Of a stretch of 64,000 nucleotides of DNA, positions 1 to 64,000 are shown one piece after another. Below the pieces are notes generated by a model. It was not told the origin of the DNA and made no database searches. It worked only from the letters and a program-made list of their open reading frames with translations. This DNA comes from Megamonas hypermegale (lineage in GTDB: Bacteria; Bacillota; Negativicutes; Selenomonadales; Selenomonadaceae). The position numbers and the translations under genes are program-made. The stretch covers positions 1,736,001 through 1,800,000 of the forward strand of contig NZ_LT906446.1 of the NCBI RefSeq assembly GCF_900187035.1, written 5' to 3'. Each line of letters starts with the position of its first letter. Position 1 is the stretch's first letter.

Positions 1-642
1 GCCTTTTTCTTTTAATAACTTCTGATATCTTCTATTCTGATACTGCCATCCTTGGTCTGAATGTAGAATTATTCCTTTTGTTTCTTTTATCTTTCTTGTT
101 GCATCTTCTACCATATCTAATACTTGCTTTAGTATTGGTCTTTTCGATATTTTATAACTTATTATTTCTCCGTTATATAAATCTATTATTGGTGATAAAT
201 ATATTTTTTCATTACATAATGCAAATTCTGTTACATCTGTTGCCCATTTTTCGTTTGGTTTTGATGCTTTGAAATTTCTATTTAATATATTTTTGGCTAT
301 TTTCCCTTCTTGCCCTCTATATGATTTATATTTCTTTGCTCTTACTTTACATGTTAAATTTTCTTCTTTCATCAATCTCATAACTACTTTATGATTGACT
401 TTTATTCCTTGTTTATGCAGCTGCAAAGTTACTCTTCTATATCCATATCTTCCATGATTTTTATTACAAATATTATGAATTAATGTTTTTAATCCTTTAT
501 ATTTGTCTTCTTTTGATAATTTTTTTAATGCATCATAATATGTGCTTTTAGCTAATTTTGTATAGTTTAATAGGGCTTTTAGAGTATATTTTTTCCTTAA
601 TTTAGCAATTACTAAAACTAGTGTCTTCCTTCCTTTTCCCAT
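1..642 (-). CDS. IS150-type transposase OrfB (DDE integrase), 3' end missing
   Basis: This is the catalytic half of an IS3-family transposase, cut by the window edge. Reading the minus strand from ATG at 642 gives an HTH_21-like N-terminus (NKNHGRYGYRRVTLQLHKQ) and then the rve integrase core, with the first catalytic Asp in KWATDVTEF and the second in LHSDQGWQYQ. The third acidic residue would lie beyond position 1. The frame continues upstream of the ATG to the A AAA AAG heptamer at 663-669, so the active product is probably an OrfAB fusion made by -1 frameshifting. The 25-nt overlap with orfA is typical of the family. No disruption is visible. Confidence 0.93.
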   Translation of the reverse strand, partial: MGKGRKTLVLVIAKLRKKYTLKALLNYTKLAKSTYYDALKKLSKEDKYKGLKTLIHNICNKNHGRYGYRRVTLQLHKQGIKVNHKVVMRLMKEENLTCKVRAKKYKSYRGQEGKIAKNILNRNFKASKPNEKWATDVTEFALCNEKIYLSPIIDLYNGEIISYKISKRPILKQVLDMVEDATRKIKETKGIILHSDQGWQYQNRRYQKLLKEKG

Positions 643-1130
643 TGCTTCATTAAGGCATGCCACTTTTTTAATAGGTCATTTTCCATCCTTAATTGATAAT
701 TTTCTTGTTCCAATTGTTCAACATAAGAAAGTTCTTTTTTAGGTTTGTTAACCTTATTTTTAGATTTAGATTTTTTCATAGATGGTCTACCTCGTTTCTT
801 AGCAAGCAAACCAGAAAATCCATAAGAACGATACAACTTTTCCCATGTAGAAATTGTACCAGTATTAGGAATGGAAAATTTGGCTGCTGTTTGATTTAAT
901 GATAAATGATGTAGCCATTTATATTCAATAACTTTTTGCTTAAAGATAGGAGTATATTTACGATTTTTATGAAGAAGTTGTGAAATGCCACCATTTTCAT
1001 AATGAAATATCCATCTGCGAAGAGAAGCTGTATTTGGCATGTTTAGAATTTTAGCTACATGATAAATAGAATCTCCTTTTAAAACCATTTTAATTGCTTT
1101 AACTTTAAATTCATTTGAGTATTTAGTCAT
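618..1130 (-). CDS. IS150-type transposase OrfA (helix-turn-helix)
   Basis: OrfA is the DNA-binding subunit that recognises the IS ends. The ATG at 1130 is chosen because GGAGGTG lies just upstream; an open frame reaching a TTG at 1187 only runs into the terminal repeat. The 170-residue product has two HTH segments (about residues 5-50 and 60-110), a basic linker rich in Lys/Arg (about 110-130) and a C-terminal leucine-zipper-like coiled coil (YVEQLEQENYQLRMENDLLK). It ends KQWEKEGRH, out of phase with orfB. Its ribosome site lies inside the 3' arm of the terminal hairpin (see 1136-1186). Confidence 0.93.
   Translation of the reverse strand: MTKYSNEFKVKAIKMVLKGDSIYHVAKILNMPNTASLRRWIFHYENGGISQLLHKNRKYTPIFKQKVIEYKWLHHLSLNQTAAKFSIPNTGTISTWEKLYRSYGFSGLLAKKRGRPSMKKSKSKNKVNKPKKELSYVEQLEQENYQLRMENDLLKKWHALMKQWEKEGRH
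663..669 (-). promoter_or_regulatory. Programmed -1 frameshift heptamer A AAA AAG
   Basis: The minus strand reads TTA AAA AAG in the orfA frame, the classic A-AAA-AAG slippery heptamer. After a -1 slip the frame stays open (KKVACLNEAMGKGR) straight into orfB. This is the same kind of A6G signal known from IS150 and other IS3 members. No strong downstream stem-loop was identified. Confidence 0.8.
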
Positions 1131-1135
1131 AAAAA

Positions 1136-1186
1136 AACTGCACCTCCAAAAGTTGTTTTTTTGTCCAACTTTTGGGGTGCAGTTCA
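1136..1186 (-). repeat. IS terminal repeat forming a hairpin over the orfA ribosome site
   Basis: The outer arm (1166-1184 on the plus strand) and inner arm (1136-1155) are an imperfect inverted repeat of about 19-20 bp with one extra base, separated by a T/A-rich loop. The inner arm contains CACCTCC (1141-1147), the complement of the orfA Shine-Dalgarno. A transcript entering from outside the IS would fold and mask this site. Confidence 0.75.
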
Positions 1187-2249
1187 AAAAGGTGCTGTGA
1201 ATACAGCTGTTAATGCTGTAAAGAAATTTACCGAAACAGATTTTCCATTTTCTATTGTTCCTAAATCTATCATTTCCATCAAAACTTTTGCAGTTTCAAT
1301 CCTTCTTCCTGGATAAGCAAATACTCCGTTAAGTGAAACAAAGGGATAAATTTTCCCGCCTGAACTCGACATAACAACTTTGAAATTGCCTGTATTACCG
1401 GTATTGTTAGTAAATTTAAGTCTTACGTCCATTTGTACACCGTAATTTCCTGCTAATCCTTTAATTTTAATTTGTCCGGAAGAATCCGTCATCTGGATTA
1501 AATCTTTTCCATCAAATGAATCTCCGTCATTACTTGTATCAGTCGTTTTATCTTTACCAAAAGAAATAACCTTTGCCTTATCCTGTTCAGATGAACTCAT
1601 TGATAAATTTAATGTGAACGTTTCATAAAAACCAGCTCCTACGCCCCTATGCGGGTCCGCTTTATTTCCAGTAACACTTGCTTGTGCTGGTTCAGTAGCA
1701 TTTCCAGATTTAGTTTCATCAACATAAGCCAAATCAAAGAAAGTAATTGCTGCAGGATTGCCTTGTTTATCTGTAATTGATACTCTGCTTATAACACCGA
1801 AATTACAGTATGCCGGTATCTGTCTGCTAAAAATATTAGCATATTCATAAGGAGAAAGTGTAATTTTTACCGGACTGTTAGCGGCTGTAAGATAATCTCT
1901 CCAAGCATATACGTCAGAAATCCAATTCGGGTCAATAGTAGTACCTATATTTGTAAAGTTTATTTCAATTTCTTTGTCGGTTGGATTATACATCAAAATA
2001 AGTGATGTTATCGTTCCTTCATATTCGTTTCATGCCAAGTATATATCTGTCCATTGCCTGTTATGGTTTCTCGCAAAGCCATTTTCCGTTATCGGCTAAA
2101 TCTTTGTTATATATTTTTTCTGGATTATTTGAATAAAATAAAAATTCATTTGTATTAATCTTACAAGAAATATTATCTATACCTTGTTCCGGATATTTTA
2201 ATTTATCTTTATAATTATAAACGTTTGATTCATTAATAATATTAGGCAT
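1184..2249 (-). pseudogene. Decayed secreted-type beta-rich protein, truncated by the IS
   Basis: The main piece (1184-1996) encodes about 270 residues rich in Thr/Ser/Asn/Gly and beta-prone segments, with no recognised motif. Its stop is the first codon of the IS end. Upstream, the same frame continues as NRQWTDIYLA, then an in-frame TGA at 2030-2032, then NEYEGTITSLIL; the stop sits where a Trp codon would fit. Further upstream a 62-codon ORF (ATG 2249, GGAGGA before it, start abutting the stop of the preceding gene) runs in another frame and ends at 2061. At least three lesions are therefore visible: a frameshift, a nonsense codon and the IS. The family is unrecognised. Confidence 0.6.
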
Positions 2250-3068
2250 TTACATTTCCTCCTTTAAATTAATAACATCATTATTAAAACCTTCTGCATC
2301 TCCTAAAAATTGTTGTCTCCACCAAATCTGTTCATTAGCTCCTAAATACGCATTAGAAAATTGTACCCATCCTTTTTTCTTATTAGCGTTTTCCAGATAA
2401 AGCCATACATCCGCATTTCGACGATAATTATATCCGAAGAATATATTTTTCCAAGCAACTGATTCTCCAATATTATCTCCAGAAATAACATATTCCTGAT
2501 ACGGTTTAAAATCATTAGATGTATCTTTTTCACTTATATAACCTTCATATATAGCAGAAAAATTCTCTACGTCTTTATTTGTTAAATAATTATCGGGCAT
2601 TTTTATGCTTTTATTAGATATAATAAAAAAATTATTTTCATACCAAATAACAGCTGGTGTTTCTGTGGAATAATATATTAAATAGACTGTATTACCTATT
2701 TTAGGTACATTATCAATGTTACCACTCAATATCAAATCTGTATTTATATCGTTCACAATTTTTGTCTTTCCCATACGCGGATAAATATATGCTTTTGTTT
2801 TAAGTATTGAAACTCGTTCATTCGCTAAAATTTTTCCTACTGTAGAACTATTTAATGATGGTTCTTTATACAAGATAATATCTTCTCTTGTTCTTATTGA
2901 AGGATTTTTAGACCAATCAATATTTATTCCTGTATATTTCACATCATCCGTTTCAATAACCAACGGAGGCAGATTATCACCTTCTTTTGTTTCAGATGGA
3001 CTGGCATTTGCCACTGCGCTAAACGACATTAAACATACAATCATAAGAATAATTAATCGATTAATCAT
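2250..3068 (-). CDS. Secreted SH3-like hypothetical protein, tandem paralogue 1
   Basis: The family is unknown. ATG 3068 is preferred because AAGGTGG lies seven bases upstream. The 272-residue product has a clear signal peptide (MINRLIILMIVCLMSFSAVANA), so it is exported. The mature part begins EGDNLPPLVIETD and contains a segment resembling a bacterial SH3 fold (ILYKEPSLNSSTVGKIL), a KAYIYPRMGKTKI block, and a C-terminal RRNADVWLYLE...GWVQ block. Paralogue 2 (3408-4250) shares exactly these islands but differs strongly between them. The next ORF starts directly after its stop. No enzymatic motif was found; an envelope or cell-wall role is a guess. Confidence 0.7.
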   Translation of the reverse strand: MINRLIILMIVCLMSFSAVANASPSETKEGDNLPPLVIETDDVKYTGINIDWSKNPSIRTREDIILYKEPSLNSSTVGKILANERVSILKTKAYIYPRMGKTKIVNDINTDLILSGNIDNVPKIGNTVYLIYYSTETPAVIWYENNFFIISNKSIKMPDNYLTNKDVENFSAIYEGYISEKDTSNDFKPYQEYVISGDNIGESVAWKNIFFGYNYRRNADVWLYLENANKKKGWVQFSNAYLGANEQIWWRQQFLGDAEGFNNDVINLKEEM

Positions 3069-3221
3069 CCGGTTTCCCACCTTTTATAAAATAGTATATT
3101 TAATTCATATTAAAATTATATTATAAAAATATTATATCTGATTTAAAAATAAATTAAATTTTAATTAGTAATCATCATACATACACAATAAATACATATG
3201 ATAACTGTAATAATTACACAA

Positions 3222-3252
3222 AAAGGCTTATCATTTATTATGATAAGCCTTT
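3222..3252 (-). terminator. Intrinsic terminator, copy 1
   Basis: A perfect 12-bp stem (AAAGGCTTATCA with TGATAAGCCTTT) and 7-base loop are followed on the minus strand by a T-rich run. It lies downstream of the gene X fragment. Being symmetric in A/T ends it may also act on plus-strand transcripts. Confidence 0.75.
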
Positions 3253-3255
3253 CTA

Positions 3256-3396
3256 TTATAACCCAGCCTCTTTTTTATATCGTACCCATTGCATCATATA
3301 TTCTTTGCCCATAAATTTATCTATTGCCGGCCAGTTTTCGCTGTTTTTCAGCATACTGACCTTAGAAAAAATCTCTGGTGTGTATTTGTCATTCTA
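3256..3396 (-). pseudogene. Duplicated 3' fragment of gene X
   Basis: This repeats the last ~46 codons of the gene at 4438-4844 (NDKYTPEIFSKVSMLK ... WVRYKKEAGL, stop at 3256-3258) with a few substitutions. The homology breaks at about 3397, just after the stop of the neighbouring paralogue. It has no start and is a by-product of the tandem duplication. Confidence 0.8.
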
Positions 3397-3407
3397 AATT
3401 AATAAAA

Positions 3408-4250
3408 TTAGTTTGTAAGTAACTTATGAGTATCTGGTGAAAATCCAGTAAAACAGTCTAATGAAAATCCTGTGTAACATTTCCACCAATCAGGCTGTGC
3501 ATTTGCTCCCGCATATGCATCTGTTATTTGTACCCAACCGGTTACTTTATCGGGCATTTCCAATTGAAGCCAAATATCTGCATTACGTCTACAAACAGGC
3601 GGTGTTATAAGATATCGTTTTCCGTCATCATAATATCCACCGTATCTAACAGGTTCATTTACAATATCATTATTAGTAGAATATCCTTCATAAACAGCAT
3701 AGGTATAACCTTGGTAATAGTTTTGTTCCGGATTGGAATTTATATATGGTATTTTTATACCACTAGACGGTACTACGATAAAATTTCCCTTATACCATAC
3801 AACACTTTTAAGTCCGCTTTTTTCACTATAAATTACATAAATATCATCTCCAATATTTACATCAGCTGTATTTGTTAAAGCGGCAGATTGTTTTGCCTTT
3901 TCTGGTGAAGCAATAATCTTTGTTTTTCCCATACGAGGATAAATATAAGCTTTAACACCTACGATGGGAAACATCTCCTGCTTAACTATTGTTGATGAAG
4001 TATATCCGGGAACAATGCCGACGATAGGACTATTATCAGCCGGTTCTTTATGAAGCGATACACTTTTTTGAGCAACTATTCCAGGAGAACCACTCCAATC
4101 GATAAAAGCCCCGGCATAGGTCAGATTATCCGTTTCAATAACCAACGGCGGCAGATTATCACCTTCTTTTGCTTTAGGCGAATCGGCATTTGCCACTGCG
4201 CTAAACGACATTAAACATACAGTCATAAGAATAATTAATCGATTAATCAT
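3408..4250 (-). CDS. Secreted SH3-like hypothetical protein, tandem paralogue 2
   Basis: This is the 280-residue paralogue of 2250-3068, with a nearly identical signal peptide (MINRLIILMTVCLMSFSAVANA) and the same AAGGTGG before ATG 4250. Shared islands are EGDNLPPLVIETD, KAYIYPRMGKTKI, RRNADIWLQLE and GWVQ. Unshared parts include the SH3-like stretch (SLHKEPADNSPIVGI), a tyrosine-rich central region and a different C-terminus with two copies of TGFS. Identical promoters and leaders with divergent mature domains suggest selection for variation, or recombination homogenising only the flanks. Function is unknown; export is well supported. Confidence 0.7.
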   Translation of the reverse strand: MINRLIILMTVCLMSFSAVANADSPKAKEGDNLPPLVIETDNLTYAGAFIDWSGSPGIVAQKSVSLHKEPADNSPIVGIVPGYTSSTIVKQEMFPIVGVKAYIYPRMGKTKIIASPEKAKQSAALTNTADVNIGDDIYVIYSEKSGLKSVVWYKGNFIVVPSSGIKIPYINSNPEQNYYQGYTYAVYEGYSTNNDIVNEPVRYGGYYDDGKRYLITPPVCRRNADIWLQLEMPDKVTGWVQITDAYAGANAQPDWWKCYTGFSLDCFTGFSPDTHKLLTN

Positions 4251-4403
4251 CCGGTTTTCCACCTTTCATAAAATAGTATATTTAATTCATATTAAAATTA
4301 TATTATAAAAATATTATATCTGATTTAAAAATAAATTAAATTTTAATTAGTAATCATCATACATACACAATAAATACATATGATAACTGTAATAATTACA
4401 CAA

Positions 4404-4434
4404 AAAGGCTTATCATTTATTATGATAAGCCTTT
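4404..4434 (-). terminator. Intrinsic terminator, copy 2
   Basis: Same 12-bp stem and loop as at 3222-3252, four bases after the stop of gene X (4438-4440), with a T run following on the minus strand. Confidence 0.78.
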
Positions 4435-4437
4435 CCC

Positions 4438-4844
4438 TTATAACTCAACTTCTTTTTTATATCTTACCCATTGCATCATATATTCTTTACCCATAAATTT
4501 ATCTATTGCCGGCCAGTTTTCGTTGTTTTTTAACATACTGACTTTAGAAAAAATCTCCGGCGTATATTTATCGTTGCAGATAAAATTATCCCGCATTCCC
4601 TGTGCTGTAGGAAAATATCCTATACTGATTAAATCAAGCAATGCTCTGATATGATTAGCAACATTAAATTTTCCTTTGTTTTCCGGAATAGTTCTGTTTT
4701 GTTCTATACCGTAATCGCCCCATATACTATGACTGCTATCCCAAAACTTTAGTTTTTTCCAATCAATCGCTGATGTATGCCAGCGCCGAATGTATCTAAA
4801 TCACACATCAAATTCAAAGCAAATATACCTGATAAGTATTTCAA
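4438..4844 (-). pseudogene. Gene X: hypothetical protein with a one-base frameshift
   Basis: A TTG at 4844, preceded by CAGGTGAT, opens MKYLSGIFALNLMCDLDTF and then loses frame near 4780. The next frame gives WHTSAIDWKK, IWGDYGIEQNR, FNVANHIRALLDLISIGYF and ends WVRYKKEVEL at 4438. The 407-nt length is one short of a multiple of three, consistent with a single deletion from a 135-codon gene. A shorter ORF from ATG 4641 could still be translated. The sequence looks like a conserved stand-alone hypothetical protein, but I cannot name the family. It lies directly downstream of the Fic module. Confidence 0.6.
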
Positions 4845-4954
4845 TATATCACCTGCTTTTATTCTGCTTTACTAATCATTTTATATCCTTTATATACTAA
4901 ATATAGTTTTTATATCTCACGGCCGAAAGAAAAAATACTATATGTTGTATATAG

Positions 4955-5704
4955 TCAGCGTCCTATATTGCGATTATTACTTTTATCCTTGTCCGGAAAC
5001 TTCATCACTATTTTCTGCTTGCGAACTTTTATTTTTTCTATGTTTTCGGCTAAAATTTCTTCTAACTTTTTACAATCTTTAAACGGCTTCATGTACATTT
5101 CAATATCATATTTCAGTTCCATACTAAAAGCTCTATCATGGGCAATTTTATTAACAGCTAAATCACGAGCTATATATAATTCGTTTCTTGTATGCTGATT
5201 TAAATTGGATTTTTCCCAATTCATTTTAAATCCTGCTTTTAAAGCAAGTTCACGAGTAAATTCTCTAATTGTTCGACTGTTACCATCTCTAAATGGATGT
5301 AAATAATCTAATTTAGAATAGATTTCCGTCATTTTTTTTACAAATGTTTTTACTTGCATTTTTTTCATTTTATTAATATCAATATTCTTTTTCAAAAAAG
5401 CTTGTGTTTCATTTATAATTATTTTATCCATATTTGAATAAACAATATTAGAAATTTTCGATGTTCCTGGAATAGGACGATGCTTCATCCATGTTTTCCA
5501 TGGCAATAATTCAGTTATATATTGCCCAGGTTTATAAAATCGCTCGTATTTTCCGCCTAACTTAGGTAAATCTTGAAAAAGATATTGATTGATTTTACAT
5601 AAATGTTTTAAATCAAAATTTCCTTCTATAGGATGGTTTTTTAATTCAATTAATCTTCTTGGAATATATAAACCTTCCTTTTCTTCCATATCTTTTTCGC
5701 TCAT
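4955..5704 (-). CDS. fic: Fic-family AMP-transferase toxin (FicT-like)
   Basis: Fic enzymes move AMP, or another phospho-group, from a nucleotide to a hydroxyl on a target protein; small FicT toxins commonly hit topoisomerases. The 249-residue product has the Fic loop HPFRDGNSRTIR at residues 136-147: catalytic His136, Asp140, the GN pair and both arginines. Ser143 replaces the second Gly of the usual GNGR, a variant I believe occurs in some Fic proteins. An upstream LFQDLPKLGGKYER segment corresponds to the target-binding flap region. There is no N-terminal inhibitory helix of the (S/T)xxxE(G/N) type inside the protein, which makes it class I, inhibited in trans. TAGGAG precedes ATG 5704. 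Antitoxin genes lie 8 and 230 bp upstream in the same operon. Confidence 0.9.
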   Translation of the reverse strand: MSEKDMEEKEGLYIPRRLIELKNHPIEGNFDLKHLCKINQYLFQDLPKLGGKYERFYKPGQYITELLPWKTWMKHRPIPGTSKISNIVYSNMDKIIINETQAFLKKNIDINKMKKMQVKTFVKKMTEIYSKLDYLHPFRDGNSRTIREFTRELALKAGFKMNWEKSNLNQHTRNELYIARDLAVNKIAHDRAFSMELKYDIEMYMKPFKDCKKLEEILAENIEKIKVRKQKIVMKFPDKDKSNNRNIGR

Positions 5705-5712
5705 ATAAACTC

Positions 5713-5895
5713 CTATTTTTTCGGTAATGTTTTGTCTATTTCATCACCAAGTTCCTTCAAAGATAATTCTCCATTAGCATATCGTTCATAAAGTTTTCGA
5801 ATTTCGGCAGTAAAAATACAACCTTCCATTTCACAACTTCCCATTGCATAAGCAAGATCTTCATATCTGCGTTTACGTTCTGTTATACTAATCAT
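5713..5895 (-). CDS. VbhA-like antitoxin of the Fic module (proximal)
   Basis: This 60-residue protein carries the class I Fic-inhibitory motif (S/T)xxxE(G/N) as SCEMEG in its first helix, followed by FTAEIRKLYERYANGELSLKELGDEI, typical of the VbhA antitoxin fold. Its Glu is expected to block the ATP gamma-phosphate site of the partner Fic enzyme. ATG 5895 is chosen because GGAGG lies directly upstream; the longer frame would start at a poorer site. It is separated from fic by 8 bp, so translation is probably coupled. Confidence 0.85.
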   Translation of the reverse strand: MISITERKRRYEDLAYAMGSCEMEGCIFTAEIRKLYERYANGELSLKELGDEIDKTLPKK

Positions 5896-5934
5896 TTTGT
5901 ATCCTCCACACACTGATATTTCATGATAAAAAAA

Positions 5935-6129
5935 TTAAAGTTTAGTACCATATTTTTTAGTCAAATCCTGCATGAAAATAGCTCTTCCTTCATCTAAAGA
6001 TAATTCTCCATTAGCAATTTTATCAAAAACACGTTTTTCCTCTTCTGTATAAACAAAACCTTCTAATTCGAAACTTTTCATAACAGAAATAACATTTTTT
6101 CTAAGTTCTCTAAGCTCATTATTGGTCAT
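5935..6129 (-). CDS. Second VbhA-like antitoxin
   Basis: This 64-residue protein again contains the inhibitory motif, SFELEG, followed by YTEEEKRVFDKIANGELSLDE, so it has the same architecture as 5713-5895 with clearly different sequence. AAGGAAAT precedes ATG 6129. It is the first gene of the three-gene operon. Either it is a duplicated antitoxin for the same Fic, or it is an orphan kept from a lost toxin or acting against invading Fic modules. No DNA-binding domain is evident, so autoregulation would need another factor. Confidence 0.82.
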   Translation of the reverse strand: MTNNELRELRKNVISVMKSFELEGFVYTEEEKRVFDKIANGELSLDEGRAIFMQDLTKKYGTKL

Positions 6130-6203
6130 TTTTATTATTTCCTTTCATTTTGCTATCTGAACGATTTTAGTTGCAACATTTAAAACTCCTATTAAAACAA
6201 GAA

Positions 6204-6227
6204 AAGCCTTATCAATAGATAAGGCTT
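6204..6227 (-). terminator. Intrinsic terminator
   Basis: A perfect 10-bp stem AAGCCTTATC/GATAAGGCTT with a 4-base loop is followed on the minus strand by TTTTCTTG. It separates the truncated gene at 6341 from the antitoxin-toxin operon. Confidence 0.75.
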
Positions 6228-6228
6228 C

Positions 6229-6288
6229 TTAGTACATAATTTGATATCCTGGACTTTTATATTCCGCATACCAGGTCGCGGCAAACAT
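6229..6288 (-). pseudogene. Possible 3' gene remnant
   Basis: A 19-codon frame (MFAATWYAEYKSPGYQIMY) ends two bases before the terminator stem and has normal coding composition but no ribosome site. It may be the tail of a lost gene. The rest of 6130-6340 shows only AT-rich DNA and the terminator. Confidence 0.25.
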
Positions 6289-6340
6289 GTGAATTACTAT
6301 AATTAGAATACAACACTTGCAAAGAAAAATAAAGTATTTT

Positions 6341-7074
6341 TTATAAACTCCATTCATTATACATCTTTTTTTCAGCTAGTTTTGTCTTGTCGGTGGTCTG
6401 CTCGTTTTCCTGCCAATTTGCCCTGGATTGTTGCATATTGTCATTAACAAGATTATCGGCAATTTTGGAGATTTTGTCTGCAACGGACTGACTGCGTTTT
6501 TTATAAGCCTCCTGCATAACCGGATGAAGGTTTTTCATGCTTACAGTCTGATTTTTTTGCGCATAAAGATAAGCCATCTCATCGCTTTTAGAAACAGATT
6601 TTATATTAGCATTTTCAACTTTCAAATAATATACCGGCACTTTGCCCTTAACGATATCATCACCGATTTTAACAGCTTTGATGATATTGTTTTTCTGCTC
6701 CGTGAAAAAATATATGTTGTTGTTGTTTACGGCAAACGGTAAATCTTTTATAAAAGTTGTACCGTTTAACTTGTTTTTGTGCCCTAATTGAGACGCGATT
6801 TTTTCGCTGAAAAGTATGGTATCCGCTTGTTCTTTAGACAGTTTTTCACGCGTGGATTTATATTTTTGCATTTGAAGTATATCGTATTTATAGCGGGAAT
6901 ACAACGCTTTATTTTTAGTAATAGTTTCTTCATTTTGCTTTTTCAGCTCAGAAAGTATCACATTGTATCTTTCCGGATTATTGGTAAGTGTTGTTTTATA
7001 GCTGCCGAGGCGCTTTCCGATTTCATTTCTTTTTTTGGTTAGTTCATTGTTTTTTCGGCTAAGTGCAGCCAGTT
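6341..7074 (-). pseudogene. 5'-truncated coiled-coil hypothetical protein
   Basis: About 240 codons remain from the C-terminal part of an unrecognised protein. The N-terminal third is Lys/Glu/Asn-rich and likely coiled coil (SRKNNELTKKRNEIGK ... LSELKKQNEE). The middle is a small beta-type domain (DLPFAVNNNNIYFFTEQ, AVKIGDDIVKGKVPVYYLKV), and the tail is helical, ending YNEWSL. The frame runs upstream into the IS scar at 7075-7128 and has no ATG or ribosome site, only a TTG in the scar, so the natural start was lost. It may be a phage- or plasmid-type structural protein; evidence is too thin to say. Confidence 0.6.
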
Positions 7075-7128
7075 TGAACTGCACCCCAAAAGTTGGACAA
7101 AAAAAACAACTTTTGGAGGTGCAGTTCA
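7075..7128. mobile_element. 54-bp solo palindromic remnant of the IS150-type end
   Basis: The sequence TGAACTGCACC...GGTGCAGTTCA has 21-22-bp arms differing by one inserted base around a short A-rich loop. Its left 47-50 bp match the left end of the IS at 1136-1186, but orfA does not follow; instead the palindrome closes with its own TGCAGTTCA. No target duplication flanks it. It looks like an internal-deletion scar or a MITE-like derivative of the same IS. Confidence 0.8.
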
Positions 7129-7160
7129 ATGTTTAATTGTCCTCTTTTTGGCTTTTTTAT

Positions 7161-7877
7161 TTAGATATTTCTTTCATCAATAGCTGTTTCAAGTGCAATC
7201 TTAATCATATCATCAAAAGATTGTTCACGTTCTTTAGCAGTTGTTTCTTCACCAGTAAATAAATGATTGCTTACAGTGAAAATAGCAAGTGCTTTAACAT
7301 TATGACGAGCTGCGAGCATATAAAGTGCAGCTGACTCCATTTCTACAGCAAGACAACCGTATTGAATGAGTTTTTGTAAATCAACTTCTTCATCATAAAA
7401 ACGGTCTTGGCAATAAACATTGCCTACTTTTACAGGTATATTCATTTTTTTTGCATTGTGATAAGCTTTGCCTAAAAGTTCAAAATCGGCGATTGGTGCA
7501 TAATTAAGTCCAGCGCCAAAAGTTCTAACAACAATGCCACTGTCTGTTGTTGTTCCCTGTGCGATTACTACATCACGGATATGCACATCATCTTTTAAAC
7601 CGCCACAAGTACCAACGCGAATTAATTTTTTAGCACCATAATCACAAATCAATTCATGTGTATAAATGGAAATAGATGGTATGCCCATGCCTGTTCCTTG
7701 AATTGATACTTTTTTGCCTTTATATGTGCCTGTATAACCAAACATATTGCGAATGTGATTATAACAAACTGGATTTTCTAAAAATTTTTCAGCGATATAT
7801 TTTGCTCTCAATGGGTCCCCTGGCAATAATACAACGTCTGCAATATCACCTTTTTTAGCTTCAATATGATTACTCAT
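7161..7877 (-). CDS. deoD: Purine nucleoside phosphorylase, DeoD type
   Basis: The enzyme phosphorolyses purine (deoxy)ribonucleosides to base and ribose-1-phosphate in the cytoplasm. It has 238 residues with the family hallmarks: N-terminal [22 protein letters not shown] (residues 19-30), GTGMGIPS (61-68), RVGTCG (88-92), VEMES (178-182) and the ERE segment with Arg217. Residue 204, the catalytic Asp of E. coli PNP (SDH), is Asn here ([10 protein letters not shown]). ATG 7877 matches family N-termini and has AAGGA upstream; a longer frame from ATG 7904 overlaps the preceding gene by ATGA. It is the last gene of a pair with the YhcH protein and ends close to the IS scar. Confidence 0.95.
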
Positions 7878-7900
7878 AATCATCCTTCTTTCTACAAATT

Positions 7901-8362
7901 TCATCTATTTATATCAATTTTAAATAGAGCCACTTTAAATTTATTCTGCAATTCCACATGAATTCCTGTTTTATGAGCTTCTTTCGGATAGCATATCACT
8001 ATATCTCCATATTTTGTCAATAAATTGATATTATTAGGTCTTGTTTCTTCAATCATCATTGTATCACCACTTCTATCATAATGATACATCTTCAATCCTT
8101 CTATATTTTTAACATCAATTCGTTCTTGTCCATGAATTAAAATATATACATCTATATGATTTTTATGTGCCTGCCAATATCTATCTTGTGCTATTTGCGT
8201 TTCATACTCATCAATACGCAAACTTACATATGCTTTATCTGTTTCATAATCTCCAGGGGCAAAATTTGCCATATCATTATTTTTAAAGAAATCTAAACAA
8301 TATTTTATGTCTTCATTCCATGATAAATCATTTATATCTCTTATATTCATGCTAATCATCAT
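7901..8362 (-). CDS. YhcH/YjgK/YiaL family protein (DUF386)
   Basis: This 153-residue cupin-like protein belongs to the family that includes EbgC and YhcH and is usually tied to sugar or sialic acid metabolism. Family marks include the early [18 protein letters not shown] stretch, the central [18 protein letters not shown] block and [12 protein letters not shown], whose His/Glu residues form the presumed metal site. GAGGTGAT precedes ATG 8362. Its stop overlaps the alternative deoD ATG, so the two are probably co-transcribed. The substrate is unknown; with deoD next door, a role in handling ribose-type sugars is only inference. Confidence 0.88.
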
Positions 8363-8374
8363 ATCACCTCTAAA

Positions 8375-8413
8375 ATAAAAATAGCGGCTGTAGCTAATGC
8401 TATCAACCGCTAT
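8375..8413 (-). terminator. Terminator of the ATP synthase operon
   Basis: Read on the minus strand, ATAGCGG and CCGCTAT arms with an inner TAGC/GCTA pair are followed by TTTTTATTTT. It lies 20 bp after the atpC stop. Confidence 0.8.
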
Positions 8414-8432
8414 AATTCATCTATTGACTCGA

Positions 8433-8858
8433 TTAGCCAACATCTGTTTTTGTAGCAACAAGACGAGCTTTGGCACGTGCCATTGCCGCACGAGCACGAA
8501 TTGTATCAATGTCAATATTTACTTCTGGATTTTGATTAAAAGATTCCAAACGTTTTTTAGCACGTTCATATGCTCTTTTAGCTCTATTTATATCAATTTC
8601 GATAGGAAGTTCTGCTGCACTTGCAAGTACAACGATTTTATCTGGCTGTACTTCCATGAAACCACCGCTGACTGCGATGAGATTTTCTGTTCCATCAATT
8701 ATTGCCTTCATTGCATGTGGTACAAGTCCAGCTAAAAGTGGAGCATGTTTCGGCAATATGCCAAGGTCGCCACTAATTGAGCGAACGATTAACATATCAA
8801 TATCAGCAGAATACACTACCTTATTAGGAGAAATAATTTCCAGCTTTATTTTAGCCAT
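8433..8858 (-). CDS. atpC: F1Fo ATP synthase epsilon subunit
   Basis: Epsilon is a central-stalk subunit of F1 that couples rotation to the catalytic head and can inhibit ATP hydrolysis. The 141-residue product has the N-terminal beta-sandwich (IKLEIISPNKVVYSADIDML, GDLGILPKHAPLLAGL, GGFMEVQPDKIVVLA) and the C-terminal two-helix hairpin (NRAKRAYERAKKRLE ... RARAAMARAKARL), a normal full-length form. GGGAGG precedes ATG 8858. It is the last gene of the operon, 3 bp after atpD. Confidence 0.97.
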   Translation of the reverse strand: MAKIKLEIISPNKVVYSADIDMLIVRSISGDLGILPKHAPLLAGLVPHAMKAIIDGTENLIAVSGGFMEVQPDKIVVLASAAELPIEIDINRAKRAYERAKKRLESFNQNPEVNIDIDTIRARAAMARAKARLVATKTDVG

Positions 8859-8861
8859 AAA

Positions 8862-10274
<1,413 letters not shown>

Positions 10275-10289
10275 TTAGGTGAAACCTCC

Positions 10290-11141
10290 TTACTTCAGAG
10301 CTTCCGCGCCACCCACGATTTCAGTAATTTCGCGAGTAATGTTAGCCTGACGTACTTTATTATAATGCAAATTGAGTTTAGAGATGAGTTCTTCAGCATT
10401 ATCTGTTGCATTGCTCATCGCATTCATACGTGAACTGAGTTCACTTGCCGCTGATTGCAATAATGCAGAATATATCATTGTAACAATATACTGCGGCAAT
10501 AAATATCCGAGTACTTCTTGCGCAGATGGTTCATAAATATATTCAGCAGCAGGCTCACTATGAGAGGTCTTTGGTGCTGTAAATGGTAATAATTTTATTA
10601 CCTGTGGCACTGCTGAAATAGCAGAAATAAATTTAGTATACACGAGATATACTTCTTTAAAATCGCCTTTGACAAAACGTTCAATAACATCTATAGCTAT
10701 TTGTCTAGCATTTTGATATTCTGGACGTTCTGTAAAACCCATATAAGAATGCAATACATCATATTTACGAGGCACAAAATATTCTTTAGCGCGACGTCCT
10801 ACTGTAATTACAGATGTATTATTTTTATCTTTAATATGAGCTAATGTTTCTTTAAATACATTACTTGCATAAGCACCAGCAAGACCTTTATCAGAAGCTA
10901 AAACAACATATAAAGCTTTACCTTCTTCACGTACTTCCAGCAAAGGATGTGAAAAACTTCCTGCATTAGAGGCTACATCGGCAATAACCTCATACATCTT
11001 ATCTGCATAAGGTTGGTTGGATACGGCCGCTTCTTTAGCACGGCGCAAACGAGCAGTAGCAACCATCTTCATGGCTTTAGTGATTTGCTGTGTACTTTTT
11101 ACGCTTTTCATTCTGCGGCGTATGTCCTGTAAACTAGCCAA
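10290..11141 (-). CDS. atpG: F1Fo ATP synthase gamma subunit
   Basis: Gamma is the rotating central shaft of F1. The 283-residue product has the N-terminal helix MASLQDIRRRMKSVKSTQQI and the C-terminal helix ending NKVRQANITREITEIVGGAEAL, the two parts of the coiled-coil axle. The middle forms the Rossmann-like domain (ALYVVLASDKGLAGAYASN). The start is TTG at 11141, which restores the family N-terminus and has GAGGTGAT upstream. It lies 17 bp from atpA. Confidence 0.97.
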   Translation of the reverse strand: MASLQDIRRRMKSVKSTQQITKAMKMVATARLRRAKEAAVSNQPYADKMYEVIADVASNAGSFSHPLLEVREEGKALYVVLASDKGLAGAYASNVFKETLAHIKDKNNTSVITVGRRAKEYFVPRKYDVLHSYMGFTERPEYQNARQIAIDVIERFVKGDFKEVYLVYTKFISAISAVPQVIKLLPFTAPKTSHSEPAAEYIYEPSAQEVLGYLLPQYIVTMIYSALLQSAASELSSRMNAMSNATDNAEELISKLNLHYNKVRQANITREITEIVGGAEALK

Positions 11142-11158
11142 TTAAATCACCTCACTGC

Positions 11159-12673
11159 TTATTTATTATATGAATATGTTGATTTGAATTCTTCAATAGC
11201 TTTATTAATGGATTCTTCTAATGCGTCATCCAATTTTTTCTGCTGAGCGATTGTCTGTCCAATTTCTGGATGATTAGAATTCATAAATTTAAGGAAATCA
11301 TTTTGGAATTTAACAACCTTATCAACAGGTACATCTGTTAAAAAGCCACGTACAGCTGTGTAAATTACAAGTACTTGGTCTTCAACTTTAAGTGGAGAAT
11401 ACTGTGCTTGTTTTAATGTTTCAACCATACGAACACCGCGGTCGAGCTGTTCTTTTGTAGCTTTATCAAGGTCAGAACCAAACTGAGCGAATGCTGCAAG
11501 TTCACGATACTGAGCAAGGTCAAGACGCATACGACCAGCAATCTGCTTCATAGCTTTAATCTGTGCACTACCACCTACACGAGATACGGAAAGACCAACA
11601 TCGATAGCTGGACGGATACCAGAATAGAAAGCTTCTGTCTGAAGCATAATCTGACCATCTGTGATAGAAATAACGTTTGTTGGAATGTAACCGGAAACGT
11701 CGCCTGCTAATGTTTCAATGATTGGAAGAGCTGTAATAGAACCGCCACCGAGTTCATCACTCAATTTAGCTGCACGTTCCAAAAGACGAGAATGTAAGTA
11801 GAATACGTCCCCTGGATAAGCTTCACGTCCTGGTGGTCTGCGAAGGAGCAAGCTCATTGCACGATAAGCTGTTGCATGTTTAGAAAGGTCATCATATACG
11901 CAAAGTACATGTTTGCCCTGATACATGAAATGTTCGCCCATTGCTACACCAGAGTATGGAGCCATGTATTGAAGTGGTGCACTATCAGCAGCTGTAGCAG
12001 CTACTACGATTGTATAATCCATAGCACCATGGTCTTCAAATATTTTAACAACACGTGCTACAGTAGAAGCTTTTTGACCAATAGCTACATAAATACAAAT
12101 ACAATTTTGACCTTTTTGGTTAAGAATTGTATCTACAGCAATTGCAGTTTTACCTGTACCACGGTCACCAATGATAAGTTCACGCTGACCACGACCAATT
12201 GGAACTAAAGCATCGATAGCTTTAATACCAGTTTGAAGAGGTTCTTTAACTGATTTTCTATCAGCAATACCTGGAGCTGGATATTCAACTGGACGAGTTT
12301 GTGTTGTATTGATAGGGCCTTTACCATCAATTGGACGGCCAAGAGCATCTACAACACGACCGATCATAGCTTCACCTACTGGAACCTGCATGATTTTACC
12401 AGTACGTTTTACTATGTCGCCTTCTTTGATATTTGTGTCGCCACCTAATAAAACAGCGCCGACATTGTCCTGTTCAAGGTTCAGGACCATACCATATATA
12501 TCATTGCCAAAGTCGAGCAGTTCTCCTGCCATCGCTTTGTCTAAGCCATGAATATGTGCAATACCATCACCGATTTCAATAACAGTACCTACATCATCAA
12601 CGTTTAAATCAACATTATAATTTTTAATTTGTTCTTTGATAATGGCTGTTATTTCTTCTGGATTCATTTTCAT
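11159..12673 (-). CDS. atpA: F1Fo ATP synthase alpha subunit
   Basis: Alpha holds the non-catalytic nucleotide sites and the arginine finger of F1. The 504-residue product shows the P-loop [25 protein letters not shown], the [12 protein letters not shown] segment and the signature [15 protein letters not shown] containing the arginine finger. ATG 12673 ([12 protein letters not shown]) has GGGTGA about 10 bases upstream; ATG 12667 is an alternative. The gene is 28 bp from atpH and 17 bp from atpG. Confidence 0.98.
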
Positions 12674-12701
12674 AACGACTCTGTCACCCCACTTAAATAA
12701 C

Positions 12702-13241
12702 TTAGTTTGCCATTAACTGCTTTTCTAAAGATTTAATCTTGCTGGTTACACTACCATCAATCAATTTATCGCCTATTTTTACAACAACACCGCCGATAAT
12801 AGATTTATCAATATGTGTTCTCAGCTGAATATGTTTGCCGGTAATAGCTTCTAATTTTGCAGTTAAGGCTTTCTGTTGCTTTTCTTTTAATGCAACAGCA
12901 GTAGTAACATGTGCTACTGCGATATTTAAAACTTCATTAGACAGAGCTTGATATTCACCGACTATTTCTTCGATTATAGTAATGCGACGTTTATCCACCA
13001 GCAATAACATAAAATTATGCACTGATTTTTCAATATCACTGCCGAAAATTTTATTTAGCAGTTCTTTTTTCGCTTTGGGCTGAATTTGTGGATTGCCCAT
13101 AAAAGCTTTAAGTTCTGGCTTTGCGGCAAAAAGCTGTCTAATTTCTTCTAACTGTTTGCCATATTCCACCAGTTTATTTTCTTCTTGAGCAAGCTCAAAC
13201 ATTGCCACAGCGTATTTTTTTGCTAACTGTAAATTCAGCAT
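12702..13241 (-). CDS. atpH: F1Fo ATP synthase delta subunit
   Basis: Delta joins the top of F1 to the b-subunit stator. The 179-residue product has the N-terminal helical bundle ([29 protein letters not shown]) and the C-terminal segment [23 protein letters not shown], the best-conserved part of the family. ATG 13241 overlaps the atpF stop by 7 bases and has AGGTGA upstream. Length is normal. Confidence 0.96.
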
Positions 13242-13738
13242 GGCAATTCACCTATTTTATCTTTATCTAATTGGTCAATAAAGTCGCTGACCATTTTTTC
13301 ATTTGCTTTATTATCCATATTAGCAGCAACAATTTTTCCAGCTGCTTGCATGGATAAAGCCACCATTTCCGCACGCAATTGCATTGCTGCGCGGTCGCGT
13401 TCTCTAGCGATGTCTTCTTTTGCGGCTTTTCTCATCTGTTCGATTTCACGTTTTGTTTCAGCTACACTAGCATCACGTTCTTCTTGTGCGCGTTTCATAG
13501 CTTTATCTACAATTTCCTGTGCCTGAATGCGGGCATCAGCTAATTGTTTATTGTACGCTTCGAGCAATTCTTTAGCCTTTTTTTCATCTGCTTCTGCGGC
13601 ATCAATGCTCTTAGCAATTTTTTCTTCACGTGCTTTAAGCATTTTCATAATTGGCTTATATGCCACTAATCTTAAAATCACTACTAAAATAAGAAAGTTA
13701 AGAACTTGAGCCACAAGAGTCATATTGATATCAATCAA
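13235..13738 (-). CDS. atpF: F1Fo ATP synthase b subunit
   Basis: The b subunit forms the peripheral stalk as a dimer. It is 167 residues with a single N-terminal membrane helix (VAQVLNFLILVVILRLV, about 9-25) and then a long charged helix (KMLKAREEKIAKSIDAAEADEKKAKELLE...) for dimerisation. The best start is TTG 13738 (MIDINMTLVAQ), with AGGGGG eight bases upstream, giving the usual N-terminus; ATG 13723 would trim five residues. It overlaps atpH by 7 bases. Confidence 0.96.
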   Translation of the reverse strand: MIDINMTLVAQVLNFLILVVILRLVAYKPIMKMLKAREEKIAKSIDAAEADEKKAKELLEAYNKQLADARIQAQEIVDKAMKRAQEERDASVAETKREIEQMRKAAKEDIARERDRAAMQLRAEMVALSMQAAGKIVAANMDNKANEKMVSDFIDQLDKDKIGELPC

Positions 13739-13777
13739 TTTATTGCCCCCTTATGCCAAACATCAAATATCCTAAAA

Positions 13778-14029
13778 TTATTGAATAAGTGGATTAGCAT
13801 AAAGCATAATCAAAGCAATAACTGTTGCGATGATAGGCATAGCTTCGATTAAGCCTACAGAAATAAGAGTGTTCATGAATAAAGTATTTTTAGCTTCTGG
13901 TTGACGAGCGATACCTTCGATAAATTTAGAAGTAACAAGACCATCACCAATACCTGCACCGATAGAAGCAAGACCCATTGTAATACCTGCACCAATCAAT
14001 GCTGCCATAACCATAATTGCGTTTTCCAT
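13778..14029 (-). CDS. atpE: F1Fo ATP synthase c subunit
   Basis: The c subunits form the ion-translocating rotor ring. The 83-residue hairpin has two membrane helices joined by the polar loop ARQPEAKN (41-48). The ion-binding carboxylate is Glu62 (VGLIEAMPI). Residue 29 is Asp, in GIGDG where Na+-type rings have Gln, and Ala63 follows Glu62 where Na+-type rings have Ser or Thr. I therefore infer H+ rather than Na+ coupling. TAAGGAGGA precedes ATG 14029. Confidence 0.97.
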   Translation of the reverse strand: MENAIMVMAALIGAGITMGLASIGAGIGDGLVTSKFIEGIARQPEAKNTLFMNTLISVGLIEAMPIIATVIALIMLYANPLIQ

Positions 14030-14064
14030 AGAAATAAATCCTCCTTAGATTTAAAAAAATTTAA

Positions 14065-14739
14065 TTAATGTTTTTCATCGTCTTTCATAGCATTTGCTAA
14101 GTAAGACATAGAGAGCATAGTAAATATAAATGCTTGAACTGCACCAATAAATAAACTAAATGCAAGCCAAACAACACTAGGCACCGGCATCCATACTGGC
14201 ACTAACAAAAGTAAAATTATAATTAAAATTTCGCCTGCTAAAATATTGCCAAATAGACGGAAAGCGAGTGTAATAGGCTTTGCTATTTCTTCAATCAAAT
14301 TGATAATTACAAATGGTGCTACTGGTTGGAAGAAATGTTTTATGTAGTTAAAGCCTTTATAATAAAGTCCCAATACATGCAACATTACTATTACCAACAA
14401 AGCTAAACCTAATGTAGTATTTAAGTCGTTTGTTGGTGATGCCAGTGTTGGTATAAGACCAATCCAGTTTGATACCAATAAGAACAGAAACAGCGTGATT
14501 AAAAATGGTGCCACAAGCTGTCCGCGTGAACCGATTGTAGTGCCAATCTGTTCATTTAGCCAAACAATTACCATCTCAATTACATTTTGCCAACCTGAAG
14601 GAACCATTTTAAGTCCTCTTGTGGCTAAAAATGCGATGATGATGACAATTGCCATTGCCAGCCATGTCATTTCTAACGTTTCAATGTTAAATTGCATGCC
14701 AGCATAAGTGACTACTTCACGCACACCGATTTCATGCAT
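14065..14739 (-). CDS. atpB: F1Fo ATP synthase a subunit
   Basis: Subunit a provides the two ion half-channels against the c-ring. The 224-residue protein has about six membrane helices, the essential Arg in IAKPITLAFRLFGNILAGE, and a C-terminal helix pair (AVQAFIFTMLSMSYLANA). ATG 14739 (MHEIGVREVV) is preferred; the frame extends to a GTG at 14748, and the ribosome site GGGGA lies unusually close to the ATG, so the exact start is uncertain by three codons. The gap to the upstream atpI-like gene is about 110 bp. Confidence 0.95.
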   Translation of the reverse strand: MHEIGVREVVTYAGMQFNIETLEMTWLAMAIVIIIAFLATRGLKMVPSGWQNVIEMVIVWLNEQIGTTIGSRGQLVAPFLITLFLFLLVSNWIGLIPTLASPTNDLNTTLGLALLVIVMLHVLGLYYKGFNYIKHFFQPVAPFVIINLIEEIAKPITLAFRLFGNILAGEILIIILLLLVPVWMPVPSVVWLAFSLFIGAVQAFIFTMLSMSYLANAMKDDEKH

Positions 14740-14852
14740 TTTCCCCACTGCCGCTTATACATTACATAAGTAACAGTGTCCTCACCTCTCTTTACTTTAT
14801 ATTTGCACTGGAAATCCAGCTATATACAGACAATATCTAAAATAACAAGATA

Positions 14853-15233
14853 TTATTCCATATTCTTATGATAAACAAAAATCATCAAGTGTATCATGTA
14901 TATGATAAAAGCTAAGAAAAAACCACCAACTGCGGCAAAAAATAATTCTTCTGAACGCATTATAGCCGTTCTTAGTACTATAAAAATTATCAAAAGACGC
15001 ATAATCAAACTGAGCCACATTTGGCCTTTAGCTTTTCCCACACTTAGATGAGATGCTCGCCATGTACGATAAACCATGACCCATACGCAAATCACAGCCA
15101 ACAAATAACCCGTAAATACACCTGTTAATAGTTGTAATTTGCCATACGTTGCTAAAAAACCTGCTATTATAATAGTACAAACTAAAATCTGTAGCAGCAA
15201 TTTTTTACCACGTACAGATAAAAATTCCTTCAT
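14853..15233 (-). CDS. atpI: ATP synthase subunit I (AtpI-like)
   Basis: This 126-residue membrane protein has four predicted helices (about residues 10-30, 35-52, 72-90 and 95-120) and the positively charged loop RTWRASHLSVGKAKGQ. Its position as first gene of the ATP synthase operon is the main reason for the call, supported by size and topology. Proteins of this group help assemble the c-ring or act in Mg2+ or ion supply; which applies here cannot be told. Confidence 0.82.
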   Translation of the reverse strand: MKEFLSVRGKKLLLQILVCTIIIAGFLATYGKLQLLTGVFTGYLLAVICVWVMVYRTWRASHLSVGKAKGQMWLSLIMRLLIIFIVLRTAIMRSEELFFAAVGGFFLAFIIYMIHLMIFVYHKNME

Positions 15234-15368
15234 CTCAGCTTTATTTCTCCTAATGAATTATCAATTTGTCTAGTTAAGTATATCTTATCAAATATATACT
15301 AAAATAAAAAGGTTTATTATTAATATTGTTCATTTATTTTTTAGAAAAAAAGTCATAAAATTTATTTA

Positions 15369-16388
15369 TCATTGATTGCCATTTATTATAGTTCTAACTG
15401 GGAATGGTATTTCAATATTTTCCTTGCGGAATTCCTTCATGATAGCTTTAATAAATTCATGCTTTACTATATATTGATTAGTAAATTCACTGACATGCAT
15501 TATTACATTAAAATTTATACTAGAATCAGCTAACAAATTATAACGCACAACAGGTGCAACTTTCACAGCTGGGTCTATTTTTGATAATACTGCTTTGCCA
15601 ACTCTAATACAAACAGTTTCTACCTTTTCCAAATCACTATCATAGCTAACCCCGATTGCTATGCTAACTGTTATATCTTGTTTTGGCATGCTATAATTTG
15701 TGATAATCGCTTTAGCAATATTCTGATTAGGTACTACTACTACATTATTGCTAACAGATTGAAGAGTTGTAAAACGCCATGTAATATCTGTTACTTTTCC
15801 TTCTTCACCTGTACTCAATCGCACATAATCATTTAAGCGCAATTGTTTAGACAATATCAAGTGCATTCCTGAAAATACATTTGCTAGTGTATCTTGAAGC
15901 GCAAGAGCCACTGCCATACCACCAACCCCTAAAGCTGTTAAAATAGGAGCTACAGAAATGCCATAATATTGTAAAACTATTAAAATGCCCATAGCATAAA
16001 TTACAAAATTAATTACATTGTTGAGCAATGAAGTCTTTGGCATATTTTGGTCGCGAACTGTATAAAAATCAATAATACCCGATAAAGTTCTAGCTACTAC
16101 GCGTGTTAACGTAAAGACAATCACTGCAAATAATAGATAAGAAAGTAACTTATTTATCGTCGGTGGTATATCAAGTGAATTTATCGTCCAATATAAACCT
16201 ACGCCTGAGCACCACGAAATCGGTAATCCTCTTAAAGCATTTATAAAAATATATTGCCAAGAACCATGGTCTACACTACTACGCAAATATCTATTAATTA
16301 TTCTATTAATTAAAAAACCTATAACAAGTGCACCGATTTGTATGCAGATAGGAATTAATAATATATCGAACAGATATTCAAAATGCAC
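15369..16388 (-). CDS. MscS-family mechanosensitive channel
   Basis: The channel opens under membrane tension to release solutes during osmotic downshock. The 339-residue protein has about five membrane helices. The pore-lining TM3 reads LGVGGMAVALALQDTLANVFSGM (about 150-172) with the Gly/Ala packing pattern of MscS. It is followed by the beta domain (LNDYVRLSTGEEGKVTDITWRFT) and the alpha-beta vestibule ending EIPFPVRTI. The start is GTG 16388 with GGGAGG upstream. It is intermediate in size, larger than E. coli MscS by extra N-terminal helices. It has its own unit, with about 130 bp to atpI. Confidence 0.93.
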   Translation of the reverse strand: MHFEYLFDILLIPICIQIGALVIGFLINRIINRYLRSSVDHGSWQYIFINALRGLPISWCSGVGLYWTINSLDIPPTINKLLSYLLFAVIVFTLTRVVARTLSGIIDFYTVRDQNMPKTSLLNNVINFVIYAMGILIVLQYYGISVAPILTALGVGGMAVALALQDTLANVFSGMHLILSKQLRLNDYVRLSTGEEGKVTDITWRFTTLQSVSNNVVVVPNQNIAKAIITNYSMPKQDITVSIAIGVSYDSDLEKVETVCIRVGKAVLSKIDPAVKVAPVVRYNLLADSSINFNVIMHVSEFTNQYIVKHEFIKAIMKEFRKENIEIPFPVRTIINGNQ

Positions 16389-16534
16389 TTTTATCCCTCC
16401 CGATTTGTTATACTAAAAAAAGTATACTATAATTTTAATAAACTGTCAGTTAAAAATCGATAAACTTAACAAAAAAATCGTTAAAAACATAAAAAACTGT
16501 TAACTAGTTAATCATATTAAAAGGTGGTAATATT

Positions 16535-17065
16535 ATGGAAAAAATCATAAAAACTGGTAAAAGATTGAGATTTCGTCAAGCAACTGAAGCTGACATGGAC
16601 TATATTATGGAAGTAGAATATAAACCTGGCAATGCTAAATACGTCATTCCATACACTCGCGAAGTTCATATGCAAACTCTCGATACACCATCTGCTACAC
16701 ATTTAATCATTGAAACAATCGATGCAAAAGAAAAAGTAGGCTTTTTGATGATTGCTGGACTTGATAATCCTTCTAAGGAAATAGAATGGACTCGTATCAT
16801 ACTGGATACAAAAGGCAAAGGCTATGGTCAAGAAACTCTTGAAATGCTCAAATCTTGGGCTTTTGATGATTTAAAATTTCATAGAGCCTGGCTTGATTGC
16901 AAGGATTATAATGCTCGCGCACTACACGTCTATGAAAAAGCTGGTCTTGTCCGCGAAGGACTTATTCGTGAAACGATTTTAACTGATGGCGTCTATGAAA
17001 ATCTCATAATATTGGGTATCCTCGACCGAGAATATTTCGCCATGAAAAAAGAACAAGAAAAATAA
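16535..17065 (+). CDS. GNAT-family N-acetyltransferase
   Basis: This 176-residue acetyl-CoA-dependent transferase is of the RimJ/RimL-like branch. It opens with LRFRQATEADMDYIMEVE, has the V/I-LDTKGKGYGQETLEML motif A for acetyl-CoA binding (about 88-106), and ends with the typical ALHVYEKAGLVREGLIRETI segment (about 128-147). AAAGGTGG precedes ATG 16535. The substrate cannot be predicted. It stands alone between divergent mscS and the downstream riboswitch. Confidence 0.88.
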   Translation: MEKIIKTGKRLRFRQATEADMDYIMEVEYKPGNAKYVIPYTREVHMQTLDTPSATHLIIETIDAKEKVGFLMIAGLDNPSKEIEWTRIILDTKGKGYGQETLEMLKSWAFDDLKFHRAWLDCKDYNARALHVYEKAGLVREGLIRETILTDGVYENLIILGILDREYFAMKKEQEK

Positions 17066-17076
17066 ATTTAAACATC

Positions 17077-17105
17077 TTGCTAAAATATTCATTTTTGTGT
17101 ATTAT
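17077..17105 (+). promoter_or_regulatory. Promoter of the Mn2+ riboswitch transcript
   Basis: TTGCTA (17077-17082), a 17-base spacer and TATTAT (17100-17105) place transcription start near 17112, about 30 bases before the aptamer. Confidence 0.55.
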
Positions 17106-17142
17106 ATCTTTTGTGTATATATGAATTTATTGGTAATTATAT

Positions 17143-17240
17143 CGGCTAAAAGGGAGTAGCTATTAGAATAAGTCAACATACTGATGCTTTTGCATCTGGC
17201 TTATTCGTTGATGTACTTCATCAACAGTGAGACTTTTGGT
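17143..17240 (+). promoter_or_regulatory. yybP-ykoY (manganese) riboswitch aptamer
   Basis: The conserved elements are present in order: AAAGGGAGTAGC, the GTCAACATAC strand, a TGATGCTTTTGCATCT hairpin, a second hairpin around GTTGATG...CATCAAC, and ACAGTGAGACTTTTGG closing P1. Members of this class bind Mn2+ and turn on Mn exporters. The 3' half of P1 (AGACTTTTGG) is also the 5' half of the terminator stem at 17230, so folding is mutually exclusive: Mn2+ binding should block termination. Confidence 0.93.
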
Positions 17241-17289
17241 ACGGATTTTATACAAAGTATAAAATCCGTACCAAAAGTCTTTTCTTTTT
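17230..17289 (+). terminator. Riboswitch-controlled intrinsic terminator
   Basis: A perfect 23-bp stem (17230-17252 with 17258-17280), 5-base loop and TTTCTTTTT tail. It overlaps the riboswitch P1 3' strand. Confidence 0.93.
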
Positions 17290-17335
17290 GCCCATATACT
17301 TATAAATTATTTTTATTTAAGGAGAGATTTTTCAG

Positions 17336-17911
17336 ATGGTCATTTTTTCTACAGCTTTTCTTATGGTGGTTTTAGCCGAAATGGGAGATAAAACTCAATT
17401 ACTCGCCATGGCATTTGCTGCTAAATATCCATGGAAAAAAGTAATGCTTGGTGTTTTATTTGCTACCATAGTAAATCATTTCATCGCCATTGCCGCAGGT
17501 ATTTATCTCAACACACTTGTACCACAACATATTGTAGAAATCGTTGCTTCTATCGCTTTTATCGTATTCGGTTTATGGATTTTAAAAGATGATAAATTAG
17601 AAGACGAAGCAGAAAAAAATCGTTTCAGTGTTTTTTGGACTGTTGCCATTGCTTTCTTTCTTGCAGAAATGGGAGATAAAACTCAGCTTGCAACAGTAGC
17701 ACTTTCCGCGCAAATTGGTACTGATTTACTCGTTATTTTACTCGGAACAACTATTGGTATGCTTGTTGCTGATGGCATAGGCATTACACTAGGTGCAGCA
17801 CTCCACAAATACGTTCCTGATAAAATTATTAAAAAAGTTGCTTCTTTTATCTTTATTTTATTCGGCGTTTTAGGTATTCTTAATAGTATGGGTATTTTAA
17901 ATCTATATTGA
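17336..17911 (+). CDS. TMEM165/GDT1 family (UPF0016) manganese exporter
   Basis: This 191-residue inner-membrane transporter has six helices in two inverted repeats, each bearing the family motif E-x-G-D-(K/R)-T: EMGDKTQLLAMAFAAK (about residues 15-30) and EMGDKTQLATVALSAQ (about 110-125). These acidic motifs bind the cation; bacterial members export Mn2+. Control by the riboswitch immediately upstream agrees with this role. AAGGAGAG precedes ATG 17336. DedA (45 bp downstream) and larB may be in the same transcript, as no terminator separates them. Confidence 0.93.
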   Translation: MVIFSTAFLMVVLAEMGDKTQLLAMAFAAKYPWKKVMLGVLFATIVNHFIAIAAGIYLNTLVPQHIVEIVASIAFIVFGLWILKDDKLEDEAEKNRFSVFWTVAIAFFLAEMGDKTQLATVALSAQIGTDLLVILLGTTIGMLVADGIGITLGAALHKYVPDKIIKKVASFIFILFGVLGILNSMGILNLY

Positions 17912-17956
17912 TAATTTACCCTTACATCATTTTATAACAATGAAAGGATAATCTTA

Positions 17957-18562
17957 ATGGAACAATTTTCAACGATGTTTTTAAGTTTTATTGACACATG
18001 GGGCTATGTTGCTGTAGCCGTGCTTATGGGACTTGAAAATGCCTGCATACCAATTCCTAGTGAACTCATCTTAGGCTTTGCAGGATATTTAATTTCTGCA
18101 GGAAGAATGGAATTTTTCCATGCCACTGTTGCTGGCATGATTGGTGGTATGGTTGGTTCTATCGTTACTTATTATGTAGGCTCACATGGTGGCAGACCAT
18201 TTATTGACCGTTATGGAAAATATTTCTTTATGAAAAAATCCCATGTCGATACAGCACAACGCTGGTTCGATAAATACGGTGTAAAAGCTGTATTTTTTAG
18301 CCGTATATTACCAGTTGTTCGCACATTTATCTCTTTACCAGCTGGTTTTGCCCGCGTCAACATGAAAAAATTTATTATCTATACCTTCCTCGGTTCTTTG
18401 CCTTGGACAATGTTTATTCTTTACATTGGTTGGCTCCTTGGCGATAATTGGAAAAGCATGCTCGCTGTTGGTCATGAAGCAAGCCTCATTGTCGCTACTC
18501 TCATCGTACTGATTTGCTTATTTTACTTCATTCGCTATAAACGCAATAAAAAAAGGTTGTAA
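17957..18562 (+). CDS. DedA-family membrane protein
   Basis: This 201-residue integral membrane protein of the DedA/VTT superfamily has the signature segments ACIPIPSELILGFAGYL (about 28-45), GSIVTYYVGSHGGR, and the conserved FFSRILPVVRTFISLPAG with its paired basic residues (about 113-132). Some DedA proteins flip undecaprenyl phosphate or phosphatidylethanolamine; the lipid handled here is unknown. AAAGGATAA precedes ATG 17957. It lies between the Mn exporter and larB, both within 45 bp. Confidence 0.92.
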   Translation: MEQFSTMFLSFIDTWGYVAVAVLMGLENACIPIPSELILGFAGYLISAGRMEFFHATVAGMIGGMVGSIVTYYVGSHGGRPFIDRYGKYFFMKKSHVDTAQRWFDKYGVKAVFFSRILPVVRTFISLPAGFARVNMKKFIIYTFLGSLPWTMFILYIGWLLGDNWKSMLAVGHEASLIVATLIVLICLFYFIRYKRNKKRL

Positions 18563-18565
18563 AAA

Positions 18566-19321
18566 ATGAATAATATTGAATTACTAGATTTACTTCACGC
18601 TTATAAACAAGGAAATATCAACGATGCAACAATCATGAAAAAAATCCAAAATGACAGTTTTGATGATATTGGATTTGCTAAAGTTGACCATAGCAGAGCA
18701 AATAGACAAGATTTTCCAGAAGTAATCTATTGTGCAGGAAAAACTAATCAACAAATTGCTGAGATTTTCCTCAATCTATTTAATCACAGTCAAAAAAATA
18801 TCATTGCATCTCGTGCTACAAAAGAAAATTATGAAGCTGTCTTAAAGTTAGTTCCTACAGCATTATATGATGAGGCAGCTCGCATCATTTATGTACAGAG
18901 AGATAATACGCCTGTTGATGACAAGCGATTTATTCTCGTATTGACAGCAGGTACTAGTGATATCCCTGTTGCTAAAGAAGCTGGACTTACAGCCCAACTC
19001 ATGAATAATAAAGTTGAATATTGCTTTGATGTTGGTGTTGCAGGTATTCATCGCTTATTAGCTCGCAAAGATTTAATCGATAAGGCTAATGTCATCATCG
19101 TTGCAGCAGGCATGGAAGGCGCTCTCGCTAGCGTTGTCGGTGGTCTTGCTAATAAACCAGTCATCGCCGTGCCTACAAGTGTCGGCTACGGTGCTTCCTT
19201 TGGCGGTCTTTCAGCCCTGCTCGCTATGCTCAATAGCTGTGCTGCTGGCGTAGCTGTCATGAATATAGATAACGGCTTTGGTGCTGGTCGTCTTGCTAGC
19301 ATGATTAATCACATGCGTTAA
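18566..19321 (+). CDS. larB: LarB: pyridinium-3,5-biscarboxylate mononucleotide synthase
   Basis: LarB carboxylates and hydrolyses nicotinate adenine dinucleotide, the first step toward the nickel-pincer cofactor of lactate racemase-type enzymes. The 251-residue protein has a helical N-terminus (GFAKVDHSRANRQDFPEVIYCAGKT) and a PurE-like C-terminal domain (LTAGTSDIPVAKEA, VIIVAAGMEGALASVVGGLANKPVIAVPTSVGYG). It begins 3 bp after dedA, so it is co-transcribed with it. larC2 and larE follow about 150 bp later under what looks like their own promoter. Confidence 0.95.
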   Translation: MNNIELLDLLHAYKQGNINDATIMKKIQNDSFDDIGFAKVDHSRANRQDFPEVIYCAGKTNQQIAEIFLNLFNHSQKNIIASRATKENYEAVLKLVPTALYDEAARIIYVQRDNTPVDDKRFILVLTAGTSDIPVAKEAGLTAQLMNNKVEYCFDVGVAGIHRLLARKDLIDKANVIIVAAGMEGALASVVGGLANKPVIAVPTSVGYGASFGGLSALLAMLNSCAAGVAVMNIDNGFGAGRLASMINHMR

Positions 19322-19343
19322 AAAATCACCAATATAAAATATA

Positions 19344-19388
19344 TAACTAGATAAATATCAAATACATTTGATTTTATCTAGTTTTTTT
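19344..19388 (+). terminator. Terminator after larB
   Basis: AACTAGATAAA and TTTATCTAGTT arms with an AT-rich inner stem (ATCAAAT/ATTTGAT) are followed by TTTTTTTAT. Confidence 0.75.
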
Positions 19389-19414
19389 ATCTAAAAAACA
19401 TTTTATTGAAAATA

Positions 19415-19442
19415 TTGACTTGAAGTGAGCTATAAGTATTAT
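19415..19442 (+). promoter_or_regulatory. Promoter of larC2-larE
   Basis: TTGACT (19415-19420), 16-base spacer and TATTAT (19437-19442), about 34 bases before the larC2 ATG. Confidence 0.55.
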
Positions 19443-19475
19443 ATTAAAATAAAGATAAAAACCGAGGTAAACTTT

Positions 19476-19940
19476 ATGGCAAATTACAATATTGATAAAT
19501 TAATCACCTTATCTTGTAATATCGATGATTTTAATCCTCAAAACTATGAATATATTACAGAAAAATTATTTCAAAATGGCGCATTAGATGTTTGGCTAAC
19601 TCCTATTTATATGAAAAAATCTCGCACTGCCAACACTTTATCTGTATTAATCAAACCCGAAGATAAAGAAAAATGTCTTGATATAATTTTTAGCGAAACT
19701 TCTACACTGGGTATTCGCGAAGAAGCAATCATACGTTATAGCTTAAATCGAGAATTTAAAATTATCGATACCCCTTATGGAAAAATCTCTTGCAAAATTG
19801 CTAAAAAAAATAATGAAATTTTAAATATATCCGCAGAATACGAAGACTGTAAAAAAGCTGCGAAAAAATATAATGTTCCACTAAAAAAAGTACAACAAAC
19901 AGCATTATTTCTAATAAATGAGGAATTACAAAATGAATAA
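19476..19940 (+). CDS. larC: LarC C-terminal half (LarC2) as a free-standing gene
   Basis: LarC is the CTP-dependent nickel-inserting enzyme of pincer cofactor synthesis. This 154-residue protein matches only its C-terminal part (ITLSCNIDDFNPQNYEYITEKLFQNGALDVWLTPIYMKKSR is the hallmark region, residues about 8-48), followed by PYGKISCKIAK and EDCKKAAKKYNVPL. In Lactobacillus plantarum larC1 and larC2 are joined by frameshifting; here no larC1 ORF precedes it. ATG 19476 is supported by GAGGTAAAC. The gene overlaps larE by 8 bases. Confidence 0.88.
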   Translation: MANYNIDKLITLSCNIDDFNPQNYEYITEKLFQNGALDVWLTPIYMKKSRTANTLSVLIKPEDKEKCLDIIFSETSTLGIREEAIIRYSLNREFKIIDTPYGKISCKIAKKNNEILNISAEYEDCKKAAKKYNVPLKKVQQTALFLINEELQNE

Positions 19941-20736
19941 ACAGCAACAATTAATCGAATTAATAAAATCCTATAAATCAGTAGCTATAGCTTTTTCTGG
20001 CGGTGTAGACAGTTCAGCCCTTGCCAAAGCTTGCTTTTTAGCACTAGGGGATAAAGCTATTGCCATCACTGCCGTTTCTTCGCTAATGACAGAAACTGAA
20101 ATCAATGATGCAAAAAATATAGCAAAATTGATTGGCATAAGACATGAAATATTCCATTTTAACGATTTAGCAGATGATAAATTTATTGCAAATGACAAAA
20201 TGCGCTGCTATCATTGCCATATCAATCGCTTCAAATTCATGGAAGATTTTTGTCAAAAAAATAATTATAACTATCTTTTAGAAGGCTCTAATGAAGATGA
20301 TAAAAGTGATTATCGCCCTGGCATGATAGCTTTAAAAGAATTTGAAATAGTAAAATCACCATTTTTAGAACTTCATATAACTAAAGATGAAATTCGCCAA
20401 ATGGCTAAAAATTGGAATTTACCAGTATGGAATAAACCAAGCTCCGCTTGTCTTGCTTCCCGACTAGCTTACGGTATTGAAATAACACCAGAAAAATTAA
20501 ACCAAATAGCGCAAGCCGAAGCAATTATTCGTCCATTTGTCAATGGTCAAATGCGTGTGCGCCATCATGGCGATTTAGCCAGAATTGAAGTAGAAGATAA
20601 TCAACTTTCAAAAATCCTTGAACCAAAAACAAAAAATTTAATCAATACTAAATTAAAAGAACTCGGCTTTAAATTTGTAACGATTGACTTAACAGGCTAT
20701 CAAAAGGGTAGTAATAACACTGTATTACAAAATTAA
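19933..20736 (+). CDS. larE: LarE: ATP-dependent sulfur transferase
   Basis: LarE adenylates the cofactor precursor and donates sulfur to its carboxylates. The 267-residue PP-loop protein has SGGVDSS (22-28), the RCYHC pair (Cys92, Cys95) and PSSACLASR with Cys173, the position of the sacrificial sulfur-donor cysteine of the family. GEIs such as LLEGSN and MRVRHHGDLARIE (about 212-224) are also conserved. ATG 19933 follows GAGGA and overlaps larC2. Its partner LarA-type enzyme is not in this window. Confidence 0.94.
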   Translation: MNKQQQLIELIKSYKSVAIAFSGGVDSSALAKACFLALGDKAIAITAVSSLMTETEINDAKNIAKLIGIRHEIFHFNDLADDKFIANDKMRCYHCHINRFKFMEDFCQKNNYNYLLEGSNEDDKSDYRPGMIALKEFEIVKSPFLELHITKDEIRQMAKNWNLPVWNKPSSACLASRLAYGIEITPEKLNQIAQAEAIIRPFVNGQMRVRHHGDLARIEVEDNQLSKILEPKTKNLINTKLKELGFKFVTIDLTGYQKGSNNTVLQN

Positions 20737-20769
20737 AATATTGATTTCGCGCCATAGAAAGTTTACATA

Positions 20770-20846
20770 TTGACACTTTATTTTTTGTGTGATATTATTT
20801 AGGCAAGACAAAGACGTCGTAATCGATATCTTTGTCTTATTTTTTT
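20770..20846 (+). ncRNA. Possible promoter-terminator micro-transcript
   Basis: A near-consensus promoter (TTGACA 20770-20775, 17-base spacer, TATTAT 20793-20798) points straight into a hairpin (AAGACAAAGA 20805-20814 with TCTTTGTCTT 20829-20838, inner TCG/CGA) and a TATTTTTTTA tail. The transcript would be only about 40 nt. No ORF fits. It may be a small RNA or a relic. The remaining 20737-21160 DNA holds another hairpin at 20921 and the promoter of the next gene. Confidence 0.4.
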
Positions 20847-20920
20847 ATTTAAAATACTTTATTGTATTTTATTTAAATTAAACCCTTTCTTTTACTATAA
20901 TACAACTCTCTAAAAAATTA

Positions 20921-20951
20921 AAAAGCACTTGATATTTTTCAAGTGTTTTTT
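20921..20951 (+). terminator. Intrinsic terminator downstream of larE
   Basis: AAAAGCACTTGA pairs with TCAAGTGTTTTT (one G-U pair) around a short loop, followed by TTTTTAATTTT. Confidence 0.65.
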
Positions 20952-21104
20952 AATTTTACTTTTTTATCAAACTTCATACAGTAATATATTTATCATTAGT
21001 CATGATAAAATATAAAATTACATTTTACCTATAGTTTTAGTATGATAAATAATTTATTAAAATATAAATTCTCTATATTTTTAATACATTTAAGTTTATC
21101 CTTA

Positions 21105-21113
21105 TGATATAAT
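21105..21113 (+). promoter_or_regulatory. Extended -10 promoter of the DAACS symporter
   Basis: TGATATAAT is a TGnTATAAT extended -10 element with no good -35. It gives a leader of about 40 bases to ATG 21161. Confidence 0.5.
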
Positions 21114-21160
21114 ATCTAAATAAAGTTAAGCAAAAATTTAAAAAGAAATGAGGGATTTTT

Positions 21161-22471
21161 ATGGCTGAAAACAAAAAACAAAATTCTGTAAAAGAAACGG
21201 CGCAAAATGCAATGCGCGAAAACAAGCCCAAAGCACAAGGTCGCCAATTTGTTTTATGGTTTGGAGCACTTATTTTAGGTGGCATCTTGGGCTGGATGGG
21301 TATACACTGGCTTAACGAACTTTTCAATTTTGTGGCAACAGTATTTACTCGTTTATTCCAATTCATCGCAATTCCTACTATAGCATTAGCTGTTATCACT
21401 ACTTTAGCAGCACTTGGCAATAATAAGGAAACGGGGCGCATTTTCTGTCATGCAGTATTTTATACATTACTTACTACCATTTGCGCTGCCGCTATCGGTT
21501 TATGCCTATATTTATGGATTTCTCCAAGCAACTTACCAATGGACCTTCTCGCTTCTGGTCAATCAGCAGTTCCAATGGATAACTTTAAGTCTTTATCTTA
21601 TTATGACCATATTTTATCCGTTATCCCGAATAATGTTTTACAACCATTCGTTTCTGGTAACGTATTATCCGTTATGTTGATTGCTGCAGCTGTAGGTTTA
21701 GCTTTAGCATTTATGCCACGTACTAAAGCACGTGAACAATTATTAGGTGTTATTCAAGGATTACAAGAATTAGCATTCACACTTATTCGTGCGTTACTCT
21801 TCATTTTACCAGTAGGTATTGTTGCTTTCGCAGGCCAATTATCCGCTCAAATTGAAGCTGGCGTTATTGTAGGTGCACTTGGCAAATACACTCTCGTAGT
21901 TCTCGGTGGTAATGCTATTCAAATTTTCATCATTTTACCACTCATTCTTTTGCTTCGCGGTCTCAATCCATTCGTTGTATTCCGCAAAATGGCACCAGCT
22001 CTTGCTGTTGCATTATTTACCAAAAGCTCCGCTGGTACATTACCTGTAACACTTGCATGCTCTGAAGAAAATCTAAAAGTAAATCCAAAAGTTTCCCGCT
22101 TTGTTTTACCAATTTGTACAACTATCAACATGAACGGTTGTGCTGCATTTATCTTAGTAACATCTCTATTTGTTATGCAAAATGCTGGTTTTGAATTATC
22201 TTTAGGCACAATGATAACTTGGCTCTTCATCGCCGTTATCGCCGCTGTTGGTAATGCAGGCGTGCCAATGGGTTGCTATTTCTTAACATTATCTTTAATG
22301 TCTTCAATCGGCGCTCCAATCGGTTTAATGGGTGTTATCTTACCTATCTACACTATAATTGATATGATTGAAACAGCAGAAAATGTTTGGTCAGACTCCG
22401 CTGTTTGTGCCATGACAGACCACGACTTAAAAGGTCAATTAGATGATAGTGATGTACCTTCAACATTATAA
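21161..22471 (+). CDS. Dicarboxylate/amino acid:cation symporter (DAACS)
   Basis: This 436-residue inner-membrane carrier is of the GltP/SstT/DctA superfamily. It has about eight helices plus two re-entrant hairpins. The hairpin-1 region is TKSSAGTLPVTLAC (family serine-rich motif) and TM7 carries TTINMNGCAAFI, the cation-binding NMxGT-type motif with Gly-Cys here. The N-terminus has an extra 25-residue Lys/Asn/Gln-rich cytoplasmic tail. The closest function is probably Na+-coupled uptake of a neutral or acidic amino acid, but substrate cannot be fixed. AATGAGGG precedes ATG 21161. A second DAACS protein is encoded convergently. Confidence 0.9.
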   Translation: MAENKKQNSVKETAQNAMRENKPKAQGRQFVLWFGALILGGILGWMGIHWLNELFNFVATVFTRLFQFIAIPTIALAVITTLAALGNNKETGRIFCHAVFYTLLTTICAAAIGLCLYLWISPSNLPMDLLASGQSAVPMDNFKSLSYYDHILSVIPNNVLQPFVSGNVLSVMLIAAAVGLALAFMPRTKAREQLLGVIQGLQELAFTLIRALLFILPVGIVAFAGQLSAQIEAGVIVGALGKYTLVVLGGNAIQIFIILPLILLLRGLNPFVVFRKMAPALAVALFTKSSAGTLPVTLACSEENLKVNPKVSRFVLPICTTINMNGCAAFILVTSLFVMQNAGFELSLGTMITWLFIAVIAAVGNAGVPMGCYFLTLSLMSSIGAPIGLMGVILPIYTIIDMIETAENVWSDSAVCAMTDHDLKGQLDDSDVPSTL

Positions 22472-22493
22472 TTTAATTATATGATTTATAAAA

Positions 22494-22521
22494 AAAGACG
22501 GAACTAAATTGTTCCGTCTTT
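22494..22521. terminator. Bidirectional terminator between two symporter genes
   Basis: AAAGACGGAAC/GTTCCGTCTTT perfect 11-bp stem, 6-base loop, with A-run on one side and T-run on the other. It lies between convergent genes ending at 22471 and 22536. Confidence 0.85.
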
Positions 22522-22535
22522 TTATTTGCCCAAAA

Positions 22536-23828
22536 TCAATGTATAGCATTTTGAACTTGTAATTTTTCTTTACTTGATAAAACTTCATGTGCCTGTTCTA
22601 TATCCAAATCACCTTCCCATTTTGCAATGACAACTGTTGCCACGCAATTACCGATGATATTAGTTACAGCTCTAGCAATACCTACAAACCAATCAATTGA
22701 TAAAATCAATACTAAACCAATCATCGGAATTGCTGGTATAGCTGATAATGTTGCTGCTAAAATTACGATTGCAGAACCTGGAACACCATGTGCACCTTTT
22801 GAAGCAATCATTGACACTATGATAATCATCAATAAATCAGAAAAAGCTAAATCTACATTTGTCGCATGAGCTATGAAAATCGTAGCCAATGTCAAATAAA
22901 TTGAAAAACCGTCTAAATTAAATGAATATCCTGTTGGAATAACTAAACCTACTGTTGAAGATTTTATGCCCATATTTTCTAGTTTTTTCATAATCTGTGG
23001 CAATACGCTATCTGATGCTGTCGTAGCAAATACAATCATCAATTCTTCTCGTAAATATCTTAAAAATTGGAATAAATTTATGCCACACAATCTTAAAATT
23101 CCGCCTAAGACAACAATTACAAATAATATACAAGTTACAAAATATAAACCAACTAATGCACCTAAATGACCTAAAGAGTCTAAACCATATTTACCTACTG
23201 TAAAAGCTACTGCTCCAAATACACCAACTGGTGCAAAACGAACAATAATTCCCATAGCTCTAAAAAATACAGTGCTTAATTCAGATACAGCTTTAACTAC
23301 AATAGAAGCTTTATCTTTTACTAAATTTAAAGAACACGCAAATATAATTGAAAATACTAATACCTGTAAAATATCACCTTTAGCAAAAGCACCTACAACA
23401 GTTGTCGGTACCAGATTCATCAAAAATGATACGCCACCGGCTTGGCTTATCGTTTGAGCTCTTTCTGTATACGCACTGATTGCTGAAGCATCTAAGCTAG
23501 ATGGGTCAATATTCATGCCCATACCAATATTACTATTTAAACCTAATACTAAACCTAAAGCTAAAGCAATTGTCGTTACACATTCAAAATAAAATATTGT
23601 CTTTACGCCTACAGTTCCAACTTTTTTAATATTACCTACACCAGAAATTCCATTTACAACTACGCAAAAAACAATCGGAGCAATCAATAATTGTATAAAT
23701 CGTATGAATAAATCGCCAAGCGGTTTTAAAGCTTGAGCTTGCGTTGGAAATACCACACCAACAATCAGCCCTAATATCAAGGCTAATACAACTTGTAAAA
23801 ATAATGAACTCTTTATTTTCGCTACCAT
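22536..23828 (-). CDS. dctA: DctA-like C4-dicarboxylate:cation symporter
   Basis: This 430-residue DAACS carrier takes up dicarboxylates such as succinate, fumarate or malate with cations. It has the family serine-rich region FATTASDSVLPQIM (TM hairpin 1), PTGYSFNLDGFSIYLTLATIFIA (TM7 motif), KGAHGVPGSAIVILAATLS (hairpin 2) and IDWFVGIARAVTNIIGN in TM8. These match the DctA/GltP branch better than the neighbour at 21161. ATG 23828 has AAAGGAGTGG upstream. No obvious operon partner; allE lies 110 bp upstream beyond a terminator. Confidence 0.9.
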   Translation of the reverse strand: MVAKIKSSLFLQVVLALILGLIVGVVFPTQAQALKPLGDLFIRFIQLLIAPIVFCVVVNGISGVGNIKKVGTVGVKTIFYFECVTTIALALGLVLGLNSNIGMGMNIDPSSLDASAISAYTERAQTISQAGGVSFLMNLVPTTVVGAFAKGDILQVLVFSIIFACSLNLVKDKASIVVKAVSELSTVFFRAMGIIVRFAPVGVFGAVAFTVGKYGLDSLGHLGALVGLYFVTCILFVIVVLGGILRLCGINLFQFLRYLREELMIVFATTASDSVLPQIMKKLENMGIKSSTVGLVIPTGYSFNLDGFSIYLTLATIFIAHATNVDLAFSDLLMIIIVSMIASKGAHGVPGSAIVILAATLSAIPAIPMIGLVLILSIDWFVGIARAVTNIIGNCVATVVIAKWEGDLDIEQAHEVLSSKEKLQVQNAIH

Positions 23829-23856
23829 TATTACCACTCCTTTATTTAAAACAAAA

Positions 23857-23883
23857 AAGCAACCGACAAAATGCCAGTTGCTT
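23857..23883 (-). terminator. Terminator of the allC-allE operon
   Basis: On the minus strand AAGCAAC/GTTGCTT arms are followed by TTTTTTGTTTT, about 50 bp after the allE stop. Confidence 0.7.
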
Positions 23884-23936
23884 TTAATTCACAATCTACA
23901 AATTATCATAAGACTACACTGTCTAGATTTATATTT

Positions 23937-24698
23937 TTATATTTCTACATCACGATTACAATCTTTAGAGTAAATATAGGCAAATGGTTCTCTACCTACA
24001 CCGTAACAACCCTGTGCAACATATGGGCCAAACCACATGAAGTCATTCTTTTTAATCGGCATCCAAGAATTTTCCATAAAATACATACCTTCGCCAGATA
24101 AAATATATGCTCCATGTTCCTGTACATGTGTTTCAATGAATGAATGACACCCACCAGGATTAAAAGATAAGATATGCATATTCATATCAAAAGCCAAATC
24201 TTTTGGTAATAAATCCTTTATGAAAACATTTTCCATACCTTCATATTCTTGATATTCCATATCATTGACATTGCCTACACATACGTATGGTTTTTCTCCA
24301 CCTGCGAGTGGAATGTATCTTTGTTTATAAAAGAGGAATTTTGCTTTTTCTGCACATTTAAATTTTATGCCAGTATCAGATGGAGCAAAAATATAACCAC
24401 CTGCTGTTAAATTATAAACATCTAATCCCACTGAACATTCTACACTGCCTTCAATGCAATATAAAAAGCTTTCTACACCTTCTTCAGAAGCTAAATGTTT
24501 AGTAGAATATCCGCCAGGCTCTGCTGTTATAATGTATTCTACAAAACTTGCACCCATTTTAGGTGAAGCCACGATGCTTACTCGGCAATTTTTTATAGCT
24601 GGAATTACATTATTTACTAATCCATCTTCTGGTAAAACAGCAAAAATACCTGGTTTTACAACAACTCTTGTACTTAAAATATCTTTAGGATAACTCAT
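23937..24698 (-). CDS. allE: (S)-ureidoglycine aminohydrolase
   Basis: AllE hydrolyses (S)-ureidoglycine to (S)-ureidoglycolate and ammonia, keeping the stereochemistry, in allantoin breakdown. The 253-residue protein is a bicupin. The C-terminal cupin shows the Mn-binding set Glu189, His191, His195 (ETHVQEH) and Gln229 (VAQGCYG); the N-terminal cupin (SFLYCIEGSVE, AGGYIFAPSD) lacks such ligands, as in the family. The N-terminus STRVVVKPGIFAVLPEDGLVNN is typical. It overlaps the 3' end of allC by 14 bases, so the pair is translationally coupled. Confidence 0.95.
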   Translation of the reverse strand: MSYPKDILSTRVVVKPGIFAVLPEDGLVNNVIPAIKNCRVSIVASPKMGASFVEYIITAEPGGYSTKHLASEEGVESFLYCIEGSVECSVGLDVYNLTAGGYIFAPSDTGIKFKCAEKAKFLFYKQRYIPLAGGEKPYVCVGNVNDMEYQEYEGMENVFIKDLLPKDLAFDMNMHILSFNPGGCHSFIETHVQEHGAYILSGEGMYFMENSWMPIKKNDFMWFGPYVAQGCYGVGREPFAYIYSKDCNRDVEI

Positions 24699-25920
24699 TT
24701 ATATTCTCCTCATTGTTTATTTTTTTAATTGTATCTAACATAACATGAACAGCTTTTGCTAGGTTTTCTGGTTTACTATATTCTTCTGGGCAATGGCTTC
24801 TACCACCCTTACTAGGCACAAATAACATTGCCGTAGGTAATTTACGTGAAATCGGTAAAGCATCATGACCTGCTCCACTGTTTATATTTATGGAAGAATA
24901 ACCTAATTTTAAAATGCTCTGTCTTAAATAAGACTTCAATGTATCATCCATATCAGATGGTTCAACTTCTAATTTTGTTTGCATTTCATATGTTAAATTG
25001 CGTTCTTGTGCTGTCTTTTCCAAATACGTTAATATATCTTTTTCTAATGCATGTAAATCATCATTATTCATACTGCGTATATCTAAGGAAAATTTCACTT
25101 TTTCAGGTACTGTATTTACAGCATTTGGAGAAACTTCACATGCTCCTACAGTTGCAACAGCTCCAGCATATTTTTTAGCTGCTTTTTCTATATATTCAAT
25201 CACAGTAGCTGTTCCTGTAAGCGCGTCATATCGCATATTCATCGGTGTTGTTCCTGCATGGTCAGCTCTGCCAAATACCTGAATATTGTATCGTTTCATG
25301 CCTACAATACCATTTACGATACCAAGTTCTACGGCTTCTTTTTCTAAAACCGGTCCTTGTTCGATATGAATTTCCATAAAACAACGAATTTGTGACAACT
25401 TCCAAACACTATTTATCAATTGTTCTGGTACTAAATTCCATGATTTCATAGCTTCATAAACGCTTATTCCTTGTTCATCATATTGATGTTTTAATTTTTC
25501 AATATCCCATTCTCCTAAAAAAGCTTTGCTAGAGAAAAATCCAGTACCAAAACGAACGCCTTCTTCATCATTAAAACCGATGACTTCTAGCGTATAAAAC
25601 AATGTTTCATATTTTAAAAGACGAGCTATCTCAATGCCACAAACTACGCCGGCTATTCCATCATATGCTCCACCAGATTTTACTGAATCATAATGTGAAC
25701 CAATTATTATTTTTCGTGAAGAAATGCCCGGTCTAATACCATGAACAGCTCCAGAGGCATCAATAAATACTTCAAGTCCTGCTTCTTCCATTTTCTGTTT
25801 TAAAAAATTCACAGCTAACTTAGCTTCCTTAGTAAAAGGTAACCTCGTTACGCCATTTGTTGTCTCAGAAAATATCTTCAATGTTTCTAAGGTTTCCTTA
25901 ATTCTATCGGTAGTATTCAC
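24685..25920 (-). CDS. allC: Allantoate amidohydrolase (M20 family)
   Basis: AllC hydrolyses allantoate to ureidoglycine, CO2 and ammonia with a two-metal M20 site. The 411-residue protein has GSHYDSV (His76), YDGIAGV (Asp87), NDEEGVRF (Glu119/120), EIHIEQG (His185) and ADHAGTTPM in the lid domain. All are canonical for the hydantoinase/carbamoylase group. GTG 25920 is preferred: the frame is open to an ATG at 25998, but that start would lie inside the divergent promoter region and lacks a ribosome site. It precedes allE and diverges from pucR, whose product probably controls it. Confidence 0.9.
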   Translation of the reverse strand: MNTTDRIKETLETLKIFSETTNGVTRLPFTKEAKLAVNFLKQKMEEAGLEVFIDASGAVHGIRPGISSRKIIIGSHYDSVKSGGAYDGIAGVVCGIEIARLLKYETLFYTLEVIGFNDEEGVRFGTGFFSSKAFLGEWDIEKLKHQYDEQGISVYEAMKSWNLVPEQLINSVWKLSQIRCFMEIHIEQGPVLEKEAVELGIVNGIVGMKRYNIQVFGRADHAGTTPMNMRYDALTGTATVIEYIEKAAKKYAGAVATVGACEVSPNAVNTVPEKVKFSLDIRSMNNDDLHALEKDILTYLEKTAQERNLTYEMQTKLEVEPSDMDDTLKSYLRQSILKLGYSSININSGAGHDALPISRKLPTAMLFVPSKGGRSHCPEEYSKPENLAKAVHVMLDTIKKINNEENINELS

Positions 25921-26010
25921 TTTGACACTTCTTTCATTAATAATATATATTTCTATCAATACAACACGTGATATAATTTTAATTAATCTATTTTTCAAGG
26001 AGATTTTTCT
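25921..26010. promoter_or_regulatory. Divergent control region of allC-allE and pucR
   Basis: This 90-bp AT-rich gap holds TATAAT at 25973-25978 (plus strand, pucR) with no good -35, a TTGACA at 25922-25927, and a CACGTG palindrome near 25965 that could be part of an operator. AAGGAG precedes the pucR ATG. Assignments are tentative. Confidence 0.45.
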
Positions 26011-27594
26011 ATGCCTACTTTAAATTGGTTAATTCAAGAAAGCAGTTTAAATAATTTACGCCTCATTACTGGAGAAAATCACATTTTAAAAGAAATTAAA
26101 AGCGTTAACGTTTTAGATAATCCAGATGTTTTAAAATGGTTCAAACAAAATGAATTGATTTTAACCACTGGTTATTGCTTTAAAGATGACCCTATGCTAC
26201 AGCGCCAAATGATAAAGGATATGAGTGATATTGGCTGTACTGCACTGGCAATAAAAACAAAACGCTTTTTTCGTCAAATTCCTGAAGCTATGATTGATGA
26301 AGCCAAGAAACTTGACTTTCCAATCATTGAACTACCGTATTTCTATTCATTTTCAGAAATATCACAGCTGATATTTCAACAGATTTATAAAGAAAAAAAT
26401 ACTCAAGCAGAACATGAACAACGTTTTTTATCCAATTTTATGCAGCAAATATTAAATCATGAACCAATATCTACTTCTTTACAACAAATTGCTCGCTTTT
26501 TTGTTATACCTGTTTTATTAATAGATATAAATTACACTCCAATAGCCAGCGCTTTTCCTTATAAAAATAATGATATAAATGAAGACGATTTACGTTCCCT
26601 AACAGATTTTCTTTCTTTACAAATAATGAAAAACACTGCTGATAGTTTTTGCAAAATAAATGGTCAAAACTACTCACTACAAACTTTTTCACTTTATAAT
26701 CAAGCGGGTTATTTATGCTTTTTGCATAAACAAAATTCCATTTCATTAATACCTACTTCAAAATTTCTTCAAAATATAATTCAACTTTTAACATTTGCTT
26801 GTGTTCAAAATCAAACACTAAGCACCAGTTACAGTAATAATTCAACCTTTTTCTTACATTTTCTCGTTCACCATAAACAAAATAATGTAGAAGAAATAAA
26901 AAAACTATGCTCTTTTTACGGTTTTGATTATCGCAAAGAATGGATTTGCCTAACTATATCCTTGCAAAACATTCCTGAAAAAGCAAAATCATCATTCTTG
27001 CCAAAACTAAACAAGTTTGTAAAAAATACTTCATTAGAATATTGCAGTATTTTTACATGTTTTAATAACAACTTATTTTGCATTTACTTTTTATTTCCAG
27101 CAAATTATCATCGATTGCAAGCATTACATCAAGTGCAAAACTTCGCATTAAATTTACAAACTAATTTTAATGAAATACCAATTTTCATGGGCATCAGTGC
27201 CTGCCATAAAAAAATCACTAATATCAGTCGAGCTTTTAAAGAAAGTCTCAAATCACTTCAACATCAACAACAGATAAATGATTTTAAGCCAGGTTCATAT
27301 TTGCATCAAATACCATTACATTTATTAAATCAATCTTCTTCTAATTTATTAATTCACAACATATTGCAACCACTTTTAGATTTTGACTGCCAAAATGATA
27401 CGAAACTCGTTCATACTTTAAAAGTTTATTTTTCCTGTAATTACAATGCCAGTCAAGCTGCAAAAATTCTTTATTTACATCGCAATACCATGTTAAATAG
27501 ATTAGAAAAGATAAAAGAAATTCTTCAAACTGATTTCAATAATTCAAATGAAAACATTCTCATCTATTTAAGTTTAGCTGCGCTTGAAGTATAA
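26011..27594 (+). CDS. pucR: PucR-family transcriptional regulator of purine/ureide catabolism
   Basis: PucR proteins activate purine and allantoin degradation genes, often with allantoin-pathway metabolites as inducer. The 527-residue protein has the N-terminal PucR domain (LNNLRLITGENHILKEIKSVNVLD ... ELILTTGYCF, about 10-125), a central GGDEF-like/CdaR-type region, and the C-terminal HTH_30 (FSCNYNASQAAKILYLHRNTMLNRLEKI, about 478-505). Its place between ureide genes supports the role. AAGGAG precedes ATG 26011. The stop codon directly abuts the stop of the convergent gene with no gap and no terminator. Confidence 0.92.
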   Translation: MPTLNWLIQESSLNNLRLITGENHILKEIKSVNVLDNPDVLKWFKQNELILTTGYCFKDDPMLQRQMIKDMSDIGCTALAIKTKRFFRQIPEAMIDEAKKLDFPIIELPYFYSFSEISQLIFQQIYKEKNTQAEHEQRFLSNFMQQILNHEPISTSLQQIARFFVIPVLLIDINYTPIASAFPYKNNDINEDDLRSLTDFLSLQIMKNTADSFCKINGQNYSLQTFSLYNQAGYLCFLHKQNSISLIPTSKFLQNIIQLLTFACVQNQTLSTSYSNNSTFFLHFLVHHKQNNVEEIKKLCSFYGFDYRKEWICLTISLQNIPEKAKSSFLPKLNKFVKNTSLEYCSIFTCFNNNLFCIYFLFPANYHRLQALHQVQNFALNLQTNFNEIPIFMGISACHKKITNISRAFKESLKSLQHQQQINDFKPGSYLHQIPLHLLNQSSSNLLIHNILQPLLDFDCQNDTKLVHTLKVYFSCNYNASQAAKILYLHRNTMLNRLEKIKEILQTDFNNSNENILIYLSLAALEV

Positions 27595-28842
27595 TTAAAC
27601 TTCATTTGCCAGTTCAACTAAAACATCAGTCAAAATATTAGCTCCAGCTGCGATATCCGCAAAATCTGTCCATTCATTTGGACTATGACTTATACCATCT
27701 TTACTTGGTACAAAAATCATCGCTACAGGAGCAAATTCTCCTACTAACATGGAATCATGAAATGCACCGCTTATTGTTTTAATATACGATGTATTTTCTT
27801 TTTCACATGCTGCTTCCAATTTTTTTATGATATTTTCATCACATTTCATCGGATAATCATTATTATATTGAGTGATATTCACTACTACATTTCTTTTCTT
27901 AGCAATAGCTTTTATCTCTTCTTTTAATTTTGCAATCAAATCATTTTTATAATCATAATCGCAGTCTCTAATATCGATAGAGGATATAACTTTTCCCGGT
28001 ATTACATTAACTGCATTTGGTATTACCTGTACTCTGCCAATTGTAGTTGTAGTATATTCACTTTGCGAAGTCTTTCCTAATTTTTCTAAAGCTAAAGCTA
28101 TTTCTGCTGTTGCCATGAATGCATCTTGTCTATCTTCCATTGTTGTTCCGCCTGCATGTGATTGCTTGCCAACAACTTCTACATCAAAAACGCTCGGTGC
28201 ACAAATGGTTTTTACTATGCCAATTGGTTTTCCAGCTTTTTCTAAAACACCATTTTGGTCAATATGCAATTCTACAGCTCCATAAACGGAGCCTTTTTTT
28301 ATTGGTACTTTATCAAAATCTTGCACAGGAAATCCAAGTTTTGTAAGCACTTTATACAAAGTATTGCCATCATCATCAACCAATTCTTTAGCCTGTTTTT
28401 CATCAAGCTTGCCCGCCATAGCACGACTGCCTAAACAGCCAAGTTTAAAACGAGTTGGTTCTTCTGATGTGTATACAACAACAATTATATTTCTTTCATG
28501 TTTTAAATTATTTGCCTGAATGAGTCTTACAGCTTCAAGACCTGCAACAACGCCACTCATACCATCAAACATACCAGCATTTAATACTGTATCAATATGT
28601 GAGCCAGTCCAAATAGGTGGCAATTCTGGTCGTGTTCCTTCAAGTACACCAAAAATATTGCCTATAGCATCTTCATGTACTTTCAGATTTAATTTTCGCA
28701 TTTCAGATTTTACATATTCTCTTGCTTTTACTTCTACATCAGTAAATAAAACTCGTGTTGTGCCAAATTCTGGTGTGGAATTAAATGTATTAATTGTTTC
28801 CAACCATGTTTTTATATTTTCTGCATTTGCTTTAATTTCCAT
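27595..28842 (-). CDS. M20 amidohydrolase paralogue (possible ureidoglycolate amidohydrolase)
   Basis: This 415-residue M20 enzyme belongs to the same group as allC: GSHIDTV (His82), FDGMSGV (Asp93), SEEPTRF (Glu127/128), KQSHAGGTTM and GAFHDSM. The usual HIEQG motif is ELHIDQN (His193, Asp195 for Glu, Asn197 for Gly), a clear departure near the active site. Being the last gene of an operon that already lies beside allB, allC and allE, it best fits the missing step, ureidoglycolate to glyoxylate, NH3 and CO2; an N-carbamoyl amino acid hydrolase is the alternative. ATG 28842 has AGGTGA five bases upstream; 28848 and GTG 28851 are possible starts. Confidence 0.82.
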   Translation of the reverse strand: MEIKANAENIKTWLETINTFNSTPEFGTTRVLFTDVEVKAREYVKSEMRKLNLKVHEDAIGNIFGVLEGTRPELPPIWTGSHIDTVLNAGMFDGMSGVVAGLEAVRLIQANNLKHERNIIVVVYTSEEPTRFKLGCLGSRAMAGKLDEKQAKELVDDDGNTLYKVLTKLGFPVQDFDKVPIKKGSVYGAVELHIDQNGVLEKAGKPIGIVKTICAPSVFDVEVVGKQSHAGGTTMEDRQDAFMATAEIALALEKLGKTSQSEYTTTTIGRVQVIPNAVNVIPGKVISSIDIRDCDYDYKNDLIAKLKEEIKAIAKKRNVVVNITQYNNDYPMKCDENIIKKLEAACEKENTSYIKTISGAFHDSMLVGEFAPVAMIFVPSKDGISHSPNEWTDFADIAAGANILTDVLVELANEV

Positions 28843-28854
28843 TTCCATCACCTA

Positions 28855-29796
28855 TTACATAATATTTTGTGGTTTTCCCATCAAATATTTATTGATATTC
28901 GTAAAAGCAATAACAGCTCTTTTTTCCATAGCTTCTTTTGTCGCAAAACCAATATGTGGTGTCAAAACAACATTTGGTGCACTGAGAAGTGGATTATCCA
29001 TTGCAATTGGTGGTTCATTATCAAAAACATCAACGCCAGCACCAGCAATAGTATTATTTTTAAGTGCATCAGCTAATGCTTTAGCATTGACTACAGGTCC
29101 ACGTGCTGTGTTTATAAGCAATGCTGTTGATTTCATTTTTGTGATATTTTCTGCATTAATTAAGTCTTTTGTCTGCTTAGTGAGTGGTACATGTACAGAT
29201 ACTACATCGCAAGTAGATAATAATTCATCTAAGCCTACAAATTTTATGCCATCAATATCTTTAGGTGTACGGCTATAAGCATATACATCACAACCAAATG
29301 CTTTTGCTACATTTGCTACTTTTAAGCCAATAGCACCAGCTCCAATGATGCCGAACTTTTTGCCGCAAAGTTCAAATTGGCTGAGTCCTGCTTTTGTTTT
29401 ACCTGTGCGAACAGCTTCATCTGCTGCAAAAATATTGCGATATAAATCAACAACCATACCAAAAACCAATTCACAAACAGCTTCATTAGCATAACCAGAA
29501 CAATTGCAAACCATGATATTATTTGCTTTGCAATAATCCATATCTACATGGTCTACACCGGTAAATGCAACAGAAAGCATTTTTAATTTAGTGCATTTTT
29601 CCAATACATCTTTTCTCAAAGGCATATTAGCCAACATTACAATATCTGCGTTTTCGGAACGTTTTATTTTTTCTTCATCATCTTGTGGTGCGCTATTGTA
29701 ATACACAAGTTCAATATCTTCTGGTAAAAAATCTTGTTTTAATTTTTCTACAGCTTTTTCATCAATTCCTAATGGTTCAATAATTGCTATCTTCAC
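28855..29796 (-). CDS. NAD-dependent D-2-hydroxyacid dehydrogenase
   Basis: This 313-residue dehydrogenase of the D-isomer-specific 2-hydroxyacid family has the Rossmann motif GIIGAGAIGLKVA (about 138-150), the catalytic Arg in NTARGPVV, the Glu in DVFDNEPP and the His in LTPHIGFAT. GTG 29796 follows GGAGTGG and starts VKIAIIEPLG, like relatives. It is embedded between allantoinase and the second amidohydrolase, so glyoxylate reduction to glycolate, or ureidoglycolate oxidation, is the likely job. AllD, the known ureidoglycolate dehydrogenase, is an unrelated family. Confidence 0.87.
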   Translation of the reverse strand: MKIAIIEPLGIDEKAVEKLKQDFLPEDIELVYYNSAPQDDEEKIKRSENADIVMLANMPLRKDVLEKCTKLKMLSVAFTGVDHVDMDYCKANNIMVCNCSGYANEAVCELVFGMVVDLYRNIFAADEAVRTGKTKAGLSQFELCGKKFGIIGAGAIGLKVANVAKAFGCDVYAYSRTPKDIDGIKFVGLDELLSTCDVVSVHVPLTKQTKDLINAENITKMKSTALLINTARGPVVNAKALADALKNNTIAGAGVDVFDNEPPIAMDNPLLSAPNVVLTPHIGFATKEAMEKRAVIAFTNINKYLMGKPQNIM

Positions 29797-29811
29797 AAAT
29801 ATCCACTCCAA

Positions 29812-31164
29812 TTACTTTAACTTTTTTATAAATTGTCCCAAACATTTATCACTAAAAGATTTTTTATTATAAACTACATTGCCACGAACAATAGTCATCA
29901 CAGGTAAACCCATTCCTGTTAAACCACAAAAAGCAGAAAATTTATTTTTATATTCTAGCTCATCGGCAACTATCTTCCACGGCTTTTTATCATCAACTAC
30001 TGCAAAATCCGCATCAAAACCTTCTTTTATAGCTCCTTTTCTGCCATAAATACCAAATACTTTAGCAGGATTTTGTGCCATTACTTTTGCAACAAGTACA
30101 GGAGAGCATCCTTTTTTATTCACTGCATAATCCCAAAAAGTTTGCAAACTAGTCTGTACGCCACTTAATCCGCCCCATGCACCGAAAACGCCTTTATCAT
30201 TTGTCGCATCTTTTTCAGAAATTTGACAAGGTGAATGGTCAGAACAAATACAATCTAATGTTCCATCTACAACATAATTCCATAAATCATCGGCTGCTTT
30301 TCTAGAACGCAATGGTGGAGAACATTTAAATATAGCTCCTTTATTTATCAAATCATCACCTGTGAATAATAAATAATGTGCACAGGTTTCCGCTGTTATA
30401 TTAATGCCCTTTTCCTTTGCTTCTTTTATGCACTGAGCAACTTTCGGATGAGATACATGGCAAATATGTGCTTTGCCTTCTGTTTTCTGTAAAATTTCAA
30501 TGATATCTTTTACAGCTTTTAATTCAGCTTCTACTGGACGAGCTTTTAAATAATCTTCAGCAGACACTGTACCTTTTTCAATAGCATTTGTTTCATTTTC
30601 TTTTATGTTTTTGTAATCTTCACAATGAAAACCTGCTAATCCATCAAATTCTTTTAAAAGTTCTATTCTTTGACGAATTTCATCTAAAGACAATTCTGTG
30701 TAGTCTTTACCAGGGTCACACATAAAGCATTTAAAAGCTAAAGCTCCAGCTTCATCCATTTTTTTCAATTCATTTTCATTGCCATGTACTAATCCTCCCC
30801 AAAAACCATAATCTACGAAGGATTTATCTTTTAACAATTTTTCTTTACCTAAAAATATATCAGCTGTTGTAACTGCTGGTTTATTTTGCATCGGCATATC
30901 TATAACGGTTGTAACACCGCCTTTAGCAGCCGCTTTACTTCCATGATAAAAATCTTCTCGCCATGTATATCCAGGGTCATTAAAATGTACGTGTTCATCA
31001 ATCACACCTGGAAGCAAATACTTATTATCAATATCTATTACTTCTTTAGCTAATACATCTTTAGAAGTGATAACCTCTATTTTTCCGTCTTTAATGCCTA
31101 CATTTCCTGTTAATATTTCTTTTTCTGTAACAATTTGAGCATTTCTTATCAATAAATCCAGCAT
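29812..31164 (-). CDS. allB: Allantoinase
   Basis: AllB opens the hydantoin ring of allantoin to allantoate in the first pathway step. The 450-residue metal-dependent amidohydrolase has DEHVHFNDPG (His58, His60), a probable carbamylated Lys145 (ALAFKCFM), the metal His residues in LAGFHCEDY and HICHVSHP, and the Asp in CICSDHSPC. WREDFYHGSKAAAKGGVTT is typical of allantoinase over dihydropyrimidinase. AAGGAGT precedes ATG 31164. It lies 11 bp from the upstream binding-protein gene and is in the transporter operon. Confidence 0.93.
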   Translation of the reverse strand: MLDLLIRNAQIVTEKEILTGNVGIKDGKIEVITSKDVLAKEVIDIDNKYLLPGVIDEHVHFNDPGYTWREDFYHGSKAAAKGGVTTVIDMPMQNKPAVTTADIFLGKEKLLKDKSFVDYGFWGGLVHGNENELKKMDEAGALAFKCFMCDPGKDYTELSLDEIRQRIELLKEFDGLAGFHCEDYKNIKENETNAIEKGTVSAEDYLKARPVEAELKAVKDIIEILQKTEGKAHICHVSHPKVAQCIKEAKEKGINITAETCAHYLLFTGDDLINKGAIFKCSPPLRSRKAADDLWNYVVDGTLDCICSDHSPCQISEKDATNDKGVFGAWGGLSGVQTSLQTFWDYAVNKKGCSPVLVAKVMAQNPAKVFGIYGRKGAIKEGFDADFAVVDDKKPWKIVADELEYKNKFSAFCGLTGMGLPVMTIVRGNVVYNKKSFSDKCLGQFIKKLK

Positions 31165-31175
31165 AATACTACTCC

Positions 31176-32210
31176 TTATTTAACAGTGACAAGTGTTTCA
31201 TCTACAGATTTTAAAATACTTGAATCTGCATATTTCCCAAAATCTGGTTTATTTGAAATATTATTTGTTTCCTTCATAAAGTCTGCGATTTCACCACAAG
31301 AATTTACAAATTTATCATCATATACCATTTGATACTGATTTTGACTCATAATTTTCTTTACTTGTGCTGTATCAAGATTTATTTCTTTTGCTATAATTTC
31401 TGCAGCTTCATCAGGATTTTCATTTATAAAATCTGTTGCTTTTTTCAAAGCTCTAAGCATTGCTTTTACCTCTTCTGGATGTTCTTTCAAGAATGTATCT
31501 GATACTTGCATAGTAGTATAGAAATTCATCCAGTTTACATCACCTTGTTTATCACCTAAATAAGACTTCAAACCACTGAATAATAATTTTCCTCCATTAT
31601 TCTGTGCATTGCTTATCCATGGTTCCCAGCAAGCCATTGCATCAATATCACCTTTTTCCAAAGCTGCAATCGCATCACTTGGGCCTAAAGTAACAAATTG
31701 AATTTTATTTATATCAACATTTAATTCATTGCACATATTGCGAATAGCAATCATAACGCCAGCACCCGCTGGTATACCTACTTTTTTGCCTTCTAAATCT
31801 TTACCATTTACGATATTGGCATTTTTTCTAGCAACTACAGCTTGTGTATTACCAATGTTAGCCATTGGAGCTACGATTTTTACACCTACGCCATTAGCTG
31901 CTAAAGCAATATCTGTATACGGTGATTCAAATGAAACCTGTGCTGAACCACCAGATATCAAAGAAGACATATCGCCACCTGATTGTATAAATTTGTTAGT
32001 AACGTTCAATCCTTCTTCTTTAAAATAGCCTTTTTTATCTGCAATAATCTGTTGCGCTGAAATCTGTGGGTCAATTACACCATAAGCTACAATTTCTGTA
32101 GAAGAAGCATCTTTTGATGCTTCTTTGCTTTTATCTTGTCCGCAACCAGCCATTACGCTTGTCAAAGTCATCGCACAAGCGACAACTGCTATCATTTTCT
32201 TCCAATTCAT
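31176..32210 (-). CDS. ABC transporter substrate-binding lipoprotein, NitT/TauT type (second)
   Basis: This 344-residue lipoprotein has a signal peptide ending SVMAGC, with the lipidated Cys in the first 25 residues. The mature part is a NMT1/SsuA-like fold: AYGVIDPQISAQQIIADKKGYFKEEGL, IQSGGDMSSLISGG, GKKVGIPAGAGVMIAIRNM, GDIDAMACWEPW. It is a clear paralogue of the gene just upstream (shared blocks QQIIAxxKGFF, IAIRNMC, DIDAMAxWEPW). ATG 32210 follows AGAGATGG. Having two binding proteins for one permease suggests two related ligands, probably allantoin or other ureides. Confidence 0.9.
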   Translation of the reverse strand: MNWKKMIAVVACAMTLTSVMAGCGQDKSKEASKDASSTEIVAYGVIDPQISAQQIIADKKGYFKEEGLNVTNKFIQSGGDMSSLISGGSAQVSFESPYTDIALAANGVGVKIVAPMANIGNTQAVVARKNANIVNGKDLEGKKVGIPAGAGVMIAIRNMCNELNVDINKIQFVTLGPSDAIAALEKGDIDAMACWEPWISNAQNNGGKLLFSGLKSYLGDKQGDVNWMNFYTTMQVSDTFLKEHPEEVKAMLRALKKATDFINENPDEAAEIIAKEINLDTAQVKKIMSQNQYQMVYDDKFVNSCGEIADFMKETNNISNKPDFGKYADSSILKSVDETLVTVK

Positions 32211-32240
32211 CACAATCCATCTCTTTTCTTATAAGCAAAA

Positions 32241-33287
32241 TTATAATTTCACTTCATCAGGAACTACCTTTTTCAACATCGTTGGGTCTAAATATTCATC
32301 AGTATTTGGTACTGATTTAATATTGCCCATTTCTAACATGAAGTTTGCCATATTATTAGCGCCATCAACAAATTGTTGGTCATACTGCATAGTGTATTTG
32401 TTTTCTTGCATAATACGTAAACATTCTTTTTCATCTATATTAATGCGTTTAGCTATAATCTTAGCTGCATCTTCTGGATGTTCATTAATATAGTTTGTTG
32501 CTTTATCCAAAGCACGCAATAATTTTTCTACTGTTTCTGGGTTTTTATCATAAAAATCTTGAGTTACCTGTAATGTCATATAAAAATCAATCCAATGAAC
32601 ATCGCCTTCTGCTCCTGGTAAATTAGATTTAGTACCACTAAAGAGCAATGTTCCACCATGGTCAATAGCTTTACCAACCCAAGGTTCCCAAGCTGCCATA
32701 GCATCGATATCGCCTCTATCTAAAGCAGCTAATTGGTCAGAAACACCTAAATTTACAAACTGAATTTTATTTACATCTACACCTGTAGCTTTGCACATAT
32801 TTCTAATAGCAATGAGTACACCTGCACCATTAGTCATACCAATTTTTTTGCCTTCTAAATCTTTCGGGCTATTTATTTCAAGACCTTTACGTGCTACTAC
32901 ACTCTGCGTTCCAGCTGCATTAACAAGTGGAGATACAACTTTTACTTTTACACCATTTGCTGTAACAGAAATGTTGTTATACATAGAACCAAAACAAACC
33001 TTTGCATCACCACTGGCAACTAATGAAGCGTTTTCATCTGGTCCAGTCATCAATTTGTTTTCAATATCTAATCCTTCTTCTTTAAAAAAGCCTTTTTCTT
33101 CTGCGATGATTTGCTGACCTGATACCTGTGGGTCTAATTCTCCATATGCAATCAATTTGCCACTAGTAGCATCATTTTGTGCTTTTTCCTGTGTCTTTTC
33201 GCTACCGCATCCACTTAATACACCTAAGCAAAATACAGCACATGTAGCTACTGCTAAAAATTTCTTCCAAAAATTTTTCTTATTCAT
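32241..33287 (-). CDS. ABC transporter substrate-binding lipoprotein, NitT/TauT type (first)
   Basis: This 348-residue lipoprotein has a perfect lipobox (VLSGC). The mature domain matches the sulfonate/nitrate/taurine binding family: YGELDPQVSGQQIIAEEKGFFKEEGL, GPDENASLVASGDAKVCFG, GMTNGAGVLIAIRNMC, GDIDAMAAWEPWVG. ATG 33287 is six bases after GGGGA. It is 20 bp from the permease and 30 bp from the paralogue, so all are in one operon. The tryptophan-rich pocket region resembles those for small polar substrates. Confidence 0.9.
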   Translation of the reverse strand: MNKKNFWKKFLAVATCAVFCLGVLSGCGSEKTQEKAQNDATSGKLIAYGELDPQVSGQQIIAEEKGFFKEEGLDIENKLMTGPDENASLVASGDAKVCFGSMYNNISVTANGVKVKVVSPLVNAAGTQSVVARKGLEINSPKDLEGKKIGMTNGAGVLIAIRNMCKATGVDVNKIQFVNLGVSDQLAALDRGDIDAMAAWEPWVGKAIDHGGTLLFSGTKSNLPGAEGDVHWIDFYMTLQVTQDFYDKNPETVEKLLRALDKATNYINEHPEDAAKIIAKRINIDEKECLRIMQENKYTMQYDQQFVDGANNMANFMLEMGNIKSVPNTDEYLDPTMLKKVVPDEVKL

Positions 33288-33307
33288 GTACATTCCCCAC
33301 TTTCTTG

Positions 33308-34219
33308 TTAATTTTCTACAGCTTTACTCATACCAACTTTTTTCCAACGGAATAATCTTTTTTCTATCAAAGTTAAAATTCCATAGAAGATTGTATATTC
33401 TAAACCAATTAAGGTTGCTGCTAAAAACATATCAGCCATTTTAAACCAGTTCTTAGCATTTACAATAATATAGCCTAAACCTTCAGAAGCACCCATCATT
33501 TCTGCTACAACTAAAGCGGAAAAAGTAAGTGCTAAGCTTATTTTCATACCAGCAAAAATATGTGGCATAGCTGATTTAAAAATAACTTTTGTAAATACTT
33601 GGAATGGCGTTGCACCTAAGCTACGCGCTGAACGAATTAATACTGGGTCAGTATTTTTTATACCATCAATAACGTAAGTGATAAGCGGTACAAATGTAGC
33701 ATAAGCGATTAAAGCAATTTTTGAAGATTCACCTATACCAAACCAAATCAAAAACATCGGTAAAAATGCAAATACTGGAATAGGTCCAACAAGATTTAAG
33801 ATAGGAGTGAATATATTATCAAAATCTCTTTTCGTTGCAATCAATATTCCCAACACAACTGCAATCACTACACCGATTACAAAACCTATTATCATTCGAT
33901 AAAAACTCATGCCTATATGTCCAATCAATGTTCCATCAATAATATAGTCATAAGCCGTTTCAATAACCATTGCAGGAGAAGGTAAAAATACTGGATTAAA
34001 CCATTCATTTAAGCCATTTAAATAACTGATTAACTGCCATAAGCCGAAGAAGAATAATAAAGAAAAAATCTTATAATACGTATTCATCCTAGCTCGATGA
34101 GCTTCCACTATTTTTCGTGGAATAATTTCTTCTTCAAAATCTGGTTCCACTACATACTGTGACTGTACTAAAAAATCATGTACAGATATCTCTTTATTTT
34201 CTAATAGCTGACCATTCAT
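33308..34219 (-). CDS. ABC transporter permease, NitT/TauT type
   Basis: This 303-residue inner-membrane protein has six helices and the BPD_transp_1 coupling motif SARSLGATPFQVFTKVIFKSAMPHI (EAA loop, about 205-230). The sequence LPSPAMVIETAYDYI and FLIWFGIGESSKIALI are typical of SsuC/TauC relatives. ATG 34219 follows AAGGAGGA. An N-terminal cytoplasmic stretch of about 50 residues is longer than in SsuC. Partner ATPase overlaps its 5' side by translational coupling (13 bp gap). Confidence 0.93.
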   Translation of the reverse strand: MNGQLLENKEISVHDFLVQSQYVVEPDFEEEIIPRKIVEAHRARMNTYYKIFSLLFFFGLWQLISYLNGLNEWFNPVFLPSPAMVIETAYDYIIDGTLIGHIGMSFYRMIIGFVIGVVIAVVLGILIATKRDFDNIFTPILNLVGPIPVFAFLPMFLIWFGIGESSKIALIAYATFVPLITYVIDGIKNTDPVLIRSARSLGATPFQVFTKVIFKSAMPHIFAGMKISLALTFSALVVAEMMGASEGLGYIIVNAKNWFKMADMFLAATLIGLEYTIFYGILTLIEKRLFRWKKVGMSKAVEN

Positions 34220-34232
34220 AATACTTCCTCCT

Positions 34233-34997
34233 TTACTCAACAATTACATCCATATTAGAGCCATCTGTTAAACCCTTAGAGAATAAATCAACGTATTCAT
34301 TAAATTCTTTTGAACGAATATCTCTAGGTCTTACTAAATTAATTGGTGTATCCATAGCAATGTGTCCTTGTTTTAACAAAATAACTCTATCTGCTAAATA
34401 AACAGCTTCTGGAACACTATGTGTAATAAAGAAAATTGTCTTCTTACTTATTTGCCAAATACGAATTAATTCTTTACGCATTGTATCCCTTGTCATTGCA
34501 TCAAGAGCGCCAAGAGGTTCATCCATTAATAACACTTGCGGATTATTAACAAGTGCTCTAGCAATTCCTACACGCTGTGCCATACCACCTGATAATTCTG
34601 CTGGATAAGCATTTTCATATCCTTGCAATCCAATCATATCTATATATTGTTTGGCAATTTTTTCTACTTCAGATTTTTTATGTTTCTTTAGTTTTAAACC
34701 GAATTCAATATTTTCTTTTACTGTATACCATGGAAATAAAGCATGCTGTTGGAAAACAACTCCACGTTGTGCTGATGGTCCATTTACATCTACACCATCA
34801 ACAATAATTCTGCCTTTATCTGGTTTTAAATATCCTGCTAATAAATTCAGCATAGTTGATTTACCGCAACCACTTTTTCCCAAAACACAAATAAATTCTC
34901 CTGTTTTTATTTTTAAATTTATATCTTCAAGTATATATTTAGGTTTACCATTAACCTCATCAAAAGATTTATGAATATTTATAAATTCTACACTCAT
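34233..34997 (-). CDS. ABC transporter ATPase, NitT/TauT type
   Basis: This 254-residue ATPase powers the importer. Walker A is [10 protein letters not shown]-loop [11 protein letters not shown], signature [15 protein letters not shown], Walker B VLLMDEP, D-loop LGALD, and switch His in ITHSVPEA. This arrangement is that of the SsuB/TauB/NrtD family. ATG 34997 follows GGGAAAG and matches the family N-terminus ([14 protein letters not shown]). It is the first gene of the operon; a terminator hairpin lies in its leader (35021-35056). Confidence 0.94.
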
Positions 34998-35020
34998 ATA
35001 CTTTCCCTTCCCCAAAACAA

Positions 35021-35056
35021 AAAGGCGCAAAACTCTTTAATAAGTTTTGCGCCTTT
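35021..35056 (-). promoter_or_regulatory. Intrinsic terminator (possible attenuator) in the transport operon leader
   Basis: A perfect 14-bp stem (AAAGGCGCAAAACT/AGTTTTGCGCCTTT, 8-base loop) is followed on the minus strand by TTTTTGTTTT, about 15 bases before the ribosome site of the ABC ATPase gene. Because purL already has its own terminator at 35175, this second one lies inside the new transcription unit. The leader upstream holds TTTCATATGAAA (35062-35073), a perfect palindrome. Confidence 0.7.
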
Positions 35057-35174
35057 GCAAATTTCATATGAAAATGATGTAATTATTATATGATATAACA
35101 AATCTTTCTACAATGTGCATGTAGTTGATATATATTATTTTTCAATATGATATTTGCATAATTCATGATAAAAA

Positions 35175-35209
35175 AAGACTATGACAAGATAAAATCTCAT
35201 CATAGTCTT
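35175..35209 (-). terminator. Terminator of purL
   Basis: AAGACTATGA/TCATAGTCTT stem with additional inner AAGA/TCT pairing, followed by TTTTTTTAT on the minus strand, 18 bp after the purL stop. Confidence 0.8.
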
Positions 35210-35226
35210 ATATCTTTTATTAGTTA

Positions 35227-38200
35227 TTATTTAAAGTAAGCTACGCCAGCTTCAAATAATTTCTGGTCTTTTGCACCAGGTACATTCTTGGATACATATT
35301 GTCCAATACGTTCAGAATGTCCCATTTTACCAAGGATACGACCATCTGGGCTTGTAATACCTTCAATAGCCCAAACAGAACCGTTTGGATTAACTTCAAT
35401 ATCCATGGAGATATTGCCATTTTCATTTACATATTGAGTTGCAATCTGTCCATTAGCTCTTAATTTAGCTAAAACTTCATCACTTGCGCAGAAACGACCT
35501 TCACCATGTGATACAGCAATACGATGAATATCGCCAACTTTTACGTTGTTAAACCATGGAGAAAGATTTGATACTACTTTTGTTTCTACCATGCAAGATA
35601 CGTGACGACCGATTTCATTATAAGTGAGTGTTGGGTCATCTTCTGTCAGTTCTTTTATATCACCATATGGTACTAAGCCCAATTTAATAAGTGCTTGGAA
35701 ACCATTGCAGATACCGAGCATTAAACCATCACGGTTTTTAATCAAATCGCGTACAGCTTCTGTGATACGTGGATTTCTAAACATAGCTGCGATGAATTTA
35801 CCAGAGCCGTCTGGTTCGTCCCCGCCACTAAAGCCACCAGGTATCATGATAATCTGTGCTTTTTTAATACCTTCAACGATAGCATCTACAGACTGTTCAA
35901 CCATTGCAGAAGACAAGTTTTTAATTACGAAAGTATCTGCTTGTCCACCAGCGCGGTTAAATGCTTTAGCTGTATCGTATTCGCAGTTAGTGCCTGGGAA
36001 TACTGGAATGAAGATACGTGGTTTAGCAAAGCTTAATGGGCTCTTTGCAATGCTAGATGCATTGTATACTTCAGAAGCTTTTGTTTCACCTGTAGATTTG
36101 CGTACATGTGTAGGGAAAATCTGTTCAAGTGGCTGTGTATATGCTTCTTCTGCTTCTGCAAGATTGATTATATCATCGCCACAAACGATAGTTTTTTCAG
36201 TAGTTACTGTACCTAATTCATAAGCATCAGTTGTGATTAAATCATCTAATGCGCTTTCATCATTTAATTCTAAAATGATTGTACCGTAATCACAAGCAAA
36301 TAAGCTTTCACTATCAAATTCACCAGTAAATTCAAAACCAAGGTTTTCACCAAATGTCATTTGAGTGATTGCAGCAGCAATACCACCAACGCCTACGCTC
36401 TTAGCAGCAGCTACTTTACCTTCGATTATGAGTTTATGAATTGTATTAAAGTTGGATATTAATTTATCCATTACAGGCATTTCAAATTCATCGCGTTGTG
36501 CTGGAACAACTACAACTTTATGACCTGCCATTTTAAATTCTGGAGATACAACTTTATCTGCTTCTACCATATCAAGTGCGAAAGCAATCAAAGATGGTGG
36601 AACTGTCATATCCATGAAAGTACCAGACATGGAGTCTTTACCGCCAATAGCAGCTGTACCGAATTTATGCTGTGCCCAAAGTGCACCTAAAAGTGCAGCA
36701 AATGGTTTGCCCCATTTTTCATGGTCTTTACCAAGGCTTTCAAAGTATTCCTGCAAAGTCAAGCGAATTTTACTGTAATCGCCACCAATTGCTACCATTT
36801 TTGTAATAGCTTCAACTACGGAGTAAACTGCACCATGGAATGGGCTCCAGCTCATGAGATATGGATTGAAGCCAAATGTCATTGCTGTTGCTGTTTTTGT
36901 TGTGCCTTCTAAAAGTGGAAGTGTTGCTACCATACCTTCTGCTGGTGTCATTTGACGACTGCCACCAAATGGCATGAGTACAGTATTTGCACCGATTGTA
37001 GAGTCGAATTGTTCAGATAAACCTTTTTGACTGCATACATTTAAATCTTTTAATGTATTAAGCCAAGCATCTTTTACATCATCATTAAATTCTTTTGCTG
37101 TTTCAAAATAAGTTTTACCTTCTGGCATTTTGATAACAGCTTCTGTATGTTGTTTTACACCGTTTGTCTGAAGGAAAGAACGTTTTATGCTTACGATATC
37201 TTTACCGCGCCAATTCATTACAAGACGAGGTTCTTCTGTTACTGTTGCAACAAGTGTTGCTTCTAAGTTTTCTTTTGCTGCTTCGTCAATGAATTTATCT
37301 GCATTTTCTGCATCAACAACTACTGCCATGCGTTCTTGTGATTCAGAAATAGCAAGTTCTGTTCCATCAAGACCTTCATATTTTTTCTTAACTTTATCAA
37401 GTTCAATTACAAGACCATCTGTAAGTTCACCAATGGCTACGGCTACACCGCCTGCACCAAAGTCATTACAACGTTTAATCAAACGACTAACTTCAGGATT
37501 TCTAAATAAACGCTGTAATTTACGTTCTGTAGGAGGATTACCTTTTTGTACTTCTGCACCACAATGTGTCAATGATTCAATAGTATGTTCTTTAGAAGAA
37601 CCTGTTGCACCACCGATACCATCACGACCAGTACGGCCACCAACTAAAATGACAACATCGCCTGGTTTTGGTTCAAAACGAAGTACATTTTCTTTTGGAG
37701 CTGCAGCTACAACTGCACCGATTTCAAGACGTTTTGCAGCATAACCTTCATGATAAATTTCATGTACTTGACCTGTAGCAAGACCAATTTGGTTACCATA
37801 AGAGCTATAACCATGAGCTGCTCCACGAGTGATTTTACGCTGTGGTAATTTACCTTTAATTGTTTCTTCTAAGCTACGACGTGGGTCAGCACTACCTGTT
37901 ACACGCATAGCTTGGTATACGTAAGAACGACCAGAAAGTGGGTCGCGAATAGCACCGCCAAGGCAAGTAGCAGCACCACCGAATGGTTCAATTTCTGTTG
38001 GATGGTTATGTGTTTCATTTTTGAACATAACGAGCCAATCTTCTTGTTTGCCATCGATATCTGCTTTAACTACGATGCTACATGCATTGATTTCATCAGA
38101 TACATCGAGGTCATCAAGTTTGCCTTCTTCACGTAATTTGCGCATGCCAATTACAGCGATATCCATTAATGTAACATCTTTATGTGTTCTGCCTAAGAGT

Positions 38201-38979
38201 TCACGGTCATTTAAATATAACTGGTATGCAGCATTTAAAGTAGGAGCATATTTACCATCTTCAATAACTACATTATCAATAGCTGTAGTGAATGTTGTAT
38301 GACGGCAATGGTCAGACCAATACGTATCAATTACGCGAATTTCTGTGATGCTAGGGTCTCTATGTTCTTCTTTACCAAAATATTCTTGGCAGAACTTGAA
38401 GTCTTCTTCGCTCATTGCCAAGCCCATTTCAGAACGTAATTTTTCTAACTGTTCATCATTTAAAGAAGTAAAGCCTGTCATAATTTTTACATCAGCAGGT
38501 TCTTCCATTGTCATTGCAAGTGTATCTGGTTTTTCGAAAGAAGCTTCACGTGATTCTACCGCATTAATGCAGTAATTTTTAATCTTTGTAAAAGTTTCAT
38601 CATCAATAGTACCAACTAAAACAATAACTTTAGCACTACGTATAACAGGGCGTTCTTTCTGTGTAACGAGCTGAACGCATTGTGCTGCTGAATCTGCTGT
38701 CTGGTCAAATTGTCCAGGTAAAGCTTCTACAGCAAACATACGACAACCTGTCATCTGTGGTAATTCTTCTTCATAAATTGCATCTACTGGTGGTTCATAA
38801 AATACAACAGGTTTTGTCTGTTCGTATTCTTCGTCAGTCAATCCTTCGATATCATAACGACGAATAACTCGCACTTTTTCTACTCCATCTAATTTAAAAA
38901 GTTCTTTCAAATCAGCATAAAGTTTCTGTGCTTGAACATCAAAACCTTGGCGCTTTTCAACGTATAATCTTTTAACCAA
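35227..38979 (-). CDS. purL: Phosphoribosylformylglycinamidine synthase, single chain
   Basis: PurL converts FGAR to FGAM with ATP and glutamine in purine synthesis. The 1250-residue protein is the large fused type. The FGAM synthase domains include DTYWSDHCRHTTF, GGRTGRDGIGGATGSS, and GIGAVA-type repeat segments. The C-terminal glutaminase domain has FPGTNCEYDTAKAF, the nucleophile Cys in MLGICNGFQALIKLG, and SHGEGRF. This matches the clostridial-type single-chain family (TIGR01857-like). TTG 38979 is the start, with AGGAGG eight bases upstream. It is the only purine synthesis gene in the window; the ureide operon follows it. Confidence 0.96.
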   Translation of the reverse strand: MVKRLYVEKRQGFDVQAQKLYADLKELFKLDGVEKVRVIRRYDIEGLTDEEYEQTKPVVFYEPPVDAIYEEELPQMTGCRMFAVEALPGQFDQTADSAAQCVQLVTQKERPVIRSAKVIVLVGTIDDETFTKIKNYCINAVESREASFEKPDTLAMTMEEPADVKIMTGFTSLNDEQLEKLRSEMGLAMSEEDFKFCQEYFGKEEHRDPSITEIRVIDTYWSDHCRHTTFTTAIDNVVIEDGKYAPTLNAAYQLYLNDRELLGRTHKDVTLMDIAVIGMRKLREEGKLDDLDVSDEINACSIVVKADIDGKQEDWLVMFKNETHNHPTEIEPFGGAATCLGGAIRDPLSGRSYVYQAMRVTGSADPRRSLEETIKGKLPQRKITRGAAHGYSSYGNQIGLATGQVHEIYHEGYAAKRLEIGAVVAAAPKENVLRFEPKPGDVVILVGGRTGRDGIGGATGSSKEHTIESLTHCGAEVQKGNPPTERKLQRLFRNPEVSRLIKRCNDFGAGGVAVAIGELTDGLVIELDKVKKKYEGLDGTELAISESQERMAVVVDAENADKFIDEAAKENLEATLVATVTEEPRLVMNWRGKDIVSIKRSFLQTNGVKQHTEAVIKMPEGKTYFETAKEFNDDVKDAWLNTLKDLNVCSQKGLSEQFDSTIGANTVLMPFGGSRQMTPAEGMVATLPLLEGTTKTATAMTFGFNPYLMSWSPFHGAVYSVVEAITKMVAIGGDYSKIRLTLQEYFESLGKDHEKWGKPFAALLGALWAQHKFGTAAIGGKDSMSGTFMDMTVPPSLIAFALDMVEADKVVSPEFKMAGHKVVVVPAQRDEFEMPVMDKLISNFNTIHKLIIEGKVAAAKSVGVGGIAAAITQMTFGENLGFEFTGEFDSESLFACDYGTIILELNDESALDDLITTDAYELGTVTTEKTIVCGDDIINLAEAEEAYTQPLEQIFPTHVRKSTGETKASEVYNASSIAKSPLSFAKPRIFIPVFPGTNCEYDTAKAFNRAGGQADTFVIKNLSSAMVEQSVDAIVEGIKKAQIIMIPGGFSGGDEPDGSGKFIAAMFRNPRITEAVRDLIKNRDGLMLGICNGFQALIKLGLVPYGDIKELTEDDPTLTYNEIGRHVSCMVETKVVSNLSPWFNNVKVGDIHRIAVSHGEGRFCASDEVLAKLRANGQIATQYVNENGNISMDIEVNPNGSVWAIEGITSPDGRILGKMGHSERIGQYVSKNVPGAKDQKLFEAGVAYFK

Positions 38980-39225
38980 TTTTATTCCTCCTGTAAATTA
39001 AGAAAAAAACTCACCTATATTTTACCTTAGAATAATTGTAATGTCCATTATTTAATCTATTTCAGGCACTAAATACGCCATATCTTTAAACAAAATTCAA
39101 ATAGACCATATGTTTATTTATTCAATTACTATTTTACATAGATTTTACTTATATCTAATACGTTCTTCTCAATCGCGTTTTATACTGTTTAACCGTAAAC
39201 TAAATTATTTATTGGAGGATATATC

Positions 39226-39855
39226 ATGTTTGACATTGGAAACAAACACTACGAATTTTTTGATATGCTTAATGAACAAGCTAAATACTTTCATGAAGGT
39301 GCAAAAGTTATGCACGATGTTATGAATGATTACAGCATAGCTCATACTAAAATGGATGAAATCAGAGAAATTGAACATCAAGCAGATAAAGTTACAGCTG
39401 ATACTGTTCAAAGATTAAATCAAATTTTTATAACTCCAATTGACCGTGAAGATATTTTTGCTCTTTCTTACGGTTTAGATGATGGTGTAGATAATATTCA
39501 TGGTTGCTTAGAACGCGTAATCATGTATGAAGTTGGTCAACCAAAAACAGATGGCCCTATCAAATTAACAAATCTCTTAATTCAAGCTACAGAAGAACTT
39601 GTAAAAGCAACTGGACTCTTAAAAAATATTCGTGCTAACCAAATTGCAATTCTTGAAGCTACTAATCGTATTTTGAGATATGAAATTGAAGGCGATACTG
39701 TATATCGCAAAGAAATGACAGCTTTATTCAAAACTGAAAAAGACGCTATCAGCCTTATAAAATGGAAAGACATTCTTCAATGTTTAGAAGATACACTTGA
39801 CCAAACTAAACATATTTCTGACACATTAAAAGGAGTTGTTATGAAATATGCTTGA
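39226..39855 (+). CDS. DUF47/PhoU-like phosphate transport accessory protein
   Basis: This 209-residue all-helical protein of the DUF47 (TIGR00153) family has the first helix FDIGNKHYEFFDMLNEQAKYFHEGAKVMHDV and the ITPIDREDIFALSYGLDDGVDNI acidic segment, typical of PhoU folds that bind metal. These proteins regulate or assist PiT transporters. GGAGG precedes ATG 39226. Its stop overlaps the next gene by 8 bases, so it is translationally coupled. Confidence 0.93.
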   Translation: MFDIGNKHYEFFDMLNEQAKYFHEGAKVMHDVMNDYSIAHTKMDEIREIEHQADKVTADTVQRLNQIFITPIDREDIFALSYGLDDGVDNIHGCLERVIMYEVGQPKTDGPIKLTNLLIQATEELVKATGLLKNIRANQIAILEATNRILRYEIEGDTVYRKEMTALFKTEKDAISLIKWKDILQCLEDTLDQTKHISDTLKGVVMKYA

Positions 39856-40846
39856 GCAAGCATCCGTATTAATATTTATCGTTATTGCCTTAGCTCTTAT
39901 CTTCGACTTTGTAAACGGTTTCCACGATACAGCTAATGCAATCGCTACATGCGTTTCAACACGCGCCGTGCCGCCTGCCGTCGCTATCATCATGTCAGCC
40001 GTCTTGAACTTCGCCGGCGCTATGATTAGTACAGGCGTTGCCAAAACCATCGGCGGCGATATCGTCCAGTCCGCCTCCATGGTAAATGAAGTCATCATCA
40101 TTGCCGCTCTGTCTGGTGCCATCATCTGGAACCTGATTACCTGGTGGTTCGGTATGCCGAGCAGCTCCTCGCACGCACTCGTCGGCGGTATCATCGGTGC
40201 TGTTATCTTTTCCGTCGGCTTCATGGGTCTGAACGGCTACGGTATTTTAAACATTTTCTTATCCCTCGTTCTTTCACCAATCGTCGCTCTTGTTGTCGGC
40301 TGGATTACACTGCATGTGATTTTCGCCATCTGCCATTCCTTCAAACCGGCAACGGTCAACGATAACTGCAACAGACTGCAGGTAGTATCGGCTGCACTCA
40401 TGGCATTTGCTCACGGCTCCAACGATGCGCAGAAATCCATGGGTATCATCACACTGGCACTTTTAAGTGGCGGTTATATCGGTTCGTTCGATGTTCCAAC
40501 TTATGTAAAACTTCTCTGTGCCTTTGCAATGGCACTCGGTACTTCCGTTGGTGGTTGGAAAATCATCAGAACTGTAGGTGGTAAAATCTTCCGCATGCAA
40601 CCTGTCCATGGTTTTTCTGCTGACTTAAACTCTGCCATCGTTATTTTCGGTGCTACTCTTTTACACCTTCCAGTTTCCACAACTCATGTAGTTTCTGGTT
40701 CCATCATGGGTGTAGGTGCAGCACAACGCGTCAAAGCAGTACACTGGGATGTTGCTCGTCAAATGCTTACAGCATGGATTATGACCATTCCTTGTTCAGC
40801 AATTTTAAGCGGTATTGTTTATCTTATCTTGCATCTTTTCATTTAA
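39848..40846 (+). CDS. pit: PiT-family inorganic phosphate transporter
   Basis: This 332-residue permease has about ten helices and the duplicated PiT signature: IFDFVNGFHDTANAIAT (residues 18-34) and the second-half copy ALMAFAHGSNDAQKSMGI (about 183-200). It takes up phosphate, often as a metal-phosphate complex. The middle of the gene (about 39960-40500) is markedly GC-richer than both neighbours, while both ends have the local AT-rich codon use. The protein itself is intact. Confidence 0.95.
   Translation: MLEQASVLIFIVIALALIFDFVNGFHDTANAIATCVSTRAVPPAVAIIMSAVLNFAGAMISTGVAKTIGGDIVQSASMVNEVIIIAALSGAIIWNLITWWFGMPSSSSHALVGGIIGAVIFSVGFMGLNGYGILNIFLSLVLSPIVALVVGWITLHVIFAICHSFKPATVNDNCNRLQVVSAALMAFAHGSNDAQKSMGIITLALLSGGYIGSFDVPTYVKLLCAFAMALGTSVGGWKIIRTVGGKIFRMQPVHGFSADLNSAIVIFGATLLHLPVSTTHVVSGSIMGVGAAQRVKAVHWDVARQMLTAWIMTIPCSAILSGIVYLILHLFI
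39960..40500 (+). other. GC-rich mosaic segment inside pit
   Basis: By hand count, the 60-base rows at 39961, 40021, 40081 and 40141 have 67, 53, 47 and 65 percent GC, against 32 percent in the row at 39721 and 43-45 percent in rows 40501-40800. Codons shift to GCC/GGC/ATC/CTG. This suggests recombination with a GC-richer homologue. Confidence 0.65.
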
Positions 40847-40873
40847 TGATTTATAAAGACAAATATCTCAAAG

Positions 40874-40904
40874 TATGTCGCAGCCATATATTTTCTGCGA
40901 CATA
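40874..40904 (+). terminator. Terminator of the DUF47-pit operon
   Basis: TATGTCGCAG/CTGCGACATA perfect 10-bp stem followed by TTTTATTTTTT, about 30 bp after the pit stop. Confidence 0.85.
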
Positions 40905-40949
40905 TTTTATTTTTTCAATAGCTATCATCAAAAGTATCTTGATTTATTA

Positions 40950-40988
40950 CACAATATTGTGATAACATAGTTACAATATATATTGTAA
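40950..40988 (+). promoter_or_regulatory. Paired palindromic operators at the alaR-alaT promoter
   Basis: CACAATATTGTG (40950-40961) and TTACAATATATATTGTAA (40971-40988) are perfect palindromes sharing the half-site ACAATAT, with centres 24 bp apart. They surround candidate promoter elements TTGATT (40939-40944) and TAACAT (40963-40968). An Lrp-type regulator such as the one encoded at 41232 is the natural candidate binder. Confidence 0.6.
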
Positions 40989-40992
40989 TGCA

Positions 40993-41198
40993 ATGAGCGG
41001 AAAAGTACGATTTAAATAACTTCCAGAGAGACAGCGGTCGGTGCAAGCTGTTAAGTTTATAAATCAGAAAGCTACCCGTGAGCATCTGGCAAAACCAGAC
41101 GCTGTGCCAGCGATATCGGCTTAAAGTGAGCTTAATGCTAACTAAGGTGGTACCACGGGAAAGCCCTCGTCCTTTATTGGACGAGGGTTTATTTTTTG
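40993..41198 (+). promoter_or_regulatory. T-box leader, alanine specifier GCU
   Basis: Stem I has AGTA (5' side), the AGAGA motif, a distal GGTGCAAGC loop, and GAAAGCTACCCGTGAGC. The order GAA-A-codon-A matches the glyQS T-box (GAAAGGCA), so the specifier is GCT at 41071-41073, alanine. The T-box antiterminator is AAGGTGGTACCACGG (41144-41158), with GGTGGTACC that pairs with the uncharged tRNA end. The downstream terminator is at 41161. Uncharged tRNA-Ala should allow read-through. Confidence 0.93.
41161..41198 (+). terminator. T-box terminator
   Basis: AGCCCTCGTCC/GGACGAGGGTTT stem with 6-base loop and ATTTTTTG tail. It competes with the antiterminator at 41144-41158. Confidence 0.9.
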
Positions 41199-41231
41199 CT
41201 CACCAATAAAATTAAATTGGAGTGATTTTTA

Positions 41232-41711
41232 ATGCGTGAACTTTTAGAACTCCTCGAGCATGATGCACGTCGCAGCATAAAAGAACTAGCAACCATGCTT
41301 GGGCGCAGCGAATATGAAGTAGAAGAACAAATGAAAAAACTGGAAAAAGATAAAATCATTCTTGGCTATAATACCATGATTGATTGGCAAAAATACGGAA
41401 ATAATACAGTAACTGCTATTATTGAAGTCAATGTTACACCACAGCGTGAATTTGGTTTCGATGCGATTGCTGAACGTATTTACCGCTTTGATGAAGTTAA
41501 AACAGTTTATCTTATGTCCGGTGGCTTTGACCTTCTCGTTATAATCGAAGGCAAGACTTTAAATAATATTGCTGATTTCGTAGCACGCCGTTTATCAACT
41601 ATCGAAGGCGTAACTTCTACACGCAGTCATTTTATGTTAAAGCCTTATAAAAAAGATGGCATAATCATTGGCGATAAAGAAAAAGACCATAGGTTGGTGA
41701 TTACCCCATGA
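41232..41711 (+). CDS. alaR: Lrp/AsnC-family regulator, AlaR-like
   Basis: This 159-residue regulator has an N-terminal winged HTH (LLELLEHDARRSIKELATMLGRSEYEVEEQMKKLEKD, about 4-40) and a C-terminal RAM/ligand domain (VTAIIEVNVTPQREFGFDAIAERI, GGFDLLVIIEGKTL, RSHFML). The arrangement with a downstream aminotransferase equals the Bacillus subtilis alaR-alaT pair, so alanine is the likely effector. GGAGTGAT precedes ATG 41232. Two palindromes at 40950-40988 are candidate operators. Confidence 0.87.
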   Translation: MRELLELLEHDARRSIKELATMLGRSEYEVEEQMKKLEKDKIILGYNTMIDWQKYGNNTVTAIIEVNVTPQREFGFDAIAERIYRFDEVKTVYLMSGGFDLLVIIEGKTLNNIADFVARRLSTIEGVTSTRSHFMLKPYKKDGIIIGDKEKDHRLVITP

Positions 41712-42874
41712 TTTGGCAAGATTATTTATCAAATACAGTACAAGCAACTAAACATTCTGGTATTCGTCGCTTTTTTGACATCGCTTCCACCATGGATGAT
41801 GTAATCAGTCTTGGTATCGGTGAACCTGACTTTGTGACACCTTGGTCCATTCGTGAAAGTTGTGTTTACGGTCTCGAACGCGGCTATACTTCTTACACTA
41901 GCAATAAAGGTATGTTTGAATTACGCCATGCCATAACTCATATGTACGAAAAAAAATTCAATGTAAAATACAATCCTGAAACAGATGCTATTGTAACTGT
42001 TGGCGTTAGTGAAGCTGTTGACCTTGCTATGCGTGCCGTAATCAACCCTGGCGATGAAGTTTTAATACCTGAACCATGCTATGTTTCTTATGCAGCTTGC
42101 GCTACTCTTGCAGGCGGTAAAGCAGTCGCTGTTCCAACTAGCTTTGCTAATGAATTTAAGGTTACACCAGAAGACTTAGAAAAATACGTAACAAATAAAA
42201 CAAAAGTTTTATTAATCGGTTATCCAAACAACCCAACAGGAACAGTTTTAGAAAAAAATGAACTATTAGCATTAGCAGATTTTGCTAAAAAACATGATTT
42301 AATCGTCATGTCTGATGAAATTTATGGCGATTTAACTTACGGTGATAAAGAACACGTTTGTTTTTCATCTTTGCCAGATATGCAAGAACGCACCATCTTA
42401 CTTAATGGTTTCTCTAAAGCATATGCTATGACTGGTTGGCGCCTTGGTTATGCCTTAGCTCCTGAACCTGTTATCGATGCCATGAATAAAATTCATCAAT
42501 ACAGTATGATTTGTGCTCCTATCACAGCACAAATAGCAGGACTTGAAGCCATTCGCAACGGCGAAAAACACATGAAAAAAATGGTCGCTGAATATGACCG
42601 TCGTCGCCGTTTAATTTATGAAGGCTTTACTAGTATGGGATTAAAATGCTTTGAACCAAAAGGTGCATTTTATATCTTCCCTAATATCTCTTCTACAGGA
42701 CTTACTTCTGAAGAATTTGCTGAACAATTACTCATGCGCCAACACGTAGCAGTAATTCCAGGAACAGCTTTCGGAAAATGTGGCGAAGGTTTTATCCGTG
42801 CTTCTTATGCAACTTCTGTTGATAATATCAGTGCAGCACTCGCTCGCATTAAAAACTTTGTAGAACATCTCTAA
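41708..42874 (+). CDS. alaT: PLP aminotransferase, AlaT-like (alanine transaminase)
   Basis: This 388-residue class I/II aminotransferase has the substrate-binding ISLGIGEPDFVTP, the cofactor loop IGYPNNPTGTVL, MSDEIYG, and the PLP lysine in LLNGFSKAYAMTGWRLGYA (Lys within SKAYAMTG). ATG 41708 overlaps the alaR stop (ATGA). The alanine T-box in front of the operon argues for alanine synthesis from pyruvate, matching AlaT (YugH). Aspartate or a broad-specificity activity cannot be excluded from sequence alone. Confidence 0.88.
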   Translation: MIWQDYLSNTVQATKHSGIRRFFDIASTMDDVISLGIGEPDFVTPWSIRESCVYGLERGYTSYTSNKGMFELRHAITHMYEKKFNVKYNPETDAIVTVGVSEAVDLAMRAVINPGDEVLIPEPCYVSYAACATLAGGKAVAVPTSFANEFKVTPEDLEKYVTNKTKVLLIGYPNNPTGTVLEKNELLALADFAKKHDLIVMSDEIYGDLTYGDKEHVCFSSLPDMQERTILLNGFSKAYAMTGWRLGYALAPEPVIDAMNKIHQYSMICAPITAQIAGLEAIRNGEKHMKKMVAEYDRRRRLIYEGFTSMGLKCFEPKGAFYIFPNISSTGLTSEEFAEQLLMRQHVAVIPGTAFGKCGEGFIRASYATSVDNISAALARIKNFVEHL

Positions 42875-42937
42875 AAAAAAGACTATGACAAAATGAAAAA
42901 CTCTTGCGTTATCATTTAAATGTCATAGTCTTTTTTT
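42875..42937. terminator. Bidirectional terminator between alaT and lpdA
   Basis: AAAAAAGACTATGACA/TGTCATAGTCTTTTTT arms with an inner AAATGA/TCATTT pair. T-runs follow on both strands. The AAGACTATGA arm recurs in the purL terminator. Confidence 0.85.
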
Positions 42938-42939
42938 TA

Positions 42940-44295
42940 TTATTCAATAACTTTACCAATCGATTCACTAAATGTTGGATGTGGATAAATTACTTTTTTC
43001 ATATCCGCTAAAGTCATTTTATTGGCAATAGATTGAGTAAACTGGCTAATCATATCAGTTGCTCTAGCACACATCATTTGCGCACCTAAAATTCTATTCG
43101 TTTCTGCTTCAACAATCACTTTTACAAAGCTACGTTCCTGTAAAGAAAGCACTGTCTTGCCATTTGCACCCATTGGATATTTTAAAGATATAACTTTTTT
43201 GCCAATTTTTTTAGCTTCATCAGCAGTCATACCAACAGATGCAATTTCTGGATTAGTATATACACAGCTAGGAATTAATGATGTTTCATAAATCATATCT
43301 TTTCCTAACATATGGCAAACAGCATTTATTGCTTCTGCCGTTGCTGTATGTGCTAATTGAATGCCACCAATCACATCACCAGCTGCATAAATATTTGACA
43401 CAGAAGTCTGATAAAATTCATTTACTTTAATTTTGCCTCTATCCATTTCTACAGCAAAATTTTCATCAAATAAATTCTTACTGTATGCGCGACGACCTAC
43501 AGCCATTAAAATGCAATCAGCTTTTGCCATTTGCTGTTTATCTTTTTCTGTATAATAGCAAATAAATTCGCCATCTTGTTTTTCAAGCTTTGTAACCATG
43601 GATTTTACATGAATTTGTGTACCTTTTTTTGTAAGTAGCATTTTCAAACTCTGCGCAAATTCTTTATCCATATTTGCCAAAATTCTATCTAAAGCTTCGA
43701 TTATGATGACTTTTTTGCCTAATGCTGTATATAATGAAGCAAATTCTATCCCAATTACACCGCCACCGATGATAATCAAGTTATCATATGCTTTATCACT
43801 ATTTAAAAGGTCATCACTTGTCATTGCATACTGTGCGCCTTCAATCGGTGGTATCGCAGGAACTGAACCTGTAGTCAATAAAATTTTATCAGCTTCGATG
43901 ATTTGTACATCATCATCTTTAGTCACGCTTATCTTATGTTCATCTATGACTTTTCCAACTCCACTTAGCACCGTTACTTTGCGCATCTTCATGAGTTTAG
44001 CAATGCCATCACGCAAAGTACTTAAAACTTCTTCTTTACGCTGTTGCATCTTAACCATATCATAATTAAATTCACTGTAGCTTAAACCAATTTTTTCTGC
44101 TTGCGCTACTACATCATGATATAAGTCTGCTGTGTGCAAAAGTGTTTTTGTCGGTATACAACCACTGTTTAAACAAGTGCCACCGAGATTATCTTTTTCG
44201 ATTAATACTGTTTTTAAACCATTTTTTGCTGCAAAATCTGCTGCTTCATATCCCGCAGGACCTGCACCGATAATCGCTAAATCGAATTTTTCCAT
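42940..44295 (-). CDS. lpdA: Dihydrolipoyl dehydrogenase (L-protein)
   Basis: This flavoenzyme reoxidises the dihydrolipoyl group of GcvH with NAD+. The 451-residue protein has IIGAGPAGYEAADFAA (FAD Rossmann, 8-23), GGTCLNSGCIPTK with redox Cys41 and Cys46, the NAD motif IIGGGVIGIEFASLY, YAAGDVIGG, and the C-terminal HPTFSE with the catalytic His. GGGAGG precedes ATG 44295. It is the last gene of the glycine cleavage operon and ends at a strong terminator. Confidence 0.96.
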   Translation of the reverse strand: MEKFDLAIIGAGPAGYEAADFAAKNGLKTVLIEKDNLGGTCLNSGCIPTKTLLHTADLYHDVVAQAEKIGLSYSEFNYDMVKMQQRKEEVLSTLRDGIAKLMKMRKVTVLSGVGKVIDEHKISVTKDDDVQIIEADKILLTTGSVPAIPPIEGAQYAMTSDDLLNSDKAYDNLIIIGGGVIGIEFASLYTALGKKVIIIEALDRILANMDKEFAQSLKMLLTKKGTQIHVKSMVTKLEKQDGEFICYYTEKDKQQMAKADCILMAVGRRAYSKNLFDENFAVEMDRGKIKVNEFYQTSVSNIYAAGDVIGGIQLAHTATAEAINAVCHMLGKDMIYETSLIPSCVYTNPEIASVGMTADEAKKIGKKVISLKYPMGANGKTVLSLQERSFVKVIVEAETNRILGAQMMCARATDMISQFTQSIANKMTLADMKKVIYPHPTFSESIGKVIE

Positions 44296-44309
44296 TGTGC
44301 ACCTCCCAC

Positions 44310-45296
44310 TTATAGCTCTGTTTGTATCAATTCAATTAAATCGCATTTTTGTTTTTGTGAAATAGCTGTATCTTTTATCTTTGTTATAATCACATCAGCG
44401 TCATAACGACAATTTTTTAATACTTCTTTTAAATCCAAGATAAAATCTTGTTCCATCATATCAGAGTAAATTTCTATATCCTTTATAATTCCCGCACAAA
44501 CGATAATATATATATCTATATTCCCCCAAGCAAATCTACGCTTGATATGATTTGTAAATTGTATCTTTCTTCCAAAAATCCAATTCCAATCGCTAAATTT
44601 ATTTTCTAATTGCTTTATTTGACTCTCATCTAAATCTGCTTTTGATATATCTTCAATATCGCAATTATAAACAAATTTTAATGCTGATTTTATCTTTTCT
44701 GTCATAATCTTTCGACTAATATCTACGCAACAATCTTTTAAATTGATGACTCTAGATTTAACAGAAGACACACCTTTAGATTGCAATTTTTCCATATCTA
44801 CATTGAGATATTGCATCATTTTTTCCGTATCTACATCTAAAAGCAATGTTCCGTGATGATAACAATATTTGCCAGCTTTATAAAAAGCATTGCCAGAAAA
44901 TTTCTTTCTAGCAATAGTAATATCATTTCTTCCTGTTTTTTCTGCTTTTATACCTAAAGATTGCACTGCTTTTAAAATCACATTCAGTTGCCGTTCAACA
45001 TCATAATTTGCTTTTTGAACGCAAAACGTAAAATTCAAATTGCCTAAATCATGATATACAGCACCGCCACCTGAAAGACGCCTTGCAATTTTGCCACCGC
45101 TTTTTTCAAATTCTTTAACACGACATTCTTGCCAAGCGTTTTGATTGCGCCCTATCACAATCGTATGCTCATTTTGCCACAAATACATAATCAATTCATT
45201 TTCTTGTACATGTGTCGTCAAAAACTCTTCTACAGCTAGATTGTGATAGGGATTTAAGCAATCATCAGTATAAAATTTTATTTTATTTATCTTCAC
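44310..45296 (-). CDS. lplA: Lipoate-protein ligase A
   Basis: LplA attaches lipoate to the GcvH lysine via lipoyl-AMP. The 328-residue protein shows NPYHNLAVEEFL (about 12-23), GRNQNAWQE, RRLSGGGAVYHDLGNLNFTF (lipoate loop), and KKFSGNAFYKAGKYCYHHGTLLLDVD with the active-site Lys. GTG 45296 restores the family N-terminus (MKINKIKFYTDDC) and overlaps gcvPB by 14 bases; the frame is open up to 45341 but lacks signals. Its place in the operon supplies lipoylation for GcvH. Confidence 0.93.
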   Translation of the reverse strand: MKINKIKFYTDDCLNPYHNLAVEEFLTTHVQENELIMYLWQNEHTIVIGRNQNAWQECRVKEFEKSGGKIARRLSGGGAVYHDLGNLNFTFCVQKANYDVERQLNVILKAVQSLGIKAEKTGRNDITIARKKFSGNAFYKAGKYCYHHGTLLLDVDTEKMMQYLNVDMEKLQSKGVSSVKSRVINLKDCCVDISRKIMTEKIKSALKFVYNCDIEDISKADLDESQIKQLENKFSDWNWIFGRKIQFTNHIKRRFAWGNIDIYIIVCAGIIKDIEIYSDMMEQDFILDLKEVLKNCRYDADVIITKIKDTAISQKQKCDLIELIQTEL

Positions 45297-46719
45297 CGAA
45301 TTTATAACGTAAAACTGGTTTACGTGCTGCTTGTACTTCATCTAAACGACGAACTGGCGTATTCATCGGCATTTCAGACATAGTATCTGGATTAGTTATC
45401 GCAGTATTATAAATTTCTTTATAAATAGCAATTGCTTTATCTAATTCTTTTTTGCTTTCTGTTTCTGTAGGTTCTACCATCAATGCTTCATGTACGATAA
45501 GTGGGAAATACATTGTAGGTGGATGCATTCCATAATCGAGCATTGCTTTAGCTACATCAAGTGCTGATACATTGTGTTCATGTTTCAATTTTTCTAAAGT
45601 CATGACGAATTCATGCATACAGATACCATCGTATGCCATATCAAAAGTATCACTTAATTGTTTTTTCATATAGTTGGCATTGAGTACAGCATTAGCAGCT
45701 GCTTCGCGTATACCTTCTTTGCCTAAACTCATGATATAAGTCAAAGCTCTGACTACGATTAAGAAATGACCATAGAAATCTTTGACCATTCCATAAGAAT
45801 GTTCATATCTTTCAAGTGATAATTTATCACCATTTTCCGTTACTTTATAGCCTGGCAAAAATTCAGCTAAAAATTTTTTACAGCCAATAGGGCCACTACC
45901 TGGGCCGCCGCCACCGTGTGGTGTAGCAAAAGTCTTATGCAAATTGAGATGTACTACATCAAAGCCCATATCGCCAGGACGAACCCAGCCCATTACGGCA
46001 TTTAAATTTGCACCATCATAATAGCAAAGACCGCCTGCTTCATGCACTAAACGAGTGATTTCTAAAATATTTTTATCAAAAATCCCCACTGTATTTGGAT
46101 TTGTGAGCATGAGCCCTGCTACTTCATCGTTGAGCACAGATTTTAAAGCTTCTAAATCTACACAACCATCACTGGATGATGGAATAGAAACGACTTCATA
46201 ATCTGCCATAGAAGCACTTGCTGGATTAGTACCATGTGCTGAATCTGGGACGATAATCTTTTTGCGTTTATCATCATGACGGCTTGCATGGTACGCTTTA
46301 ATCAGTAATAATCCTGAAAATTCACCATGTGCGCCTGCTGCTGGTTGGAAAGTTATCGCATCCATACCAGTGATTTCATTCAAATATTTATTTGCCAGTG
46401 ATAGTACTTTTAACGCACCTTGTACAGTATCTTGTGGTTGTAATGGATGAATATCCTTAAAACCTGCAAAACTTGCTACTTCTTCATCTATTTTCGGATT
46501 GTATTTCATCGTGCATGAACCGAGTGGATAAAAGCCATTATTCACGCCATGCGCATTTTCTGCAAGCTCTGTATAATGGCGACTCAATTCATTTTCTGAT
46601 AGCTCTGGCAAATTCAATGCGATAGTGCGTTTAGATTTAATTTCTACTTCTGGCACATCGCAAGGTGGTAATATTGTACATCTATGACCTTTAGTGCTTT
46701 TTTCAAAAATTAATTCCAT
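45283..46719 (-). CDS. gcvPB: Glycine dehydrogenase (decarboxylating) subunit 2
   Basis: The GcvP P-protein decarboxylates glycine and loads the aminomethyl group on GcvH; in this lineage it is split. The 478-residue beta subunit carries PLP: NLHKTFATPHGGGGPGSGP holds the cofactor lysine, preceded by NAVMGWVRPGDMGFDVVH. FYPLGSCTMKYNPK is a family hallmark. ATG 46719 lies 2 bp after the gcvPA stop with GAGGTG before it. The tail overlaps lplA. Confidence 0.95.
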   Translation of the reverse strand: MELIFEKSTKGHRCTILPPCDVPEVEIKSKRTIALNLPELSENELSRHYTELAENAHGVNNGFYPLGSCTMKYNPKIDEEVASFAGFKDIHPLQPQDTVQGALKVLSLANKYLNEITGMDAITFQPAAGAHGEFSGLLLIKAYHASRHDDKRKKIIVPDSAHGTNPASASMADYEVVSIPSSSDGCVDLEALKSVLNDEVAGLMLTNPNTVGIFDKNILEITRLVHEAGGLCYYDGANLNAVMGWVRPGDMGFDVVHLNLHKTFATPHGGGGPGSGPIGCKKFLAEFLPGYKVTENGDKLSLERYEHSYGMVKDFYGHFLIVVRALTYIMSLGKEGIREAAANAVLNANYMKKQLSDTFDMAYDGICMHEFVMTLEKLKHEHNVSALDVAKAMLDYGMHPPTMYFPLIVHEALMVEPTETESKKELDKAIAIYKEIYNTAITNPDTMSEMPMNTPVRRLDEVQAARKPVLRYKFGEDK

Positions 46720-46721
46720 TT

Positions 46722-48035
46722 TCACACCTCTTTCACTAATGCAGCTAATTCATCGATTTCTTCTTTTGTATTCATTTCTGTTGCGCACCATAAAATTTCC
46801 TGTTCATTAAGTGCTAAACCACCTAAAATTCCATTTTCAGCTAATTTAGCCAAAATATCTTGTGATTTTTTATCAGAAACAGTTACAAATTCATGGAAAT
46901 ATTCTTGATTATATTTCAAATTTAATCCAGCTTCTTGCAATTTAGCTGCTAAATAATGAGCTTTAGAGAGGCATTGTTTTGCTACTTCCTGTATGCCATC
47001 AGGTCCCATTGTTGCCATGTATACAGAAGCAGTCAAAGCACATAATTGCTGATTAGAACATACATTTGAACTAGCTTTTTCACGACGAATATGTTGTTCA
47101 CGAGCTTGTAAAGTCAATACAAAAGCTCTTTTTCTGTCTACATCAACAGTTTGACCAACTAATCTACCTGGCAATTTACGCATCATTTTTTCTGTAGTTG
47201 CCATAAAGCCAAGATATGGGCCACCAAAACCGAGAGGAATGCCGAGTGGTTGTCCTTCACCTACCGCAATATCTGCACCAGCTTCTGCTGGAGTTTGCAT
47301 TATTGCCACTGCAATAGGATTTACACCCATGATAAATTTAGCTTTCACATTATGAACTACTTCACTTATCGACTTAGCATCTTCTATATTTCCATAAAAG
47401 TTAGGTTGTTGCATATAAAAACAACTTGCTTCTTTATCTATCATTTGTTTTAAAGCTTCGATATCAGTCACACCATCTTTAGCTGGTACAATTTTTACTT
47501 CGATATCTTTACCAAAACAATATGTTTTGATTACTTCAATAACCTGTGGATTGACAGCCTGTGATACATACACAGTGTTTTGACGTTTTCTTTCATGGCA
47601 CATTGCCACAGCTTCTGCTGCTGCTGTTGCTCCATCATATACAGAAGCATTTGCTACATCCATACCTGTGAGTTCACAAATCATTGTCTGGAATTCAAAT
47701 ATTGCTTGCAAAATTCCCTGACTGATTTCTGCTTGGTACGGTGTGTACGCTGTAATGAATTCTTCTTTACTTGTAACAGATTTTACTTCCGATGGAATAT
47801 AGTGATTATATGCACCTGCTCCGCGGAATATATGCTGAAAAACTTTATTTTGCTGAGCAAGCTTTTCCATTTCGCGTTTTACAGCAAGTTCTGCCATTCC
47901 ACTTGGCAAATTAAGTCCATCTTTTAAAAATGCACTTTTTGGTATATCAACAAACATATCAGCATAATCATTAAAACCACATGTTTTTAATAATTCTTGT
48001 TTTTCTTCTTCACTATTTGGTATATATGTTCCCAT
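46722..48035 (-). CDS. gcvPA: Glycine dehydrogenase (decarboxylating) subunit 1
   Basis: This 437-residue alpha subunit of split GcvP shares the aminotransferase fold without the PLP lysine. Hallmarks are FRGAGAYNHYIPSEV, TPYQAEISQGILQAIFEFQTM, PLGFGGPYLGFMA and RREKASSNVCSNQQLCALTAS. GAGGTGATG precedes ATG 48035. It is coupled to gcvPB by adjacent stop and start and follows gcvH by 29 bp. Confidence 0.95.
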   Translation of the reverse strand: MGTYIPNSEEEKQELLKTCGFNDYADMFVDIPKSAFLKDGLNLPSGMAELAVKREMEKLAQQNKVFQHIFRGAGAYNHYIPSEVKSVTSKEEFITAYTPYQAEISQGILQAIFEFQTMICELTGMDVANASVYDGATAAAEAVAMCHERKRQNTVYVSQAVNPQVIEVIKTYCFGKDIEVKIVPAKDGVTDIEALKQMIDKEASCFYMQQPNFYGNIEDAKSISEVVHNVKAKFIMGVNPIAVAIMQTPAEAGADIAVGEGQPLGIPLGFGGPYLGFMATTEKMMRKLPGRLVGQTVDVDRKRAFVLTLQAREQHIRREKASSNVCSNQQLCALTASVYMATMGPDGIQEVAKQCLSKAHYLAAKLQEAGLNLKYNQEYFHEFVTVSDKKSQDILAKLAENGILGGLALNEQEILWCATEMNTKEEIDELAALVKEV

Positions 48036-48064
48036 GCCATCACCTCAAGATTTATAAAGCTTTA

Positions 48065-48445
48065 TCAGTCAAGTGTAGCTACAAAATCTTCATATTCTTT
48101 AGCACTTAAAAGATCTTCATGGTCTGTTAAATTACTTACTTTAATGAACCAAGCACCATATGGGTCACTGTTGATTTGAGCTGGGTCATCAACTAATTCT
48201 TCATTAACAGCTTCAATTATTGCTGTAACTGGAGAGAATACATCAGAAACAGCTTTTACAGATTCTACATCAGCAAAAGTTTCACCTTTTTCTACACTGT
48301 CGCCTTCTTCTGGCATATTGACAAATACTAAATCACCAAGTGCATCTTGTGCATAATCAGTGATACCGATTAAATATGTTCCATCACCATTATTTTTAAC
48401 CCATTCGTGAGATTTTACATACATTAAGTCTTCTGGAAAATTCAT
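48065..48445 (-). CDS. gcvH: Glycine cleavage system H protein
   Basis: GcvH is the lipoyl carrier that shuttles the aminomethyl group between P, T and L proteins. The 126-residue protein has the lipoylation site Lys64 in [12 protein letters not shown] (61-72), a standard [25 protein letters not shown] beta region and the C-terminal [19 protein letters not shown] precedes ATG 48445. It is flanked by gcvT and gcvPA. Confidence 0.97.
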
Positions 48446-48486
48446 TTTTATATCCTCCTACAGCTTTTAATTTTTATTTTTAATTA

Positions 48487-49572
48487 TCATTTATTTCTTT
48501 TATAGAATGGTAATTTTACAACTTCTGCATCTACCATACGGCCACGTACATTTACTTGTACTTTTGTGCCAACATCTTTATAATTTGCATCTACTAATGC
48601 TAATGCCACTGCTTGTTTTAAATATGGGCAATGTGTACCAGATGTTGTTACGCCGATTTTTTTATCTCCCATAAATACATCTTGCGCTTCACGGATAATA
48701 CCTCTACCTGTAACTTTAAGACCAACACGGCGTCTTGTAGGAACACCTTTTTCTTCTAAAGCTTTTTTACCAATGAAATCAGCCTTATCCATTTTTACAA
48801 AAATGCCAAGTCCTGCTTCTTTTGGTGAAATTTCATCATTCATTTCATGACCATAAAGTGGCATTGCTGCTTCTAAGCGGAGTGTATCGCGTGCGCCTAA
48901 ACCGCAAGGAATGAGATTTTCTTCTTTGCCATGTTCAAGCAATAAATTCCAAATAGCAGAAGCATATTTGCTATTTACATAGATTTCAAAACCATCTTCA
49001 CCAGTGTAGCCAGTACGAGAGATAATACAATCTATATCGTCGATTTTGGCATCAAAAATACATGTGTAGTATTTTTCTGGAATGTCTTTTGTCAATTGGC
49101 TCAATACAGCTTCACTATTTGGCCCTTGAAGTGCAATCTGTGCATAATCAGCTGACACATCTTCAAATTTTACTTGACCAAATGCATGAGATTTCATCCA
49201 ATTAAAATCTTTATCTTTATTAGCTGCATTTACGACGATAAAATACTTGTCTTCACGCTGTTTGTACACAATCAAATCATCAACTACGCCACCGTTTTCA
49301 TTGCACATTGGACTGTAGCGCGCATGATTAATTTTTAAATCGGTATAATTATTTGTGAGTAGCATATTTATATTTGCTAAAGCGTCTTCGCCTTCACAGA
49401 TAATTTCGCCCATATGTGAAACATCAAAAATACCACAAGCGGTGCGAACTGCCATATGTTCTTTTATTACGCCTGTTGCATACTGCACTGGTAATTCATA
49501 GCCCGCAAACGGTACCATTTTACCACCACATTTAACATGTTCTTCATATAAAGGTGTTCTTAATAAATCCAC
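48487..49572 (-). CDS. gcvT: Glycine cleavage system aminomethyltransferase (T-protein)
   Basis: GcvT releases ammonia from the aminomethyl-lipoyl GcvH and forms 5,10-methylene-THF. The 361-residue protein shows [22 protein letters not shown], the folate site [41 protein letters not shown] and [15 protein letters not shown]. The start is GTG 49572 preceded by AGGAGG with a long spacing of about 10. It is the first gene after the glycine riboswitch. Confidence 0.96.
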
Positions 49573-49603
49573 AACCTTCGCCTCCTAAAATTTAGGCGTC
49601 TGA

Positions 49604-49641
49604 AAAAACAAAAAGAGCGCATGAAATTAATTCATGCGCTC
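49604..49641 (-). terminator. Terminator of the glycine riboswitch
   Basis: GAGCGCATGAA/TTCATGCGCTC stem, followed by TTTTTGTTTTTT on the minus strand. It shares its 5' strand with the end of the second aptamer (GGACAGAG), so glycine binding may alter it. Confidence 0.85.
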
Positions 49642-49787
49642 TGTCCTTGTTACCTGAAAGATTTAACTTCTTCGGTGCATTTAATGCTTTCCAGAGTTTC
49701 GTCCACATACGGTCCTTTTGCCTGAGAGTTTGTGCCTCTTTCACCTTCGGCGCCGCTTTCGCGGTCTCTCCCGTATCCTTCAACCGA
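49642..49787 (-). promoter_or_regulatory. gcvT_riboswitch: Tandem glycine riboswitch
   Basis: Two aptamers are read on the minus strand. Aptamer 1 has GGGAGAGACC, GCGCCGAAGGTGAAAG and ACTCTCAGGCAAAAGGACC. Aptamer 2 has ACTCTGGAAAG, GCACCGAAGAAG and ATCTTTCAGGTAACAAGGACAG. Both keep the CCGAAG and CAGG(C/T)AA-AGGAC elements of the class. Aptamer 2 has a shorter middle arm. The arrangement precedes the gcv operon and normally turns it on with glycine. Confidence 0.95.
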
Positions 49788-49799
49788 TTATTGTTTACG

Positions 49800-49829
49800 T
49801 TTATAGTGTTTATGATATCATCAAATCAA
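49800..49829 (-). promoter_or_regulatory. Promoter of the gcv operon
   Basis: On the minus strand TTGATT (49824-49829), 18-base spacer and TATAAA (49800-49805). It sits 19 bp after the stop of the upstream gene, with no terminator between. Confidence 0.5.
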
Positions 49830-49847
49830 AATTTATGCAACAATAAC

Positions 49848-50987
49848 TCAATGACTTTTTCGTTCTAAATAATTTGGAAGCCATGCTGAAAAAAATGCAA
49901 CGATTGGCACAGTGAAAATAACGCCAAAACTGCCAGATATACCTTGCATAATCTCAATTCCTATGGAATTTGAATTCATCAATTGAAGGTACGGCAAATC
50001 ATATACATAATCTAATACCCAAACACCAAGCGAACCGCCAAAAAATGCCAAAATAAGTGTTGTCGACATTGTTCCCATGACATCACGGCCTACATTCATA
50101 CCACTTTTAAACAATTCTTTAAATGTCAAATTGGGATTTTTTTGATGAAGTTCATTTACTGCTGAAGAAATATCCATAGCAATATCCATTACAGCCCCTA
50201 AACTTGCAAATAATACACCAGCAAACAAGAGCTGACCGACATCAATAAGCGTGTTTTGTCCTACAAATAATAACGCTTCAATATTAGATACATTGTAGCC
50301 TGACAAAGATGTAAAATAACCAAAAATATCTGCAGCTAGTCCAGCTGTCAAAAGACCTAAAAATGTAGAAATAATCGCGGATAAAGCTTTTATCGTGAAA
50401 CCATTAATCAAACAAATCGTAGCTGCTATGACAATACTAGAAGTCAAAATCGCTGCTAAAAAAGGAGAATTGCCCTTCATTATCATCGGGAAAAACAAAT
50501 ATATAAAACATACAAAGCTAAAAATCAAAGCGATTGATGATTTTACACCTTTTTTTCCACCTATTAGACATAATAAAATGAGAAATGCCGCTATAAAAAT
50601 ATAAATCGGCATAGACCTATCTACATTGTACACAGTCGTAACATTAAGCTGTCCTACTAAACTTGAAATCGTTATGACATCAATGCCCGGTCTGCAAACA
50701 GTACCAAAAAGCAATCCATTTGGGCTATTAGCTTCTACTATCTGACCTGCTTGCGGTCCTGTTTCCATTTTTAACAGTACAACTTGGTCTCCAACACGAC
50801 TGCCATCTTCTTGTAAATTATCCTTTAATACTTCTACTACTACAGCTTTCTCAAAGCTTCTGCCTTCTGTACTAATCAAACCAGGTTTTTCTATTTGATT
50901 ATATGATTGTAAAAATAATATGCCTGCTACTAAAATTATGGCAATGATTATTCCTCTAATCCAGATATTTTTCGTTAATTTTACCAT
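49848..50987 (-). CDS. YibE/F family membrane protein
   Basis: This 379-residue protein has an N-terminal membrane helix, an extracytoplasmic beta domain (about 45-115, VGDQVVLLKMETGPQAGQIVE) and at least seven further helices. FASLGAVMDIAMDISSAVNEL and MNVGRDVMGTMSTTLILAFFGG are the family hallmarks. Function is unknown; members are often near membrane or transport genes. GAGGAGTTTGG precedes ATG 50987. Its tail borders the gcv promoter. Confidence 0.9.
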   Translation of the reverse strand: MVKLTKNIWIRGIIIAIILVAGILFLQSYNQIEKPGLISTEGRSFEKAVVVEVLKDNLQEDGSRVGDQVVLLKMETGPQAGQIVEANSPNGLLFGTVCRPGIDVITISSLVGQLNVTTVYNVDRSMPIYIFIAAFLILLCLIGGKKGVKSSIALIFSFVCFIYLFFPMIMKGNSPFLAAILTSSIVIAATICLINGFTIKALSAIISTFLGLLTAGLAADIFGYFTSLSGYNVSNIEALLFVGQNTLIDVGQLLFAGVLFASLGAVMDIAMDISSAVNELHQKNPNLTFKELFKSGMNVGRDVMGTMSTTLILAFFGGSLGVWVLDYVYDLPYLQLMNSNSIGIEIMQGISGSFGVIFTVPIVAFFSAWLPNYLERKSH

Positions 50988-51028
50988 TTAATGCCAAACT
51001 CCTCTAATTGCACATCTTTTAAAATAAA

Positions 51029-51062
51029 ACTGCGGTAAAGTAATCATACTTCGCCGCAGTTA
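51029..51062 (-). terminator. Terminator of the phosphatase gene
   Basis: AACTGCGG and CCGCAGTT arms, with an AAGTA/TACTT inner pair, are followed on the minus strand by TTTATTTT. It lies about 30 bp after the stop at 51090. Confidence 0.75.
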
Positions 51063-51089
51063 ATTGCTTATATATTATCTGCTAAATTA

Positions 51090-52655
51090 TTATTTTTTTA
51101 CAATGCTATAAGATTGGTCAATCGGTGTACCAGTTTCTGCATCATATGTGTTGATAGTGAATTTTTCATCAGTGATATTGATTACAGAATAAGTTGGACG
51201 CCATGTCTGACTGCGTGCTGCTACATAATCTTGTTTCTGTTCAATTAAGTTATAGAATTTAGAACCAGTTGCAGAGTTAGAAGTCATGTAGAATACACCG
51301 TCTGGATTTACAAGTGTGCCCTGTTTCATATCTGCAATTGTGTAGCAACGGTTTTGAGATTCATAATAATCTTTAAATGCTTTATCAGCTTTTAATTTTT
51401 CATCTAAAAGATTATGATGTTGACCATGCTGACCTGCTACTTTAAATTCATCGAAGTCATCATATTGACCTGCTTTACTTGTAAGCTGATAAGTACGAGC
51501 ATAAGTATGGTCATGACCTTGCAATACAACATCAATATCATTAGCATCAAAAATAGGTGTTAACTGATTACGTAAAATAATTCCGTCGGAATCAGAATGG
51601 TCTAAACCACTGCCGTAAATATCCTGATGCATTACAACAATACGCCATTTAGCATTTGGATTTGCTTTTACTGCCTTTTCAATTAAAGCTTTATGGTCTG
51701 CTGCATTGTAGTTATTAGCATTAATAACGATAAATAATGCACTGCCATAAGTGTAATAATATCCATGACCTGCTGCTGTTGGGTTAGCTTCTTCAGTGAA
51801 TAAGTTTGGTGCATTGAAATGGTTTTTCCAGCCTGGAGTCAAGCAATCATGGTTACCAATTGCAACAGCTTGTGGTAAATTGCGGAATGCTGTTGCAGAA
51901 AGATATCCAGAGTATTCATATTCCTGAGATTGAATTTTTTCAGCGTTGCCGTCACCTGCTGGTTCATTAATCTGGTCACCAGGAGATACGAGGAAGTCAA
52001 TTTCTGGATGCTGTGCTAAAGCATTGTTCATTGTTTTATTCCAGTTGAAAGCATCATTTCTTGCTGCAGTATCTTCAGTTTGTTTGCTACTGCCATCAGA
52101 TGGAACTTGTCCTTTAGAAGCACCGATTTGTGGGTCACCTACATACATAAAGCTGAAGTTATGTGGGTCACCTGTTTTATATTCATGTACATCTTGCCAT
52201 TGACCGTTAATCTGTACTTGATAATAATAAGTAGTATTTGGCTGGAAGCCATCAGCTGTTACTTTATTTGTATAATACTGTACGCCACCGATTACAGTAC
52301 CAGCTTGGCAAGTGCCTTTAAATTCTTTGGCATTTTTCATTTCTTTATTATTAGCTACTCTTACGATAGCATTATCTACTTTAGTTTTAGAGTACCAACC
52401 AAAGTTTAATTTTGAAAAATCAGCACCTGGTGTGAGTGCAACTTGTTCATAGTTAACTTTGATTTTGTCCCAATTAGCTTTCCATTGTGCCCAGTCAGTA
52501 TTTTGTGAAACAACTGTTTTTGTTGTATAACCTGGTAAAGTGGAAGCATCATTCCAATATTCAGTAGCTGCATAAGCAGTCAATGAACCTACACTCAATG
52601 CCGCTGTAAGGCAAAGAGCTACCATTCTTTTTTTCCCTTTTTTTAAACTAAACAT
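51090..52655 (-). CDS. Secreted purple-acid-phosphatase-type metallophosphoesterase
   Basis: This 521-residue exported enzyme has a signal peptide (MVALCLTAALSVGSLTAYAA, within residues 11-30), an N-terminal fibronectin-like PAP domain (ITNKVTADGFQPNTTYYYQVQI type) and a metallophosphoesterase domain. The metal motifs are MYVGDPQIG, VSPGDQI, AIGNHD, VVMHQDIYG and LQGHDHTYART, matching the GD-GDx-GNHD-H-GHxH order of purple acid phosphatases. It probably releases phosphate from organic esters outside the cell. AAGGAGCTGG precedes ATG 52655. No Pho box was recognised. Confidence 0.9.
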   Translation of the reverse strand: MFSLKKGKKRMVALCLTAALSVGSLTAYAATEYWNDASTLPGYTTKTVVSQNTDWAQWKANWDKIKVNYEQVALTPGADFSKLNFGWYSKTKVDNAIVRVANNKEMKNAKEFKGTCQAGTVIGGVQYYTNKVTADGFQPNTTYYYQVQINGQWQDVHEYKTGDPHNFSFMYVGDPQIGASKGQVPSDGSSKQTEDTAARNDAFNWNKTMNNALAQHPEIDFLVSPGDQINEPAGDGNAEKIQSQEYEYSGYLSATAFRNLPQAVAIGNHDCLTPGWKNHFNAPNLFTEEANPTAAGHGYYYTYGSALFIVINANNYNAADHKALIEKAVKANPNAKWRIVVMHQDIYGSGLDHSDSDGIILRNQLTPIFDANDIDVVLQGHDHTYARTYQLTSKAGQYDDFDEFKVAGQHGQHHNLLDEKLKADKAFKDYYESQNRCYTIADMKQGTLVNPDGVFYMTSNSATGSKFYNLIEQKQDYVAARSQTWRPTYSVINITDEKFTINTYDAETGTPIDQSYSIVKK

Positions 52656-52756
52656 AATAAGACCCAGCTCCTTTTATAATTATGAACACTAGGCTTATTT
52701 TATTCTATATATGTGATAATCATATAAAAATTATGTTAAATTTTTGTAATACTTAA

Positions 52757-52784
52757 TTTACTTTTAATGTAAATATATTATAAT
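52757..52784 (+). promoter_or_regulatory. Promoter of the DUF4405 gene
   Basis: TTTACT (52757-52762), 16-base spacer and TATAAT (52779-52784), about 45 bases before the ATG. Confidence 0.5.
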
Positions 52785-52827
52785 TATTTTATAAATATTT
52801 ACATATTGAATTGAAAGGATGGTTTCT

Positions 52828-53049
52828 ATGAACAAATTATCTCGTATGCGCTTAACTTTTATAATATTAGCAATTGTTTTCATAATAATTGCCGTAACTG
52901 GAGTTTGCATGGATTTTCATCTTGATTTGTTCAACCGTCGAACAATGAAATACTTTCATATCTATTGCGGATATTTCATGATTTTACTTGTTATCATCCA
53001 TTTACTTGATAATAAATTATGGATTAAAAATATTTTCAATAAAAAATAA
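52828..53049 (+). CDS. Small DUF4405-type membrane protein
   Basis: This 73-residue protein has two membrane helices (FIILAIVFIIIAVTGVCM and YFHIYCGYFMILLVIIHLL) with His residues in YFHIYCGYFMILLVIIH that resemble the haem-binding part of DUF4405 or cytochrome b-type proteins. It is shorter than typical DUF4405 proteins. ATG 52828 follows AAAGGATGG; 52819 is too close to that site. Function is unknown. The next gene is 110 bp away. Confidence 0.65.
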   Translation: MNKLSRMRLTFIILAIVFIIIAVTGVCMDFHLDLFNRRTMKYFHIYCGYFMILLVIIHLLDNKLWIKNIFNKK

Positions 53050-53159
53050 CCTATTTAAATAAAAGTGAAGTCTTGTTGACTTTGCTTTTATTTTTTGTTA
53101 TAAACTTATATAGACCGATTGTTATAATTTTTATATTAGAAAAAGAAAGGATGTATTTT

Positions 53160-54383
53160 ATGGTTAACGCTGTAAATAATTCAGCAAAATCCGATAATGA
53201 AAACGTTTTTTTAATCACTCTATTAGCTTTAATCTGTTCATTAGGACCACTGGCAACAGATATGTATCTGCCAGCATTTCCTGAAATAACTCAATATTTC
53301 TCTACAACACCATCTATGGTTCAATTGACCATCACAACTTGGCTCATTGGCCTTGCTATTGGTCAAATTTTAGCAGGCCCTTTAAGTGATATTTACGGCA
53401 GACAAAAACCACTTATTTTAGGCTTAATCGTCTTCACGATTTCTGTCATCGCTTGTATTTTCTCTCCATCTGTAGAGTTATTTATCTTTGCCCGCCTAAT
53501 CGGTGGCTTTGCCGCTTCTTCTGCCCTTGTAATCAGCCGTGCTATTGCCAGTGATATTTACAGTGGCACTATGCTCACTAAATTTTTATCCACAGTAATG
53601 ATTATTCAAGGTATTGCACCAATCATCGCTCCTGTTGCTGGCGGACAATTACTCAGATTTTTCCCATGGACTAGTGTATTTATAATATTAATGCTCGCTG
53701 GCTTAATAATCATTGCTTTATCTATCTTTAAATATAAAGAAAGTTTACCTGTTGAAAAACGTATTCGTGGCAATCTCTCACAAGTTTTAAAAATATTTTT
53801 CAGTTTATGTGCTCGCCCTTATTTTGCTAGTTTATGTGCAATTCAATTCTTTATCTTTTGCTCCTTATTTGCATATATTTCTGGTATGCCATTTATCTTA
53901 CAGGGAATTTATGGATTTAGTCCACAGGAATTCTCCTTCGTATTCGCTTTTGTAGGTATTGGTATGATGTTTTTTGGTAAATTAACCAATATTTTAACTG
54001 GCCGCATTCCAGATAGTAAATTGTTATTTTTTGGATTGTGTCAAGGTTCATTTTTTGGTATCTTATTTTTAATCGGTGTTTTACTCGATTTCAATATTTA
54101 TATTTTAATAGCTTTATTATTATTATCTGAAACATCTCTTGCAATTACAGCTTCTACTAGTTTTTCACTCGCTATGCAATCACAAAAGAAAGTTGCTGGC
54201 AGTGCATCAGCTTTATTAGGATTTTTCTCTAATATCTCTGGTAGCTTAATCGCACCAATCGTAGGTATCGGTGGTGGTACTACTGCTGTACCAACTGCAC
54301 TAGTAATAGCTTTAGCAGAATTAATTGCACTTGGTATTTTTCTTTTTGTAACTAAAAAGCATATAAAATTAACTCAAAAATAA
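53160..54383 (+). CDS. MFS exporter, Bcr/CflA type
   Basis: This 407-residue twelve-helix exporter of the drug:H+ antiporter-1 family matches Bcr/CflA: LGPLATDMYLPAFPEIT (TM1), GQILAGPLSDIYGRQKPLILG (motif A), LIGGFAASSALVISRAIASDI (TM5 motif region) and PIIAPVAGGQL. It likely exports drugs or metabolites. ATG 53160 follows GAAAGGA; the frame extends upstream to 53073 without signals. It leads an operon with a TetR and a Crp/Fnr regulator. Confidence 0.9.
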   Translation: MVNAVNNSAKSDNENVFLITLLALICSLGPLATDMYLPAFPEITQYFSTTPSMVQLTITTWLIGLAIGQILAGPLSDIYGRQKPLILGLIVFTISVIACIFSPSVELFIFARLIGGFAASSALVISRAIASDIYSGTMLTKFLSTVMIIQGIAPIIAPVAGGQLLRFFPWTSVFIILMLAGLIIIALSIFKYKESLPVEKRIRGNLSQVLKIFFSLCARPYFASLCAIQFFIFCSLFAYISGMPFILQGIYGFSPQEFSFVFAFVGIGMMFFGKLTNILTGRIPDSKLLFFGLCQGSFFGILFLIGVLLDFNIYILIALLLLSETSLAITASTSFSLAMQSQKKVAGSASALLGFFSNISGSLIAPIVGIGGGTTAVPTALVIALAELIALGIFLFVTKKHIKLTQK

Positions 54384-54398
54384 AGGCAGGCTATTTTC

Positions 54399-54992
54399 AT
54401 GAAAAACAACACCAAAGAAATGTTTCTTCACACCGCCTCAACATTATTTGCTATTAAAGGATATCATGCTACTGGTATCAACGAAATTCTAAAAAAAAGT
54501 CAAGCACCTAAAGGTTCATTATATTATTATTTTCCTCATGGCAAAGAACAATTAGCCATTGAATCTTTAGAATTAACCGCACAAAAAATATATGCAGAAA
54601 TAAAAAAAACTCTTGCAAAATACGATGACCCTATACAGGGTTTACAACAGCACTTGCAACAATTAGCACAGAAAATACAACAAGACATCGACAATCCACG
54701 CGAAGATAAAGATAATATATCCATTAGTTTAATTGCTTTAGAAACTTTTTTCTCTAATGACCCCATTCGCAACCGCTGCAAAGAAATATTTTCTCAAATG
54801 CAATCAATTTACGCTAATAATTTTATCAAATATGGTTATGATGCTGAAACTGCTAATATTTTAGCTATGAATGCTGTTATAATGACTGAAGGTGCCATTA
54901 TTTTATCTGTAACACAAAAAAACACTTTACCATTACGCCAATTAGCTGATAATTTACCTTTATTATTTAATCTCGACGTGAAATCTAGGTGA
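54399..54992 (+). CDS. TetR/AcrR-family regulator
   Basis: This 197-residue repressor-type protein has the HTH LFAIKGYHATGINEILKKSQAPKGSLYYYFPHGKEQLA (about 14-50), in the LmrA/YxaF-like group, and a helical ligand domain. It is 15 bp downstream of the MFS gene and therefore likely regulates it. AAAGGCAGG precedes ATG 54399. The ligand is unknown. Confidence 0.92.
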   Translation: MKNNTKEMFLHTASTLFAIKGYHATGINEILKKSQAPKGSLYYYFPHGKEQLAIESLELTAQKIYAEIKKTLAKYDDPIQGLQQHLQQLAQKIQQDIDNPREDKDNISISLIALETFFSNDPIRNRCKEIFSQMQSIYANNFIKYGYDAETANILAMNAVIMTEGAIILSVTQKNTLPLRQLADNLPLLFNLDVKSR

Positions 54993-54996
54993 ATAT

Positions 54997-55668
54997 ATGC
55001 TAAATAAAAATTACTATGAACTTTTAAGTACACATTTTCCAGCTTGGACTAAACTGACTAAAACACAACAACAAATAATCATCGACAATGCTACATTAAT
55101 TTCTATTGACAAAAATGCTTTAATTCAAAATACACAAGCTGGCTGTTCTGGTGTTTTAATAATCAAAGAAGGCACCCTGCGCGTTTATACCTTATCTGAA
55201 CAAGGTAAAGAAATAACACTTTATCGTTTAAATGCAGGTGATATCTGTATTTTATCTGCCTCTTGCGTGATTAAAGACATCACTTTCGATATTTACATCG
55301 ATACTTTAACTAAATGTGAACTAATTCAGATTTTGCCTTGTGCTTTTTCACGCGTCATGCAAGAAAATATTTACTTAGAAGCTTTAACTTATAAATTAGC
55401 AACACAACGTCTTTGTACAGTTACTTGGGCTATGCAACAAATGATTTTCACTAGTTTCGATAGAAGACTCGCTGAATTCTTGCTCAATGAAAGCCATACT
55501 ATTAATTCAGATACAATTAATATGACACATGAACAGATTGCAAAACTCATGGGCACTGCGCGCGAAGTCGTGACACGTATGTTAAAATACTTTTCTACAG
55601 AAGGCTACGTTGAACTCATGCGCGGAAAAGTAAAAATCCTTAATAAAAAGGCATTAGAAAAATTATGA
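54997..55668 (+). CDS. Crp/Fnr-family regulator
   Basis: This 223-residue protein has an N-terminal cyclic-nucleotide-like beta barrel (KEGTLRVYTLSEQGKEITLYRLNAGDICILSASC) and a C-terminal HTH_Crp domain (MTHEQIAKLMGTAREVVTRMLKYFSTEGYVEL, about 180-211). It has several cysteines (GCSG, DICILSASC, TKCELIQILPC), which could be redox sensors, but no FNR-type N-terminal cluster. AGGTGA precedes ATG 54997. It is 4 bp from the TetR gene. Confidence 0.92.
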   Translation: MLNKNYYELLSTHFPAWTKLTKTQQQIIIDNATLISIDKNALIQNTQAGCSGVLIIKEGTLRVYTLSEQGKEITLYRLNAGDICILSASCVIKDITFDIYIDTLTKCELIQILPCAFSRVMQENIYLEALTYKLATQRLCTVTWAMQQMIFTSFDRRLAEFLLNESHTINSDTINMTHEQIAKLMGTAREVVTRMLKYFSTEGYVELMRGKVKILNKKALEKL

Positions 55669-55771
55669 TTAAACATCTACTATATATTATGATAAAATAA
55701 AAATGTACTATTATATGATGCTTTTCTTTTTATTGAAGAAAAGCATTAATTTTTGTTGGAGGTTTTTATTA

Positions 55772-56383
55772 ATGAAAATAATCGTAGGTCTTGGCAATCC
55801 TGGAAATGAATATGCCAAAACCCGCCATAATGTTGGTTTTATGCTCATAGATGCTCTGGCTGAACACTTAAATATTTCACTTTGGAAAGATAAATTCAAT
55901 GCTCAAATTGCTGAAGGTCGCATCGGCGCTGAAAAAGTTTTACTCGTTAAACCGCAGACTTATATGAATAACAGTGGTGAAGCCGTTGGCCCATTAATGC
56001 GTTGGTATAAAGTAAATCCTGAAGATATCATCGTAGCGCATGATGATATGGACATTCCTGCCGGTACTATTCGCATTCGCAAAAAAGGCAGTTCTGGCGG
56101 TCACAATGGTATAAAATCATTGATAAGCCATGTTGGCAGTGAAAATTTTGCTCGCGTACGCCTCGGTATCGGTCGACCACTTCCAGGCTGGAGCGTAGTA
56201 AATCACGTTCTCGCTCCATTTCCTCAAGAAGACAAAACTGCTGTTGATGAAGCGATTAAATATCTTATCCCTGCCATAGAATGTATCATAACAGATGGCA
56301 TTGATATCGCTATGAACAAATACAATCCTAAAAAACAAAAGAAACATAAAGCAAAGAAAGAAGAAGGTGAATTAAATGGCTGA
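55772..56383 (+). CDS. pth: Peptidyl-tRNA hydrolase
   Basis: Pth cleaves peptidyl-tRNA released prematurely from ribosomes. The 203-residue protein has GLGNPGNEYAKTRHNVGF with catalytic His20 and Asn10, the FNAQIAEGRI segment, LVKPQTYMNNSGE, VAHDDMDIPAGTIRIRKKGSSGGHNG (Asp94 region) and FARVRLGIGRP. A lysine-rich tail follows. ATG 55772 follows TTGGAGG. It overlaps the radical SAM gene by 8 bases. Confidence 0.96.
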   Translation: MKIIVGLGNPGNEYAKTRHNVGFMLIDALAEHLNISLWKDKFNAQIAEGRIGAEKVLLVKPQTYMNNSGEAVGPLMRWYKVNPEDIIVAHDDMDIPAGTIRIRKKGSSGGHNGIKSLISHVGSENFARVRLGIGRPLPGWSVVNHVLAPFPQEDKTAVDEAIKYLIPAIECIITDGIDIAMNKYNPKKQKKHKAKKEEGELNG

Positions 56384-57614
56384 AATACGCGCTCTTTATG
56401 CTGATGAAAACGGTAATATCTTAGATGCTCCAAAAGGTTTTACAGCACTTGCTAGAACAGGTACAGAAATTGTAGAACTTTCACCTGATGATTTAATTCC
56501 ATTACCTGAATCAGCTGATTTAATGTTTTTACCGGACAGAATGCCTTTAGCTAAATATGAAGATGAAATTTTGCCAATCATGGGCAACGCTGTAGCTGCT
56601 ATTTTGCCTGCTGGCTACACACGACTTTATATGCCAGCATTCAAAAAAGAAGATGATGCTGTACTTTTACCACTATACGGTTATACAGCAGTTGTCATCT
56701 ACAAAGATGAATTATACGTAGCTGCTATGTACACTGATGAAAACGATAAATGGGACCCGGCTCACTACAACACTCGCAATTTACATAAATTAGTAAAACG
56801 AGTTCAAAAGGATTTACCTGATAATCGCTTAGTTGAACATCTCGGTAATTGCTCTTTAACTTGGCATTGTTGCACAGCCCAAAATTTATTTTATCGTCGC
56901 TGGGAAGCTGGTATCCCAACGTCACCAGTATGTAATGCTAATTGCTTTGGCTGTATATCTCTGCAACCTGCCGAATGTTGCCCTTCTCCTCAAAGCCGTA
57001 TAAAATTCCGTCCAACGCCGAAAGAAATCGCTCAAATTGGTCTTTATCATTTAGAAACAGCACCGGATGCCATCATCAGCTTTGGTCAAGGCTGTGAAGG
57101 TGAACCATCACTTGCTGCAGATAATATCGTGCCTGCTATTGAAAAAATCCGTAAAAAAACAGACAAAGGTCAAATCAATATCAATACAAATGCAGGTTAC
57201 ACTGATGGAATTAAGCGCATAGTCGATGCTGGACTTGATAGCATGCGTGTCAGCATTATAAGTGCTAACCCAGAAAATTATCAAGCATATTACCGCTGTA
57301 GTTATTCTCTTGATGATGTAAAAAATTCAATAGCCTATGCTCATGAACACGGAGTGCATATATCATTGAACATGCTGTATTTTCCTGGCTTTAATGATAG
57401 CGAAAGCGAAGCCAAGGAATGGGAAAGCTTTTTACAAGAAAATCATGTCGATATGATTCAAATTCGCAATCTCAATGTTGACCCAGATGCATTTGCCGAA
57501 ATCATGCCACCATTTACTAAAGCAATCGGCACTAAAGAATTTTTCCATAGACTTCATGAAAAATTCCCTAATATAACAATTGGTAGCTTCAGTCATTATC
57601 AAAAAGGAGAATAA
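56376..57614 (+). CDS. Radical SAM protein of unknown function
   Basis: This 412-residue radical SAM protein binds the 4Fe-4S cluster by Cys186, Cys190 and Cys193 (CNANCFGC), followed by a stretch CISLQPAECCPSP and the SAM-binding QININTNAGYTD and MRVSIIS segments. The first 160 residues are an extra domain (ENGNILDAPKGFTALARTG) typical of one uncharacterised family. It could process a peptide or nucleic acid; the role is unknown. ATG 56376 overlaps pth; the next gene starts 3 bp later. Confidence 0.9.
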   Translation: MAEIRALYADENGNILDAPKGFTALARTGTEIVELSPDDLIPLPESADLMFLPDRMPLAKYEDEILPIMGNAVAAILPAGYTRLYMPAFKKEDDAVLLPLYGYTAVVIYKDELYVAAMYTDENDKWDPAHYNTRNLHKLVKRVQKDLPDNRLVEHLGNCSLTWHCCTAQNLFYRRWEAGIPTSPVCNANCFGCISLQPAECCPSPQSRIKFRPTPKEIAQIGLYHLETAPDAIISFGQGCEGEPSLAADNIVPAIEKIRKKTDKGQININTNAGYTDGIKRIVDAGLDSMRVSIISANPENYQAYYRCSYSLDDVKNSIAYAHEHGVHISLNMLYFPGFNDSESEAKEWESFLQENHVDMIQIRNLNVDPDAFAEIMPPFTKAIGTKEFFHRLHEKFPNITIGSFSHYQKGE

Positions 57615-57616
57615 CC

Positions 57617-58510
57617 ATGATTTCCAATCCTAAAATTGAAATGATGCCACTTGAAATGAAAAAAGATATCATTAGTCAACGATTTTTAAAGACCTTTTGT
57701 TGGGCATATGAGAAATCCTCTTTTTACCGTGAAAAATACACAAAAGCTCATATAAATCCCAACAAAATAAAAGAACTTGATGATATAAAAAAATTGCCAT
57801 TAACGACAATTGATGAATTAAAACAAATTGACCCATTAGAACTTTTAACTGTACCAGTCAGCGTTACACTTCGTTTAAATAAAACTATCAGTGGTCTTTA
57901 TCGTGGCTTTACCTCAAATGATATTGCACGCAATCTTGATATTACAGTTCGTTCGCTCGCTAGTAATGAAATTAACAAGGCTTCTACTGTAATTATTTGT
58001 GGCAAATACAGTTCACAATACTTATTGGATTTACATTATGCTGCTGAAGCTTTAGGTGCAACTGTCATTCCTTGTAATGATGTGCAATCTGCTATCGATA
58101 TTTCTAATATTTTCAATGCTAACACACTTATAACAACTAGCAAAAATTTACAAGAAATATTAAATAAGGCACCTGACACACTTCCGCCAAAAGTGATTGC
58201 ACTCGTCAATACTTTTGAAAAAGATATATTATTAAAAGAAATCGAAACAAAAATGAATTGTACATTCTCCAAAATTTACATGTCTAGATATTTTGGACTA
58301 GCTGGTATTTTTTTCACTTGTGAAGAAAATAAACTTCATATTCAAGACGATTACCTTTATCCAGAAATCGTTGATGACAATTTGGTCATAACACCTTTAT
58401 CGTTTGAAGCTATGCCAATCATTCGCCTTCAAACGAATATCCCAGCAAAATTAAATAAAGACACATGTAAATGTGGTCGTTCACTTGCTACTATTGAATT
58501 AGAATTATAA
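57617..58510 (+). CDS. PaaK/AMP-ligase-like protein, short form
   Basis: This 297-residue protein resembles the N- and C-terminal parts of phenylacetate-CoA ligase type proteins (FLKTFCWAYEKSSFYREKYTKA, ELDDIKKLPLTTIDELKQI, and a C-terminal CxCGR segment CKCGRSLATIEL). It lacks an obvious complete AMP-binding YTSGTTG loop and is much shorter than PaaK, so it may have lost catalysis or act with a partner. AAAGGAG precedes ATG 57617. It sits between the radical SAM gene and sbcD, so they are probably one transcript. Confidence 0.65.
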   Translation: MISNPKIEMMPLEMKKDIISQRFLKTFCWAYEKSSFYREKYTKAHINPNKIKELDDIKKLPLTTIDELKQIDPLELLTVPVSVTLRLNKTISGLYRGFTSNDIARNLDITVRSLASNEINKASTVIICGKYSSQYLLDLHYAAEALGATVIPCNDVQSAIDISNIFNANTLITTSKNLQEILNKAPDTLPPKVIALVNTFEKDILLKEIETKMNCTFSKIYMSRYFGLAGIFFTCEENKLHIQDDYLYPEIVDDNLVITPLSFEAMPIIRLQTNIPAKLNKDTCKCGRSLATIELEL

Positions 58511-58522
58511 GAAGGTTTTTTT

Positions 58523-59659
58523 ATGAAAATACTCCATTTGTCCGACCTTCATTTCGGCAAACGATTAAATAATTTTTCATTATTAGAAGACCAAATATAT
58601 GTAAATCAACAGATATTCCAATTGGCAAAAAATCAAAAAATAGACGCCGTCATCATCGCTGGCGATATTTTTGATAAGTCAATTCCATCTGCTGATGCCG
58701 TTCAATTATTCGATGAATTTCTCAACTTTTGGGCAGAACTTAATCTGCCCATTTTTATTATCAATGGAAATCATGATAGTGCTGAACGATTATCTTTTGG
58801 TTTAAATATTTTTAGTCATAATAATATTTATATCTCACCTGTATATAATGGTGAAATAAAATCCATTACTTTAAAAGACAACTATGGAAATATAAATTTT
58901 TACTTACTGCCCTTTTTAAAGCCTTCCATGGTGCGACCTTTTTTCTCTGATGAAGAGATTAAATCACATACTCAAGCTTTAAAAATCGCTTTGAAAAATC
59001 TACCGTTAAATAAAGATGAACGCAATATATTAATCGCTCATCAATTTGTAACGGGTGCAGTCGTGTCAGACTCTGAGGAAATAAATGTCGGTGGTCTTGA
59101 TAATATCGATGCTCATATATTTGACGATTTCGATTATGTAGCACTCGGTCATATTCATACACCTCAAACTATTTTACGTGATACCATTCGCTACTGTGGC
59201 AGTTTACTAAAATACTCTTTTTCTGAAGCCAATCAGCAAAAATCAGCTACCATTATAGATATCACTACAAAAGAGCAAATAAATATAACTACATTTCCGA
59301 TAAAACCACTCCACGATATGCGCAAAATAAAAGGCAGTTATGCAGAACTTACAAACCGCCAAAATTACATCAACACAAACACTGATGATTATATATTCGC
59401 CACTTTAACTGATGAAGAAGACATTCCCGATGCCATAAATCGTCTGCGTTCCATCTATCCCAATATAATGCAACTTGAATACGATAATAAACGCACTCGC
59501 ACTAATCAAATAATCGATACTAGCGATATAAATTCACTAAAAACACCAATTGAATTTTTCAATGAATTTTATCAACTGCAAAACAATCAAGGTTTAAACG
59601 ATGCGCAAATGCAAATAATGCAAGACCTTATTGACTCTATTTGGGAGGAACAACCATGA
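58523..59659 (+). CDS. sbcD: Exonuclease SbcCD subunit D
   Basis: SbcD is the Mre11-type nuclease that cleaves DNA hairpins and trims ends with SbcC. The 378-residue protein has the metallophosphatase motifs HLSDLHFGK (5-13), IAGDIFDK, INGNHDSAERL, IAHQFV and ALGHIHTPQ. The C-terminal capping segment is typical. GAAGG precedes ATG 58523. Its stop overlaps the sbcC ATG (ATGA). Confidence 0.95.
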   Translation: MKILHLSDLHFGKRLNNFSLLEDQIYVNQQIFQLAKNQKIDAVIIAGDIFDKSIPSADAVQLFDEFLNFWAELNLPIFIINGNHDSAERLSFGLNIFSHNNIYISPVYNGEIKSITLKDNYGNINFYLLPFLKPSMVRPFFSDEEIKSHTQALKIALKNLPLNKDERNILIAHQFVTGAVVSDSEEINVGGLDNIDAHIFDDFDYVALGHIHTPQTILRDTIRYCGSLLKYSFSEANQQKSATIIDITTKEQINITTFPIKPLHDMRKIKGSYAELTNRQNYINTNTDDYIFATLTDEEDIPDAINRLRSIYPNIMQLEYDNKRTRTNQIIDTSDINSLKTPIEFFNEFYQLQNNQGLNDAQMQIMQDLIDSIWEEQP

Positions 59660-62397
59660 GACCATTAAAATTAACGATTTCCGCCTTTGGTCCATATGCC
59701 GATGTATGCACATTAGATTTAGACAAGCTCGGAGAAAAAGGTTTATATCTAATCACCGGCGATACTGGTGCTGGCAAGACAACTATTTTTGACGCCATAA
59801 CCTTTGCTCTATACGGACAAGCCAGCGGTAATTTTCGCTCAGTTGATATGCTTCGCAGTAAATATGCCAACGCTTCTACACCGACTTATGTAGAAATGGA
59901 TTTTTCTTATAATCAAAAAAAATACACCATAAAGCGCAACCCCGAATACTTGCGCCCAGCAAAAAAAGGCGATGGTTTTGTCAAAGAAAAGGCCTCAGCC
60001 ATATTCATTTCACCCGATAAAAAACAGCCAATCATCGGAAGTAAAAATGTAAATAATGCCATAATTGAACTAATTGGACTCGATGCTAACCAATTTACAC
60101 AAATAGCCATGATTGCTCAAGGTGAATTTTTAAAACTAATCTACGCTACTACGAAAGAACGCAGTGAAATCTTTCGCCGTATCTTCAATACTAAACCCTA
60201 CCAGATACTACAAGATAAAATCAAAGAACGATTTAACTTATTAAGAAATGATTTTTCATCAATAGATACCAGCATCAAGCAACATATAGAAAACATAATT
60301 TTCCCTGAAGATAATTTGCCTCAAAATCTCTTACAAAGCGAATATCCTTCATATCTTGAACAAATAATATCAAATGACAGCAAGACTTTTGCCGAAATGA
60401 ATAATTCACTGCAAAAATGTGAAACAGAACTTTTTAATATAAGTCAAGCGATTGAAGAAAATAATAACCAAAAAAAATTATTACAAAAACAGCAGGTAAT
60501 TCAGCAATTTTTAGAGGATAATAAAAATAATTTATCTCTCTTAGAAAAAGATTATCTTCAGCAAAAAAATATTTATGAAGAAAAATCTCCATCTTTAACC
60601 ATAAAAATAGCCAAGCTTACTGAAGAATTACCAAAATACGCTCAAATAACTAAAAAACAACTATCACTTGAACAACAACATAAAGACTTATCATTGAAAA
60701 AACAGCAATTAATCAATGCGCAAAAAGAACTTGCTGATTTAGAAGAACAAAGTTTAAAAAATTCAACTGAGTTAAACACTTTAAATGATATTTCAGCTCA
60801 AATTGAAAAGACAAAATCCGATTTAGAAAAATTAGAACAAATACAATCCGAATTGGATAAATTAAAAAATGATGTATATCTTTATCAGCAATACCGCCAA
60901 GAATATGCCACTCATTTAAGAGATTATAAAGCAATTCAGCAAGCTCACTTGCAATTAAAACAAGAACACACAGTGCAATATCATGCTTTTTTAGATGAAC
61001 AAGCTGGCATTCTTGCCGATAATTTAAAACCAGATGAACCTTGCCCTGTATGTGGTTCACTTCATCATCCAAAACCAGCGCAAAAATCGACTAAAGCACC
61101 AACACAAGCTCAATTAGAACAATTGCAAAAACAATGTGATGAGCTAGCCAAAAAATTAAATGATTTAAGCAGTAACTTAGGTAAAATCAAAGGTAAGGGG
61201 CAAAATATAAATGAAGAAATTCTTCGCCAAGCAAAACAATTATTTAATATTGATGATAAAACTTTATTAAATAGTGCCATAATCGAAAAAGAAAATTCAT
61301 TGCAGACAAAAAAAGCCAGTCTTATAAATTTAATGCAAAAGCAAAATAAACAATTGCGCCAAAAAGAAAAATTAACAAACCGCTTTGAGCAAATGGCTAT
61401 TAAAGAAAAAAAATTACAAAATGAGCAATTAAAACTCACACAATTCATCACTAAAACCAATGCCGATAAGGAACACATTCTTCAAGAGATACTAGAACTA
61501 AAACAAACATTATTATTTGATGATGAGCAGACAGCTCAAAAACAATTGCAAATTTATAAACATAAACAAAGTATTTTAAAAGAAAATATGCTAAAGGCTC
61601 AAAGCAAATGGGAAAATCTGCAAAAAAAAGTTGATGAATACACTACTTCATTAAAAATAATTCAGCAACAAATCATTCCGCAAAAGCAAAATACAGAAGA
61701 ATTACTATTGCAACAGGAAAAACTAAAACAAGAAAAAACATCATTAAATGAAAAGCTTCAAAACCTGCACACTCGTATCAGCACTAATAGCAAAACGAGG
61801 CAAAAGCTCTTAGAGCAATTAGAAAAATTATCCGATTGCGAAAAACTGTATACAAATATGAAAGCTCTTTACGACACAGCCACAGGTTCAATTTCTGGCA
61901 AAGAACGCATTTCTTTAGAAACGTACATTCAAATGATTTATTTCGATAGGATTATCATTCGAGCCAATACTCGCTTGATGATGATGAGCCAAGGACAATA
62001 CGAGTTAAAGCGTTCTCAAAACAGTGAACAACTGCGCTATCAAACGGGATTGGAACTAGATGTCATCGACCACTATAATGGCACGATACGCAGTGTAAAA
62101 ACGCTTTCTGGTGGTGAAGCTTTTAAAGCATCTTTATCCCTTGCGCTCGGTCTTGCCGATGAAATCCAATCTTCTGCCGGTGGCATTCATCTCGATACGA
62201 TGTTCATTGATGAAGGTTTCGGCTCACTTGATAGTGAATCATTATCTCAAGCAATTAAAGTTTTAAATCAATTAACGGAGCAAACAAAATTAATCGGTAT
62301 TATCTCTCATGTAAATGAATTGAAAGAAAAAATCGATAAACAGATACAGATAATGAAAAAAAATGAACGTGGCAGTACGGCAAAAATCCTTATTTAA
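59656..62397 (+). CDS. sbcC: Exonuclease SbcCD subunit C
   Basis: SbcC is the SMC-like ATPase that opens ends for SbcD. The 913-residue protein has Walker A GDTGAGKTT (about 35-43), long coiled coils with a zinc hook CPVCG (about residue 461), an ABC signature LSGGEAFKASLSLALGLAD (about 816) and Walker B HLDTMFIDEGFGSLD (about 848). ATG 59656 follows GGAGG. It ends before the tRNA promoter, with no clear terminator. Confidence 0.95.
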   Translation: MRPLKLTISAFGPYADVCTLDLDKLGEKGLYLITGDTGAGKTTIFDAITFALYGQASGNFRSVDMLRSKYANASTPTYVEMDFSYNQKKYTIKRNPEYLRPAKKGDGFVKEKASAIFISPDKKQPIIGSKNVNNAIIELIGLDANQFTQIAMIAQGEFLKLIYATTKERSEIFRRIFNTKPYQILQDKIKERFNLLRNDFSSIDTSIKQHIENIIFPEDNLPQNLLQSEYPSYLEQIISNDSKTFAEMNNSLQKCETELFNISQAIEENNNQKKLLQKQQVIQQFLEDNKNNLSLLEKDYLQQKNIYEEKSPSLTIKIAKLTEELPKYAQITKKQLSLEQQHKDLSLKKQQLINAQKELADLEEQSLKNSTELNTLNDISAQIEKTKSDLEKLEQIQSELDKLKNDVYLYQQYRQEYATHLRDYKAIQQAHLQLKQEHTVQYHAFLDEQAGILADNLKPDEPCPVCGSLHHPKPAQKSTKAPTQAQLEQLQKQCDELAKKLNDLSSNLGKIKGKGQNINEEILRQAKQLFNIDDKTLLNSAIIEKENSLQTKKASLINLMQKQNKQLRQKEKLTNRFEQMAIKEKKLQNEQLKLTQFITKTNADKEHILQEILELKQTLLFDDEQTAQKQLQIYKHKQSILKENMLKAQSKWENLQKKVDEYTTSLKIIQQQIIPQKQNTEELLLQQEKLKQEKTSLNEKLQNLHTRISTNSKTRQKLLEQLEKLSDCEKLYTNMKALYDTATGSISGKERISLETYIQMIYFDRIIIRANTRLMMMSQGQYELKRSQNSEQLRYQTGLELDVIDHYNGTIRSVKTLSGGEAFKASLSLALGLADEIQSSAGGIHLDTMFIDEGFGSLDSESLSQAIKVLNQLTEQTKLIGIISHVNELKEKIDKQIQIMKKNERGSTAKILI

Positions 62398-62458
62398 CGG
62401 CATTTTTTCAACTCATCAAAGATTTTTATAAAAAAAGCAAATTTTTTCAAAAAAAGTG

Positions 62459-62487
62459 TTGACATTTCCTCAAATGTTCTATATAAT
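62459..62487 (+). promoter_or_regulatory. Promoter of the tRNA operon
   Basis: Consensus TTGACA (62459-62464), a 17-base spacer and TATAAT (62482-62487), about 32 bp upstream of the first tRNA. This is the strongest promoter seen in the window. Confidence 0.85.
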
Positions 62488-62519
62488 AGTCTACGTTGTC
62501 AAGCGACAGCGTAGCAAGT

Positions 62520-62595
62520 GGTTCACTAGCTCAGTTGGCAGAGCACCTGACTTTTAATCAGGGTGTCCCGAGTTCGAATCTCGGGTGAGCCACCA
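62520..62595 (+). tRNA. tRNA-Lys (anticodon TTT)
   Basis: GGTTCAC/GTGAGCC acceptor stem, anticodon loop CTTTTAA, T loop TTCGAAT, encoded CCA. Confidence 0.97.
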
Positions 62596-62603
62596 TCTAA
62601 TAT

Positions 62604-62678
62604 GGCGCGTTGGTCAAGTGGTTAAGACACCGCCCTTTCACGGCGGCTTCATGGGTTCGAATCCCATACGCGTCACCA
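62604..62678 (+). tRNA. tRNA-Glu (anticodon TTC)
   Basis: GGCGCGT/ACGCGTC acceptor (one G-U pair), anticodon loop CTTTCAC, T loop TTCGAAT, encoded CCA. Confidence 0.97.
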
Positions 62679-62697
62679 TTTTATAAAATTATAAAAT

Positions 62698-62773
62698 GGG
62701 CGGTTAGCTCAGCTGGGAGAGCGCTTGCCTTACAAGCAAGATGTCAGCAGTTCGATCCTGTTACCGCCCACCA
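62698..62773 (+). tRNA. tRNA-Val (anticodon TAC), copy 1
   Basis: GGGCGGT/ACCGCCC acceptor, anticodon loop CTTACAA, encoded CCA. Confidence 0.97.
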
Positions 62774-62777
62774 CTAC

Positions 62778-62854
62778 GGCCCGGTAGTTTAGTTGGTTAG
62801 AATGCCGCCCTGTCACGGCGGAGGTCAGGGGTTCAAGTCCCCTTCGGGTCGCCA
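62778..62854 (+). tRNA. tRNA-Asp (anticodon GTC)
   Basis: GGCCCGG/TCGGGTC acceptor with two G-U pairs, anticodon loop CTGTCAC, discriminator G, encoded CCA. Confidence 0.97.
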
Positions 62855-62863
62855 TTTTTATTT

Positions 62864-62939
62864 GCCTCGGTAGCTCAGTCGGTAGAGCAGGGGACTGAAA
62901 ATCCCCGTGTCAGTGGTTCGATTCCGCTCTGAGGCACCA
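62864..62939 (+). tRNA. tRNA-Phe (anticodon GAA)
   Basis: GCCTCGG/CTGAGGC acceptor, anticodon loop CTGAAAA, encoded CCA. It is separated from the next tRNA by a hairpin (CTCCTTG/CAAGGAG). Confidence 0.97.
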
Positions 62940-62982
62940 CTCAGTTTGCCTCCTTGTAATTGTCAAGGAGTTATTATTATAT

Positions 62983-63058
62983 GGGCGGTTAGCTCAGCTG
63001 GGAGAGCGCTTGCCTTACAAGCAAGATGTCAGCAGTTCGATCCTGTTACCGCCCACCA
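62983..63058 (+). tRNA. tRNA-Val (anticodon TAC), copy 2
   Basis: Identical by eye to copy 1 over 76 bases. It ends the operon. Confidence 0.97.
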
Positions 63059-63072
63059 TATAAAATAAGTAC

Positions 63073-63101
63073 CTACCCTCTCTCTTTTGGGTAGTTTTTT
63101 T
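63073..63101 (+). terminator. Terminator of the tRNA operon
   Basis: CTACCC/GGGTAG stem with a 10-base loop and TTTTTTTAT tail, 14 bp after the last tRNA. Confidence 0.8.
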
Positions 63102-63113
63102 ATGCCTATTATC

Positions 63114-63146
63114 AGAGGAAAGATATATTCTTTCCTCTTTTTTTAT
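63114..63146 (+). terminator. Second terminator after the tRNA operon
   Basis: AGAGGAAAGA/TCTTTCCTCT perfect 10-bp stem, 5-base loop, T-rich tail. It backs up the first one. Confidence 0.8.
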
Positions 63147-63236
63147 TTTATAAATAAAATATTCACCTTCCACTAAAAAATTTTTTATGATAAACTCATT
63201 TTATAATCAAAATTAACTGATAAAGGAGCTTTATTT

Positions 63237-64000
63237 ATGATTAAATGGATTATTTCCGATATGGACGGAACTTTATTAATCGACCATAACAGATTACCAG
63301 ATGACTTTGATGAAGTCATGGAAATGTTAAAACAAAAAAATATCATGTTTTCACCTGCTAGCGGTCGTCAATATCAAGCTTTAGCTTGTCATTTTCCAAA
63401 ATATAAAGACGATTTACTCTTTATTTCTGAAAACGGCACCTATGTTTGCCAACATGGCAAAGAATTATTCTCTTATACATTTTCTCCTGATAATATTAAA
63501 TGTATTTTTGAAAGCCTCACTAAATTACAAGATGTTTTTGTAGTAGTTAGTGGCAAAAAAAATTCTTATGTAATTTCTCAAGACCCTGCTTTTGTCAAAG
63601 AATTAAATCTTTATTTTACTCAATACGAAGTTCTCGATGACTTTTCTAAAATAGATGATGATATCATAAAATTTGCCATCTGTGACGCACATCATCACAA
63701 TGCTAGAAAAAATATCTATGAAAAATTATCCTTTTTAAAAGAAAAAATGCAAGTTGTATTGAGTAGTGAAGTATGGGTTGATATAATACCTACTGGTGCT
63801 AATAAAGGTCTTGCAATAAAAAAATTACAAGAAAAATTAAATATAAAACCAGAAGAATGTGTCGCTTTTGGTGATTATCTAAATGACTATGAAATGCTTC
63901 AATCTGTATATTACAGTTATGCTATGGAAAACGCTGTACCAGAATTAAAAAAAGTAGCTCGTTTTATAGCTCCACCAAATTATGAAAACGGCGTAATGCG
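63237..64000 (+). CDS. Cof-type HAD-superfamily phosphatase, 3' end missing
   Basis: About 254 codons are visible. The catalytic motif I is SDMDGTLL (residues 7-14), motif II the SGRQYQAL region with Ser, and the motif IV block VAFGDYLNDYEML with Asp, just before the window ends. The C2-type cap contains VDIIPTGANKGLAIKKL. Cof proteins dephosphorylate sugar phosphates, flavins or other phosphates; the substrate is unknown. AAAGGAG precedes ATG 63237. No stop occurs before position 64000. Confidence 0.93.
   Translation, partial: MIKWIISDMDGTLLIDHNRLPDDFDEVMEMLKQKNIMFSPASGRQYQALACHFPKYKDDLLFISENGTYVCQHGKELFSYTFSPDNIKCIFESLTKLQDVFVVVSGKKNSYVISQDPAFVKELNLYFTQYEVLDDFSKIDDDIIKFAICDAHHHNARKNIYEKLSFLKEKMQVVLSSEVWVDIIPTGANKGLAIKKLQEKLNIKPEECVAFGDYLNDYEMLQSVYYSYAMENAVPELKKVARFIAPPNYENGVM

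Follow-up and report, generated by a model that had tools for sequence, protein, structure and literature searches.

The question raised by this locus of Megamonas hypermegale is whether a set of allantoin genes and a neighbouring NitT/TauT-type ABC importer form one system for obtaining ureide nitrogen, and how such a system would be expressed. The window, meaning the whole stretch of 64,000 nucleotides that was analysed, holds ten genes whose families and places had been proposed in the sequence-only reading. All of their ORFs (10/10, 23937-35030) proved intact, and family scans confirmed the families. The island end at 34997 given by that reading is the ATG of the ATPase, lying within a longer ORF that starts with TTG. 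We consider it probable that the island serves to scavenge nitrogen from ureides, with an ATP-driven importer, four-step hydrolysis to glyoxylate, reduction to glycolate, and control by PucR and by an RNA leader. The gene content, the families, the conserved linkage, the missing oxalurate branch and the covarying leader are observed, and the ligands, activities, direction of the dehydrogenase, PucR effector and leader regulator are inferred. Its features are listed here in the order of their positions:

23855-23885, minus strand: terminator-like hairpin 3′ of allE, at the end of the island
23937-24698, minus strand: AllE, predicted (S)-ureidoglycine aminohydrolase
24685-25998, minus strand: M20a, putative allantoate amidohydrolase
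25922-25951, plus strand: promoter-like site of pucR, TTGACA-18-TATATT (11/12 consensus match)
26011-27594, plus strand: PucR-family regulator (PF07905 and PF13556 above cut-off)
27595-28851, minus strand: M20b, predicted ureidoglycolate amidohydrolase of the UAH type
28855-29811, minus strand: D-2-hydroxyacid dehydrogenase
29812-31164, minus strand: AllB, predicted allantoinase, placed in divergent clade II by the tree
31176-32213, minus strand: SBP1, lipoprotein binding protein, a paralogue of SBP2 in a separate clade
32241-33293, minus strand: SBP2, NMT1/SsuA-like lipoprotein binding protein (lipobox LSGC)
33308-34243, minus strand: ABC permease (BPD permease, from the family scan)
34233-34997, minus strand: NitT/TauT-type ABC ATPase, counted from the ATG at 34997, with the ORF open as far as a TTG at 35030
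35021-35061, minus strand: leader attenuator, hexaloop hairpin and intrinsic terminator
35175-35209, minus strand: terminator-like hairpin after the upstream purL-like gene, from the hairpin scan

The borders of the island are suggested by hairpins on both sides. The next gene past allE encodes a dicarboxylate symporter, and because the terminator-like hairpin at 23885-23855 lies between the two, the island ends at allE; at the other side, the hairpin after the purL-like gene makes it likely that the ABC operon has its own start. The reading frames of allE and M20a share 14 bases, and translation of M20a likely starts at a GTG near 25920. pucR, for which the scan found the N-domain and HTH_30, is transcribed away from M20a-allE and towards M20b. 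The promoter-like site in front of it is a consensus match alone, of a kind whose total hits equalled the number in shuffles.

Most of the island enzymes look to be of known kinds. AllE scored 331.7 bits with its equivalog model (TIGR03214, cut-off 200) and 279.5 bits against 1rc6 (YlbA). AllB scored 441.5 bits with TIGR03178 (cut-off 357.85), was below the stricter NF004839 (428.6, cut-off 631), carries the metal-site motifs HVHF, FKCF, GFHCE, HICHVS and SDHSP, and has an allantoinase, 3hm7, as its closest solved structure. The two M20 proteins both belong to the hydantoinase/carbamoylase family, and neither reached the AllC equivalog TIGR03176 (262.7 bits for M20a and 280.8 for M20b, cut-off 597.75). 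M20a scored 419 bits with NF006771 (cut-off 399) and contains the AllC-type signatures EEG.RF and GHDA; the PDB entry that it matched best is an N-carbamoyl-L-amino-acid hydrolase, and its lineage is separate from E. coli AllC in the tree. Its role as allantoate amidohydrolase is a predicted one. For M20b, the best PDB match was the Arabidopsis UAH 4pxe (305.8 bits), with E. coli AllC 99 bits lower (206.9). It also grouped with UAH in the tree (support 100/96) and has the UAH-type signatures EEPTRF and [FY]HDS. Since structure match and tree point to the same plant enzyme, M20b is assignable to ureidoglycolate amidohydrolase as a predicted activity.

Together, AllB, the AllC-like M20a, AllE and M20b as UAH would convert allantoin to glyoxylate and four NH3 by hydrolysis alone. 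AllB would open the ring to give allantoate, M20a would take off one terminal ureido group (NH3 and CO2) to leave ureidoglycine, AllE would convert this to (S)-ureidoglycolate with release of a further NH3, and M20b would yield glyoxylate, 2 NH3 and CO2. The complete route to glyoxylate that had been proposed from the letters is thus upheld, since the grouping of M20b with plant UAH supplies the glyoxylate-forming step. These are the four hydrolytic steps of the plant ureide pathway (allantoinase, AAH, UGlyAH and UAH, the last being in the 4pxe clade), although here they stand in a bacterial gene cluster that also encodes a dedicated importer and a hydroxyacid dehydrogenase.

The E. coli all regulon (AllW/YbbW, AllB, AllC, AllE, AllD, OXTCase and carbamate kinase) shares with the island AllB and AllE homologues above cut-offs and the allantoate amidohydrolase step, whereas the island lacks an NCS1 permease and the oxalurate/carbamate branch, and has an ABC importer, UAH and a PucR-type regulator. 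Oxamate and carbamate kinase genes had been reported missing from the window, and this absence extends to the whole genome, in which AllG and AllD-family Ldh_2 gave no match and carbamate kinase gave only partial hits of 37 and 33 bits (cut-off 358). The genome therefore does not hold the AllD, AllG and carbamate kinase set of the E. coli oxalurate branch, which fits the earlier reading of the island as nitrogen salvage. Elsewhere in the genome there is a xanthine-dehydrogenase-like cluster with no ureide genes around it.

The missing branch also bears on the D-2-hydroxyacid dehydrogenase, which we infer to be a glyoxylate reductase, working in the direction of glycolate with NADPH. The enzyme could alternatively oxidise (S)-ureidoglycolate to oxalurate in the manner of AllD, given that almost every complete cluster contains it together with AllE and UAH and that, by our own stereochemical reasoning, (S)-ureidoglycolate is arranged in space like a D-2-hydroxyacid. 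We regard such a role as improbable, because the genome has no AllG or carbamate kinase to consume oxalurate, UAH would compete for the same ureidoglycolate, and the NADP(H)-type cofactor loop (YSRT), like that of glyoxylate reductases, fits reduction.

The importer has the make-up of a NitT/TauT system, with NMT1-type receptors, a BPD permease and an ABC ATPase in one operon, and would drive uptake of allantoin and/or a close relative with ATP through its two lipoprotein receptors. Its ATPase is 49-75% identical to importer ATPases of the same subfamily in other genomes, and the importer belongs to a distinct NitT/TauT subfamily. This subfamily adjoins ureide genes, in shuffled gene order, in Selenomonadaceae (Selenomonas), another Negativicutes family, Clostridium, Orenia, Lachnospiraceae, Sporolactobacillus and Paenibacillus, and since several families carry the genes of the island together in rearranged order, the linkage is not due to chance. 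The genome's sole NCS1 permease gene is interrupted, and this and the linkage in phylogenetically distant genomes bear out the earlier claim that the importer is tied to the ureide genes. The search for the same cluster in other Negativicutes, which had been suggested as a check, also agreed: in 380 genomes, the 6 with a binding protein match above 600 bits were the same 6 with a UAH-clade match above 800 bits, and all were among the 25 with AllE above cut-off (nominal chances of 2.5e-13 and 4e-8, overstated because the genomes are related). Among the Negativicutes AllE loci examined that lack the importer, L039 combines AllD and an NCS1 permease, L053 combines UAH and an NCS1 permease, and L042 has an MFS carrier. 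The linkage has exceptions. In ANGP1, Alkalicoccobacillus and Geomicrobium, importers of the subfamily have no ureide genes close by, and two genomes (G262 and G265) without an AllE hit gave a weaker match to the receptor. In Domibacillus and Rummeliibacillus, allB alone stands beside the importer. The Bacillus subtilis puc genes (PucI NCS1 permease and PucR) likewise have a PucR-family regulator accompanying allantoin genes, whereas M. hypermegale has no intact NCS1 permease gene and AllE/UAH replace the aminotransferase step.

As to what the importer carries, SBP1 and SBP2 are NMT1/SsuA-type lipoproteins in the family scans, and their predicted structures (pLDDT 89.5 and 90.7) matched solved ones at the level of the general fold, without naming a ligand. 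If the importer carried sulfonates, taurine, thiamine precursors or nitrate and adjoined the ureide genes without serving them, this would explain why TauA, SsuA and thiamin-binding proteins are nearest among solved folds and why SBP1 lies barely above the SsuA subfamily cut-off (165.1 vs 163.5), with SBP2 below it (150.4). However, those receptors are only about 14-23% identical, both binding proteins fall far below the taurine equivalog (83.6 and 62.9 vs 304), and the ureide linkage survives rearrangement and spans families, which makes such a transporter highly improbable; the scores and structural matches led us to set a sulfonate or nitrate role aside. The importer resembles SsuABC, TauABC and ThiXYZ in domain make-up and receptor fold, and differs from them in being its own subfamily, with two receptors, ureide linkage and sulfonate and taurine cut-offs that are not clearly reached. 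The part of the literature that was covered held no description of such an ABC importer for allantoin.

SBP1 and SBP2 are separate lineages, and probably have different ligands. They differ at 14 clade-fixed columns, and fixed differences lie in likely pocket loops. The SBP2 clade is present in all intact Negativicutes importers of the subfamily and also in Clostridium and Sporolactobacillus, and the two clades are older than the Clostridium/Negativicutes split or reflect an old transfer. The importer might thus mainly serve a ureide other than (S)-allantoin, such as allantoate, (R)-allantoin or another 5-substituted hydantoin, with the receptors splitting these, for example as allantoin enantiomers that both lead to achiral allantoate. 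In Clostridium the SBP2 gene lies beside a clade I AllB and the SBP1 gene beside a clade II AllB. In Sporolactobacillus, SBP2 goes with a divergent AllB, and a canonical AllB is found close to an NCS1 permease; as both importer and permease are present there, the importer may serve a different ureide in that genus. The pairing is loose, however, for Selenomonas combines SBP2 with a clade II AllB and the M. hypermegale island has both receptors and one AllB, and we hold this reading only tentatively. If uptake through the importer holds true, anaerobes would have an ATP-driven route to ureide nitrogen apart from NCS1 carriers and the oxalurate pathway, and a substrate would be given to a widely distributed group of receptors for which general models indicate no more than a sulfonate-type affiliation.

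Beyond what the sequence-only reading had observed, the importer operon has a candidate leader attenuator, 24 bases upstream of the ATPase ATG. A hexaloop hairpin, TTTGC[AAAGGC]GCAAA (35061-35046), overlaps an intrinsic terminator (35056-35021), and the loop has the A1 and G4 of ANTAR targets. Three strands covary across relatives in such a way that each of the two helices, which exclude one another, is upheld (98 and 99% of cells paired), with scores reached by 0/500 shuffles. The genome encodes one ANTAR protein (1044956-1045111), a response regulator beside a HisKA_2 kinase. The leader looks like a single-hexaloop ANTAR-type attenuator, and we treat it as a candidate. It is like the eut, nasF and amiE leaders (PMC3369931, PMC8934654) in its A1/G4 hexaloop overlapping a terminator and in the ANTAR response regulator by a HisKA_2 kinase, and unlike them in its single hexaloop, directly after the likely transcription start.

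A plain terminator with an incidental hexaloop is a lesser but serious possibility. A pair of hexaloops is required in the classical ANTAR target (PMC3369931), and the second (P1), with spacing defined as in that work, was not found 5-12 bases upstream in the leader. A relaxed hexaloop scan gave 78 hits vs 40 in the reversed control, and co-occurrence of ANTAR proteins and hexaloops was loose (9/10 vs 5/11, p = 0.06). The covariation of both exclusive helices argues against an incidental loop, as do about one hexaloop copy per leader vs 0.1-0.2 expected and the conservation of A1 and G4 in every aligned copy, although the scan that found the copies required both. The leader gave no match to a riboswitch or other Rfam element, and a DNA operator shared by the pucR and ABC promoters showed no clear excess over shuffles. 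In the favoured reading of the island, PucR would act as the ureide sensor, and leader attenuation, possibly through the ANTAR protein, would tie importer expression to the nitrogen state. ANTAR action on single hexaloops has been named as needing further work (PMC8934654), and the leader offers a direct test case for it.

A bolder combination, which we think rather unlikely, is that the importer operon is switched on by single-hexaloop ANTAR antitermination, as one of a family of such attenuators that, in Negativicutes and Clostridium, immediately follow the promoters of operons for scavenging ureides and other nitrogen sources. The importer would then be the first known member of a NitT/TauT subfamily specific for ureides, with one receptor for each allantoin enantiomer, or one for allantoin and one for allantoate. 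Other copies of the exact hexaloop motif in the genome were one-mismatch hits, of which those inspected (L151 and L154) lie in or adjoin uvrA- and thiC-like genes, and were rejected; the hexaloop hit at 3256 of the window looks like an ordinary terminator.

The ureide gene island described in the sequence-only reading is present in the window (1736001-1800000 of a genome that forms a single contig of 2.23 Mb), and its interpretation as a ureide route with a dedicated NitT/TauT-type ABC importer is supported, with ligands, activities and regulation predicted from sequence. The enzymes are of known kinds; what is new is the ureide-linked NitT/TauT subfamily and a single-hexaloop leader ahead of its ATPase gene. 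A terminator-like hairpin 3′ of allE marks the end of the island.

Features of the island and its leader
Minus strand, in this order: ATPase, permease, receptors SBP2 and SBP1, allB, D-2-hydroxyacid dehydrogenase, M20 enzyme M20b
Plus strand: pucR, convergent with M20b and divergent from M20a-allE
Second minus-strand unit: M20a-allE
35021-35061, minus strand: attenuator-like leader with a hexaloop hairpin (A1, G4) and overlapping intrinsic terminator, both helices covarying

In plants, allantoin is converted through allantoate, ureidoglycine and ureidoglycolate to glyoxylate. Both AllE and AllB scored above their NCBIfam equivalog cut-offs, and their nearest solved structures were YlbA (1rc6) and an allantoinase (3hm7), respectively. 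M20b scored 305.8 bits against Arabidopsis ureidoglycolate amidohydrolase (UAH) versus 206.9 bits against E. coli AllC, and grouped with plant UAH in the tree (support 100/96), the plant sequence there sitting on a long branch. The M20b/UAH clade is marked by the signatures EEPTRF and [FY]HDS, in place of which AllC and M20a have EEG.RF and GHD[AS]. The UAH reaction yields 2 NH3, CO2 and glyoxylate (PMC3793230). M20a fell below the AllC equivalog cut-off and formed a clade apart from E. coli AllC; we assigned it as a putative allantoate amidohydrolase because this step would otherwise be missing, its signatures are AllC-like, and it occurs with AllE in most clusters. In two Lachnospiraceae clusters (L077 8806-10194 and L083 11692-13035) M20a is absent and an M20 amidohydrolase from a different subfamily (TIGR01891, checked for L077) occupies its place, possibly as a non-orthologous replacement.

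The cofactor loop of the dehydrogenase, YSRT, is common to most orthologues in these clusters and lacks the acidic residue that NAD-specific enzymes typically carry; a glycerate dehydrogenase/glyoxylate reductase (2cuk) has a comparable loop, ARTPK. We infer that the enzyme would reduce glyoxylate to glycolate with NADPH. An AllD-like role in an oxalurate branch is unlikely, because AllG and carbamate kinase are absent from this genome. One UAH locus (L053 6575-9494) is without a hydroxyacid dehydrogenase and holds, by inspection only, genes resembling an FAD oxidoreductase and electron-transfer flavoprotein subunits.

Scanning the genome collection with the receptors identified relatives at 42-71% identity in Selenomonas, Clostridium polyendosporum, C. 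chromiireducens, uncultured Clostridium, Orenia, Sporolactobacillus, Lachnospiraceae, Butyrivibrio, Rummeliibacillus, Domibacillus, Paenibacillus and others, most of them adjoining ureide genes in shuffled order. In Sporolactobacillus and Paenibacillus, AllB and an AllC-like enzyme are accompanied by an aminotransferase (class V in Sporolactobacillus), possibly PucG-like, that takes the place of AllE and UAH. Among 380 Negativicutes genomes, AllE was above cut-off in 25, the receptor exceeded 600 bits in 6, and the UAH clade exceeded 800 bits in the same 6; the coincidence is complete, although these genomes, from four genera in two families, are not independent. The examined Negativicutes with AllE and without the importer had NCS1 or MFS carriers, some also AllD. 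In the window's genome the only NCS1 permease gene (L146 1486-2700) is split by a stop into two ORFs. Elsewhere in this genome, L148 8466-11997 contains a xanthine-dehydrogenase-like three-gene set, with no ureide genes nearby. Island copies in other Selenomonadaceae (L061, L062, L063) are reduced or broken, with genes absent and allE broken in L063, pointing to loss.

SBP1 and SBP2 formed separate clades that are fixed for different residues at 14 columns, several of which lie around residues 85-107; only SBP2 was seen in Selenomonas and Sporolactobacillus. Three Clostridium loci (L066, L067, L068) have two AllB paralogues, each next to its own receptor clade (SBP2 beside AllB clade I, SBP1 beside clade II). 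The separate clades and this pairing suggest that the receptors bind two related ligands; allantoin enantiomers are an attractive guess, since both yield achiral allantoate, but receptor and AllB clades are not strictly paired.

The terminator-like hairpin of the leader lies 24 bases 5′ of the ATPase ATG, is distinct from the hairpin after the upstream gene, and overlaps TTTGC[AAAGGC]GCAAA with its 5′ arm. The same arrangement is found ahead of the importer or receptor genes of relatives that belong to two Negativicutes families, to Clostridium and to one Lachnospiraceae genome (L054, L056, L060, L064-L068, L077), with compensated stems (TCATGC/GCATGA, TTTAC/GTAAA, ATAC/GTAT) and A1 and G4 kept in the loop. 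In an alignment of 11 sequences, pairing held in 98.2% of cells for the hairpin and in 99.3% for the terminator, and no shuffle reached their covariation, which is coupled because the two share a strand; the first strand, however, is required for the hairpin only.

Hexaloops of this type are bound by ANTAR proteins, whose classical target has two hexaloops (PMC3369931); in a structural study the definition of the minimal motif was changed to one hexaloop, and more work on single hexaloops was called for (PMC8934654). No second hexaloop was found at the required distance in the leader. A single ANTAR response regulator is encoded in the window's genome, next to a HisKA_2 kinase, and ANTAR proteins occurred in 9 of 10 genomes with the leader element versus 5 of 11 without it (21 genomes, p = 0.06). 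An ANTAR-type attenuator is a likely but unproven reading of the leader. Similar hexaloop terminators, with no second hexaloop seen, were observed in L053 (5227), L055 (5532), L063 (8879), L092 (5818 and 9513), L098 (6465 and 7905) and L109 (4557). They lie near UAH (5′ of the gene in L053/L055), M20 amidase and NitT/TauT permease genes and, in loci of Pectinatus and Propionispira, near other genes of nitrogen type, which suggests that the nitrogen regulon may be wider.

A candidate operator, possibly for PucR, is TGCACATTG (35119-35111, minus strand), which lies 5′ of the ABC promoter region. Similar TGTGCA/TGCACA motifs were seen upstream in L054, L056, L060, L065, L066 and L067.
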